Of a stretch of 64,000 nt of DNA, positions 1-64,000 are shown piece by piece (position 1 is the first letter of the stretch; each line of letters opens with the position of its first letter). The notes below the pieces were generated by a model. The model was not told the origin of the DNA. It ran no database searches and worked only from the letters and a program-made list of their open reading frames with translations. Made by a program: the position numbers and the translations under genes. Origin of the DNA: Cucumis sativus (Eukaryota; Streptophyta; Magnoliopsida; Cucurbitales; Cucurbitaceae); the NCBI RefSeq assembly GCF_000004075.3, contig NC_026656.2:11284001-11348000 (forward strand). The letters are read 5' to 3'.

Positions 1-599
1 GAAAATGAATTAGACTTGGATTACTCTTTGATCGAAAACTAAGAGATCAGGAGAACTAGTTTCTCACTCCACGTTTGAACACTCTACAATCAAAATGATC
101 CTTGGCATGCAACCAGAATCAAGAATGGCAAAAGGATAGTGATAAGGCTTTGTCATTTACCGTAGAATTTTTATTGATTAAAATCCCTAAATCTCAAGAA
201 ACATAAAAACTAATGTGTTGTGTTTGTTTCCCTACTTTAAACCAAATCTACTGCACTGGAAGGAACATAAATAATTCATTCTACCCCTCACTCAAATGAT
301 CTAAAATCAAAATAAACATGTATGGTCCAATAATAAAGAAACAAAAAACAAAAAGTATGATTTTGCAGGTCAACTGGTTTCATAAATTACAAAGCTCAAC
401 TAGTTTCATTCTCTAGTGTCAACTAATTGCGATTAATTCTCTAGCATCAACTAATTGCGATTATAAAGCTTCTGACCAACTGTTGACTCGAACCTCCTTA
501 ATAGATTTCACTTTTTATTGAATTCTATTCAATGTTAAAACGTCTAATTCACGTACCATCGCACTGTTACTCAAATTTCATAGCAGTCACCTGGGAAGC
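1..599. other. Intergenic, nothing recognised
   Basis: This AT-rich stretch has stops in all frames. I see no gene, RNA or clear repeat. It may belong to the same decayed retroelement that begins to be recognisable near 600, but nothing in the sequence proves that. Confidence 0.5.
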
Positions 600-1790
600 C
601 ATCAAAGAGCCTAGAGACATACCAAGGGTTAGCTCGACAGGTTAATTGGAAGAGGATGGAGGCTCACGTACGGAAGCTTGTGGTTGAATGTTACATTTTT
701 CAGCAAGCTATAGGTATTTAACTTGAACTCCAGCCAACTTACTTCAAGCTCTTTCCATTTTGGATTCGTATTTGGGAAGATAGTAGCATGGATTCTATTG
801 AAAGATTGCTAATATCAAATGGATTGACACAATTTCGGTTGTTGTCGAGTTATCCAAGCATGCTCATTTCACTCCACTCAAAGATCCTTTTGTAGCTAAA
901 TCCATAGCAAAAATTTCTGTATGAGAAACCATGCAATTACCTGTTGCACCCACGATATTATTTCAAACCGTGGATCATTCATTAGCATGTTTTGGGAAGA
1001 GCTAATGAGAATATGGAGAACTTAATAGTGTCGACATACTGATGATCGGAACCGAAGTTGTGAATCGAGGGGTTGAAACATATCTTCTTTGCTTTAATTT
1101 GCTACGGGCACCCCAAAACAATGATCTAAATGGTTGGCGTGGGCTAAATTTAGAGATGGTGCCCACTTGGTACATGACATTGATTTACTTTTGAAGGAAC
1201 GCGATGATGTGCTCAAGCAACGCATGGTTAGGTCAGCTAATTCTAAGCGTCGTGACGTTCACTTTGATGTGTCTTGGATTAGTTTCCAATTCTCAAATTA
1301 CAACCGAATCGACAATATCCTTTGCCACGTTTTGCTAATCTGAAGCTGACTCCTCCCTTTGTTGGCCCTTTTCAAGCAGTGGATTGCATCGACCATGTCA
1401 CATACAAGTTAGCTTTGCCAAAAACTTTCTAACATCCATCCTGTTTTTCATGTTTTTGTGTTGCATAGAGTTGTTGACGATAATTTTATTATTCCACTCC
1501 CAACCAAACTTGCTTCTTAGATGTCCGTGCCCATCGCGCCTATGTGGTAGTCATTGGGTTTGCACAAATCATCAACATCCGTCGATGAATTCGAAGTCTT
1601 AATTCAATGGGAAAATTGTGCTCCACACTTGGGAGCAAACTGATGTGATTCAAGAAGTCTTAATTCAATGGGAAAATTGTGCTCCACACTTGGGAGCAAA
1701 CTGATGTGATTCAAGAAATCTTTCCTAACTTCTACCTCGAGGACAGGGTGACTCTTTGGAGAGCAGGTAATGATAAGCCCCCAATAACGA
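600..1790 (+). mobile_element. Ty3/gypsy retrotransposon remnant (integrase and C-terminal part)
   Basis: Conceptual translation in shifting plus frames gives phrases of a gypsy-type integrase. Near 835-900 it reads VVVELSKHAHFTPLKDPF, and near 1050-1085 VVNRGVETYL, which normally follows the HPQTDGQTE motif. Around 1190-1270 comes LLKERDDVLKQ then SKRRDVHFDV, followed near 1390-1430 by DHVTYKLALP, and near 1600-1625 by LIQWENCAP of the post-integrase chromo-like tail. Several frameshifts, stop codons and at least one internal deletion (between about 1100 and 1140) show it is dead. No LTR was identified on either side. Family assignment rests on remembered gypsy polyprotein phrases. Confidence 0.75.
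1593..1714 (+). repeat. Exact 61-bp tandem duplication in the gypsy remnant
   Basis: Two adjacent copies (1593-1653 and 1654-1714) each begin GAAGTCTTAATTCAATGGG and end GTGATTCAA. They look identical by eye. The duplication covers the LIQWENCAP-coding part of the element and must postdate much of its decay. Confidence 0.9.
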
Positions 1791-1799
1791 AGGTCTATA

Positions 1800-4700
1800 C
1801 TGTAAGGCACTAGAAGTTGGTGAAATTATATGATAAGTAAGTCATAGGAATATTGTTAGTTAGGCCCTTTATGGGTTTGTTATAGTAGTTTGATACGAGG
1901 GGAAGGGCATCTTTTAGCTAATATTTTGTACTCAGGTTCTCTTCAGAGAATTGGGAGAGTTCTCAAAGTTCTTTCCCCCTTGCTGTTGATAAATAAAACT
2001 ATAAGTTCAGGCCTATCAGGCAAGCATTTCATTTACACAGTGTTGATCTTCTTGACCAATTTGTGTAGGCTTGTGTTGTACATAGCAATGTCCCAAGATC
2101 CATCAAGCAAACAAGATCGCTGGCTAAGACAAACCTCTCAAGTCCTACCAACAAGGTGAAATATATATAACGCCTACACACAACATTTATTGCAGAAGAA
2201 CTTGAACTTGATTTGATACGTACCTTTGCTATCTACTAAATTACTAAAATTACAACTATAACACAATACAACAAACTTTATACACACTTCACAAAGCCCT
2301 TTGGTATCTATATATCGTTCTTCAATGTTCAAATAACACGTTAGGCATTAGCAAAATAAATTAATCTCATACTCGTCAATGGCCTTAGAATCACCCAAAA
2401 ATATTGTTGAAAGTCTCACAGTAAGGTCTTACTGTGCTTATAAGATACATGGACTACGTGTATCTCATATTCATGACTTTAAGATAAATTCTCATGTCAA
2501 TCTGATAAAAGTCCATGAAGCCCAACCAAAACATGTAATTGATGAACAAAAATTGAAATCTAATCCAAAAATAGTAAACCTGAAGAGACAAGGAACATAG
2601 TGAGAATCTAGCAACAAAGAAAGTAAATTGATCTCAAATATTTATAAGACGACGACTACTTCTCTTATTGTCAACTAGTGTTTAGAGATAAAGTTCATGT
2701 GAATCTAATAAATACACTATAATAACAAAATGGTCTTTCACTTGTACATACAAGTGATCTCTCCTTTTTTCGTCTAATATGAAACTTTAATGGCACTAAC
2801 AAAAGTATCATTTTCAAGTGTCAAAGGCATCGAGAACCTAAAAATTGGAAGTTCTCTCCAAATATATTTTTTCAATTGTGGCCATCAGACCTACAAATTC
2901 AATGCAAGTATGCAAAAGAATGGAGTTGGGTTTCATTGGGGCCACTACTGCCTGTACCATGGGGGAACTTAGAATGTGAATAGCACAATTTTTTTTACTT
3001 CCATAGCCAAAAGAAACCAATACCTTTTAGCCTTTGCCTTTGCTCCCTAAAAGGAGAAGAATCCCTATGTCTAAAAAGAATATGCAGCCTGCCTTGCCCT
3101 ACTTCCAATAAAGCTCTCTCTAACATTTCAATCACATGCATAATATTAACAAGTTGATTAGACCAACGTGAAAGAGCAAGGGAGAGATGATCAAGTTGGG
3201 TCTTTTTATGTAAGTTCATCTGCTTTTCTATCTCTACATACAAAATGGTATGTCGACATTTAACACTCTACTTGTGATTTTAAATATTAGTCAGTACAAA
3301 CAATCTACTCAGCCAAACAGATTATAAATGGTAATGTATTTTATACCGAAAAAGAAGCAAGAAACTAATAGCTAATAGAAAAGAAGAAACCATGGAACTG
3401 AAATATGTAAAGACATTTTTTAAAGAGTAGAGTAGAAGGGATAACGTACTACCTTTATAATGTTAGCAAGTAATCTACACACTGACAAAAAAGTCTCACT
3501 TGATTTTGACCATGGTTTTTTTTAATCTTTACTTTACTTTCTTTATTTTCTTTTTCTGCCCCTTCTTCCTTTCAAGTCATTCCTGTAATAGGAGTCAAAA
3601 GTAACATGAGTACAAACTTATATAATTATTATTTTAAGGTTAAGTTATAAATTTAGTTTACAAAGTTTGAGGTCCCTAAAGTTCAGGGTGACTTCTAAAC
3701 TTTTTTTTTCTTTTTTGTCCCAACTAAGAACGTTTAACCCAATATTATTCTGAACTTCTGAGTATTGTGGATTTTTAATTTAAAAAAGCAGAAATTAAAT
3801 TTATAATCTCAAAAGCATTTGCCAAACAAATATTAAAGTTTACGAACTGAATTTATAATAAAACCTTTACCATTCAATTTTGAATAAAAGAAAGGTTTGA
3901 GAATATCACTTTACTAAAAGAAAAAGTACTTGGGTAGATTTTGGATGCACCCATCTTAAGAAATCAAAATATTTCGTTAAAAAAGGTAAAAAAAATAAAA
4001 ATAAAAACAATTAAAATATTTTGAAAAAAACGTAAAAACAATAATATATATTGACATGCAGACAGGTACGACTTTGAATGCAAATTCTTTCTAGGTTTTA
4101 GAGATTTTTCTAATGAACTCTTACCCCTAGTTTTGAGTAAATTTTCTATTCTGGTTTTGAATTTCAAAAGATTACAACTTACCCTTAAAATTTTTAAAGA
4201 TTTGCATTATTTGAACACTAGATTTCAAAATTATTAATTCACTCCTTTTAATAGTTTCTCTCTCAATCCTAATACCACTCCTCTAATGTAAATCCAAATA
4301 AAAATTAACTTTTGGAGTAAAAATGTAAAATTTTTAAATAACTTTTATATCTGTTGGTTGTTGGTTCAATTCCTATCCTGGCCACTGTTGTACTATTAAA
4401 AAAACGAGAGACCAAACCATTAAGCTGCTAAAATAAGTCAGGTCTAATTGGAGAAAATAAATTTTCTAATAAAGAAAAAACATAGGAGTATAATCTGGTG
4501 GGAATTTCAAGATAGAACGTGAGGCGATTTCGATTGCACAAAATAGCACAAACGACAATTTTTAAACACAAGCCGGAAATAGAGAGATTCTCAACTAAAA
4601 GCAAAGCAGGAACTCTAAACAAGATTATCGATGTTCTAATTTCTAATTGGATTCTACTTTTTGGGATGGTGGTACTCTTTAATCCAACTAAGATAAATAT

Positions 4701-5940
4701 TTGTTTAATACCTTTCAACACTTAACCCCAGTAATGGATTTTATTTTAGAAACATAATCTATTGAAACTTGATGAAAAAGAAAGAAACTTTTAATTACAT
4801 CAGTGGGGAGCCAGAAAAGACCAAACCACTCAAAGCAGGTAGAGAAGATTAAAAAGTAGTGAATAATAATAAATAAGATGTATACATAATGTGGGGGAGG
4901 CTTTGAGGAGAAAACATTGTGTTGCTAAAAACAACAAAAGAAAATGGTGGATCAGGATAGAAGTAAATTTAAGTAAAGAGATTTATTATGGTATTAGTTG
5001 TGGACATCATTGTCAGGACAGGGCCTAATAAATGCAAAACCACCCATTTCCTAGTACTTTTTATTTTTGCCTTTTTAGGCTATGCTACCTAAGTTCTGCA
5101 AATGAAAAAGTCCTATTTCTTATAGCCCCCACCACACCCATCTTGTTTGCTTCCAGAAATAAGGTGTGTAAGATTCTTAAACCATTTAGAGAGAGAAGTA
5201 TGGAGTTAAAAGGTCCACGCAATGTCCAACAACCTCAGATTGATCATTATACAGCTCCCCTGAGGATAAAAACCATATCTTTAAGTCTTCACTCTTAACC
5301 ATACCCCCAAAATCATGAACTTCAAAAACTGCAGAAAGCTAGCTAAATTGAACCAAATTGGTTTGTCGACATTAAAGGGCTAATAAGCCTAATAATTAAG
5401 TACATAGCAAGAATATAAATATACCATAGATAATGGACGAAATAGCGAAATCTCATTCGGGTAAAGAGAGTGGTTGAGGTATAAAATTAAAGTTTTTCTA
5501 GTAGCATCACCCACAAAGTCATTGGGATAAAAAAAAAAGTAGTCACAACTCACATCCCACAACTCCTACTTCCCCTTAATATATTAGCCATTAATGGGCT
5601 GCAAGAGCCTAATCTAAATTTTGCTTTCACTAGAATTAGTTAATATTATAGGATCCTGGAAATTGCTGACATTTCTCATACATCCAGGTCAGGTAAATAG
5701 AGTTCAAAATGAACACGATTGGGTAAATTAAATATCACACATTAATGAACTACTAATAAAATATTGTAGACATTAGAGAGGTTCAGGAGAAGTGAGGGGT
5801 ATGGTCTCATAAAACAGGACCTGGAATCATTCATTATATCACTATCTTCCCGTAGCAGAAGGATGGATAAAGAATATGGATGGATAAAAGAATATGGATG
5901 GATATGTCAGAGAGGCCATTTTAGCTTTATCGTAAAAAGG
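1800..5940. other. Gene-free AT-rich interval
   Basis: Only short ORFs occur, and none of the proteins is recognisable. Near 3640-3760 and 4130-4260 there are phrases of the type 'aattta...gtttacaaagtttgaggtcc', seen again in the foldback elements at about 20 and 30-31 kb. These suggest old MITE debris. A short tandem microrepeat (GGATGGATAAAAGAATAT, about 2.5 copies) lies at about 5858-5905. No RNA gene or clear promoter was found. Confidence 0.5.
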
Positions 5941-6452
5941 TAAGAAGAAGAATTATTAACTCACCTCACGTTGCTCAAGGCCAACAAATACTTTGGTGTA
6001 ATCTTCTTCTTCAATCATAAAATCAGTTTCTGCCATCCTCAAAGAATAAAACAAGCATTTCAGTGGTGGAATAACCAAAATTAAGAAAGAAAAAAAAAAA
6101 CTTTATTCCCTGAAAAAAATCATTGATTAAAAACTGCAGTGAGTTGCTTCCCTTACCTTCGTTGCTTACCACTACACCTTCAATCAAAGATCTAAACAGA
6201 AACCTAATGACCTGCAAAGATTTTCTTAGAGGGAAGAGGGAAGGCTTTTACAAAATTGATAGTTGTCAACTATTTGTCTTTCAAATATTATTGATAAAGA
6301 GTAATATCCAAACCCAAACCCTTACACAAAAACCAGAAGGGGATTTGAAGGTTTTATAACACCATGATATAGGTTGTGTATAACTATTTGTTTTTACTAG
6401 TCAAAAACCTAAAAAAGAGAAAAAGAAACAAAACCAAAAATTCCATGGCTAG

Positions 6453-7934
6453 CTAGTCTTCAATAACCGATGCCAAACCAGTAACAATCTTGAGATTTCT
6501 AGCCCCAACCGACGAGCTTTTAGGCTTAAGCTCTGGAGGCTTCCATTCTTTTACAACTGAAACAGACTCAACCTCTCCCAACCCATTACGATCCACCGAT
6601 TTCTCAGCACAGATTTCAATAGTATCCTTTGACTCAGGATCTGGGCATGAAATGGACAAGGATGAGGCACGAATATGGGGAGAGAGCCACTTTGCTTTTA
6701 CATACTCCGCTTTTCTCCATGGAGGAACAGGCATCCCCTTCTTTTTTAAGCTCTGTTTTGCAGCCTCTGATACGATCGATACGATCCTCTGAAGGCGATA
6801 AGGGTTGCCGACAAAAATATAAGGAAGAAGTTGAAGGATCGATTTGTAGCTTTTGGTTGATCGTGCAATTTCAAACTCTGATCGTAAGTCGATGTCTATC
6901 AATAAACGTTCTCCTTCGATAATCACGTCAATGTATTCATAATCCCCTGTTGCATCACAAAAACCGATTATATTCAAATCAACTATAATTGGAAAAAATC
7001 AGTTGAAATTCAAATTTTTAAGAGAACAATAGACGGTCCGGTTCAAATACCCTAGATTTTCTCCAGAATAACTAATTCGTATAATTTTGGGCAAACCCTC
7101 TTCTCCCGAAAAAGAAGAAACCGCTCAAATTCAAATTCAATACTCAAAATTTTTCGATAATCAACGAGAATAGTTAAGAAACATACCGGCCGGATATGTG
7201 GGGGATTTTTCCCAGTGAGATTTGCAGATGGAAGCGTCGTAGCCAAGAGCCAACAACCCATCAGTAACAATCTCTCTTGCTAAGTTGTCTTTACGCTTGC
7301 AGACCTTGTTCTTCTCTACGATCCTTGCCGTATCCGCTAATAAATTCCTCTCATGAACACTTGTACAAGGAAGCAAGCTCTGCTCGAATATGAAAACGTT
7401 ATCAGAAATGATAGAAAACAAGAAACATATACCATTTAGGAAAATATAATGAAATGGAAACTAATCATTTACCCAGAAAAAAAAAAAAAAAGTGAATAAG
7501 ATGATCCGTTATACCTTCAGAAGTTCCCATGCTTCACCGCCGGATGAAAAATTGGAATCGCCAAAAGAACCATGTGAATCCACATCCTCTTCGGAGCTAT
7601 CCGTATTGTTTCCACTGAAGCAGTTGCAGCGACTGCGGCCGCACCTAGACGCGCTGAATTGTTTCTCATTGTTATCCTCTATGAAATTCTGAACCATATT
7701 CGCCAAGCATAAAGAACTAGGCTCTAACTCAGAAGAGACACCATCGGAGCCGTCCTTGTTAGCGTTCAATTCTTCAAAGTTGGCCTTCTCTGCCGAATTT
7801 CTCAGTACGTTCGGGAACTGTCTCTCAAACAATCGCTTCAATTTCGACTTCACAACCGGCTTCACCAGCTCAAACCTAGCTGCTGCTTCGATAGTGTCAA
7901 AATCGATTGGCTGGATCTTCATCTGAAATGGCAT
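6453..7934 (-). CDS. DUF506 (PDDEXK_6-like) family protein, three exons
   Basis: Exons on the minus strand are 7515-7934, 7187-7379 and 6453-6946, with GT/AG introns of 135 bp (phase 0) and 240 bp (phase 1). The joined frame is 368 codons plus TAG. The N-terminus MPFQMKIQPIDF is typical of the family, and residues about 85-135 are a Ser/Asp/Glu-rich linker. The conserved core spans residues about 142-310: CTSVHERNLLAD, KIVEKNK-like (here RIVEKNKVCKRKD), LLALGYDASICKSHWEKSP, then YEYIDVIIEGERLLIDID with RSEFEIAR, LPYIFVGNPYRLQ, and PPWRKAEYVKAKWLSPH. In the family the Asp in GYDAS and the DxDxRSEFE segment match the PD-(D/E)XK nuclease fold, but no enzyme activity is established to my knowledge. 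Arabidopsis members (RXR1 and relatives) restrain root-hair growth and respond to phosphate or stress; whether this one does is inference. Length and exon order are normal. The first ATG was chosen because homologues begin MPF.MKIQ. Confidence 0.93.
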
Positions 7935-8589
7935 ATTCAGAGAAGCTCACTCGAACGAATTTCGGCACCTCCTCAGACAATCAGATACCAACAACTACAA
8001 TCTTCATCATTTTCTAAAATTGAAGCCCGTATTCTTCAATTCCTTCGGTTAATTCAAGATTAGGAAACGAACAAGTGTGTTCACAAAAACAACCAAAACA
8101 GGGATATGCTTATAATACAGAAAATGTGAATTCCATAACCCACAGTTCGATTACAATTATCATCGATATCTCTGAAACTTATCTAAAAAATTAAATGTAC
8201 TCAGATAAATTCGAGATAGCTAAAAACCGAGAAACCTAATCCTTAATTATTATAATGTAGTTTTCCCCTTAATTTTCTAGACAGAATATGGAATAACTTC
8301 GAAACTCAGCCAAGTAAAGTCGCTTTCGTTTAAGGAAACCAGATACGGTCAGAGTGCTCAGACCGTACCTGGAACGCAACCGATCATAAGAAACTCCATA
8401 ACTACGAGAGAGAAACAAGGTTTCCGGCGAGTTAGGGCGGTCGCCGGAGGAGAAGGAAAACGTTAAAACGAACTCGGGGTTTTGAGTACGCGCTCGGCTT
8501 TTCTTCAGTCGACGATGGAAGAGAAATGAGAAGTCTTGGAAGACATTTAAAAAGAGAAACGAGAGGTGTGGCTGACTGGGATTGATATC

Positions 8590-8820
8590 CACGTAGGAGT
8601 TCCGACGTGGCATAAGAACGATATAATCATCTGGAAGGACCACGTGTCGAGAAATGGACAAAACTGGTGCGTGGCCTTCTCGATTTGCTTCCACGTTATG
8701 TATAGATGACGTCAAGAGAGTGTTATTTGGAAACTACCCTTACATGAAGTAGGAAATGACGAGTTTGCCACAGACCCTCATACGCGGAGGCGTTCACAAC
8801 CGCCACATGATCGTGTGGCG
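8590..8820 (-). promoter_or_regulatory. Likely promoter-proximal region of the DUF506 gene with ACGT-core cluster
   Basis: Within about 120 bp there are ACGTGGC (8605-8611), a G-box/ABRE CCACGTGTC (about 8640-8648), CCACGTTA (about 8691-8698) and the palindrome TGACGTCA (8707-8714), all bZIP-type binding cores. A near-perfect 20-bp dyad CGCCACATGATCGTGTGGCG follows at 8801-8820. The region lies 650-890 bp upstream of the DUF506 start codon and is less AT-rich than its surroundings. No plus-strand gene exists downstream to claim it. Motif assignments are established knowledge; function here is inferred, and no transcription start was located. The 8269-8715 open frame in this stretch is probably leader or promoter sequence, not protein. 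Confidence 0.5.
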
Positions 8821-8829
8821 TGAGCGAAG

Positions 8830-11800
8830 GGCAGCTAAAGGAAACCAACCAACCCACTCCCGTGAAATTCTCGTGTTAATGTGAAATCACGAGGTTGCCC
8901 TCCTTCCTTAAGACAGTCCACGCAGAACGTTAGGGATTATTTTTGTCATTTCCCTACAGTGTTAAAGGTTTTGGTGTCCAAAAAAAACTTTTTTTAAAAA
9001 AATAACAATAACCAATCACAAAATAACAATAAATGAGAGATATTTACAAAATATACTAAATTTTTTTGAATGATTAGTAATACTTTTAGGTTACATTTTT
9101 CAACTCACTTCATATTACTTCGTTCTTATATTATTATTTTTTTATTTTGAAAAATGTCGTGCAAATATTGTTGAAATAACTAAGATTATCATTTGATTTT
9201 TAATTGGTTTTTTACGTTTGAGTAGCATGTGATAGTTGTGGTAGAAATAACTAAGATTAGTATTTGATTATGGAGATTGCTATTTGGTGTTTTGGATTTG
9301 AGTTTTAAGTGATAGTTGTTGTAGAAATAATTGAGATTATGATGAGTGTCACTCGATTGTCATTCGGGATTGAAAATATTGTTTTTACTTTTTAAATAAA
9401 ATTCTTTGAGAGCCTTCTAATTTTCATATGATTGTTTACCATTTCATCTAATAACTTGTGTTTTGTTTTCTTATTGCAAACAAATAATAACAACTAACGA
9501 GGCCAACTGATAGCTATCAGATTACATTTTGGTTTCCATTTGATACATTATAATATTTGTCGATTAGTTAATATTTTCAAAGATAACCTTGTGATTGTTG
9601 TATGATTACGCGTATTCCTCTTACATAGTATGTATAGCTTCTAAAATAGATAATTGAGTGTCCAGTTGGTGTTATGAACACTCAGGAAAGACTAACTTCT
9701 TGTTATTGTTACATATATATACATAGCCATAAAAATATATCGATAGTTAAAACAGTGAGAAAAGTTCCGTTGTTAGTTTTTAATGGAATACACAATTAAC
9801 TAATATTGATTAATGCGGTCAATGAGTTTAACCAATGAATTAATCTCATATCGTTGTAGCTTCATTAGATTTCCTTCTTAACGAGGTTCTTATATCATAG
9901 ATATAATTTGAATGGTTTAAATTCGTTTAGGAAAATAATATAGGCTTGATTTTTCAAGGATTGAATTTGTGGCCAATTAGAAACCTAACCAAATAAATTT
10001 TGAAATTAATGGAACGACCAAGGAGAAAAAGAGAAAAGACACTTTAATTTCCACAAAATCAATTTGAAGTTCATATAGTTAGGAAATTTCAAAACTATGT
10101 TAAAAAGAATTCAGCTTTGACTTGGTAATTATATTTATGTGTATTTTTGTCATATTCGCAATAATATTGATGAATGCTAATATGTTAATCTCATGCAAGT
10201 TCTCTAAATTTTCATATGTTTCCATATTTTCCAATCCAATTCTTGGAGTTTCCCTTCGTTGTTTAGAGAATTTAGTAAACTTCCAATAAATCCATGCTTG
10301 AGAAAATTATTTCTCAACATGCTACTGCTACTTCACTTATTTCATTTGTTTAAATATCCTAGATTTAGGGTTTGAAACATTATACAAATTTATTGATATA
10401 ATAATAGATATAAAATTGGATTTTATATTTAATGGATCCTAACTTTCAATTCATCAAAACATAGAAATTAAATTCCATAAACCATATACAAATGCAATTC
10501 AATGAACCATATCCTATAGAGCACATGGACTCTTACAACGTCTCTCAATTTTGAAAATTTTGAAGGTTGTATCTATTTAATTTAAAATGTGTGTAATCCA
10601 TAATTTTTAAATTTTGTAAATTTTGAAAAATGAATAGACATATAAATTATTATTGTTGAATTTTTTATTTTTTTTTGCTTAATATACACTTGACTTGACT
10701 TTGTGCCTCCAATTGAAATTATTTAATTGTAATCTTATCTTATTCATGTTCATAAATATTTTTATTTTCAAGAAAAAAATACTTTCTTAGTTTTATAAGT
10801 TTTTGGTATAGTTTTTATTTGAACTTTAAATTTCACAATTTTAAACTTTTAGTTCTTGACTTTTTTTTTTATTTGGTTTCAATTTAGTTCTTATCTTTCA
10901 AAATATTTTATTATTGAATTTGAGTTAGGTTGAATTTGGTCTCTAAATCTCAATATTTTACATTTTTTACTAAATATTCACTTTCATTTTTTAAATTAAT
11001 ATTCACTACTTGATTAAAAATAATGATGAAGTTAAATTTTAGATTTAATTTGAATATTGATAAAAACAGTAGAACTTAAATTAATGATTAGAATTATTTT
11101 AAATCAATTAACAAACAATGCCACGGTTTGTGTTTAATAAAACAAAAATGTAAATCTAAAAAATAAATATTAAATTGAAATCAAATTTAAATTTCATAAT
11201 TAAAATTCTGAACGAATTTAAACTTATCAAACTAAACTGCACCTATAATAAACTTATCAAAAAAGTTTAGGTTCGTAATATAATAAACTTAACATAAATA
11301 CAGTCATATTTAGATGTAGATTTTTTTTGTCCAATTTGAAACTAATAACAAATTCATTTTATTTTCATTTGAATATTTTTCCAAACCAAATTTTCACATA
11401 CTTGATTATATATGATGATATCATTTATGTTTATCATCAATGTTTTGCCTAAGATTTCTAACTTATTCGAACATTCTTTAGGTTTCCAACAATTATAATT
11501 ATATACCGACTTTCTGAATAGCAGCAGAGCCACATTGGGGACAAGGGAGATGTAACAATAGTAATTAAAAGATATATATATCTAAAGTTGAAGTAGTGTG
11601 ACCAAATGCTCCATGTAGATCGTTGGCCAAGGGGGCACCATTTCCCACTCGTGTTCAAATCCACACCCAGCTTTCAAAATTTAGAAAAGTCTCCCTTCTC
11701 CATCTCATTTTTCAATAACATTCTACTAAGTAGGTAAAACTTACTCTTTTTTCTTCTATGTAATTTTCATATTCTTATTAAGTATCACACCCTTAACAAG

Positions 11801-12240
11801 TAAGTTTCTAACTCTTCTTAGACTTTTTAGTTCTTAATATATTAAGATATTTCGATATCTTTATTGTAAATATTTATGTAAAGTCAAATCTAATTCAATA
11901 CGGACAGATAGAGACGAAAAAAGTTGACATTCTTAAAAAAAAAAACAAAAAACAAAAAAATAGAAGAATTGACTGAAAATCTTAGTCTAATAACTAAAAT
12001 TTCGAATTACAATTGTGATATTCAATTTACTATTGATTGATTACAAAACATGAAAACTCATATAGAGAATAATTGTAGTATGTGTATCGAGAGAATTTAA
12101 CGACATATCATTTTACACTTATTTATAACTTTTTTTTTTTATATATGTATAGTGCCCTTACGTATATAAAATTTACGGCTTCGGCACTGTTTCTTAATAA
12201 TATTTTCATAGAAACTAAGTAGACAGAAACTTTTGAACAT
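8830..12240. other. Gene-free AT-rich interval
   Basis: No coding signal is supported. Three degenerate copies of a phrase like GTAGAAATAACTAAGATTA recur at about 9165-9340. A less AT-rich islet at about 11500-11660 has no recognisable product in any frame. Homopolymer and TA-rich runs occur throughout. Confidence 0.5.
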
Positions 12241-12242
12241 GT

Positions 12243-12373
12243 GGGTTGGGGTTGGGGTTGGTGTTGGTGTAAAGGATTAGGTAATGGTGATGAAGGTTGG
12301 AAAGAAAGTAGGGTTGAGTTAGGGTTAGGGTTTGGGGATGGGGATGGGGATGGGGATGGAGATGGAGATGGAG
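12243..12373 (+). repeat. G-rich tract with telomere-like and (GGGGAT)n repeats; G-quadruplex potential
   Basis: The plus strand carries GGGTTGGGGTTGGGGTTGG at the start. A telomere-like TTAGGGTTAGGGTTTGGGG follows near 12320, then (GGGGAT)n grading into (GGAGAT)n up to about 12373. Many runs of three to four G separated by 2-3 bases satisfy the usual G-quadruplex pattern. Overlapping open frames on both strands (Gly/Asp- or His/Pro-rich) come from the repeat and are not credible genes. Confidence 0.85.
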
Positions 12374-12452
12374 AAGTGATAGTGAAGCGGTTTCAGAGTG
12401 TCGTATGCAAAACTGGAAAAGAAGGTGTAGTTGAGTTGTTGTTAAATACACT

Positions 12453-12507
12453 ACACATCAACACATCAACACATTAACACATCAACACATCAACACATCA
12501 ACACATA
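12453..12507 (+). repeat. 8-bp minisatellite (CACATCAA)n
   Basis: There are about six to seven copies of CACATCAA with one CACATTAA variant, immediately after the G-rich tract. Confidence 0.85.
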
Positions 12508-12509
12508 AA

Positions 12510-15500
12510 TGACAGACTCATCATATCATGTCATCTCAAAAACCCTCCTTTCATCTACCAACGCCATCTGTCCTTTCCTTTCATTTTCATCCACCATTAT
12601 TGTTATTATTATTATTTCTTCTCACTTCTCACCTCTCACCACTACTCCATCTGTTTTTATCAACTTCACAATCCTCATCTCCCTTTCTTCTTCCTTAATT
12701 AAATATTGTTTCTATTTTACCCCTTTACTTCTTTTTTTCTGTTTTTTCTCTGTACGGACTATTGAAATCTTGAAAAATAAACCAACAAATAAATAAAAAC
12801 TTTTTTTAAAAAAAACAAATTAAATAGTTCAGAAAAACTTGTAATTTTTTAACATAAAACCAACCTATCCATTGTTTTCCTCTTCTTGGTTGGCATGAAG
12901 AAGGTCTTCTACTTTTCTAGTAGATTTTATTCCAACACATATAAAACATGGATAAATGTAGATTTGTTGATACCTTCTTACACTTAAACGGCTGTTGACA
13001 CTGCAACAAATGAGTTGAGGGATAAAAATAATAATCTTGTTTTTAATGATTATTTATTTTATTTTTAATTAATAAAATTATTTTTCAAAATAATTTGTTT
13101 GAGGCACTTAGACATGAAGTGATGAAAGTTTGAATGCATTGAGATGCGAGTTGTTGAGATCTTGTTGCGACATTGAGATCTTATAATGTGTTGAGCGTTC
13201 TGATCCCTTATTGTATCATCAATTGTTGAAACGTTATGCTTTGACTTAATTGTTGAGACTTTTAGATCTCAGATGTTAATGACTTTCTGATTGTTAAGGC
13301 GTTATGAAACTCACCACTATATATAATTCTCCTCCTTGTCTCGTTTTTAATAATCTGAAATCATATTTTCTTACGCAAAACTCTCTCATAAAAATTTCTT
13401 TTCTCTCATTTTAGTTTCCGAACAAAGTCATTCAAGAGTGTTGGTTTTCTAATTGGTTGTAGTGCAACTCTGATCGAGTATTTTAGGTTGTTTTATTTTG
13501 AAGAGAAGTGGCAGATAAAAAACTGTTTGCACTCCTAGTAGAGCCACAAAATATCTTGAAGAGAGTGTGATCCATGACTAAGTCTTCATCTAACAAATTT
13601 TTGTTATGCAGTTAGCCATTCAGTCTAGCCGATCACAGTCTAAACGTTCTATCTAGGCGACCTCCAACCAAGCATCCTTTCAATTTAGGTGGGACCTTAT
13701 CTAAGCATGCAACTACAAATTAACTAGGAGACCAAGTTCCAGGCGATTTCCATTTTAGACGTCTAAGATTCAGAAGTCTAACAGTTGCTTCTGTCACTTG
13801 CACCGGTGGGTTTGGCTCTCTTAATTGAGACACTCAAACCCCTATCCAGACTTAAATACCTCTTTGGTTGGATTGTCTCAGATAACCTAACACTCTTTTA
13901 AGTTGGTGTCACCTTCATCACGATCTTAAGACCCTCGATGGAGCGTATGTACAAAGTCTTTCACAACTAGTTCAATGTATTCACAAATATCACTTAATTA
14001 GCTCAATAGTATCTTTTACTATCCTCGATCTCAAACCTGTCATCGATAATACTGAAATAATGATCCACTCCCGTTATGTGGGCTCTACTTTCAAGAGCTC
14101 AATTTGTGGTTAAAATCGAAAAAATTAATATTTACAGTCTTTCAAGTTTCTTTCCCAAAAAAGATACCAACAATTGAACGAGATACCAACATTTTTTCTC
14201 TAACAAATTTAACCCTACATCGAAATACAGAAAATGGGTAAACATGATTTAATAAATGCATGTAAAAAAAATTTGCTATTATTCCTATAAACAGAAAAAC
14301 AAATTCATAGTATCCTCAAGTTGGAAATCCTCCTATATACATATTGAGTAAGGTTCTAAATAACACTTGCATACTTTATTAATTCAATTAATGAAGTGCC
14401 ATTATTATATATATAGGGAACTAATGAACTCAAAGAGGACACGTGGAGAGCAATTAGATAAACAAAATAAGTCTTTAACTAATTTCCTTAATAAAGATTT
14501 GTTATTTTCTCAGAACAATAAAGAGAGATTAACTTAATTTAAGAATTAAAGACAAGTTAGAAATCATATATATAAGAAAATAAATTAGTAGGCTTTGTAG
14601 GGCATAAAAAAAATAGAATAAGCAAAGTATTTTTTTTTTTTTTCTTTTGCTTCTTTAACATAGATTTTATTTATTTTGGTTTTGCAATAATATGTATTTA
14701 GTTTGGTTAGTCAAATATAGAACCAAAACCGAATATAAGAAAGTTAGTGAGGTTAGGATCATTTCCTATATCTTTATTTTAAGCCAAATATCAAATCACA
14801 CGTGTCACTCTCTCCTTTTTCTTTTAAAACCAAACTATTAAAAAAGGGTTTGGCCCATTTATTTCTTAGAGTAAAGAATTTGATTTAAGCAAATGCCTAA
14901 TCTTTCTTCCATAAATAACATTTGAAGTATTTCATACTCCATCCTTTTTCTTATTTCTTGACAAAATCTTAAAAAAAATAAAGTAAAATATGAAGATTCC
15001 CTCTTTTGTTTCTTTCTAAAATGGATTCAACCCAATAGGAATCCATATTATTCAAGAAGGAAATAATAGAGATTTGATCGCAAGATAATTGTTTTTTTTT
15101 GTTTTTTTTTTTTTTATAAATGATTTAAAGTAAATTAAAAAGTGTTTCACAAGCTTTTTTTTCATAACTAAATACACTTTAAAGCTTTCCATGTTGAATA
15201 GATTTGTATTTTTTTGTGGAATTTTGAAATTTCATGATGACATAGTTGTTGAGCAAATCATTTAATAACTTAATTTGTTATTTAATATTTTTTATCATTT
15301 CAAATATTACATCATGTATTTTTTTTCTTTTTTTTATAACTACCTGCTACGGTTATGTTTAGTTCTTATTTAAAGTTGAATTTATTAAATTTGATGTGTT
15401 TGCTAATATTATTTCTTACCAAATTAATTTGTGATTTGGGAAAATGTGTAAAAGTACGAAAATGTGATTGAGCACTATTCTTCGTTGTTCATAGCATATC

Positions 15501-17600
15501 GTGACGTTATCCCTATTTCAACAACTATAAATTTTGGCCATTTTTGCTTCCAAAACACAACCCTTCACACTATAACAATACTTGGAATGCTATTGTATTC
15601 ATCGTTAGAAGCCTATTTTGAGGAAAATCTCCTCAATTCTCATCATAACTAATTCTATCTTAACTACAAAATCGTTACAAACATAAATAAAAAATTTCAT
15701 GCATAAGAATGAGACTGGTAGCACTTTTACAAAAAAACAAAATACAAGGAAATTACTATCGAGTGTCACCGAAGGGAACAAGTACAAGCAAACTTAATTA
15801 ACCAAATTATTTAAAAAAAATTAGAAAGAAACTAAAACAACAAAGTATTTCCATGAGTAACTACACGACAACAAGTTTGATCAATAATCAAATGTTGATC
15901 ACTCACTTAGATGGCCTTACCACTTCTGTCATAGTTTCCAAGAGTTACAAACTAGGATCAACCTTTAGAAAGAGATTGAAATGATCTAAGTGAAGCTTGA
16001 GCACAAAAAAAAATAACAAAACAACCTTAACCAAGTTTTAAAGGCCAAATAGAAGAAGAAAAGAACTTTCAAGTGGACATCCAATATGGAATTAATTCAT
16101 GGAGTTCACAAAGAACTAACAAAACCGAACTACTAGGAGCTTAAGAATTTAATGTATCATAAGCATGCAAGTTAGTGTTGAAATAAGTATGAAAAACAAA
16201 AATGATAGAAGGAAACATAGCTTTAAGTCCTTCAAGCCCTAGCAAAAGGAAAAAAAGGGAAAAACGAAGAGATGTATAATGAAAAAAACAAGAGAGGTAG
16301 AGGCTAAATGGAAGAAAAAACAGGTGTGTATTATTGTTTATATGTTCAAAGCGGACAATATTAGACTATTTGTGGAGATGGGATGAAGTTTCTCTCGTGT
16401 TTTTATTTTCATTTAGTATCAAAGTTGTAGTATAACAAACCCAGTTGTGTCGGTGAATTCTTCAACATTTCGAACAAAAAAACAAGACTATTTCATCCTA
16501 GTTGTGTTGGGTGATCTAAATCTAGATGGATGGAGATTCTTGGTTGCTTCATATTATGTAATGTTATTATAACTTTTTTAACTTTGTAAGAGCGAATTGA
16601 ACAATATACTAATCCTAAAAAAGTAGATTTTAATTTTAATTCGAATAATATGATTGATGATACAATTAGTAAAGTTTTAGGTCCTTACGTGGTCACATAA
16701 GAGGATTAGTATCCGGGGTAACTAGGTCAATGTTATCCATATCGACTAAAAAAGACAAGACTATTATTATATCTCTCTCGAAGACAATTGCAATCGGTCG
16801 ACTTTAGTTCGAAGTAGTTGAGTTGAAGAAAAGTGGTATCTTCTTTACCAAAGGAGAAGGGAATATGTTATTTATTAACTTTTTTTTGTTAGTCATTCAA
16901 AGTTATTATTTCAAACTCTAATAGTTAATATGCTCTCACTTTATTTATATACAAAATTGACACTAACAAAATTCCATTAATGTCACTAATGCAACAACAC
17001 CACATCGACACACGTTTCAAATCTAATTGCCAATTCTTCACCTATAAATTTATCTTCCATACACTATATTTAATATTTCTATTCTCATATTGTATTCTAA
17101 GTTATTGTGACTTTGACATTTTGCTTCTCCTATATTGGGAAAGAGTGTTACAATCAATTTTCCCCAGAAGTCTATGCTTCTACGTTGGTTTAGCTCTAGA
17201 ACGATCATTGCTAAAGGTAGACGTTCTTCTAATTAAGATCCAAAAACATTGGCTCCTCATATCTTGCTTAATCCAAATGTCGTGCGTGTATGAGTTGATA
17301 CAGTAAAGAAGTTTGATTCGTTTTTATAGAGACCTACTTCATACCTGATCGACGGATAAAGTAGCAAATTCTTTTTTTCAACTTGGTTGAAGTTTCTAAT
17401 ATGAATAATATTTATATGGTTTATTGGTTGATGTATTATTAAATTTAATGATCATGTTGTTTTTGTTTTTTTTATTAGGTGATTAAAATGGGCACACAGG
17501 CAAGAGTTGCATATGATGGAAGTACTTTTGTATTGGGTGATTTTAAAACTATGAAAACTAGCTTAACTTTTTCTTATTAGAAATTAACTTTTGATCATAT
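12510..17600. other. Gene-free interval with possible LTR-retroelement debris
   Basis: No gene is supported. At about 13130-13600 the sequence has the look of an LTR plus leader (TATA-like CACTATATATAATTC near 13316, then a CT-rich segment and a spacer), but no partner LTR or coding domain is visible, so this is weak. Near 16330-16440 the phrases 'caaagcggacaatatt' and 'agtatcaaagttgtag' resemble an LTR end followed by an initiator-Met-tRNA-type primer site; a similar 'ccaaagtgaacaatatcat' recurs near 18628. G-box cores occur at about 14440 and 14800 with no gene beside them. Confidence 0.35.
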
Positions 17601-17639
17601 AGGTGAAAAGAGCTATAAATATATGAACAAGAAATAAAA

Positions 17640-18162
17640 TATAAAATTCTATTGAATGAAATTTTATACCACTTTCCATAACGTTGAAAAGTACACTATG
17701 ACACGTTTTTATTAATAAAATAACCTACGGTAGCGTTAGAGAAATAAGATGTTATCATTAAGTTAAAATAGTGTTTTTAATGCTATAAAAATATTACAAT
17801 ATAGTTTTTAATGGTGTATGTTTATTTTTTGCTGTTGTTAACGATATAATATGGTAATTACAATTTCTTTTTTCAACGTATTGAAAATGTGCACTATAAA
17901 ATGTTTGAAAACAATTACTATACGTTATAAATAACGTTGTGAAAGAGAAACCATAACGTGTCATGTCAATAATATGAAATGTTTCCATAACAATTTAATT
18001 TTAAAACTAAAAATGGACTTTTTTACAACATTTGTTATAAAGGAAAAAATGGCTAAAGGGTAGAACTTTCAATAATATTAGTTGTAATAGCTTCTACGAA
18101 AAGTATCAAAGGGCTACGAGAACGATTTTTGCCTCCTATCGTATGTGATATTTCTTGTAGTG
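17640..18162 (+). mobile_element. CACTA-type (En/Spm-like) element fragment, right end only
   Basis: The sequence TTTCTTGTAGTG at 18151-18162 is the exact reverse complement of CACTACAAGAAA. It matches the right end of the complete CACTA element at 43010. Upstream are repeated phrases such as 'aacgttgaaaagtacactat' and 'aacgtattgaaaatgtgcactat' (about 17680-17900) that look like subterminal repeats. I could not find a matching left end, so the start is arbitrary. Confidence 0.4.
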
Positions 18163-18169
18163 TGCTTGA

Positions 18170-19950
18170 GGTGTAGCAAGAAAGTAGAGCTTTATCAAAT
18201 CAAGTTGATTTCAGATGGAGAGTATATTTCTTAGGTTTTAGGTCAAGTCAGGTGATCATTATAAACACTTTTGTTTTGTTTTTTTTCACTTGAAATACTT
18301 ATTTACTAAAAAAGGTTGATCCAACCACATTCTAAGGGTGTGTCAAGTTGGTTGATACGGAGTACATTTCACAATGTAATTCATAATTGTGCTCTAATTG
18401 ACTTTGCTTATTAGGCCTTATAAGAGCAAGCTCTCGTAGGAAGTTGGGAGTCGATGTATGAGAGAAGACTTGAGATGGTACTTTGGTTTAAGGGAGGATT
18501 GTTAGGTGCAAACAGAATTCCAAATTGGTTAGAGGAAGAAATGATCATGTAAGTATGAACAATTATGTCAATTAGTACGTAATCTTTTTTTTGTGGTACC
18601 AAAAGCAAAACTACTAAAGGTTTATGTCCAAAGTGAACAATATCATACTATTGGCGAATATAAGTGAAAGTTTTTCTTCTTTTTTTTAATATTTGTAAGT
18701 GTCCAAACCAGCTTACTTACATCTCAACTAATCTCACGAGACAACCTGTTTGACTCTACAACATTTTGATGCCAAGGTAACTCGTAGAAAATTTCTTAAA
18801 TTCAACCATTAAAAGTATAAAACTATAACGAAATGGAATGTAAAGCACAAGAATTGTATATAGGGATAGATATTTTAATCTAATTTTTCAAATTACCTTT
18901 TTTCACCATGTCTACTTTTTACTTCTCTATTGGTTTTGTAATTTTTCTTCTTTTGAAAAAAAAGAAAAAAAGGCTTCAATTCCATATTTTCCGTCGAAGG
19001 TTAGCTTTTTCCCCACTTTAGGTGTTGTTTTTTGACATTGGATTAAAGCAAAGATAATAGCATTTTTGCTTTTCAATTTGAAGGTCCCATTTTAATTAGT
19101 GATTCCCATTTCCACTTTCCTCTTTCATAAAACAAATCAAACTACAAATATATATGATTTAGTTATTGTATTTTCGGGTTTCAATTAGTTGTTAATGAAA
19201 ATTTTAATAATGTTTAAATTTACTACTTTTGTAATTTAGAAGATATAGTGACATAGATCTTATTAACATATTTTTTTTTTCTTTTTGCTATTTTTGCAAG
19301 GTCCGTTTGTAAAATTGTATTTAATTATAATGATTACAAATTTTAGTAATTAAACCATTTTTGTTCAAATGCACTCAAAATAATTTTAATCCAATTTTGT
19401 TAAAAATGACTTATTTTAAAAGTAAATATTTGAAGATGTATTTTTAAATACGTCCTAATTTTAAAATTATGTTGGCTTTACACAAATGAATACAAATTGG
19501 AATAGCTCATAATTGTGTGAATATAAAAATCAAATAGAGCAATATGTGGAAATGATAAAAGTGATACAATGAGTACATTTTTTCCTCAAATTTGGAGATG
19601 TAAATAATTATGATGTTTCAAGAAAAAAGTAAGATTAGATTAATTTGTTATCCCACATGTTTGTACAATTATGATCAAAATTTTACCTTTTAAATTAATA
19701 ATAGAACTAATAATGGGATCTCTATTAATTAACTTTCATGATAAAAGAATAAAGATATATTGGCTAGACTTGTTCATTTAAATAATCAAGTCCCTCAATT
19801 TTAAGCATTTATGCTCAATTATATCAAATGAAAACAAATCTATGATTACACTCAAATTCTCCTTTACTGCCCAACATTGTCAATTGGATTATTACATGAT
19901 GACACCTCAAATATATTCATCAAAGCTTGGTCCCAACCTATACAATCATA
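18170..19950. other. Gene-free AT-rich interval
   Basis: Nothing is supported beyond short spurious frames, apart from the retroelement-like phrase near 18628 noted for the preceding interval. Confidence 0.5.
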
Positions 19951-19959
19951 AATTAATTT

Positions 19960-20690
19960 TATGATATAGACAAACAGTTTTAAACATATTTTGTCCATAA
20001 ACATTCTAACTTCATCTATTTTTGTCTCTAAATTTTTAAAAACGTTTGTTTTGATCTCTCTAAATTTTTTTAAATGGTATATTTTGATTCTTGGTGTTAG
20101 AATTCTGTTAACTCTCAAACGAAATGATGATGTGACTTTTACATGTGAATGACTAGTTAGACAGTCAAATAAGATGATAACTTTTAAAAATTTAGGGTTT
20201 TAGCTTTTAATTAGAGGACAAATGATAAATTGAATTTTTATTGAAGAATTCAAAAGTCATTTTGTCTTCGAGGTTTTGAATGTTGCAACATTTGAAGTAT
20301 TGACATTTTACTTAAATAAATTGTGCTTGTATTTACTTTTTTAATTATTGTTTTACATTGTCGTGGATGTTAACATAATATGCTCGATCCTTTTTTTTTT
20401 TTTGTTCAATGTTCTTCTAATTTGCTTCAAGGTTTCGATTTGGAAAATGAATAGTAAAGGGTGTGAGAGTTAGGGAGGGAATGTGAGAGATTTAAGTTTT
20501 GAAGAAAAAAAATATTTTAGACGTTACATTATCATTTCATTAAAGAATTAACATAATTCTAATGACAATGACCAAAGTATAGTAAGTTTTTTTTTAAAAA
20601 AAAATATGAGACAAACAAACGTTTACAAAAGTTTATGGACCAAAATTAGAAACTAGATATAAAGTTTAGGCAACAAAATATGATTTAATT
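19960..20690. mobile_element. Inverted-repeat (foldback/MITE-like) element
   Basis: The left arm (about 19985-20150) contains TTTTGTCCATAAACATT, then AAACGTTTGTTTTGAT, and later GTTAGAATTCTGTTAA and CGAAATGATGATGTGAC. The right arm (about 20520-20680) contains the reverse complements in reverse order: ATTATCATTTCATT, TTAACATAATTCTAA, AACAAACGTTT and TTTATGGACCAAAATT. A roughly 370-bp middle part separates the arms. Class (MULE-like or other) cannot be fixed from the sequence, and no target-site duplication was resolved. Confidence 0.6.
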
Positions 20691-20699
20691 TTAACAAAA

Positions 20700-22130
20700 A
20701 TATATAGAATTTCTCAAGATAAATTTAATCTATACCAATAAACCTCATTGTTTTACCAAATTAATTAAAATCTTAAACTAATAATTGTAATAATGTAAAC
20801 ACCGAAGAAGTTCTCGTCGTCTATTATTACATTCTATTTGGATAAATATCACATGAAATTTACAATTACATCACTTTAACATGTAACTTTTGTACGTGAA
20901 TCAATAGTTTAGATTTAGGTAGGGTTTCGTTTGAGAAAGTCCATCCATACATCACCTTTAATCATTCATCTTGTAAAATCAATATTTGATGAAATAATCT
21001 ACACACGAGAGGAAATCGATGTATGGATGATTTTCAACCTAATTGTACTAATTGGTTTAAATTGATTAACTTATTAATAACTTTCAAAAGATTAATTGAC
21101 ACAAACTATAAGTTTTGTACAATAGCTGTAAAAACAAATTTAGAAGATGAAGTAAATAGTTTATCTTTATTTACATTGACTAAATAATAAAAATAATTTT
21201 CATGATTGAAAAAATGGATTTCAGCAAAATAGTCGTTAAAATAAGGGCTAGATAACAATAATATCTTGAACATTTTATTTTTTACAAAAATAGACCTATT
21301 GAACTTTATTTTTCCACGAGAATAAGGGTTATATTATTAAGTTAGGAGCATTTGCAAAAATAGAAAAAAAAATTATGATAATAAGAATCATGTTATTACA
21401 TTTTCTAAATTGTAAAAATTGTAAATTTAAAAGTAGATAGCTCACTTATAGTCATTTGATATATTTAATTATCTGTCATTTTTGCAATATGCCCAAAAAA
21501 AAATACTATGTGCTATTTTTAAAAATAAAGAATTGTCATCTGATGCAATTTCTCTATTATTATCGATGTATGAACATTTCTTTTTTTTACAAGAAGAAAA
21601 ACTATAGAACTTTGTCTTTCCACCGATGTCGATGACTATTTATAGTTAAAGTCTTGACTTCTACAGGCTTTCCATGCATAATTCACATTCATTAACGCAC
21701 CATTGTAAAAAAAACAATTTGTTGAAACAATCTCCACTTCCCCCTTCTTCCTCCTCCCTCTATTGTCTACTTTTGATGCATGTTCATTGTCTGTTCATCA
21801 GTAGAAATCGGCCACGAGTCGTTCATCCACATTCATTAATCATTTTTCATCTTGGTCAACTTTTGCATGCCACCAACCGTCGGTCATCGACGTAAACTGC
21901 TAATTGGTTCTTTCTCTTATTGGTTGTTCGCTCTCTCTGTTAAAGTGGCCACACCAAGGTTCAGCCACCTATATTCAAATTCATGGTAACCATGGTGGAA
22001 GAAGAAGAGATGAAAATAGAGATTAGGTCATGTGCAAGTAGACTGGGAACATTTTTTATCCCTAAATATATGTGTTATAAACCTCGAAATAAAAAGCCTC
22101 TAATTTTGTCAATATACCTTGGAACACACA
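20700..22130. other. Gene-free AT-rich interval
   Basis: No gene, RNA or structured repeat was recognised. Confidence 0.5.
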
Positions 22131-22658
22131 CATATATAAAAGGGAGTAAATTGGTTGGGTTAGGTTGATGGACATTCTCAACCCAATCCATATTTTCGGG
22201 TTGGTAAGGTTGGCAACCCGAATAACTCAAATTGTATTATCAACCTAACCCAACCATTAAAATTTGGATTGAGTTGGCTTGTCAGGTTATTTTATTTTTG
22301 TTTTAAACAATATGAATTTCAAATTTGAACAAAGTGTAGATCATGATAAACGATCTTGGATCTTAGTTGCATTGAGATGCCTTTGGGTGAAAGAATTATG
22401 TCCTTAATTCATTCGATGTTGAGTAATCAATGCCCCAGATGAAAGAATTCTTTTTTTAGTTATTGGATCTCAGGCCTTAGTGGCACCAAGATGAAAGAAT
22501 TTTGCCTATATTTTATTTGATATTGGACATACATTGCCTCATGATGCCTCGAGATGAAAAACTTCTGCCTTTAGTTATTCGATCTCGAGCCTTAATTGCA
22601 ACGAGATGACCCGGGATGAAAGAATTCTTCTTTTAGTTATTAGATCTCGGGGCTTAAT

Positions 22659-22731
22659 GGACTATTAGCTCAATTGGTTAGAGCATTTTGCTAATAATGC
22701 GAAGGTCACAGGTTCGAGACTTGCATGTCTA
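22659..22731 (+). pseudogene. tRNA-Ile(AAT) pseudogene, copy A
   Basis: This copy matches the intact ones over its length, but the 3' acceptor strand (ATGTCTA) no longer pairs with GGACTAT and appears one base short. The A box is changed to TAGCTCAATTGG. The anticodon stem and loop still contain CTAATAA, and the B box GGTTCGAGA is intact. Confidence 0.75.
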
Positions 22732-23384
22732 GTCACTTCTCCCTTCCCACAGACATCGACAACTGAATCTAACGAGAGAAAATGGTTTGCCTTGTTTTCT
22801 TTCTTTTGGACAGAAACGCCCCTGACTCCCTTCACAATATATATGTTTTCTTTATTTGATGCATGTGAAATATATATTATTGTAGTATTTACCTTTGTTT
22901 ATTTGAAAATTATGAAATGTATACTAATACTATGATATATAAACGAAATAGTATGATATCTTGGGACTTATGTGTATGTTGTGGACTAAAGATACCTAAT
23001 AAAGAAAGTTGATTAAACAAAATATACTTTTGATTTTGTATATTGTAACATACGGTCATAATTTTGTATATATTCCAAGGTATATTATCAATATTTCAAG
23101 ATATATTGATATACATATCACGAACATCAGGGGGATATTTTAAACAATAACTTTCTTTAGTTATTGGATCCCGAGTCTTAGTGGCATCAAGATGAAAGAA
23201 TTTTTCCTATATTTATTCAATATTGAGCATACATTGCCCCGTGATGCCGCAGAATGAAAGAATTTTGTCTTTAATTAATTCAATCTCGAGTATGCAATGC
23301 ACGAGATGCCCAAGGATGAAATAATTATTCCTTTAGTTATTGCATCTCGGGACTTAATGACATATTAGCTCTATTAGTGCAAAA

Positions 23385-23458
23385 GGCCTATTAGCTCAGT
23401 TGGTTAGAGCGTCGTGCTAATAACGCGAAGGTCGCAGGTTCGAGACCTGCATGGGCCA
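23385..23458 (+). tRNA. tRNA-Ile (anticodon AAT), copy B
   Basis: This 74-nt gene folds into a full cloverleaf. The acceptor GGCCTAT pairs with ATGGGCC (one G-T), the D arm is GCTC/GAGC, and the anticodon stem TCGTG/CGCGA carries the loop CTAATAA (anticodon AAT). The T arm is GCAGG/CCTGC, with discriminator A. The A box TAGCTCAGTTGG and B box GGTTCGAGACC are intact, and TTTT follows within two bases (23460-23463) as a pol III terminator. CCA is not encoded, as expected for a nuclear gene. Confidence 0.93.
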
Positions 23459-23633
23459 ATTTTGTTATTTTATATGGTTTTTTTTTAACTCAACAACATG
23501 TCTATTCACTTCTCCCTTCCCACGGACATTGACAATTGAACCTAACGAGAGAAAATGGTTTGACTTGTTTTCTTTCCTTTGGGTGGAAACGTCCCTGACT
23601 CCCTTCACAATATATATGTTTTTTTTATTTGAA

Positions 23634-23707
23634 GGCCTATTAGCTCAGTTGGTTAGAGCGTCGTGCTAATAACGCGAAGGTCGCAAGTTTGAGACCTGCA
23701 TGGGCCA
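23634..23707 (+). pseudogene. tRNA-Ile(AAT), copy C, with damaged T arm
   Basis: It is identical to copy B through the anticodon arm (loop CTAATAA). In the T arm, GCAGGTTCGAGA has become GCAAGTTTGAGA. That introduces one stem mismatch and destroys the invariant C and the B-box core. Transcription is probably poor; a weakly expressed gene is the alternative. Confidence 0.65.
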
Positions 23708-24622
23708 ATTTTGTTATTTTATATGGTTTTTTTTTTAACTCAACATGTCTATTCACTTCTCCCTTCCCACGGACATCGACAATTGAACCTAACGAGAGAA
23801 AATGGTTTGACTTGTTTTCTTTCCTTTGGGTGGAAACGTCCCTGACTCCCTTCACAATATATATGTTTTTTTTATTTGATGCATGCGAACTATATATTAC
23901 TGTGGTATATACCTTTGTTTATTTGAAAATTATGAAATGTATATTAATACTATAATATATAAATGAAATCGTATGATACATTGGGACTTACGTATATATT
24001 GTGGGATAAGGATAACTAATAAATAAAACTAATTAAACAAAATGTACTCTTGATTTTGTATATTATAACATCCATATAAATAAAAGTGTAAATAGGTTGG
24101 GTCAGGTTGGAGATATTCTCAACCCAACCTATACTTTTGGGTTGGTTAGGTTGGAAACTCGAATTGTATTACCAACCCTTACAACCTACAATATGGGTTG
24201 GATGAGTTGTCGGGCTATATTGTTTTGTTTTAAGCAATAACTTTTAATTTTAAGCAAACATGTAGATCGTGATAACGATCTCAGTCCTTAGTTGCACTGA
24301 AGATGCCTCGGGATAAAAGAATTATGTCTTTAATTCATTCAATCTCGAGTATACAATATCCAGAGATGAAAAAATTATTCCTTTAATTATTGGATCTCGG
24401 GCCTTAGTGGCACCGAGAGGGTCTGGGATGAAAGAATTATGCCTATATTTTATTTGATCTTGGACATACATTGCATGTGATGCTCCAGAATGAAAGAATT
24501 TTATCTTTAATTCATTCAATCTCGGGTAGACAATGAACCGAGATGCCCCGGAATGAAATAATTATTCGTTTAGTTATTGGATTTCTGGCCTTAACGGCCT
24601 ATTAGCTCAATTCATTATAAAA

Positions 24623-24696
24623 GGCATATTAGCTCAGTTGGTTAGAGCGTCATGCTAATAGTGCAAAGCTCGTAGGTTTGATACCTACATGGGCCA
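24623..24696 (+). pseudogene. tRNA-Ile(AAT) pseudogene, copy D
   Basis: It is 74 nt long with an intact A box (TAGCTCAGTTGG) and an anticodon loop still carrying AAT. The acceptor (GGCATAT against ATGGGCC) has a mismatch, and the anticodon stem TCATG/TGCAA has at least two. The T stem GTAGG/CCTAC shows paired changes, but the loop is TTTGATA. Confidence 0.75.
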
Positions 24697-24839
24697 AAAA
24701 CAATTTTATTGTAGAGATTTTTTTTTAACTCAACCACATGTCATTCATTCTAGTCATTTCTCCCTTCCCACTGACACCGACCTTGATTGATTTTGTAACA
24801 TCTGAGCTTAATTTTGTATATATTGAAGTGTATATATCA

Positions 24840-25190
24840 CATAATATATTAAAAATCAAACATGAATAACAAACAGACTTAAACACCATGAAATGTAAAA
24901 TAACATAATGTTTTCTCTCTCTCCAATTTAAAATGAAAAATTATATTAAATATATTTTCTCTCTCCACTATAAATACATCTTCCTTCTCTATCATTAAGT
25001 GCATAAATGTGAAAGAATATTAAGAAAATAAGGATAAATTTTTTTTCATGAAGATCGACAAAAATGACAAAACAAGTTATAATAATTAAGTCTATAACAC
25101 ATATTTCTTTTATTCGTGAAAATGATAAAAATAAAGTCCAACCTACACATAAAGATGTAAAATTTTACAAATGCCCTTATTACTAATATA
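24840..25190. other. Gene-free AT-rich spacer
   Basis: Nothing is recognised. Confidence 0.4.
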
Positions 25191-25194
25191 CATT

Positions 25195-25690
25195 TTATAC
25201 ACGTCTGATACACCTAATATTTCTTGAAACACCCGATACATTTGATAGATACACTTAATGCACCTGATACTTTTTGATACATTTGATACTTTTTTATACA
25301 TACCTGAAACATTTTGATACACATAATACTCCTCGTCACACTTGATTCTTCTTGATACCCCTTGGGCCTTGATACACTTAAAGTTTTCATTTATAAGTTT
25401 GATACACCACTGATAAACTTGTTATGCTTCATTGGTACACTCAACAAAATTGATACGTTTGATGTACATGATATGTTTGATACACTCGATGCACTATAGA
25501 TACACTTACCATTCTTCACTTATACATTTGACTCATTAAATACACTTTGATATGCTTGAAGTCATACTTATCTTGATATACTATTGATATACACTTGTAA
25601 ATTTGATTCATATATTTGATAATGATTCATTTTACTGATATGCTTTAACAATATATTGTTGATATACTTGATAATGATACATTGAGTTGT
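25195..25690 (+). repeat. Degenerate minisatellite built on TTGATACACTTGATA-like units
   Basis: About 500 bp consist largely of imperfect repeats of TGATACA(C)TT with variable 2-8-bp spacers, for example near 25200, 25310, 25370, 25450 and 25500. The short open frame at 25568-25768 is a by-product. Confidence 0.75.
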
Positions 25691-25699
25691 ATCATTCAT

Positions 25700-26320
25700 A
25701 TACTTAATAATACTATAATGAACTTCATAAAATTTGAAAAAATAAAAATAACGTAGTAAGTATATCAAACAACTAATACATATAATATAAGTATATCACA
25801 ACATTGATATACAAAACTAAGAAAAAGTAAAACCAAAACAAAATCATTTGAAATCAGATTCAACTCAAAATACACGTCGAAAAAAGTAAAAAGAAAAATC
25901 ACAAATGAAGTTAAATTACTCTTATCAACAACCAATATATTTCATATCACAATTATTGTACTATTGACACTTTAAAAATCAAGATTAATTAGAGCCTTAA
26001 AAATAATGAGTATGACATTAAAAAGAGGAAGAGAAATAAGTTGTTGAATGATAGTTTAGGAATAATAACAAATTTAAGATGGATAGTATTTTTATAAGTA
26101 AAAATTTTACCATACTTACAAAATTCTAAAACAATGTACTATATTTAATATCTGCAATTTTCCAATATTTTAAATAGTTTTTCAATTTTTTATACCCTTG
26201 AAAAAACTCCTATTTTTAAGAAGTTTTTTATTTAAATAATAAAATATAACAAACTACGTGGAATTTATAGAAAACACAATTAAAAGTTAAAAAAAAGTTA
26301 TTATACCTATTATAAATAAT
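25700..26320. other. Gene-free AT-rich interval
   Basis: No gene, RNA or structured repeat was recognised. Confidence 0.4.
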
Positions 26321-26329
26321 ATTAATATA

Positions 26330-26560
26330 AGTAGATGCAAGTTAGTGTGTGCTTAGTGACCATAGCCTCATATAACCCATTAGTGTGCTTAGTGTTCACC
26401 ACATGTCAAGCAAACATGATCTTTTAAGGACTATGTAATCCACCTCGTGCTTGTCAAATTGTCTATAAATAGAGGGCTTTGGTGTGAATTTGTAAAAATA
26501 GAGTTGAATCCGATGAGTTTCAAAGCTAATGGGTGATAGTAAAGAAATTGGAGAGTTTTT
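26330..26560 (+). promoter_or_regulatory. TATA-box-bearing segment without a gene, possible solo LTR
   Basis: A textbook TATA element (CTATAAATAGAGG, 26463-26475) is followed by a leader-like stretch but no open frame. A repeated phrase (TTAGTGTG...CTTAGTG) precedes it. This layout fits the U3-R part of an LTR better than an orphan promoter. LTR ends were not established. Confidence 0.3.
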
Positions 26561-26569
26561 TAATATTTT

Positions 26570-27335
26570 TAATTTCTTATTTATTTATATATATTATTAT
26601 TTAAATATTATATTTTCTGATTTTTTGTATTTGGCCTTTTTAGACAATTTTTATGTTTTCTAATTTCCACAAAGCTATATATTTATATTGGTTAGGATGT
26701 ATAGATACACCTAGAAAACAAATGTAATCATTAATTATTTGTTATGAAAAAAAAAAAAGAGGTGGGGACCCACAACCAAAAGTGCACTTCATAGTTGATA
26801 GTGAGCCTAAAGAGACTTATGGTTATGGCTTTATCTTTTGGGTTGGGAAAACCCATTGGCCATTAGCCCCACCACCACACATAACTTCAATTGATAGATA
26901 GTACCTAATAAGGATTGATTTGAGATTCTTTTCCTAAATGCCCCTATACCATCTTTTATTATTATCAATTTTACCCTTTACCTTTACCCTATTTCCATAT
27001 TTACTCCTTGTCTCCTCACGATATGTAAAATGAAACCCATAGTAATTACCATACAAAAATGTTAAAAGATTCAAAACATTACCTTAGTCCATGTTTGGTT
27101 GTGGTTTTAAAATCATCAAATGCTTTAACTATGTCAAATTAATTTAAGATCAAATTTTTGTAGTTTTAGGTTTAATAATCTTTCTATAATCAGATTTTGT
27201 TTTTAAACAACACACTCAAGTAATCCTTAATTCCTTAATTCTAACCCAACTCTCTCAACTTTTAAGTTTGGGTTTGTTTTATTCCCATCATCTCAATTAC
27301 AACTACACATTACTAAAATAATTATTTAAATGGGA
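26570..27335. other. Gene-free interval
   Basis: No supported gene. There is a less AT-rich segment at 26760-26890 with no recognisable product. Confidence 0.4.
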
Positions 27336-27339
27336 TACT

Positions 27340-27605
27340 TACATCCTTGTGGTTACAAATATAAAATACAAATCTAAACTATCGTGTTTCAAATTTAGAC
27401 AATCATTAACCAAATCTAAACAATCGTCAACCAAATCTAAACGATTGTTTTTAAAATATAAACGAGTACCAAAAAATCTTGGCAACCAAAATCTAAACGA
27501 TTAATGAAAAAAAATTGTCTAGATTTAGATTTGATCGTTTAGATTCGACTTTCCAAATCAGTCAAATCTAAACGTTTGTGTAGAAAAAATAGTCAAATAT
27601 AAACG
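27340..27605. repeat. Dispersed AAATCTAAACGATTG motif cluster in both orientations
   Basis: The motif (A)AATCTAAACRATYG or close variants occur about ten times, mostly in plus orientation with at least one inverted copy (GATCGTTTAGATT near 27532). The spacing is irregular. Confidence 0.65.
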
Positions 27606-27609
27606 ATTG

Positions 27610-29260
27610 TTTCTCAAATTCCCCCAATGATGTTTATGAAATAAATCTTATGGATTGATTTGATTTTATTATTAATATTTTTTTTTTTTTTTGAAAATGT
27701 ATTGTAATAAATGTTGGGGTGGGGATTTGAACCTGAGACCTCTTGTCCATAGGAAGATACAGGTGTCAGTTGAACATATAAAATATTTTTTGTTCAACTC
27801 AAACCCAATTGAAAAACCTTTCGGTTTTATTAAGTTCAACGTGAAATTGCCTAATTGATCAATTTAAATTAAAACCAACGAAGGATTTTTCCAATAAGTT
27901 TGATATATTTTTTCTCTCACCCCTAAAAGAGTCGATCACTTATAAATTTTACTATATTTGTCATTCATTAAAAAATGTTGATATATAGACTTAAGTATTA
28001 ACTCTACCTATTAAGTTATGATATATGTGTTGTCAAATACGTACTGTTTATCGTACCTTAAGTGTTGTAGTTTTCTCACAACACAACAATACAATTCTCT
28101 CAATTTCTTTTCAATCGTGATAAAAGTCAAAATAAATTTTAGTAAATAAGACAATTCGAAACTCTAAAAAAGAAAATCGCAAGAAAAAGATTTTGATTGA
28201 GTGGTTTGCTTTAAAAATTAAATATCTAATTCTTTACAAACAAAGCAGTGAGGGGTTTAGTATTAGAGAGAAGATTGTCTCCATTGATTATGAAATTAAA
28301 CTTTCATCATTATGTATTTCAAACTTAAAAAAGGCATCACTCTAAAAAGAAAAGGTTAACCAAACTTGCAAGTCACAAAAGCATTTCAATTTTATTGACT
28401 ATTTTAAATATATAAAACACATATGATATACCCAAATCAAAGATATTGATTGATTTTGACTTAATAAAGAGTATGGTATCAAATATGAAACCTACCTAAT
28501 CAAAATATGAAGATAAAAAGAAGAAGCTACAGATAAGTTTTTTTCCCTATATTTTCTCAAAAGTAAAATTTGCAACAACAAAAAGAAATGGTAATAAACT
28601 CATGAATTTTATAAAAATATACAATCCATCACTCGTTTTCTTGACTTATTGTACGATTGGAGAAAAGAAACATTTTTTTTTAATTAACTTTTTCTAGATT
28701 TCCATAGAACTCTCAAGAACCTATGTTTGATTTATAATATTGTATTTACTTTTCTTCTTGTTTTCTTTTGCTTTTTTCTTCATCTTAGTCCCAAGTAATT
28801 GCTTTGTTCCCAAGTCTATTTGCTTCAAGTCCATATAGGTATGAGTGAAAAAAGAAATCTCCTTTTTATAATCTCCATTCTCTCTTTTCCTTTTCCTTTA
28901 TGCTTTTGTTTTTGTTTCTACCACACCTCTTTTTTACTGCCTATGCCTAATAGTGGAAGGCAGCACTAAGCATTTGCACCCAATTATACCAACAAACATC
29001 CCCATTTTTCTTTACTCCTCACTACTCTTCATTATGAAGAAACATCTTTCAAATTCCTTTTCTTTTTTCTCTCCTTCAAATTAATAAAATTAAATATAAA
29101 CAAAAGAAAAAGGAAAATCTCCACCGGTCAAATAGTTCGATGTGAAAAAAAAAAAAACTTAGATATCTAAACTTTGGAGTAGTATCAATGTAATAGCAAT
29201 ACAATTGACATAAATATATAGCAGCTTCATGTTACATCAGTGTTGAAAGTTCTCATTTTA
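27610..29260. other. Gene-free interval
   Basis: At 27690-27800 a phrase GGGGATTTGAACCTGAGACCTC resembles the dispersed tRNA-like repeat described at 56020. No gene is supported. Confidence 0.4.
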
Positions 29261-29266
29261 CACTAC

Positions 29267-29590
29267 TACAAAAACAGACTCTCTTGGTGTATTATAGCGG
29301 TCAATAATTATTACTTTGAACGTTTTTAAACTGTTAAGGAAAAGTACATAACACTTGAAGTTTTTTAAACGTTCAAGAAAGGTCCCGACGTGAAAAAATT
29401 GTCCACCTCCACATTTGCAAAACATCAAGAAAAAAAAACAAGATACTACTTAACATTTTTAAAACGTCAAGGAAAAGTACATATCACTTGATGCTTTTTA
29501 AACATCCAGAAAGGGAACGGTCCCAACGCGTTAAATTTTTTAATAAAATTTGACCACATCCGTGTTTTCATTAAAAGAATTGACGTTTTA
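29267..29590 (+). mobile_element. Possible CACTA-like element, left end only
   Basis: CACTACTACAAAAACAGA (from about 29270) resembles the termini of CACTA-type elements. It is followed by repeated phrases of the type TTTTAAACGTTCAAGAAAGG...CCCGACG (about 29325-29385 and 29455-29525), which would fit subterminal repeats. No right end was found. Confidence 0.35.
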
Positions 29591-30299
29591 TGTTTGAAAT
29601 CACCCCTTGCTTGACTCTTTTTTTTTCTTTCTAAAAACCATAAAGTATTTAAAATTTCAAATGTGAAGAGAGTCCCTTTTTCTAATATATGTTACAATAT
29701 ATTTTTTTTCTTAGTCATAAATGAATTTCAAATATTATATGGGTTAGTTGCAAATATAACTCTCAAGTTCATAATTTAATATAGTACAATGTAAAAAATA
29801 GAGCAAAATTTAGATCTAACTATCATAGTTTACTAGCTATTAGAAGTCCATTAGTGTTAGATTTACAAACATTAACACTAGGATGCATAGAGACTGCTAG
29901 AAATTTCATGTAAAGAGACACGGTATAAAAAAAAAATTGTTAGCCATTTATTATGATAAAGAAAGGTAATAAACAAATATGTCTTTATTCTAGCTCAACC
30001 AATAGAAAATACGTATTATTATGGATTAAGAGGTCAAAAATTTGAATTCTCCACTTTGAACTCTTAAAACGCTATACAAATGTGTTTGATAATGAATAAT
30101 TAAACCAAAATTAAGTCTACTTTAAAATACGACAATGTACCTCACATGTAAACAATAACTTCATGAACATTCACTCAAATGAAAACCTCAAAGGAAAATT
30201 TAGGCTAATACTTCATCTTGAGAGGAAGACGTTTGAAAACAAGGGAAAGCTCGAGAACCTTCGTTTACATAATTTCAAAAGGTATATTGTTTATTCATG

Positions 30300-31364
30300 G
30301 GCTAAATTATATGAAAAAAAAAAATCCATCAACTAACTTTGTGGTTTGTGTAAAAAATGTTCCTAAGCTTTCGAAATTTTAAAACATGCTCTTAAACTTT
30401 TGAAAAGACCGATTAAGAAATACTTTTACGGTTACCTTTGGATGAAAACCTTCAAAGTTTTGTTTTAAAAGTACCCTGGAACTGTTGAAAATTTTCATAA
30501 ATATTAAATACCCTTGAACTTTTAAAAAATAACCATATTTGAATTTACATCGATATGTTAATATTTCTAACCACACTTTCACGTTTATATAGGTTTGAAA
30601 ATGATATAAAGAGTGAATTGATATTTTCAGTACAACGTAGAAAGATCTAGAAATAACAAGAAATAAATATCAAAATTATATTGATATAAATATAATATAA
30701 ATAATAAACATTGAAATTAATAAAATATTTATTTACTAACTTAGATTTTTTCTTAATTTTAAATTTTAATAATTTTCCATAAATACTTATCGAAATTGTA
30801 ATTTATGTAAAATTAAGACTTCAATATATTCATTAACATCGATATTTTAAATCTTTGGTTAAAACATAAAATTCAATAAAATTTCAATACAAAAATTTCT
30901 CCTTAAAACATACTAAAACATTAATTAGTTACAAAAATTCTCACGTCAGAATACCTCCATGTTTTAATAATCAAATACATTTTTTATTTGTCAATTAACT
31001 GTATATTAATGACAACAATAACTATTGAGATTATATTAGTATCTATCACTCTGCGTTAATAATCAAATAAATTTAAAACTATAATTTTAACTTAAAATTT
31101 TGGTTAGTGAGAAAATTGGTGTAAAATTTGGATCAATGAGAGCATTTTTTAAAAATCTTTTTAACTCATGGGCATTTATGAAATTTGTCAAAAGTTCAAA
31201 GATATTTTTGAAACAAAACTTTAATGGTTTCCATCCAAAACTAACGGAAAATGTATTTTTGAACCTTTTTGAAAGGTTAAAGACATTTTTGAAAATTTTT
31301 AAAGTTATGAAGTATTTTTTACACAAACTACAAAGTTGTGAGACATTTTTGTAATTTAACCTTA
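30300..31364. mobile_element. Large inverted-repeat (foldback/MULE-like) element
   Basis: Left-arm phrases GGTTTGTGTAAAAAATG (30342-30358) and TGGATGAAAACC...AAAGTTTTGTTT (about 30439-30470) reappear as reverse complements in the right arm: ATTTTTTACACAAACTAC near 31314-31331 and AAACAAAACTTTAATGGTTTCCATCCA-like sequence near 31211-31237. The arms are about 250 bp and separated by about 550 bp of AT-rich DNA. Open frames at 30379-30582 (minus) and 31100-31354 (plus) encode similar peptides only because the arms are inverted copies. No target duplication was resolved. Confidence 0.7.
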
Positions 31365-31369
31365 TGCAT

Positions 31370-34200
31370 ATATATCATATATAATTGTAATAGACAACAC
31401 CTTTAGACTAATAATTGTAGAGAATGACCCATGACCCAATGCCTACTAAAAGCATAAGAGAAAACACATTTTCCTTGTCCCCTCGTCCTACATCCGAGAA
31501 TGTAGAAGTGAGAAGATAGTGTATAACCAATTCTAGGGACGTGTAAGATAGTATATAACCAATTCTAGAGATTTATAAAGTGTGAAGGTGGTGATAGTAT
31601 AACCATGTTTCATCACACGTGTGTTGTCACCATTTGTCCATTGGATTCAGGTAATCATGCTTGTGCAAGAAAAAATATATACTTTTATTTTTTTCTATCT
31701 ATAAAACGTTAATTAATTTTGTGTTAAATTAAAACGTTTTAAATTTAATGTACAAATTTTTATTAAATTAAAACTTTTTAAAATAAATGTACAATAAAAA
31801 ATTTCATATTTGAATCGATTTCTAAATGGTTTCTTACCGTTGAACTTCTTCTTCTTCCTTTACAAAAGCTATAGATCATATCTTAAAAAATTATCTCTTG
31901 CTATTAGCAAAAACTCTCTCACTGATTCCAATTTTTTGTTCGACGAGCGCAAGTTTGAAGGAATTTTTTTTGTTAACCTTGAAAAGCAAACGACATCCAT
32001 GATTCACAACATGGTCGTGTTGAAATTGCTTTCAAGGCAGTGGTATCCATGACACAACAACTACACTATGAATCTGGCTATGAATAACAATAACTAAGTA
32101 TATAGTAGCATTTTTACGTAATAATACTTATGAGTCTAATTGCTATTTTTGCAATTTCTTGTTTTTTGTTGAGAATTTGTGGAGTTGAAGAATCGAACCT
32201 CTTATTTTGAAATTGATAGTATAATCATTATATCGATTGAACTATGTTTGTTTTAGTAAAAGAGAATAAAATTGTTAGTGAACGTTGTCTATACTTTGTT
32301 AAATTTATGCTTTCCATCTCTATGAAAAGCTTTAACAATTTCCATAATAAATCTATCAATTTATTTTTAGTCTCATTCAACTTTCCCTTCTTTCTCTCAT
32401 TTTTGGTCAACTTTTTTAAAAAAAAATTATTCTCCAACGACTCCCAACGACAGTGGCGACACCATAAGAATGCATCAGAGTTAGTTGTTGAATCGAATAG
32501 CGTAGCAAATTTCTTAGAGAGACAAGCTAAAGACCAACAACACTCCATTGGAATTTTGGTTGAGGACAACCATTAGTGAAAGAAGAAATTAAATTGGGTT
32601 TTGGTCAATGTTTTTGTTGCTATTCTAAATAAGTTCATTCACAATCCAAAACATTCCTTTTTACATAAAATTTTGGGTTGCTTAATTATGTATACTTTTT
32701 GTTCTTTTTAAAAAGAGTTTATTGATTGAATGAATTGGAATTTTTTAATATTTAGAACTTCTTTTCATCTTTCAAAATGGAAAACAAAATAAAATTGATT
32801 CTTTATTTGGGAACTCTTTTTGTTGAATTTAAAATTATTTCTATACCAAAACAAAACAAAGCATTAGTTTTTAGCCTAAAGGGCCGAAGCCCAACTCATC
32901 AAACCTCCACCCACACCCACAATGGTGAAGTCATTAATTCCCAATGCTTTTCTATACTTTTAGATTTGGTTCTCTATACATAACTTTCCATTTTCATTTT
33001 TAAAATACTCTTTTCTTTTTTTCTTTTTCAAAAACTTCCAAATATTATTCTGCATATTTTTATAAAAAATTTTAAAACTACGTTGAGAGTATTTTTTTTT
33101 TCAAATATAGTATGAAAATTAGGTCATGAAATAGTGTCACATATTTTATATTACTATCAACCACTCTAAATTTCACCATTTCCTTTTACATACTGTAAAT
33201 GTGACAAATATGACAAGTAATTAGATATATGACTATCTACTTTTAAATTTGTTAATTTTTCAATTTAGAAAATGTAGTGACATCGGTCTTATTATCGTAA
33301 TTTCTTTTGCTATTTTTGCAAATGTGACATAATTTAACACAAAGTATTGTGTATTATCACCCATGTTCTTAAAATGACTTTAAGATGTTGTGTTTGCTTA
33401 TTAAATTAAGTTAGTACGACTAGAGTTAGTAAGTTTGTGTACTAAGGTGTCGAGTTGTATATAAAGTTTCTCAATAAATGTAAAATAGAAAAATGGGAGG
33501 ATGAAGTTACTTAATCATGTACAAACTTCAATAGTATTTTACTAAAGAAGCTGAGTTATCAAGATAGCACGAGATATCTTTTTTGATAGAACTATCTCGA
33601 CAAAAACTATACCCTTGTCATCGGGAGAAGGTCGCTTTCTTGCAGTGACATTAGGCTATAGGTTTAAAAAATCTTATAACTTTACCTTAAAATTTAAGTT
33701 TTGTTTCAATAATTTAAAACTTTCGTAGGTGTATTAATTAATTTAAAATAATTGTAAGTGAAAATTTTTGGTTGTATTAAATTTAAGAGTTGAATTGAGG
33801 AATTATGGTGTGATAAAATGATGGGTGATAAAATGAAAAACAAAGAAAGGGAAGGGGTCTAATACGATAAGTATGAAAATTTCAAAATTTTCGGAAATTG
33901 AAAATTTCCCACCTAAATTAAACCGCCAAGACGAAGGGAAAGAAAGAGAACTCATTTCAAAAAGCCAAAGCTATTCTACATTCCCTTATTCTCTTTCTTT
34001 CTTCCCATCCTCAATTTCACTCTTCTCTTCTTCTATCTTCAGGTTTTTCTTCCCTTTCCCTTTCCCTCTCTACTTTCTCATTTTCTTTTCATCTCCACTT
34101 TTCCAGCTTCTTCCCCGATCCAGATCTGTATACAATTCGTCTTTCTTCTTCTTCTTCTCACTTCTCTGTTGATTCTGTTTTAATCACCTCATTCACTCTC
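31370..34200. other. Gene-free interval upstream of H2A.Z
   Basis: The antisense pair of open frames at 32228-32576 is unrecognisable. A sequence at about 32165-32245 is an inverted member of the GTTCGAATTC-type dispersed repeat. The last 200 bp before 34200 are CT-rich (TTTCCCTTTCCC, TCTTCTTCTT), typical of a plant 5' leader, and probably belong to the H2A.Z transcript. Confidence 0.5.
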
Positions 34201-34230
34201 TTCTAGATAACATTTTTTGCAGGTTCAAAA

Positions 34231-35742
34231 ATGGCCGGGAAAGGTGGGAAAGGGCTTTTGGCTGCCAAGACTCCTGCAGCGAACAAAGATAAGGATAAGG
34301 ACAAGAAGAAGCCAATCTCTCGATCCTCCCGCGCTGGTATACAGGTATTCTTTCGAATTCTTACACTACGAATGCAAATCATTAAGAAACATTAGTGTCT
34401 TTGCCTGAGTAGCTTTGATTTGTTTTCCCCTGATTTTTTTTTTTTTTAAATTTCGAACGATATTGTTAGTCAATTATGTTAATGTATCTGCATATTGTGG
34501 TGTTCGTTTCTAGGTTTTTATTGTGAAGACAGCTATGAATTATTACACATGGGATTCTGAAATCTTATACAATTTATTGTTTAGGGGAAAAAGTGTGAAC
34601 TAGATTTTTTGTGGGTTGAACTGGAAATTTGCTACTCAGATGCACGTGTTACATGTAGTTGAGATTTGCAGTTATGTAGATGTATCTGCATATTGTGATC
34701 TGTGTTTTTTAAATTTGTACTATTATACCTTGTTTTCCTTTCTCTGAAAGTTTTGAATTTTAACTTGGGACTCCGAAATCTCATTTACTTCATTTTGAAA
34801 GCTTTGAATTTTCTCATATATTGATGCTAGCTGTTTGTGGTTGTGGGTTGGGCTCAATATTCAGAATTCTATTGCCCATGTCCTTCTTGAGCAATATTTA
34901 AGTAAGATTAGTACAATTATGTTGATGTATCTGTATATTCTGATCGTTGTTCCTTAAATTTTTACTATAATACATTGTCAGTTTTGAATTTAAACTTGAA
35001 ACTCTGAAATCTCTTTCAATTCTTTGTCTATGGTAAAAAGTGTAAGGTAGGTTTTTTCGTAGATTGAGATGTTAATTCGCAATTACAATACCTATGTACT
35101 TTTTAAGTTACATGTAGTCAAGATTTGTACAAGTATGTTGATGTATTTGTGATATGTTTTCCTTATCTTTATATAGTACCATATTTCCTATTTACCTTTG
35201 AATTCTTACATTGAAATCTAAAATGTTAACTTTTTTATTAATTTGTTTTCAAGAAAGAAGTGTAATTAACTAGGTTTTTTTGTTGAGTTGGGCTGATATG
35301 TGAAAATTTGCAATTCAAATACCCATGTAGTTTTTCTTTGAACTACTAGTGGGTTGAGTCCAAACAATTCTTCTTCATTTTGGCCTTGGATTTCCCCATT
35401 ATTGAGTCACTTAACTTATGTAGTCTCGGGATTGTGGGGTTTTAGTTCCCTGTAGGACGAATTCACAGGCATCTCAAAACAAGAATATCTGCAAATGGGC
35501 GAGTTGGTGCGACTGCTGCAGTGTACCTAGCATCAATTCTGGAATATCTGACCGCTGAAGTGCTTGAGTTGGCTGGAAATGCGAGCAAGGATCTGAAAGT
35601 GAAGAGAATCACTCCAAGACATCTTCAGCTTGCCATTAGAGGAGATGAAGAACTTGATACCCTGATCAAAGGAACCATTGCTGGAGGTGGTGTGATTCCT
35701 CACATTCACAAATCCCTCATTAACAAAGCCTCCAAGGATTGA
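34231..35742 (+). CDS. H2A.Z: Histone H2A variant H2A.Z, two exons
   Basis: Exons 34231-34344 and 35446-35742 flank a 1101-bp GT/AG phase-0 intron between AGIQ and FPVGRIHR. The product is 136 aa. Residues 1-37 form a Lys-rich tail ([15 protein letters not shown], then KDKDKDKKK). The histone fold follows with [13 protein letters not shown], the L1 loop [56 protein letters not shown] (acidic patch) and the diagnostic C-terminal docking region [20 protein letters not shown]. The gene lacks the SPKK-type or SQE C-terminus of H2A.W or H2A.X. H2A.Z replaces H2A in nucleosomes at promoters and gene bodies, deposited by SWR1, and tunes temperature and stress responses in plants. The start is fixed by [10 protein letters not shown], shared with Arabidopsis HTA9/HTA11-type proteins. 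TTTTTTGCAGGTT just upstream (about 34213-34225) could be a 5'-UTR intron acceptor. Confidence 0.97.
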
Positions 35743-35749
35743 GACATTC

Positions 35750-36575
35750 ACATGTATCTTTAACTAGTGTTTAGCTTAATCTAATGACTTCTAAGACTGT
35801 AGATGAACACATTTACTTTGCATCCAAGAATTATCTTCTCTGCTTGCTTTTGTGAAGCTTTGCTACTTCCTCTCATACCCCCATCTCTTGTGTATTTGGT
35901 TGGACAAGTATATTTGTTCAGTGTAAGATTGTTATCTTTGTTGTATGTGTTTTTTAATTTAGATTACTTTCTACAAGTTTGTTGAGTGGCTCATTCTGAT
36001 TCTGGTTGTTGCTCTTCCCCTTTTTGATAAATATTTGGTTATCCTTTGTTTTATATATAAACACTATTATAGATGTGGAAATTGAAATGAAAAGAAAGCA
36101 GGAGAGCTACAGAATGTACACTAAAAGAGCAGAAGATTCAGTGGGGAGGAAGAATGGTAGTGACCATGAAAGAACAGATGCATAAAGGGATAAGGTTGAA
36201 AAGTAAAATTAAAATGTATTGCATAGTATGTGTGTCCATACATTATATGATAGCATGAAATTAATTTTTATTAGTTTGATATAAGAGTTATATTATTTAA
36301 TAAAATAGCATGATGATCCATTACTTTGAATATAAATGTTATATTACATGATGTGTATTATACTTCATGTTATAATGTAATTGTTATATTACATTGTTTA
36401 ATGAAGAATTAAAATATGTATATGATATAGTTTTGTTTCCATTAATTCTAATACAAGTGTCATATTATGCATACTAAAGAATTTGATGATTCATGTTAAT
36501 TTTTTTTAATTTCTTAATATAAATGTTATGTAAGTTAGAAAATAAATCTATAACAAAAGAGCGGCATGCAAACAT
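35750..36575. other. H2A.Z 3' flank, no further gene
   Basis: The first 200-300 bp are T-rich and presumably the 3' UTR; no precise poly(A) signal is asserted. After about 36200 the sequence is AT-rich with recurring TATAAATGTTATATTA-like phrases. Confidence 0.45.
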
Positions 36576-36586
36576 ATATTTATAAT

Positions 36587-36829
36587 CAGAAGCGGATTTA
36601 TTAAGGGGTTAGGGGCACGTGCTCCTCTCGCATTTTCGATTTTTGTATTTTAATATTAATTTAAAAATATTAGATTATAATATATATTAAATAATGCTTT
36701 ATTATTATTAAGTTCTATTTTTGGTATAGTGATTGTGCTCCCTTTAAAACCCAAAGGTCTTCGGATTCAAATCTTTATCTACAACTTTTTTTATACAGTG
36801 TCCCTACATATGGTTTCTGGATCCGCCAC
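36587..36829. mobile_element. hAT-like MITE, 243 bp, with 8-bp target duplication
   Basis: The flanks are TTTATAAT (36579-36586) and TTTATAAT (36830-36837), an exact 8-bp duplication as expected for hAT elements. The ends CAGAAGCGGAT and ATCCGCCAC are imperfect inverted repeats of the CAGTGGCGGATCC type. The larger hAT-derived elements at 43500 and 48680 begin with related ends (CAGTGGTGGATC, TAGTGATGGATCC), so this is probably a deletion derivative of the same family. Confidence 0.7.
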
Positions 36830-36839
36830 TTTATAATTA

Positions 36840-37980
36840 ATTGTTTTTTTTTTAAAAAAAGTTGTTATAGACAAATTATTTTATGTTAAAAGTATTTCTA
36901 ATAAACTTTTATTTTTTTAATAGGATTAGTTTGAGAAAATAAAAGATAAAATTTATAAAATATTGACTAAAAAATTTTAGTGGAAGGAAGATTCTATCTA
37001 GGATTGAGGTATTTAAGCTAGCGAAAACGAAACATCCCTACCTAAGAATCGATTTGAAAAATCAATTAGTCAATATTTTATATACATGCAACAAACAATT
37101 AATACTTTTTGTTAAAATATCCAATATAAATGTTATATTGGACCAAATAAACATCACTTATATAAACAACCTAGCAAGTTTAATCAAGTAATGAACCCTA
37201 ATTTTTAAAATACTCGATGGGAGCAAAAGTATATTTAATATACATTTACTTTTATGTTCTCCAAAATTTCATACCATGAAATTATACTCGACCTTGTGAT
37301 ACCCTGGACGCATCACTCCTTCAAAAGGTAATTGTATAAGTCAATATCGAGGTGAATGGAGAAAGTATTTATAAAAAATGGGAGAAGGTTATGTGTCAAC
37401 ATACCCAATGATCTCCTTTATTAGTTTGCATAGTGAGATTTCCATGGCCTCGCCATTCCATTGGGTGCACCCTCCCTTGGAAGGTGTTTGTATGAAATCA
37501 ATATCAAAACAAACTCCATAAATGGTAGGGCCGCCTTAGTTTTTTGCACTAATGTTGTTCTTCTCTTCGGCGTTACTTTGAGATGTAAAATAAAAGAGTT
37601 ACACTTATTAGAATTCATTCAGTAAGTTAATGTTTTTCTCGACCAAAATGATGGTAACCAAACACTATAGGAATAAGAGTTATTCTAGCGTATTATTTGG
37701 TCGAGAAATGTCTGAATTTAATGAAGGAATAATTGACTACTCTTTGGGAGCTTTTAGTTCTTAAATCACTTAAGTAACACTCCAAATATTAATGAATTTA
37801 AGAGTTTTCATTATTACCTTTGCTAAACATTTTCTTAAGAGTCATGCCATTTTCTAATTACTTTTAAAATTTGTTTATTTCAACAATTAAACATGACAAG
37901 TTTTTTTATTAATCTGTTTTCTGCTGAAAAACTTGCAGGTGAAAACTACAAATCATGAAAATATACACTTAATATTGTCT
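36840..37980. other. Gene-free interval before the copia element
   Basis: No gene recognised. The element's 5' LTR would be expected here, but I found no match to the 43230-43495 sequence. Confidence 0.4.
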
Positions 37981-40900
37981 TGGTAATAGACGTCCTTAGA
38001 TTCGTCTTAGTTGAGGAATGTCCTCATATGCTTGTCCCAAATGCATCATGATACGTTCGTGATGCACATGAAAGATGGACCAAGGTAAATGAAAATGCCA
38101 AAATATACATCTTGGCTAGTTTGTCTAAAGTCTTAGTCAAGAAGCATGAAAACAAGATCTTTGCTCGAGAGATCATGAATTCCTTGAGGGATATGTTTAG
38201 ACAATCATCCTCTCATATCAAACATGATGGTCTAAAGTTCATCTTCAATGCTCGCATGATTGAAGGAACATTTGTTAAGAACATGTTCTCAACATGATGG
38301 TCCAATACAAGGTAGCTGAGATGAATATATAGGATCGTCTTCGACTAATCTAGCTAGATCAACTTTATTCTTGAAGCCCTTCTAAAGAGATTCCTTCAAG
38401 TTTGTAGTAACACCCATAAGTAAGCTAATTTATAAACCTTACCACCATTTTAAACGAGCTCCGTACCTATGAGTCTCAAATGAAAGTCAAAGGACAATAA
38501 GGTGAAGCAAAAGTTGTCAGCACTTCTAATTAAAACTTCCACAAAGGTTTAACCACCGAAAGTAAGTCTAGACCCTCTTCCTCCAACTCCAAGAAGTGGA
38601 AGAGGAAAATGGGCAAAAGGGGGAATAAAACCGCCCCACTAGCTGCAATCTAAAAAGAAGAATAAAAGGGCAAGAAAGTCAAGCTTGTAAAGGAAATTAG
38701 TTTCCATTACAACGATGACGAGAACTAGAAGAGACATTTTATGAAGTATTTAGCTGAGAAGAAGAAAGCCAAAGAAGGTAAATATAATTTACTTGTCTTA
38801 GAAACTTGTTTGATAAAAAATGATGGTTCTGCCCGAATAATTATTTTAGAAGCCATAGCCACTAATCACATTTACAAGGAATTAGTTCCTAGAGGTAGTT
38901 GGATGCCAGAGTGATGGCTATGAAGTTTGGAACAGAAGAGGTTATTTTTGCTGTTTTAGTAAGGGAGCATAAAGTTATTTTTCAAGAATTGTTTTTTTTT
39001 TTTTGTTATTGAACAGTGTATATGTAATTCCTAATATAAAGAGAAACTTAATTTCGGCTACATGTCTTCTAGAATGTATGAATTCAATTTCATTTTAAAG
39101 TTAATAAATTATTCATTTTAAAGAATGGAGTTGAGATATGTTCTGCAACTTTAGAAAACAACTTATATATGCTAAGGTCGTTGCATATAAAATACTTTTT
39201 AACACTGGATTGTTCAAATTTGCAACGACACAAAATAAAAAGTAAAAAATTTCTCCTAAGGAAAATGATCATCTTTGATATCTAAGATTAAGACATATAA
39301 ATCTCAATAGGATTGAGAGACCAATAAAAAAATAGATTTCTAAGTGAGTTAGAAGAAATTTTTTACCAGTATCTGAATCACGCCTTGAAGGCAAGATAAC
39401 AAAAAAATATTTTGCAGAAAAAGGTTAAAGAGAGAGAGAGAAAAAAAAAAGACTTAGAACTTGTATATTCAAACCTTTATGGTACTATGAATGTTAAGAC
39501 AAAATGAGGGTTTGAATATTTCATCTCTTTCATAGATGATTATTCGAGATTTAGATATCTTTAAGTAATTCAACATAAGCCTGAAGCTTCTGAAAAGTTT
39601 AGAGTATAAATCAAAAGTTGAAAACTTGTTAGGTAAAACTACTAAAACACTTTAATTTGATTATGGTGGAGACTATATGGACTTGAGATTTCAGAACTAT
39701 ATGATAGAAAGTGAAATCACATCTTAACTCTCAACTCTCAACACCCAATATACCTAAAAGAAGGTGTATCAAAAAGGAAAAATAAAACCTTGTTGGACAC
39801 AATTTGGCCTATGATGAGCTATGCTCATTTACCTAACTCTTTTAAGGTTATGCAGTAGAGATAACAATATACATCTAACAATATGTTCCCTAAAAATATG
39901 TTTTTGGACACCATTTTAAGTTGTGGAAAGGTTCAAAGGTAGTTTACGACATTAATTTCATGATTTGGGGATGTCCAACACACGTGTTATCAACAAACTC
40001 AAAGAAACCAAAACCTCATTTAATGATAATGCCTATTTGTACATTATCCTAAAGAGGGGAGAGGTAGTCTCTTCTATGATTCTAAGTGTATCTTCGAATG
40101 TCACATTCTTACAGGAAGATCATATGAGAGATTAGAAATTGCACAATATATCAATATTAAGTGAAATTTTCTATGAAAATGATTGTACATCAACAAGGAT
40201 TGTTGACAATGCTGGCACATCAAGAATTATTGTTGTTGTTCTAGGCACATCTAGCAGTTGAGGGAACCTTGTTGCAGTGGGAGGGTTATATCTCATCCCA
40301 CATAATACACGAGTTTAACTGAAGCGCAAGCCACCATACTTGATGGTGACGTAGAGGCTCATTTGTCAATTAAACAAGCAATGAACAACATTAACAATGA
40401 TGAATGGGCCGGTCAAGATCATGGATTTTGAAATGGAGTCAACGTACTCTAATTCACTCTGGGAGTGTGTAGAAGGAAAGGTTTGACCTTTAAGGCTAGG
40501 TTAGTAGCAAAAGGTTATACTCAAGTAGAGAGGGTTGATTAAGAATAAACATTATCTGTGTCATTATCAAAATTCTATTTTCTATAGCCACTCATTATGA
40601 TTATGAGATATGACAAATGACGTCAATAGTACTTTTCTGATTGACAATCTTGATGAGATCATCTACATGAATCAACTAGAGGGATTCATAAAACAAGCTC
40701 AAGAGCAAATAGTTTGCAAGATAAAACAATCCATCTATAGATTGAAACATACATTTAGGTCTTGGGATATAAGGTTTGACACTCCATCAGATCTTATGAT
40801 CAAAATGCTAATGAGCTTTGTGTTTATAAGAAAATCATCAAAGGTACTATTGCTTTTCTTGTGTGGTATGTAAATGATATCTTGCTCATTGAAAATCATG

Positions 40901-41750
40901 TAGGATTTCTGACCAACGTTCAAAACTGGCTTTCTGTGCAATTTCAAATGAAAGATTTATGAGAAGCGCAATATATTCTTGAAATTCAAATTGTTCAAAG
41001 TTGCAAGAACAAAAGATTAGTCTTGTCTCCAAGCATCTTATATTGACAAAATGCTTGTCAGGTATTCAATGCAAAATTCCAAGAAAGATAACTTACCTTT
41101 CAGGCATGGAATCACCTTGTTTAAGGAACAATGTCTTAAGATACCTCAACAGGTTATGAATATGAAACAAATTCCCTATGCAAATGTTGTGGCAATCACA
41201 TGTAGATCATGTTGTGTTGAAGGCCTAACATATGTTATGCAATTGAGATTGTCAGTAGGTATCAATCTAATCTAGGATTATATCACTAGACAACATTAAA
41301 GATGATCCTTAAGTATCTTCGGAAAACAAGAGACTATATGCTTGCGTATGACACTAAGAGTTTGATCCATACACATGATACACTAACTCTGAATTTTAGA
41401 TTGGTAAGGATTCTAAAAAATCCACATCAGGATCATTGTTCACTTTTAATGGAGGAACTATAGTTTGGTGAAGCATAAATTATGGATTCATTGTTGACTC
41501 AACCATAAAGGTAGAGTATCTAGCAGCTTGTCAAGCTGCTAAGGAGGCTATATGACTTAAAAAGCTATTGGTGATTTAGAAAATAAATAGTTTTGAATAT
41601 GACTTTCCCATTACCCTTTATTGTGATAATAGTGGTGCTAGGGCAAATTCTAAAGAACCTCAAAGTCATAAATGAGGCAAACCCATTGAAAGAAAGTATC
41701 ATCTAATACGGAAGATTGTCTAACAAGGTGACGTGATTGTCACGAAGATA

Positions 41751-43010
41751 CACTACAAAAGGTCTTTCCCAACGCAGCTCTACATCGACAAAAACGTCAA
41801 AACACATCGGGGAAGGTTACGTCGATGTCTCAGTCGACGTCGGCATATACGTCGGGAATAATTTCTCCGACGCAAATCGCGTTGACGATGGGAAAACGTT
41901 CACCGATGCACATCGTCAACACATCGGAAAAAGCTTAAACTTTGTTTTCTTTGCTTTTTCTTCTTCTTCTTTTTCTTCTTCTTTTTTTTCTTCTTTTTCT
42001 TCTTCTTCTAGCTTGTTTCAATTGCATACTTCTATTATTATTGTAGTTTCTTCGTGGATTTTTTTTTAAACTTTGTGTTTCAGTATGGATTCATAGGCAC
42101 ATTTTGCGATGCTCTGGATTTGGGCTCTGCTATGATTTGAAAGGGTACAATGAAGCAAAAGGTTCAAATGAAAAAGAAAAAGAGAAGACAAGAGGAGACC
42201 CACAACAGTGATGGCAGTGAAGACAGACGACGACAACACAACTCTCCTCCTCTCCCTCTCTCTCGGCTCATTTTCGGTTTATTTTCGTTTTGCATTCTGT
42301 TTTGTGTTGAAGGGAGAATAAATAGTGTGGACTTTCTCTGGCGTCTTCAAAGACATCGAGGAAGGTACCTTTCGTCGACGTATTAAGTACAAATGTCTGA
42401 AAAAGTTTAAATAATAAATTAATTATTTAAACTTTTCCCGATGTGCCCCCTGCCCCACGTTAGGAAAAGTTGACAATTTTCACTTCAATACGGACACTTT
42501 TCACAACGTGTGACAAGTTGCACGTCGGGGAAAGTCTAAAATTAAATTGAATGCCTTCACTTTCCGCGACGCACACAATGTTACGTCGCAAAAAGGGACT
42601 TTCCATGACGTAGAGAAACAAGACGTCGCGAAAAGTCTAAAATTAAATTTAATGCGTTGACTTTCTGCGACGCACACAATGTTACGTCGTAGAAAGAGAC
42701 GTAGAGGAAGAAGACGTCACAAAAAGTCTAAAATTAAATTTAATGCGTTGACTTTCTGCGACGCACACAATGTTACGTCGCAGAAAGAGACGTAAAGGAA
42801 GAAGACGTCACAAAAAGTCTAAAATTAAATTTAATGCATTCACTTTCTACGATGTTTGACAGGCTGACGTTGAAGAAAGTGAACGCGTGAAATTTAATTT
42901 TAGACTTTTCGCGACGTAACATTTCGTGCGTCGGCGAAAGGTGACCAATGGCGACGCATCTTTCGTCGATGTTGTTTCTGGCGTCGCAATTGTTTCGATT
43001 TCTTGTAGTG
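41751..43010 (+). mobile_element. Non-autonomous CACTA (En/Spm-like) element, 1260 bp, nested in copia
   Basis: The left end is CACTACAAAAGG and the right end TTTCTTGTAGTG (reverse complement CACTACAAGAAA). Both are flanked by the 3-bp direct duplication ATA (41748-41750 and 43011-43013), as expected for this superfamily. Inside are many CGACG/ACGTCG motifs near both ends, as in subterminal repeats that bind the transposase. There is also a TTC-rich tract (41945-42015) and a 91-bp tandem repeat. No transposase is encoded; internal frames at 41737-42069 and 42150-42386 are not recognisable. CpG density is far above that of the neighbouring DNA. Confidence 0.9.
42530..42880 (+). repeat. 91-bp tandem repeats inside the CACTA element
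   Basis: Units start at about 42530, 42631, 42722 and 42813 (spacings 101, 91, 91). Each begins AAAGTCTAAAATTAAATT and contains TTTCYGCGACGCACACAATG followed by TTACGTCG. The last copy is partial. An inverted piece of the same unit (AAATTTAATTTTAGACTTTT) follows at about 42890-42910, giving fold-back potential. Confidence 0.85.
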
Positions 43011-43229
43011 ATAGCACATTATTGATGAATGTTTTTAAAAAGTGCTCTCACGATTAAAGTGTTCGAGAGTCATCGAAAAGGCTTGAGTCTGCGTGATATA
43101 CATCACGATATCTAAGGCAAACGGGAGATGTATGAGTATAATGTATGCCCTAGTTTTTTTTAATTATTATTATTATATTTATTTATTTGTGTATTGTACA
43201 TTCTACTAGCTTTAGGACAAGGGCGAGAT

Positions 43230-43497
43230 TGTTGGGATTTATGTTAGTGTTAACCCGTTGTATGCTAATTTGTAAACAAAATTATTTAATTATTTAATTT
43301 TCATAACTCAAATCCAATAAACATAAATCCAAGGTTATATGATGTAACATAAACGGTATGCAGTCGACATACAAGTGGATCATGTTAAAGATCTATAGTA
43401 CATGGATAAGGTTGGTTGTTTTATCTTGGTAACACTATAGATACGAATTACTTTATAAATGCTACAAATGATTTGTTTCAAACCGTTCATATATAGA
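43230..43497 (+). mobile_element. Probable 3' LTR fragment of the copia element
   Basis: It starts TGTTGGGATTTATG directly after the purine-rich stretch ending at 43229, the usual start of this kind of LTR (TG...). The downstream end is not defined because a hAT-derived element starts at about 43500. No matching copy was found upstream. Confidence 0.5.
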
Positions 43498-43499
43498 CA

Positions 43500-44218
43500 C
43501 AGTGGTGGATCTAGAAAATTTATTAATAGGGGGCTTTATAGTTTAGTCAAAATAATTTATAAGTTGGTGGTTCTAAAAAGTTAATAAATGTACTTATTTT
43601 CGGACATCACAATTGTCATCTATGAGATTTCATATTTTGAAATCGATACATAATTACTTCATTATCTATCTTATCAAATAGATCGCCTCTCTCAATATAT
43701 GTTACAAGACAATCATGCATCCATTGGTCTCCTATTCGATTGCGCAATTGAATCTTTATAATCCTCATAGCAGAAAATGTTATCTCCACAATAGTTGTAA
43801 CTAGTAAGATCAATGCTAAAGTAAGAAACCGATAGACTAACGTTAGACTTAATCTTTAACTGTTAACACCATTTTTTGAGAAAGATCACAAATACTTACT
43901 TTGTCAACAAACATATTATCTGAATCCACATCAATGATATAATTTGAAGCCGATCTTCGAGAATAACAAGCTTTAGTAAAAAAAAAAGTTGAAAAAAATA
44001 AATGTTGAAGTTTTATAAAAATAATAAAATGAATGGAGTTAAATAGCTTTAATTGAGGTGGGAAAGAGAAAAAGATGAAGTTTTATAAAAGTAGATATGA
44101 ACCTAGATTGGAAAGAGAGGCAAACAAGCAGAGTAACCACTAAACTATCAACCATCAACCAATATTAAAAATTAAACAATTATATATATAAAGATGACAA
44201 AGTTTGGGGGGGTCAAAC
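43500..44218 (-). mobile_element. hAT-derived element, internally deleted (copy 1)
   Basis: The left end CAGTGGTGGATC matches the termini of the larger copy at 48680. The minus frame near 43616-43830 encodes the end of a hAT transposase: TTIVEITFSAMRIIKIQLRNR, then IGDQWMHDCLVTYIERGDLFDKI, corresponding to the dimerisation region. The rest of the transposase is missing. The element joins the tRNA repeat unit at about 44218. Confidence 0.7.
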
Positions 44219-44480
44219 GTCCCACAATATAACATAAGTCCCAATATATCATAGGATTTCATTTATATATCATAGTATTATTATACATTTCATAATTTTC
44301 AAATAAACAAAGGTATATATTGCAATAATATATAATTCACATGCCAAATAAAGAAAGCATATATGTATTGTGAAGGGAGTCATGGGCGTTCCCTTCCAAA
44401 AGAAAGAAAACAAGCCAAACCATTTTCTCTCATTCAGTTGTCGGTGGAAAGGGAGAAGTAAATAGAAATGAAAAACAAAA

Positions 44481-44554
44481 TGGCCCATGCAGGTTTCGAA
44501 CCTGCGACCTTCGCGTTATTAGCACGACGCTCTAACCAACTGAGCTAATAGGCC
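44481..44554 (-). tRNA. tRNA-Ile (anticodon AAT), copy E
   Basis: This 74-nt gene folds into a complete cloverleaf. It is identical to copy B except for GGTTCGAAACC in the T arm, the usual plant form. The A and B boxes are intact, and TTTT follows directly after the discriminator on the minus strand (complement of 44477-44480). This looks like a functional gene. Confidence 0.93.
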
Positions 44555-45745
44555 TATTTGAGCCAAAAAGACTAATAGGCAATTAAGGTACAATATCCAA
44601 TAACTAAAGGAAGAATTATTTCATCCTGGTGCATCTCGGTGCATTGTATACCTAAAATCAAATGAATTAAAGATATAATTCTTTCATTATGGTGCATTAC
44701 GAGGCAATGTATGCTCAAAATTGAATAAAATATAGGCAAAATTCTTTCATTTTTGACAATCTTGGTGCCATTAAGGCTCGAGATCTAATACCTAAAGGAA
44801 GAATTCTTTCATCTCAAAGAATTGTATACTCGAGATCGAATGAATTAAAGACAAAATTCTTTCATCTCGGGGCATCTTCAGTGCAACTAAGGCCCAAGAT
44901 CGTGTACCATAATCTACACATTTGTTTAAATTTGAAAGTTATTGTTTAAAACAAAATAATACAACTCGACAACCTAACCTAACCCATATTTTAATGGTTA
45001 GGTTGGGTTGGTAATACAATTCAGTTTATTTGGGTTGTCAACCACACCAACCCAAAAATATGGGTTGGATTGAGAATGTCCCCAAACCCGACACAACCTT
45101 TTTATACTCCTATAGATACACATATGCATGTATGTATGTATGTATATATATATGTTGTAAGGTACATCGACTAATATGAGTTTTTTCCTTTGAGGTTTTA
45201 TAACATATATTTAGGGTTAAGAAAAACTTTTTTAAAAAAAAAGAGTTCTTAGTCTACGTGCACATTTGTACCTAATATTTTAATTTGTAAACTTAGGTAT
45301 CAATAATTGTGGCAACAATGTATTCCTCCGATGTTACTGATATGTATATCAATATATCTTGAAATATTGTCAATATACTTTGGAATATATACAAAATTAA
45401 GACTGGATGATATAATATACAAAATCAAGAGTATATTCTGTTTAATTAATTTTCTTTATTAGTTATCCTTATCCCATAGTATATATACCAAAGTCCCAAG
45501 ATATCATAGGATTTCATTTATATATCATAGCATTAGTATACATTTCATAATTTTCAAATAAACAAAGGTATATACAATATATAATTTGCATACACCAAAT
45601 AAAGAAAGCATATATATTGTAAAGGGAGTCAGAGACGTTCCCGTCCAAAAAAAGAAAACAAGTCAAACCATTTCCTCTCGTTACATTAAGTTGTCGGTGC
45701 TGGTGGAAAGGGAGAAGAAACCCTAAAAAACTCTAAATAAAAAGT

Positions 45746-45819
45746 TGGCCCATGCAGGTTTCGAACCTGCGACCTTTGCGTTATTAGCACGACGCTCTAA
45801 CCAACTGAGCTAATAGGCC
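45746..45819 (-). tRNA. tRNA-Ile (anticodon AAT), copy F
   Basis: It is 74 nt, identical to copy E except for one base in the anticodon stem (CGCAA instead of CGCGA), giving one C-A mismatch. Acceptor, D and T arms, both promoter boxes and the anticodon loop CTAATAA are intact. A run of five T follows within a few bases. It is probably transcribable, with function slightly less sure than copies B and E. Confidence 0.85.
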
Positions 45820-46002
45820 AATTTATGATTAAAGAGCTAGTAGGCCTTTAAGGCCTGATATTCAATAACTAAAGGATGAATTCTTTCATTTTGGGTCATC
45901 TCTTTGCAATTAAAGCCCAATATCGAATAACTAAAGGTAGAAGTCTTTCATCCCGGGGCAATGTATGCCTGAGATTGAATAAAATATAGGCAAAATTCTT
46001 TT

Positions 46003-46717
46003 ATAGTTTAGTCAAAATAATTTATAAGTCAGTGATTCTAAAAAATTAATAAATGTACTGATTTTCGGACATCACAATTGTCATCTACGAGATTTCATAC
46101 TTAGAAATTGATACATAATAACTTAATTATCTATCTTATCAAATAGATCTCTCTCAATATATGTTACAAGAAAACCATTCATCCATTGGTCTCCCATTCG
46201 ATTGCGCAACTAAGTCTTTATAATCCTCATAGCAAAAAATGTTCTCTTCACAGTAGTCGTTGTAACTAGTAAGATCAATGCTAAGGTAAGAAACTGATAG
46301 ACTAATGTTAGACTTTATCTTTAGCTGTTATCAACATTTTTTGAGAAAGATCACAAATATTTATTATATCAACAAACATATTATCTTAATGCACATCAAT
46401 GATGTAATTTTGAAACTGATTTCGAGAATAACAATCTTTAGTAAAAAAAGTTGAAAAAAAAATAGATGTGTTGAAGTTTTATAAAAATAACACAATGAAT
46501 GAAGTTAAATAGCTATAATTTAGGTGGGGAAGAGAAAAAGATGTTGAAGTTTTCTAAAAGCAGATATGAACCTAGGTTGGGAAGGGAAGCAAATAAGCAG
46601 AATAACCACTAAGCTACCAACCAGTATTAAAAATTAAACAATTATATTTATACATATATTATAAAGATGATAAAGTTGAGAAGGGTTCAAGCCTCCTGGG
46701 CCTATACGAAATCAGTT
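46003..46717 (-). mobile_element. hAT-derived element, truncated (copy 2)
   Basis: It is closely similar to copy 1 (43500-44218), including the remnants of the transposase C-terminal region in minus orientation and the tail GATAAAGTTGAGAAGG...GGCCTATAC. The left terminus is missing. The tRNA-unit ladder (GCAAAATTCTTTT) joins it directly at about 46003, and the unit resumes at about 46717 with TGATATGTATGTCAATAT. Confidence 0.65.
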
Positions 46718-46832
46718 GGTTCTGATATGTATGTCAATATATCTAGGAATATATACAAAGTTAAGACCAGATGTTACAATGTACAAAATCAAGAATATAT
46801 TATGTTCAATCAATGTTCTTTTAAAAAAACAC

Positions 46833-46896
46833 CAGTCTCAAACCTGCGACCTTCGCGTTATTTGCATGACGCTCTAACCAATTAAGCTAATAGGCC
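46833..46896 (-). pseudogene. tRNA-Ile pseudogene, copy G, truncated
   Basis: It retains the 5' acceptor GGCCTAT and the anticodon region but has lost the 3' acceptor strand and part of the T arm. The A box (TTAGCTTAATTGG) and anticodon loop (CAAATAA) are altered, so it cannot make a normal tRNA. Confidence 0.8.
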
Positions 46897-48047
46897 TTTT
46901 TGAGCTAATGGAGCTAATAGGTCATTAAGGTACGATATCCAATAACTAAAGAAAAAATTATTTCATCCTGGGGCATCTCGGTGCATTGTATACCCGAGAT
47001 CGAATGAATTAAAGATATAATTCTTTCATTCCGGCGCATTACGAGGCAATGTATGCTCAAAATTGAGTAAAATATAGGCAAAATTCTTTCATTTCAAGCC
47101 ATCTTGGCGCCACTAAAGCTCGAGATCCAATAACTAAAGGAAGAATTTTTTTATCTCGGAAAATTGTATACTCGAGATTGAATGAATTAAAGATAGAATT
47201 CTTCCATCCCGGGACATATTCACTACTACTAAGGTTCAAGGTCGTGTACCATGATTTGCACGCTCGTTTAAATTTGAAAGTTATTGTTTAAAACAAAACA
47301 ATCTAATCTGACAACCCAACCCATATTTTAAGAGTTAGGTTGGGTTGGTAATACAATTCGGTTTATTTGGATTGCCAACCTCACAACCAAAAAAATATGG
47401 GTTGGGTTGAGAATGTCCCCAAACCCGACACAACCTGTTTATACTCCTATAGATACACATATGCATGTATGTATGTATATATATGTTGTAAGGTACATTG
47501 ACTAATATGGGTTTTTTACTTTGAGGTTTTATAACATATATTTAGGGTTAAGAAAAACTTCTTTTTTTAAAAAAAAAAAAAGAGTTCTTAGTCTACGTGC
47601 ACATTTGTACCTAGTATTTTAATTTGTAAACTTAGGTATCAATAATTGTGGCAACAATGTATTCCCCCGATGTTCTTGATATGTATATCAATATATCTTG
47701 AAATATTGTCAGTAAAATTAAGACTATATGTTATAATATACAAAAGCAAGAGTATATTCTAATTAATCAATTTTCTTTATTAGTTATCCTTATCCCACAA
47801 TATTTATACATAAGTCCCAAGATATCATAGGATTTCATTTATATAGCATTAGTATACATTTCCTAATTTTCAAATAAACAAAGGTATATACCACAATGAT
47901 ATACAATTCGCATGCACCAAATAAAGAAATCATATATATTGTGAAGGGAGTCAGAGACATTCCCGTCCAAAAGAAAGAAAACAAGTCAAACCATTTCCTC
48001 TCGTTACATTCAGTTGTCGGTAAAAAAAATTCTCTAAATAACAAAAT

Positions 48048-48121
48048 TGGCCCATCCAGGTTTCAAACCTACTACCTTCGCATTATTAGCCCAACAGTCT
48101 AACCAACTGAGCTAATAGGTC
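48048..48121 (-). pseudogene. tRNA-Ile pseudogene, copy H
   Basis: It is 74 nt long with an intact A box and anticodon loop CTAATAA. It has an acceptor mismatch (GACCTAT with ATGGGCC), a broken anticodon stem (TTGGG/TGCGA), T-arm changes and a B box degraded to GGTTTGA. Confidence 0.8.
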
Positions 48122-48679
48122 ATTTTAATATAATTGAGCTAATAGGCTGTTAAGGTCTGGGATCCAATAACTAAATGATGAATTCTTTCATTTTGGGTCA
48201 TCTCTTTGCTCTTAAAGCCCAAGATCGAATAACTAAAGGTAGAAGTCTTTCACCCCAAGACAATGTATGCTTGAGATTGAATAAAATATAGGTAAAATTC
48301 TTTTATCTTGAGACATCTCGGTGCCACTATGGCCCGAGATTCAATAACTAAAAGAAGAATTCTTTCATTTTGGGGCATTGAATACATGAGATCAAATGAA
48401 TTAAAGACATGATTCTTTCACCCTCGGACATCTTGATGCAACTAAGGTCTGAGATCGTGTATCATGATCTTCACTTCGTTTAAATTTGAAAGTCGTTGTT
48501 TTAAAAAAAACAATACAACTTGACAACCCAACTCAACCCATATTTTAAGAGTTAAGTTGAGTTGGTAATACAATTCGGGTTATTTTGGTTGCCAACATAA
48601 GCAACTCGAAAATATAGGTTGGATTGAGAATGTCCTCAACCCGTTTACAACCCAACCACAACCCGTTTACACTGCTACA

Positions 48680-50925
48680 TAGTGATGGATCCAAAAAATT
48701 TATTGACATGGGGCTTTATAGTTTAGTCAAAATAATCTATAAGTGAATGATTCTAAAAATTAATAAATTTATTAATTTTTGAACATCACAATTGTCCTCT
48801 ACGAGATTTCATATTTTGTAATCGATACATTATAACTTCATTATCTATCTTATCAAATAAATCTCTCTCAATATTACGTTACAAGACAACCATTCATCCA
48901 TTGTTCTCCCATTTGATTGCGCAAGTGAATCTTTATAATGCTCATAACAGAAAATGTCCTCTCCACGGTAGTCGTTGTAACTGCTAATATCAATGCTAAG
49001 GTAAGCAAACGATAGACTAATGGGCAGACTTTATCTTTAGTTGTTATCACCTTTTTTTTAGAAAGATCACCAATACTTGTTAACTCAACAAACATATTAT
49101 CTGAATGCACATCAATGATGTAATTTTGAAGCTGATCGTCATGAATAACAAGCTCCATAGTTGAAAAATCTTTAGGATAAAAATGTGGAAGGAAAATGAG
49201 TTTTTGTCTGTCAAAAGTAGTAAATGAGTTGCTCAGATTGAGACATGCCACACAAAGAAGTAACTCTGTACTTTTTTCAGTGAAACGATCATTTAACTCT
49301 TGAAGTTGCATGTCAATAACTGCATAAAAAATCTCAACACAATAATGATGTATATTTGTGGTTTCTTGAGATTTTCGTCTTTGCTTCCCTCGAACCAAAA
49401 ATGTATCATCCATTTTAAGCATTAGAATACCATGTTTATTACAAAAACTTGAAACTTCATCCAACAATGATTGTCATCCTGATTCTCTCATTGACTATAA
49501 TCTTACTTTACAAATCTTAACCAAATTCATTGCATTCACAATATTTTGATCTTTTCTCAAGATGAATTTCATAAGATGCACATGGAAAACGAAGTCAAAT
49601 GATTGGATTGAAGTCATTAGAACCTTTGCTTCATATTTTTGTTCAGAATTTGATCCATTCATCTATGATTGTCTCCTCACAAATTGGTGAGAACATTGAA
49701 ATACATCTCACCAAAGTGTTGTATTGTGATCCCCACCGTGTATCTCCTGGTTGTTTAATAATTGTTTCCTAATTTAATCATCTTCCAGTTGACAATTTGC
49801 CATTATTCAAAGTTTCAAAAGTGTTGGCACTGTGTTTTTCTCTTAACATGTCTCGATGTTTTGTTGATGCACCAATAATATTCACCACACTTACAACTAA
49901 AAGAAAAAGACCAACAATCTCTACATGATTTTTTGCAATAGCTACCAAAGCTAATTGAAGCTGGTGAGAGAAACAATGAACCAAATTGGATTAAACCTTC
50001 TTGACTATGACCCAAATTTCTTCAACGAAAAATTATGATTTCGAGGTTGGCAGGGTTCTTTTTTGTAGATATTTTCTACGAACTTTGTCTCAAATATTAC
50101 AATTGTTATCAGGAATTCTAATTCTTAGACCGAGATCTACCAGTAAATCTTCTAATTTTACTTCAGTGATGTACCTCTCGTAACTATTATTACTTTTATT
50201 CAAAGAAGATGATGACCCCGTCGATTTTCTTTGAAAATATTTTTTCATTTAGATCAAATTAAATATACAATAACATAACATAACATAACATTGTAACGAG
50301 AATAAATCAGGAAGATATTGACAAATAACAACAATATCACAACTTAAACAACCTAATACGTTTAGATAAGATCCATAAATTATTTCAAGAATCAATAAAA
50401 TAGGTATAAAACAATTCAACTAATACAAAAAAAATAAGCTAAGAATAATTTGAAACATGAAAACCAAATACATGAAATAAAATTACAAACTTGAAAAGAG
50501 AAGAAAATAAATTACAAAACTTACCTTATAAATTAGGAGATAAAGTTGAAGAAGAAGTTGAATATGAAATTTTAAAAAGTAAAACAAAAAATAGTAATGA
50601 TTTTACATATTAAAACGAATGCATATAAATAAAATAACAAAATTAAAAAGAAAAAGAAAATAAAAAATAAATAAAAGTTTACCTCACCAGCTTGGAGAAG
50701 ATGTCGAAGAAGCCAACAAAAAAAAGTTAAAATTTCCAAAAAATTTAGTGAAGTTGAATAACATCAGTAGAGTTCGAAATTGAGTTAGTAGGAGGCTGAC
50801 ATTCTTTAACCACTTAGCTACTTAAACGCATTGAAAAATTAATGCGTTATATATATATTATATAAAGACGATAAAGTTGAGAGAAGCTCGAGCCTATACC
50901 AAATTTGTCGGTATATAGACATGTA
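48680..50925 (-). mobile_element. hAT transposon (ZMYM1/DUF4371-type transposase), defective
   Basis: The transposase reads on the minus strand from ATG at 50248 (MKKYFQRKSTGSSSS), through LEDLLVDLGLRIRIPD and the DUF4371-type segment LVHCFSHQLQLALVAIAK and VVNIIGASTKHRDMLREK (49815-49990). An open 197-codon stretch at 48874-49467 follows, ending with the hAT dimerisation region (TTTTVERTFSVMSIIKI). The part normally between the N-terminal basic region and VHCFSHQLQ is missing, including the TTF-type zinc finger and much of DUF4371. Several stops and frameshifts are present. The left terminus is TAGTGATGGATCC (48680); the right end near 50925 is degenerate. It cannot encode an active transposase as it stands. 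Confidence 0.8.
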
Positions 50926-50989
50926 AGTGGGGTACCTTATACAATTTACACTCAAATCTCAACTACTAATTCATCCACTTGATAGAAAA

Positions 50990-50991
<2 letters not shown>

Positions 50992-51023
<32 letters not shown>
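50992..51023. repeat. (AT)n microsatellite
   Basis: There are about 16 uninterrupted AT dinucleotides. Confidence 0.95.
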
Positions 51024-51028
<5 letters not shown>

Positions 51029-51029
51029 C

Positions 51030-54000
51030 TTAATCATTAGTTTTTTGAAAAATACCCTTCATGTCATTTATTTTTCCCTTAATTTGAAAAACAGAACTTT
51101 TGAAAATAGCCCTCAGCATATATTAATCCAATAAGAAAGACAAAAGAGGTTTTTTCATAGAAAATGACAATTGATTCCTTTCCCTTCCAATGAAAAATTG
51201 AAAATGACATTTTTTTGTAAAAAAAAAATCAATAAAAGTATTCAAATTTCCAAATTCTATTACTTAAAAATAACTACTTATGAAAAAACAAATTGGAATC
51301 TACAGAGAGATTGAGGAATGTTTATTTTGGATCAATCCGATAATTAATATAATATAAAATTTTTAGAAATTATTTATTCTCTAACATGCAACCAAAAGAG
51401 TTGAAAAATCACTTTACACTATGTTTGTTGAAATCGTTTCAATCTAAACTTTAAACTTTGTAAGTGTATTAATTTATATTCTATATTATGTTCTATTTCA
51501 AAAAACGTGATGAGCATTATGACTTTATCTATTAATCACTTAAAAGACGGTTTATTTCATGGACATCTTAGATTTTTATGTAGTGTGTATCTGGGTTACC
51601 GTGTTTGTTTTGTAGCATTGTAAAATGCTTTGACATCTGAAGATTCTTGAGCATCCTAAATGTCCGAACAAATGTAACGGCATGAATTTAAGAAGAAGAC
51701 ATGAATGAACCAATACCACATCTGAATGAGAAGGATCATGAGAACATCAAAATGAGGATATGAAAGAAACGTCAAAAAAGATTTAAAAGAATTAAAAGTT
51801 ACTCTATATACCAACAAGATGCACCTTCATTTTTTGTAGCTCGATCATAGGAACTTCAAAATTAAACGTGATTAGCTTGAAGCAATTATATATTAGAGAT
51901 TTCTAAATTAACATTTTTCCGTTTTTAATTTTTCTTTCACATATATTTTGATATTCCTTTGCATTATATAATTAAAATAAGTGGCAAGTATACAAACATA
52001 CACGTAATTTTTTTTATACATCATAATTCTTATTATTTTTAACAAGATATTCAAATTAAATTTGGAATCATATTTATTTTATAGTAAATCTTAAATTATG
52101 ATATATTAGTTTTGGCGAGAAAAACAACATATAAAAATGATATAAGTCGTATTAATTTAAAAATAAATACAAATTGATAAGTTAAAACTATATCAAATAA
52201 ACTATAAATTAATAAATAGTGACATTCTATTTTTCAAACTATGAAGAAGAATATAAATTAAATTACCTACAAACATATATGATTTAAATTTATACAATTA
52301 AACTTTCAAAAGGTGTATGATTTAAATTTATACAATTAAACTTTCAAAAGGATAATTACAGTAGAGAATAGTTTTAGGGTTAACAATTAAATGTATTTAA
52401 AATAATTAAATAATTAAATGTACAGTAACAATTGAAAAAAATTGCAAAAATAGGAAAATGTATGTACTTGTAATAAAGATGGTAAAGTCTATAAACAATT
52501 TTTTTTTTTTTTATATTAGGTTATATTTGTTAATACTTTGGAATTAAATACTATATTTTCTACCCCTAATTTAAAAGCTTAAAAGGCTCCATGTTTGTAA
52601 AACAATTATGATAAAATAACTATTTAATTTATATTCCAATGTTTTAATTATGGTTGCATCAATTAAAAACCTAAACAAATAATCACAGCAATTTGAGAGT
52701 GTAATCCTAATAAAATGTCTAAGTTGATTCTCTTCTACAATTTAGGAGTTTAATTAATACAAATTAATTGGTAAACAAGTTTTTTCTTTTATAAAAAATG
52801 AAATGTTAAGGAAAATATAAACACACAATTAATGTAATATAAAAGTTCAAAATTGATGTAAATACTATTTCATGGCCACAAGTTTGAAGGTATAAACCGT
52901 TATATTCCCTACAATTTTTTTATAATTGAATTTGTACTTTTTCTTTTCTTTTCCTTTTTTTGGTACTCAAACTTGTAATGTTATGTATTGTCATTATTTG
53001 AAGAATAATTGGTCCTCTAAAGTCATTTAAACATATTATTTATCGATCATTTCAATATGAATTATAAGTTAATAATGAGTTAAAATATAATGATCATTCA
53101 TCACAAGAAAGGTGATAGATAATTTATTTTAAAAGTACAATGCTCCAATTCCTTCAAATTAATTATAATAAAAATAAAAATAAAAATAAAAATAAAAATG
53201 AAAGTATAAAGCTCCAAAATTGGGCATCTATACTTTGGAGTCCTAAAAGATACTCAAAATGCACATTTATTATATGCCTACAAATGGCATTGCTAAAAAT
53301 TCTAGATAACTCTTCAAAATGTCATTCCACCATGAATTAATTATTTAAAATCATTTAATATTTCAATAAATAAAGTTCGTAAAATTTGTAGCATTTATAG
53401 ATTCAGTTAATGCATTAAAGTTATACCTAACTTAGTTGTAACTAATGGATAAAAAAATAAATTTCATAAAATTTGTAGTATATATAAATTCAGTTGATGC
53501 ATTAAAAGATTAAGAAAATTGTAAAATATAGAATGATAAAATATTTTAAAAAATCAAATATAATAAATTGTCAAAAATAGTTGGTGAACTTTTCTATTTT
53601 TGAAAACACTTATTGAGTTAATTATAAATAACTGAATAATCAAACATAATTATTTAAAAATCCATAAAATAAATTAGTTAAATATTTTAGTGAATTTTTG
53701 TAGTAATTGTTAATTCTAATAATAATATATTATGAATTTACTAATATATATGAATTTCTTAACACGCATATAAAGTGTGTATATATATATATTCAAACAT
53801 CGGCCAATTATTATTAATTACCATAAAAATATTTTAAAAAATTTATAGTAATTTGACATATTGTTACCTAACTCAATAGTAATAAAAAGAGAAGAAAAGA
53901 AATGAGAGAAATTGCCATCTAAAAAATTCTAACTTTTTTAAAAGAATAGATATAAAGGTAACAAAAAATGAAAAGATTTAAACTACAAAATTTGTAATCC

Positions 54001-54240
54001 CTCAAATGCTCAGTTTGAGAGATATAAAAGAATTAAAATATGGAAATGACTTATTCCCAAGTTCCATCTTTGAAACTTTCATGTTAAATAAGTGCATTAA
54101 TTGATATCCCATCTTCATTTCCATATATATTACCATAATTTGAGATTTCTACCGAGGGCCATCTGTATTACCATAGTTAGACCTTTTCTAAAGAGTCCCT
54201 CTATCTTTAAATACAACCCAAAGTTTTGTTGTTAGTCTGA
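51030..54240. other. Gene-free AT-rich interval upstream of D27
   Basis: It holds a 38-bp tandem duplication (TATGATTTAAATTTATACAA..., starting at about 52278 and 52316) and an (AAAAAT)n run at about 53166-53198. No coding sequence is supported. The last 60 bp before D27 are CT-rich (TTCCTCTCTCTCTTCTCTCTC), typical of a plant core promoter or leader, with a weak TATA-like TTTAAATAC near 54207. Confidence 0.5.
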
Positions 54241-54284
54241 AGAGTTCTCCTTCCTCTCTCTCTTCTCTCTCTCAAAACAAAGAA

Positions 54285-57200
54285 ATGGATTTAAGAGTTA
54301 TTCAAGATACGAGAGTCATTTTGCCAACAATGATGAACAACAACAAAATGAAGTTGAGAAGAAAAAGCATTCTTTGTTTTGGAGTGCTCACAAGACCAGC
54401 AGAGGGTGAATTAATAGAAGAAACAAGAAAAACCAATACTGTTTATACAGATAATTGGTTTGATAAAATTGCCATAGACCATTTGTCTCAGGCAGTACAA
54501 GCAACATCAGGTTTGTTTTCTTTCTTTCTTTTTTTCTTGGAAAGATTTGGAAAAGATGGGGAAAAAGAAGATTGATATTAGAATTATGATATGCAGGTTG
54601 GAGAAGCAAAAAGAGTGGATATGAAAGCTTGGTGGAAGTGACAACAATGGCATCAAGAAATTTCAACCACATCAAACAAAAAGAAGTTGTCATTCAAGCC
54701 CTTGGAATGGCATTTCCAAAGCCAATCCTCTCTTTGGTAAACTTCATTCGTTGTCATTTAATACTCCCAGTATGTTTCATTCATTACCATTTAATAACGT
54801 TCACTATTCTTTTAGATTTCTAGCCTTCCTCTCTTTCATGATCTATGTATTATATTATGCATACCATACCATGCATACATGTAAAATATCTATCACCAAA
54901 CACACCATTAAATATGCGAATTGTGGTTATCTAAATTAACACGAGTATGTGTCGATAACCAAGAGAATTGTAATTCGAATTCTCATCTCCATTGCACTAA
55001 AACAAAAACAAAAACATATCAAAAAAGATTATATGAAAAGTCCTTGCAGTAACTTTTACTTTAATCAATGGTGCAAATAATATTATTATCTCAAGAGTCG
55101 TTCTCATTTAAAAATCACATCAATGAATCACATTTATATATGTTTAGTGTAGTGATTGCAGGAACAGAGATCAAAACACTAACTTATGTTCATGTTAATT
55201 AAGGGAGCTAAACTCACTCAATTACCTTAAATTACTTATTTACCTATTGTATTTGTCAATTGTTAAATAATTGATTTAAGGTGAGTAATGCATGATCATT
55301 TCATCCTTGATGAATTTTGTTTGAACCAAAATGTTGTCTCCGTTTGTTTGGTCTCTCTTCTCCCATCAACACTTGGGAGAATATAGCTAGGATCATTGCC
55401 TAGGTTAGAACCTACTGAAAAACTATACCCTTCTCTAATTTTTCTTTCAAGTAATCATTGGGTTTAATAATTATTTGATTGTCATGTCATTATATGGAAA
55501 CAGTATCATCAAATGGTCACATTTTTTATGTTAGTTTATTATAAATAAGTATTAAAATTTTGCTTTTACTATTATTAATTCATCTCCATATTTTCATTTT
55601 ACTATTATACCCTCAATCCTCCCAACTATATTGCCCTTGACACATAGTGGTGAACAAAGTGCAGATAAAAGCATTGCTACCACAATCCAAATTAGCAAGG
55701 GAATATTTTGCTGCATTCACCACTGTCTTCTTTGCTTGGTTAGTTGGACCCTGCGAGGTAAGATGTTGTAAATTTACCTAAAGGCCTCTTTATTTCCTCA
55801 GTGTATGTTCATAGAAATCCAAGGCCCTAATTGGGCATTCACTTGCATGCATACACAAATACACACAAGAGAGGCTAATCTCAGCATAACCTAAATATTA
55901 AGGTATATATGGCTAATTAAGAGGTTAAAAGTTTGAATTCCTCGTGATTGAATAAGGGAGAGACATATTTATAATTAACATTTTCTTTCTTTTGGGTTGA
56001 AAAGTTAGAGGCTGACTTGTGCATAACTCAACTGTTAGGACAAGTATCATCAATCAAGAGATCAAAAGTTTAAATCTTATTGTTACGACAAGTATCAACG
56101 ATCAAGATATTAAAAGCTTAAATTCTCTACCCATGTGTTAGAATTCAGCTTGTCCTATGTGAATTCAGTTGGTCCTCTATCTTTTGTATTGGAAAACTAA
56201 GTAAGTGCTCAAGGCCACTATTTAAGACCGATGTCAAAGAATTTGCTGAGAATAGATAGTATTTAAATGGAGGATATTGAACAACCAAGATCAGAATTAA
56301 ACTAAGTAAGTGCTCAAGGCCACTATTTAAGACCGATGTCAAAGAATTTGCTGAGAATAGATAGTATTTAAATGGAGGATATTGAACAACCAAGATCAGA
56401 ATTAGAAGAGATTCACAAGGTTGAAAAGACTGACATATGAGGAGGCATACTGGTGGACATCAAGAACTTCACCTTTAGCACTATATTGAATATAATAATA
56501 CGATTTTCAATGGCCAAGTTGATAAACCTGCAGTGTTTGAGGCACTAGTCCCTTCTAGACTTGTCCTGTCCCTACAAATCAAAGAACGGTTTTTGTGACG
56601 TAAGATATATGAACCAATTCTTTGAGAAAACTATATTCTCTTCATGGTTAATCACTTTGACCCTTTCCCTTTCTAGACATTCCTTAAAATTTAAATTAAA
56701 CACAGCTGATATGCCTAGATTGTTATGGAGGGAGGGATTGAAATAGCACACACATGGAAGGAACAAGTTTTTTTTTTTTCCAATTGACTAATTCGTAAGA
56801 CTGACAATGGTAACAAATGATTCTTACAGGTGAAGGAATCAGAATTCAAAGGGAAAAGAGAAAAGAACGTGGTTCAAATCCATAAGTGCAGGTAATTCCT
56901 TCTCGCATCAGAGTTATAATTAAGGCAATGCTATCTAAACGTTCATGGGTCCCATTCTCACCTACCTGAGATACTTTCCACACCCAAAGAACCATTTGTC
57001 TATAATTACTATACGCTTCTTCTAAACCCTTAGTACTTAATCACATTAAGTGATATCCATCATTCACATCATTGAAAATTTGAAATTGTCCTCGTCAAAA
57101 TTAACATTCAGCAAATCTATTTTGCCCCTAAACATATCCCATTTATTTGCAGGTTCCTAGAGCAAACTAATTGTGCTGGAATGTGCATTAATCTATGCAA

Positions 57201-58592
57201 GTTTCCATGTCAGGATTTCATCAAGGATTCCTTGGGAATGCCAGTCACCATGGTCCCCAGTAAGTCTCCTCACTAACCTACCGATTCACCAACCAATTGC
57301 AGCAACCATATATTGTTTTCCCAAAAGAAAAACAAATTTCAACTTTTCAAAACAATAAGGATAATAATAAATTTAAAAGAAGATCAAACTCACACACACT
57401 GCCGCACAAGGCAATTCTAGACACTAATTCAGGCTTCCAAACGTAAATGGAGACCATAATTCTTATTTCTCACAACTCTGTAATATTCGGTTGTCAGAAA
57501 AAATTATAGAAAACTAAATCACAGCTAGCCACCTGGCTTGAGCTCATTCCTTCAATGCATTTTATATTAATTAGATTGGCTCTTCATTGACCACTAAGCC
57601 AACCTATGGTGGTTACCTCAAGGCAATTATAATATAAAAACTTCATATTCACATATAGAGGAATATTAGAAGTAAATTATTTCAGCTGAATCTATATAGT
57701 CTAGATGTGCGGACACTAAATAAAGTAAATCAGCTATAGTATAATGACCAATGACTGGTAGATCCATGAGCAAAAGTGAAATTACTATTAAAGCAACATT
57801 ACCAGCACCAAATGGTGGAACGGATCATGTTTGTCAATGTGAATGGAGGGTCCCATGTACGAACCATTTTGGGTACAAAAGAACTGCAGGTAGGCCCCAA
57901 CCAAGCTAAGTGGGATTCCAAACCTGCAGCTTAATTTTGCGATATGGTTACAATCCAAGAATTAAAAGCTGAATTTCCATCGTTAATCAATCATCAAGCT
58001 GAATTTCACACTAAGCCAATCATCGATCTTGTCCATGATATACATTAATCATCACAAGTGTAAAAAATGCAACCAAGAAGAGGCATTAGTATTAGGATGT
58101 TGATTGTGCACCATGATGTAACGACTAGCTGGGAACCATTAGTATTCATGTCTAGGACCAAGAAATGAATCAATATGAAAGGGGAACTTGGGAGCAAAAA
58201 AGAGGGGAGCAGGGGGGAAGAAGCTTTAACGTGATTCCAATAACTGTCTTTTTCTTTGCAGATTTTGATGACATGAGCTGTGAGATGATCTTTGGAAAGG
58301 AACCACCAGCTTCAATCGATGATCCAGCGCTTAAGCAACCATGTTACAAACTATGTATTTACCTAAACACAAGTCTTCTTCCTTTTCTTATTATTACCTT
58401 CTACTTATTTACCTGTAAGTGGAGAAGTCAAATATATTTAAATAACTTAATGGGCTAGGGAGCAGGAATACAGCAGCCCTAAACGATACTTTTAGGGGAA
58501 TGGTAATGTGAGTTAAAAATGATTCTAATCTTCTTTGTTTACCTTTTGCAGGCAAAACGAAAGAGAAACATACAACAAACTGCTTTATTTAA
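54285..58592 (+). CDS. D27: Beta-carotene isomerase D27 family protein, seven exons
   Basis: Exons are 54285-54510, 54597-54736, 55665-55757, 56830-56891, 57153-57259, 58262-58354 and 58552-58592, all with GT/AG introns and an open joined frame of 253 aa. Residues 54-59 read [11 protein letters not shown]-like sequence, then [51 protein letters not shown] (133-153), [42 protein letters not shown] and [16 protein letters not shown]. The tail [14 protein letters not shown] is Cys-rich (about ten conserved-type Cys in the C-terminal half). D27 is a plastid iron-containing enzyme that converts all-trans- to 9-cis-beta-carotene, the first committed step of strigolactone synthesis. Length is normal (about 250-280 aa). 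The first 45 residues are basic and would have to serve as the transit peptide, though they are not strongly Ser/Thr-rich. A D27-like paralogue is the main alternative. Confidence 0.93.
56020..56135 (+). repeat. tRNA-like dispersed repeat (possible SINE debris) in D27 intron 3
   Basis: The phrase CATAACTCAACTGTTAGGAC...ATCAAGAGATCAAAAGTTTAAATC, partly repeated in itself, recurs in variants at about 30000-30060 and 55885-55950, and inverted at about 32165-32245 and 63765-63850. The A-box-like and B-box-like (GTTCGAATTC) parts suggest a tRNA-derived SINE, but no full element was delimited. Confidence 0.35.
56195..56404 (+). repeat. Exact 105-bp tandem duplication in D27 intron 3
   Basis: Copies 56195-56299 and 56300-56404 appear identical by eye, so the duplication is recent. 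The minus-strand frame at 56145-56393 with a repeated peptide is a by-product. Confidence 0.95.
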
Positions 58593-59014
58593 AGCAAAGG
58601 GATGCTGAAAGATTTTTTTTGGATAATATCCATTTGAGCTCCCAATTGTTTTTTATTTCCAATATTTTCTGTATTACAGGAGAAACTCTCTTCATCTTCA
58701 TCTTCCAAGATGAGCAGATAGTTTTACTGTTTAGGCATCAAAGAAAAAATAACTTTGCAGGAATCTGGTTTAGTCATTATATTGTTTCAAAGACAAAATC
58801 TACAAATTCTGTCAGATAACATGAATACAAATAAAAGCATTTATATAGGAAAAGGGTCAGATGCAGGAACTACAATCGATGATCCTCACGTGAAATGCTA
58901 TAATGGATAGTGTATTTTATAGTGTTTTATTAGAAAGAAAACCATCAAGATGGAACCACCATGCTAATCAGTATATTTATAGACTGGTGACCTATATACG
59001 TGTGTTATAGAAAT

Positions 59015-61450
59015 AACTTTCATTAAGAAAAAATGAAATAATACAAGGTCATAAAAAAATCATTCGTCCAATCGATGATCCAACTTAGTAAAATGTTACC
59101 GTAGAATAGTTACAATCAATCACCCCGAATAAAAGAAGGGGGTCCAAATTGGTAAAACGTTACTAGTGGAATAATTACAAAAGATCTTTGAAATTGAAGC
59201 CCAAAGAAAAACGTAAAATCTAATCAAAGACCAAACCTCAATATGGTCCCTTTCCCTACCACAGAACACAACACACCCCTGCAAGCAATAAAAAAACCCC
59301 TTTTCTCTTTGAAGGGAGATGGAGGAACTCCTCAATCATCGTACAAATGCTCTGATGGCCAGCATAGCTAACAGCAAACTCTCGTTAAAAAATCTCCACA
59401 CACCTCATGCATACTGGCAATCTAAAAAAGAAGAGATAAGACGCTTCCTCCACCTTCCGACAAAGCATGCAACAAAAAGGTCCAACAAGCGAAGTTCTCC
59501 TCCTAACAAGCACAAACAAAACTTGCCAAATAAAAAATCTGACTTTCCTAGGAACCTTGATCCTATAAACCACATCAAAACAAACTCCCTAGGAAGGGAG
59601 GGATCCAACAACATATTGAAAAAGGATTTACACGTTATCTCTGACTCGAATTGGGACTCTAAACACGAACATCCCTCCTTTCCTCCCTAAAATTGCTTCC
59701 CTCAACCAAAGAAAGGACATGACCCAACCAAAAGATCCAATATCATAGAGTTCTTGGAAGAGGGTAAATGATAAAGACGTGAAAATAAAGAACAAATGGA
59801 AGACAACACTACCAATTGATCCTCCAAACAATAAGTATCCTTACCATCCCCACAAAGCAACGAGTAAATCAGAAAAAGGTCGAAAGCTTGAAAGAGATAT
59901 CCTTCCAAGGAATAGGATTATGATGTGTGCCTTTAACCCCTTTCGTCATCCATTCAAAAGGATAGTTGCCACCTTACTAGTTACTCACAATAATCCTATG
60001 CCATAAAGAATTGGACTCAAGGGAAAAGCACTGAAGTCACTTGGGCAACAAAGCTCTGTTTTAGATTCTTAGATTACCGATCTCTGAACCCCCATCACTT
60101 ATAGGGTGCCCCACCGCTTCCCAATTGACCAAGTGAGATCCATGACCTTCCTTCACCCCTTCCAATAGAAAATTTCTCATTTATTGACAATTTCTCATAT
60201 ACTTTTCAACGCTCTTACACATTGAGTTGAGGGTCCTGAAAAGAGATAAATTATACACATGGATTCCACTCAGCACCGATCTAATCAGGGTTAATCTGCG
60301 AGCTTTTGAGAAGAACTCTTTCTTCCACGCCACCAATCTCTTACGAATTTTCTCAAAAATTCAAAGCTCTAGGCTTCGACCCGAAGGAAGCCCAAGATAT
60401 GATGAAGGTAAAGAGTCAATCTCATAATCAAACACCTTTGTCCACCTCTGCAACTTAACTTGATCAGTGTTAATTCCAAAAATAGTACATTTGCTCCTAT
60501 TGATTTTTAGCCCAGACATATCTTCAAACAAAGCCACCATATGGTTAAGGATGATGAAGAACTCCTCTTTTCCAGAACAAAATAACATTGTTTCATTCAC
60601 GAATTGACAATGCGATAATGAGACTTCATTCCTTCGAATCCAAAAAGGATCAATAATGTTTCCTTCCACCACCTTATAAATGATTTGACTTAAGACATCC
60701 ACCACAAGTAAGAACAAGAAAGAAGACAAAGGATCCCCTGGTCTTAAACCTTTGGTAGCTTGAATCAACCATTTAAGGGTTCCATTGATGAGGATAGAAT
60801 ATTTCACATTCCTCACACACCCCCACATCCACATCCTCCATTTATAATCAAAACCTTTTTTTATCAACACCCAATCCACATGGTTATATACTTTTTCAAA
60901 ATCGAGCTTTAGAATCACACCTTCCTTTTTCCTCAATCTATACACCTCAATGGTTTCATTAAATATAAGAGCTTGATCCAGGATTTGCCTCTCCATCACA
61001 GAGGCACCCTGGGCCTAGAGAATGGTAGACGACATCACTTTCCTTAACTGATTAGCAAGAACCTTAGCCAAAATCTTTTAGACACAAGTAATGAATCTAA
61101 TGGACTGAAATTCCTTAACCCTGTTAGCATTATCCTTTTTAGGAATCAAGTAAATGAAGGTTTTCACCAATGAACTATTCAACATTCCTCTTTTCCTCTT
61201 TCAACAGATTCCTTAAGCACACCCTCCAAATCTCTTTTGATAAGATTTCAATTGTCCCGACTCCTGAAAGAAAGCCATAGAGAAGCCATCAGCGCTTGGA
61301 GATTTCTTCCTATCGCAGTTGAAAACAGCTTTTTCAATCTCATCCAAGGTAAACAGAACCACTAAATTCCTCATCCTCCCTACCCGAGATAGGGTTCCAA
61401 TCTATACCCTCCACAAACTGCTTGACCCTGACTTTCGGGCTATAAAGATA
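59015..61450 (-). mobile_element. Degenerate LINE (non-LTR retrotransposon)
   Basis: On the minus strand, the region 61430-61250 gives EEIEKAVFDCD-like phrases (here TLDEIEKAVFNCDRRKSP, ADGFSMAFFQES) in shifting frames. A 212-codon open stretch at 60361-60999 carries the RT core: ILKLDFEKVYNHVDW, ATKGLRPGDPLSSFLF and LKINRSKC. The catalytic FADD motif is replaced by FVNE (60592-60603). Downstream are degraded LRNKALL-like phrases (60000-60200) and the zf-RVT region (KVPRKVRFFIWQVLF, 59385-59573). A 3'-tail-like sequence (TTTCATTTTTTCTTAATGAAAG) ends near 59015. It lies convergent to D27, about 420 bp past its stop codon, and is inactive. Confidence 0.85.
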
Positions 61451-61454
61451 GGTA

Positions 61455-64000
61455 ACCTATAATTATTCTCTTTACTAGTTTGCTGTTATGCAGATCTAAA
61501 GATTATAAAGATAATGACAGCAGAAGACTCTAAACCATGGGTATTATTGTTCTAATTTTCACAAAAGGATGCTCTCTGTTAACTCGATAAACGTCATCAC
61601 AAGAATTTCGGTTATTCGGCTTCTATTAGGAAACTCAATCTTCAGTATTTGTGAGTGCCAATCCTGATAAAACAAAACAGAATTCATCATGTACATAATT
61701 CATTTTTGACAACCTCAGTTAACTGGCGGTAACAAAAAATATTTTATGATAGCTTACTCCACTGCAATATATATTGATATAGTCAATTTTAAGAGAGGTT
61801 GTTCACGTGAAATAATTATAATGGTTGTTTGTAACAACCTCAATGAATTTGAAGCGACGGAAAGATGCAAACATGGATATGATTAGGCTAATTTGATCCA
61901 CCAATTATAAGGACAAAATTAATGATTAATTCCAATTGCTGATACACATGATCATTCAGATATTCAAAGAAATTAGTACTTTTAATGATTATTTATTTTG
62001 TTCTCTTTGACAAGGCTTGAAACTGGAATTATACGTATCATTTTCCTATGTAGAAAATGGTAAATTTCTTTATTAAAGTAAGCATTTTGACTGGGATTTA
62101 TTTGTGGGGTTTAAGTCAGCAAATGTGGACCAAGATTGTTTCCCACTTCATTTTGTTTCCAAGTAACCAGGCTCAGACTTTTGTGATGTCTTGTCTCATT
62201 ATGAGGGCGACTGAGTACCCAAGCCCACTGTGAACCTATATAAAATTCAGCAACAAGGTTCTTTTGTAAGAAGGTTAAATTTGCAACCAATAAGTGGAGG
62301 AGGAATATATCCGGGCAGCATGGAACATTAAGATAAAACCACCATGCTAATCAATCCAAAAGATCAGGCTATTTGGAAAACTTGAACAACGGTATCCTAA
62401 GAATGCGCCTTTACGTCAGACTTAAAACTTCTTTGAACAACACAAAAACAGCACGTCCCCGTATGAAGCATATTTAGACATGCACTCGTGATTTCAATGT
62501 AGGGAAAAAACAAGTTTGCAATCCTCTCAAAAAAAAAAAAAAGTTTGCAATGACGTTTCATTGAAACGGAAGGAAGTTATTTGAAACTGCAATTTCCTCC
62601 GCCCCCTCCAATTATCTTCATCGCACCTCTGTTTCTTTCGTTGTCATTAATTAATCAGTCTTCCATCCTCCAATTTCTTCCTCAATATTGTAATCACAAA
62701 ATGCACGAGGGCTAAGAAGGGGCAAAAAAAGAAAGGAAAAAGAAATAGAAGCCATGCGTTTCCTATGAAAAGGCACTTGGGGACCTTTTCACTTCTAGTC
62801 GACGGGTCAACATCCTTACTTCAGTAAATTTTCCAGAGTTTCCTTTCTACCCAAATTGTCCTATCTTTAACTTTTCTCATGCCATTAACTGCCACCTATA
62901 AAATTGAACTTGAACAGGTGTGCATAAAAGTATCACGTTTATGGGTAAAGAAATCTTGAAGATATCTAGAACATCCACCACAAACCAGAAATGAAACGAT
63001 ATAAAACCGAGATAGAGAGCAGTTTGCAAAGTAATATCTTGTAACTGTAGAGGCTGGAGATAGATTCCTGGCAGTGGTAGCAGTAGTCTTGTTTTTTTTC
63101 AGAAGAGAAACGAATCACATTGATGAATGAAATAATAGGCCTAGGAGCAATAGCTCCAAAAGCCTATTGGTGGATTACATGAAAACTTTCCAAATGGAAT
63201 GCAAGTAAGAAAGACTAAAATCCGGGAAAGAATGATGCCGTTTACACCACACCTATAAGAAGCATGAAAAAGAATCACAATTACTTTACCGTAGTAGCCT
63301 TGTCCTCATAATGACTTTACCAGGTTCTTATTAGAAGCCCAAAACTTCGGGCTGCGTCTCGTCAAGGTTGTTGTAGGCCCTGAGGTTAAAAAATGGGATT
63401 TCGGCTCTCCTATCTCAGACAGAGAAGCCCAAATAAATCAATTTTCTTAACTCAAATGCCTATTGAATGGCTACTTTCTCTATCTTTTTACATCAGCGAG
63501 GTTTCAAAGCTCATACTACTAAATTTCAGGGACCTTGAATGTTAACAAGTCGATTTATCAATAGATAAACAACTTTGTGAATCCAACCCCACCAGGCCGT
63601 CTTTCCATATCTAACTGATTACTTTATTTAAAAACTAAATTCGGGCTTAAATGTTGCTAAAACAAAAAAACAAGACTCCATAATTAGGAGTGGTCGAGCA
63701 AATTTCACTTGGAGAGTAGTTATAATGTAATCTCACTTTTTTTTTCTTTCAGTTTAACAATATGGAAGGGTGAAGATGGAGATTTAAACTTTTGACCTCT
63801 TCATCGATAATGAAAGTTTTTCCTAATTGATCGGTGCTCAAATTGACAATGTTATGTTATAATATTTATTTTCTTCTAACTTCAAATACATTTAGTCATA
63901 CAAAAACGGTAAAATAAAAAGGCCATGTTTATTCAGATTTGCTTCTAAGATATAAACCCTCCCACTAAAATTAATCATATCAAATTAGTCTAGAGAAAAA
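61455..64000. other. Gene-free interval at the right edge
   Basis: No exon is supported. CCTATATAAAATTCAG (about 62237) looks like a TATA box without an open frame behind it. At about 63100-63180 the phrase GAACGAATCACATTGATGAATGAAATAATAGG resembles another LINE 3' tail. An inverted copy of the GTTCGAATTC-type repeat lies at about 63765-63850. Confidence 0.45.

Follow-up and report, generated by a model that had tools for sequence, protein, structure and literature searches.

Organization of the locus

In the window (the whole 64,000-nucleotide stretch of cucumber DNA that was analyzed), a 7.4-kb segment of this plant chromosome carries, from left to right, hAT1, the tRNA-Ile units E and F, hAT2, units G and H, and hAT3. 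Its parts, its flanks, and a second cluster of the same units lie as follows.

22147–24727, minus strand: a further cluster of these tRNA-Ile units, in inverted orientation (order D-C-B-A)
43281–43491, plus strand: left flank, a dispersed copia-type piece, probably a 3′ LTR
43492–43499, plus strand: target-site duplication, left copy, 8 bp, TATAGACA
43500–44219, plus strand: hAT1, an internally deleted hAT derivative (border with the flank of E approximate)
44481–44554, minus strand: intact tRNA-Ile(AAU) gene E, with 12 identical copies elsewhere in the genome
44573–45108, plus strand: tail of unit E, a member of a dispersed repeat with tandem units of ~62 bp
45746–45819, minus strand: intact tRNA-Ile(AAU) gene F, with a single difference relative to E
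45820–46004, plus strand: tail of unit F, shortened at the block junction
46000–46004, plus strand: block junction between unit tail and hAT, 5-bp microhomology TTTAT
46000–46721, plus strand: hAT2, the same derivative as hAT1
46722–46834, plus strand: residual left flank of unit G, from self-BLAST
46835–46896, minus strand: tRNA-Ile G, a 62-nt fragment, pseudogene
46897–47799, plus strand: tail of unit G and G–H spacer
48048–48121, minus strand: tRNA-Ile H, a degenerate pseudogene, 88% to E
48122–48679, plus strand: full tail of unit H
48680–50913, plus strand: hAT3, a longer, coding-type hAT
48874–49473, minus strand: open frame in hAT3, hAT C-terminal dimerisation domain (PF05699)
50914–50921, plus strand: target-site duplication, right copy, 8 bp, TATAGACA
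50922–50950, plus strand: right flank, which seems to continue the copia-type repeat of the left flank

A sequence-only reading of this DNA had proposed the order hAT, E, F, hAT, G, H, hAT, which was borne out by self-BLAST and by the tRNA positions. All of its spacings were reproduced as well, from tRNA ends at 44554 (E), 45819 (F), 46896 (G), and 48121 (H): 2342 bp for E–G and 2302 bp for F–H, with 1265 bp (E–F) and 1225 bp (G–H) within the pairs. Self-comparison of the region by self-BLAST confirmed the block repeat. The hAT1 segment 43535–44190 aligned to 46000–46652 in hAT2 at 87.4% identity (E-value 0.0), and the E-F segment 44493–46004 aligned without a break to 46835–48306 in G-H, at 85.6% over 1528 columns (E-value 0.0), a repeat of ~1.5 kb with ~86% identity. 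Because the aligned bases of the two blocks diverge by ~10–12%, misassembly of near-identical repeats is unlikely.

tRNA-Ile units and their relationships

Neither ARAGORN nor Rfam at its gathering score called G or H; E and F are intact and G and H decayed. The tree of unit tails covered seven of the eight units, C being omitted because the copy of B abuts it and leaves it no tail of its own. It placed E with G (support 92/92) and F with H (99/97), as had been predicted, and an E+F clade or a G+H clade in the tails was rejected (p-AU 3e-7 and 2e-7, respectively). Together with the alignments, this tree backs the proposal that a two-unit block and a hAT piece were copied as a whole. The left-flank tree covered six of the eight units, with D and G omitted because most of their flank is absent, making E+G untestable there. 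F and H again grouped (97/94), E adjoined them weakly (78/84), and an E+F clade had a p-AU of 0.019. The expectation that E would match G, and F would match H, better than their neighbors held for both pairs in the tails, and for F and H in the left flanks. E, F, G, and H as a single clade were rejected.

The three hAT elements

hAT1 has kept its left terminus CAGTGGTGGATC intact and has lost its right terminus; hAT2 lacks the left 35 bp and has an imperfect right terminus; hAT3 has both termini, with a few differences from the family ends. The family termini, left and right, were taken from other copies, of which 8 of 14 have kept a recognizable ..GGTG-type right end. Compared by eye, they form short, imperfect terminal inverted repeats (left, CAGTGGTGGATCTAG; right end of the family as its reverse complement, CACCGACGGATTTAG). 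The minus strand of hAT3 retains parts of a transposase gene, and the PF05699 match there scored E 0.00022 and 21.4 bits, a score that coincides with the curated threshold; three other fragments tested for protein families yielded no family.

In a tree built without the last 45 columns, hAT1 and hAT2 were sisters (97/96) and hAT3 lay across a branch supported at 90/92, while a single clade of all three was not rejected at 5% (p-AU 0.069). Four other copies were aligned at the internal breakpoint; three share the hAT1/hAT2 sequence beyond it and one is hAT3-like. hAT3 looks like a longer, coding-type element that belongs to a different subtype from the hAT1/hAT2 piece, rather than one more copy of it, which amends the sequence-only reading. 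hAT1 and hAT3 are in direct orientation, with the tRNA units between them.

Outer ends of the composite

The target-site length of hAT elements is 8 bp. The 8 bp flanking the left terminus of hAT1 (43500) and the right terminus of hAT3 (50913) matched at eight of eight positions, at the predicted bases, for which the chance is ~3e-5; the match extends to 10 bases if the last two of hAT3 are counted. None of 233 mispaired flank pairs reached 7/8, and the left and right flanks of hAT3 agreed at 3/8, those of hAT1-left and hAT2-right at 2/8. An automatic terminus search on the whole composite chose the inner ends, and the outer ends were compared directly. No perfect 8-bp duplication was seen around 11 other hAT copies (1 to 6 of 8 matching; 2 to 6 of 8 in the five with well-recognized ends), so the family provides no clean positive control.

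The left flank has 39 other genomic matches among 40 candidates scored, seven of which run to 43487–43493, and a copia RVT_2 domain is present in an ORF at 40607–40873. A profile of the seven copies matched 43284–43491 with an E-value of 1.3e-29. When the insert was removed and the flanks were joined, the alignment with these seven other repeat copies continued across the site, which constitutes a paralogous empty site. The true join scored 110.3 bits against the seven-copy profile, versus 97.8 for the left flank alone; no random join among 1000 equalled it, and the 12 of these that extended as far in the profile all scored lower. The right flank is recognizable over ~30 bp only, and by itself it matched nothing else in the genome and yielded no forward match with the seven-copy profile; tested singly, two of the seven repeat copies had no collinear right-flank alignment. 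The identical outer 8 bp, and the copia-type repeat that is restored when the flanks are joined, make it probable that the entire composite arrived in an old repeat of this type as a single hAT-ended insertion.

Block junction and probable origin of the duplication

The tail of F tracks that of H as far as TTTAT, and hAT sequence follows thereafter. The junction at 46000–46004 truncates the F tail and hAT2 alike at five common bases, so the second repeat starts inside the hAT at 46000, not precisely at a transposon end; the second block thus does not open with a whole hAT. K2P distances were 0.124 for hAT1–hAT2 and 0.114 for the whole E-F/G-H comparison, similar values of the kind that one duplication event predicts. 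The distance is uneven along the block (spacer, 0.051; E/G tail, 0.153), a variation not expected from a single event at a single rate. The block repeat is best explained as a microhomology-joined tandem duplication, and no transposase is necessary for the duplication step itself. A transposon-driven origin, as had been suggested, probably applies to the arrival of the tRNA block, as the outer 8 bp and the empty site indicate, which is another sense than the one proposed.

A proposed composite insertion and its alternatives

We infer a donor tRNA-Ile array in which a non-autonomous hAT of the hAT1/hAT2 type and a separate, coding-type hAT3, in the same orientation, flanked a pair of units, e-f. 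Transposase would have brought together the outer left end of the non-autonomous element and the outer right end of hAT3, and all the DNA in between would have moved (macrotransposition) into the old copia-type repeat, yielding the 8-bp target-site duplication. In a separate step, either earlier or later than this transposition, a tandem duplication with a 5-bp microhomology join would have doubled the stretch that starts 35 bp inside hAT1 and ends within the f tail, giving hAT1-E-F′-hAT2-G-H-hAT3. Afterwards, E and F would have stayed intact and G and H would have decayed. No donor site was found. We put the probability that 43500–50913 is one composite hAT insertion formed by macrotransposition, with a separate microhomology tandem duplication, at roughly two in three. 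The reaction is of a known kind, and the cargo is unusual. More tentatively, hAT macrotransposition might spread and multiply working nuclear tRNA genes in plants, the composite having brought tRNA-Ile genes to a new location, with E and F perhaps kept intact there by selection and the duplicated pair left to decay.

A single event could also have made both the outer 8-bp duplication and the inner junction, by reversed-ends transposition with re-replication, as in maize Ac. The left arm hAT1-E-F′ would then be fused to the right arm hAT2-G-H-hAT3, and the arms would be copies of the sequences on either side of a pair of donor hAT elements. The anatomy (target-site duplication, hAT, arm, 5-bp join, arm, hAT, target-site duplication) fits: in known composite insertions, transposon ends lie on the outside and duplicated flanking sequence within, the target-site duplications are 8 bp long, and the joins are 4 bp (PMC4270019, PMC9910405). 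This route is unlikely, as the donor would presumably need two diverged hAT-e-f blocks beforehand, and so an extra earlier duplication, and no donor was seen.

Recombination between flanking hAT copies (NAHR) might instead have doubled the tRNA pair and left three hAT copies, and three element copies around two repeats are indeed expected of it (as noted for Ac in PMC3744419). The left part of the middle hAT should then resemble hAT3 and the right part hAT1. Differences common to hAT1 and hAT2 numbered 40, against 20 for hAT2 and hAT3 and 16 for hAT1 and hAT3 (30, 19, and 13 once the final 45 columns, in which hAT3 passes into its coding part, are excluded), and the count for hAT2 and hAT3 exceeded that for hAT1 and hAT2 in none of six 75-column bins (two ties), so that no switch was found in hAT2. 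A crossover inside the missing 35 bp would also be required, plus a deletion ending at the same junction, which makes this origin very improbable. Unequal exchange had been proposed earlier; between hAT copies it is not supported, given the lack of a switch and a block junction at which dissimilar sequences meet in 5 bp of microhomology.

Filler DNA is known to be added when hAT excision gaps are repaired. If a single hAT first landed in the copia-type repeat, gap repair or gene conversion templated by a tRNA array that bore hAT sequence could afterwards have added the tRNA units and extra hAT sequence, likewise leaving one outer 8-bp duplication with foreign DNA between hAT ends. We consider this less probable again, since it needs the same hAT-e-f-hAT donor as macrotransposition and one step more, and the left terminus of hAT3 and the right terminus of hAT2 are nearly complete, as in whole elements. 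A plain tandem tRNA array with chance hAT insertions and a coincidental outer match and flank join is hardly credible, even though tRNA-Ile arrays with no hAT match do exist in the genome (C5:11622795–11627365 and the 22–24.7 kb cluster), given a match of 8/8 at the predicted termini and 0/1000 random joins as good.

Comparison with known systems

Macrotransposition as the preferred reading has a close parallel in the Ac/Ds macrotransposons of maize, reportedly described by Huang and Dooner in 2008. In maize Ac/Ds macrotransposons and Composite Insertions, two hAT-superfamily elements have their outer ends used together, as proposed here (PMC9910405, PMC4270019). The maize cases have in common with the proposed cucumber event the transfer of the intervening DNA, target-site duplications of 8 bp on the outside, and a microhomology junction within. 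The cucumber composite differs in its hAT family, its host plant, and its tRNA-gene cargo; its copies are diverged and no longer intact, and its movement is read from sequence only. The tandem direct duplications of maize dhAT elements likewise adjoin hAT elements and were found by reference-genome anatomy. Those duplications start exactly at the transposon end, whereas the second repeat here begins 35 bp inside the hAT, at microhomology (PMC3744419).

Tandem tRNA genes, with transposon annotation in some repeat units, are also found in the tRNA-Cys cluster of A. thaliana, which overlaps Helitron annotations, and in the tRNA-Ile clusters of maize, in the sections of those papers available (PMC10701932, PMC11700998). 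Those sections describe no hAT ends and target-site duplication bounding the tRNA genes, both of which are present here. A search of the open-licence literature aimed at tRNA genes in such transposons found no paper, and among the papers listed by further searches no title or opening lines described tRNA genes within a composite hAT; this is not proof of absence.

The number and clustering of tRNA genes differ widely among plant genomes, and the vehicles are seldom visible. The composite would illustrate a route by which tRNA genes are relocated and gain copies, and it suggests that an apparently plain tandem tRNA array can be transposon cargo. Here, the outer ends of the vehicle, the target-site duplication, the empty site, and the duplication junction are still legible, making the steps testable in related species.

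Relation to other tRNA-Ile clusters

In the second cluster, B (23385–23458) and C (23634–23707) are intact, and A and D are degenerate. Self-BLAST (E 1e-6, rows of at least 60 columns) found no hAT match in this 22–24.7 kb cluster; considered as a candidate donor, it also showed no nameable footprint. The E/F-type dimer is common to both clusters and older than their split. Most simply, the dimer preceded the hAT, because the hAT-less cluster shares the two-unit arrangement and the E-F-G-H clade was rejected (p-AU 0.006). The stretches adjoining the 22–24.7 kb cluster are dispersed repeats. Elsewhere in the genome, the C5 tRNA-Ile array has in common with the units the tRNA and at most ~30 bp around it, and a tRNA pair on C1 shares the tRNA and ~110–130 bp of left flank.

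Organization of the tRNA-Ile units

The genome searched comprised 226.6 Mb in 88 contigs, the window being bases 11284001-11348000 of contig 2. Its eight tRNA-Ile(AAU) units, A to H, were held in two oppositely oriented clusters, and the second was interleaved with hAT sequence in the order hAT1-E-F-hAT2-G-H-hAT3 (43500-50913).

Cluster D-C-B-A, 22.1-24.7 kb, opposite in orientation to E-F-G-H
Cluster E-F-G-H, 44.2-48.7 kb, opposite in orientation to D-C-B-A
Left flank of the composite, 43281-43491, dispersed repeat with at least 39 other scored matches, adjoining copia-type coding remains
hAT3, 48680-50913, with a hAT dimerisation domain scoring exactly at the curated cut-off

ARAGORN called four of the eight units (B, C, E and F), and unit D was also accepted by Rfam (37.4 bits, the gathering score being 29). 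B and C formed a 247-bp tandem duplication (23383-23879, 97% matches), which is why C had no tail (the DNA beside each tRNA) of its own.

The sequence-only reading had proposed that a block of one hAT piece and two tRNA units was repeated, with E related to G and F to H. Self-comparison of the window agreed with this: E-F and G-H were collinear at 85.6% over 1528 columns, with the hAT pieces on the left of each block matching at 87.4%. The tail tree, which took in seven of the eight units, grouped E with G (support 92/92) and F with H (99/97) as anticipated, while trees joining E with F or G with H were rejected (p-AU 3e-7 and 2e-7, respectively). The left-flank tree took in six of the eight units and recovered F+H (97/94), with E adjoining weakly (78/84); E+G was outside its reach because G lacked that flank. 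In the tail tree, A fell on the F/H side and B and D on the E/G side (98/99), and a grouping of units E to H to the exclusion of the others was rejected (p-AU 0.006), indicating that the alternating two-unit arrangement predates the separation of the two clusters. No hAT match was found in the 22-24.7 kb cluster by self-comparison of the window. Most simply, the hAT pieces joined an already existing tRNA dimer; it is conceivable that this cluster once had hAT sequence and lost it.

The hAT elements and their outer ends

Family termini, taken from other genomic copies, were CAGTGG.GGATC on the left and ..CTAAATCCGTCGGTG on the right, and the right end could be recognised in 8 of the 14 further copies. 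The coding middle was absent from hAT1 and hAT2. An alignment spanning the internal breakpoint took in four other copies. L043, L044 and L050, chosen as matches running past the breakpoint, carried the sequence of hAT1/2 on its far side, and two of the three diverged further on; L045 resembled hAT3. A tree of the three elements and 12 further copies placed hAT1 and hAT2 as sisters (97/96) and hAT3 among the other copies, separated by a 90/92 branch; forcing all three into one clade cost 16.3 log units and was not rejected at 5% (p-AU 0.069). We read the tRNA pair as flanked by what would be two different hAT elements.

The 8 bases before the hAT1 left terminus, TATAGACA, were also the 8 bases after the hAT3 right terminus, and the shared stretch read outwards was 10 bases, including two within the element end. 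Ac-type hAT elements have a target-site length of 8, according to passages of PMC4270019 and PMC3744419. At local base composition an 8/8 match has a chance probability of ~3e-5, and among 233 mispaired flank pairs 6/8 occurred in two and 7/8 or 8/8 in none. The two flanks of hAT3 itself matched at only 3/8. Flanks of 11 other family copies agreed at 1 to 6 of 8, a poor positive control. The inner octets after hAT2 (46722-46729) and before hAT3 (48672-48679) agreed at 5/8, a level reached or exceeded by 11 of the 233 mispairs (the inner pair itself included), and may or may not reflect a common former target site.

Seven copies of the left-flank repeat, the matches ending nearest the site among the 39 listed (the remainder ended at least 23 bases short), all aligned through the site with the joined left and right flanks. 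Tested singly, five of the seven matched the right flank collinearly (p 0.014 or less); the other two did not. With a profile built from the seven, the match to the intact window stopped at 43491 (97.8 bits) and the true join was read through (110.3 bits); 1000 random joins reached at most 106.4, none up to the score of the true join, and 12 extended as far. The right flank by itself, too short or decayed, had no match in the genome search and no forward match to the seven-copy profile. Taken together, the shared 8 bp at the outer ends, the joined-flank alignments and the profile result lead us to favour a single insertion, which would span the hAT1 left end to the hAT3 right end.

Origin of the composite

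At the internal junction (46000-46004), the F tail, 87.6% identical to the H tail over the 185 columns up to that point, passed into hAT sequence at TTTAT, 5 bases common to both parents. A tandem duplication could have run from TTTAT in hAT1 to TTTAT in the tail of f, of the ancestral pair e-f. One such event would account for the short F tail and for hAT2 without its left 35 bp, and equally for the internal deletion common to hAT1 and hAT2 and the full H tail beside a whole hAT3. K2P divergence of the tRNA block was 0.114 and that of the hAT pieces 0.124; by segment it ranged from 0.051 (spacer) to 0.155 (tRNA F/H), with 0.153 for the E/G tail, a spread perhaps caused by conversion or unequal mutation rates.

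The anatomy is like that of maize Ac hAT macrotransposons and Composite Insertions as outlined in parts of PMC4270019 and PMC9910405; the latter describes a 4-bp join and a 28-kb macrotransposon that was excised. Both the outer duplication and the inner junction could come from one event of re-replication, but this requires a donor that was already repeated, and we therefore prefer, from sequence comparison, a putative macrotransposition plus a separate microhomology duplication, the two steps in either order. Exchange between hAT copies, the unequal exchange suggested in the sequence-only reading, is disfavoured and was not borne out, as it would leave a mosaic hAT2: sites common to hAT1 and hAT2, hAT2 and hAT3, and hAT1 and hAT3 numbered 40, 20 and 16 (30, 19 and 13 once the final 45 columns, in which hAT3 is not comparable, are dropped), and among 75-column bins hAT2 with hAT3 was favoured in none, with ties in two. 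Among the open-licence papers listed, titles and opening lines yielded no description of tRNA genes inside a composite hAT.

Fate of the tRNA genes and other repeats

E was identical to 12 other tRNA-Ile genes among 43 genomic matches, F differed from E by one base, G was truncated, and H was 88% identical to E. Under a Poisson model assuming surrounding-sequence rates, the probability of at most one change in E and F together since the duplication was 0.0001 to 0.002. E and F could have been preserved by selection or gene conversion; their constancy does not show expression.

A second tRNA-Ile(AAU) array (L056, C5:11619500-11629400) contained nine called genes, degenerate copies and short tandem units, and no hAT match was found in it. 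A tRNA-Ile pair on contig 1 (L057, C1:1533500-1539500) had ~110-130 bp of left flank in common with the window units and is a possible source of the tRNA unit. The tails at 44573-45108 and those matching them belonged to a dispersed repeat on contigs 1-7 and 30 (L058-L065, L073-L075), with a varying number of ~62-bp units and an end that by eye was GGTTGGGTTGG-rich and hairpin-like. A copy of this repeat lay in a stretch of >4.3 kb that was 99.6-100% identical on contigs 30, 5, 4 and 1 (L060-L063) and is a recent mobile or amplified segment. A 105-bp tandem repeat of two copies (100% matches) was located at 56194-56404.
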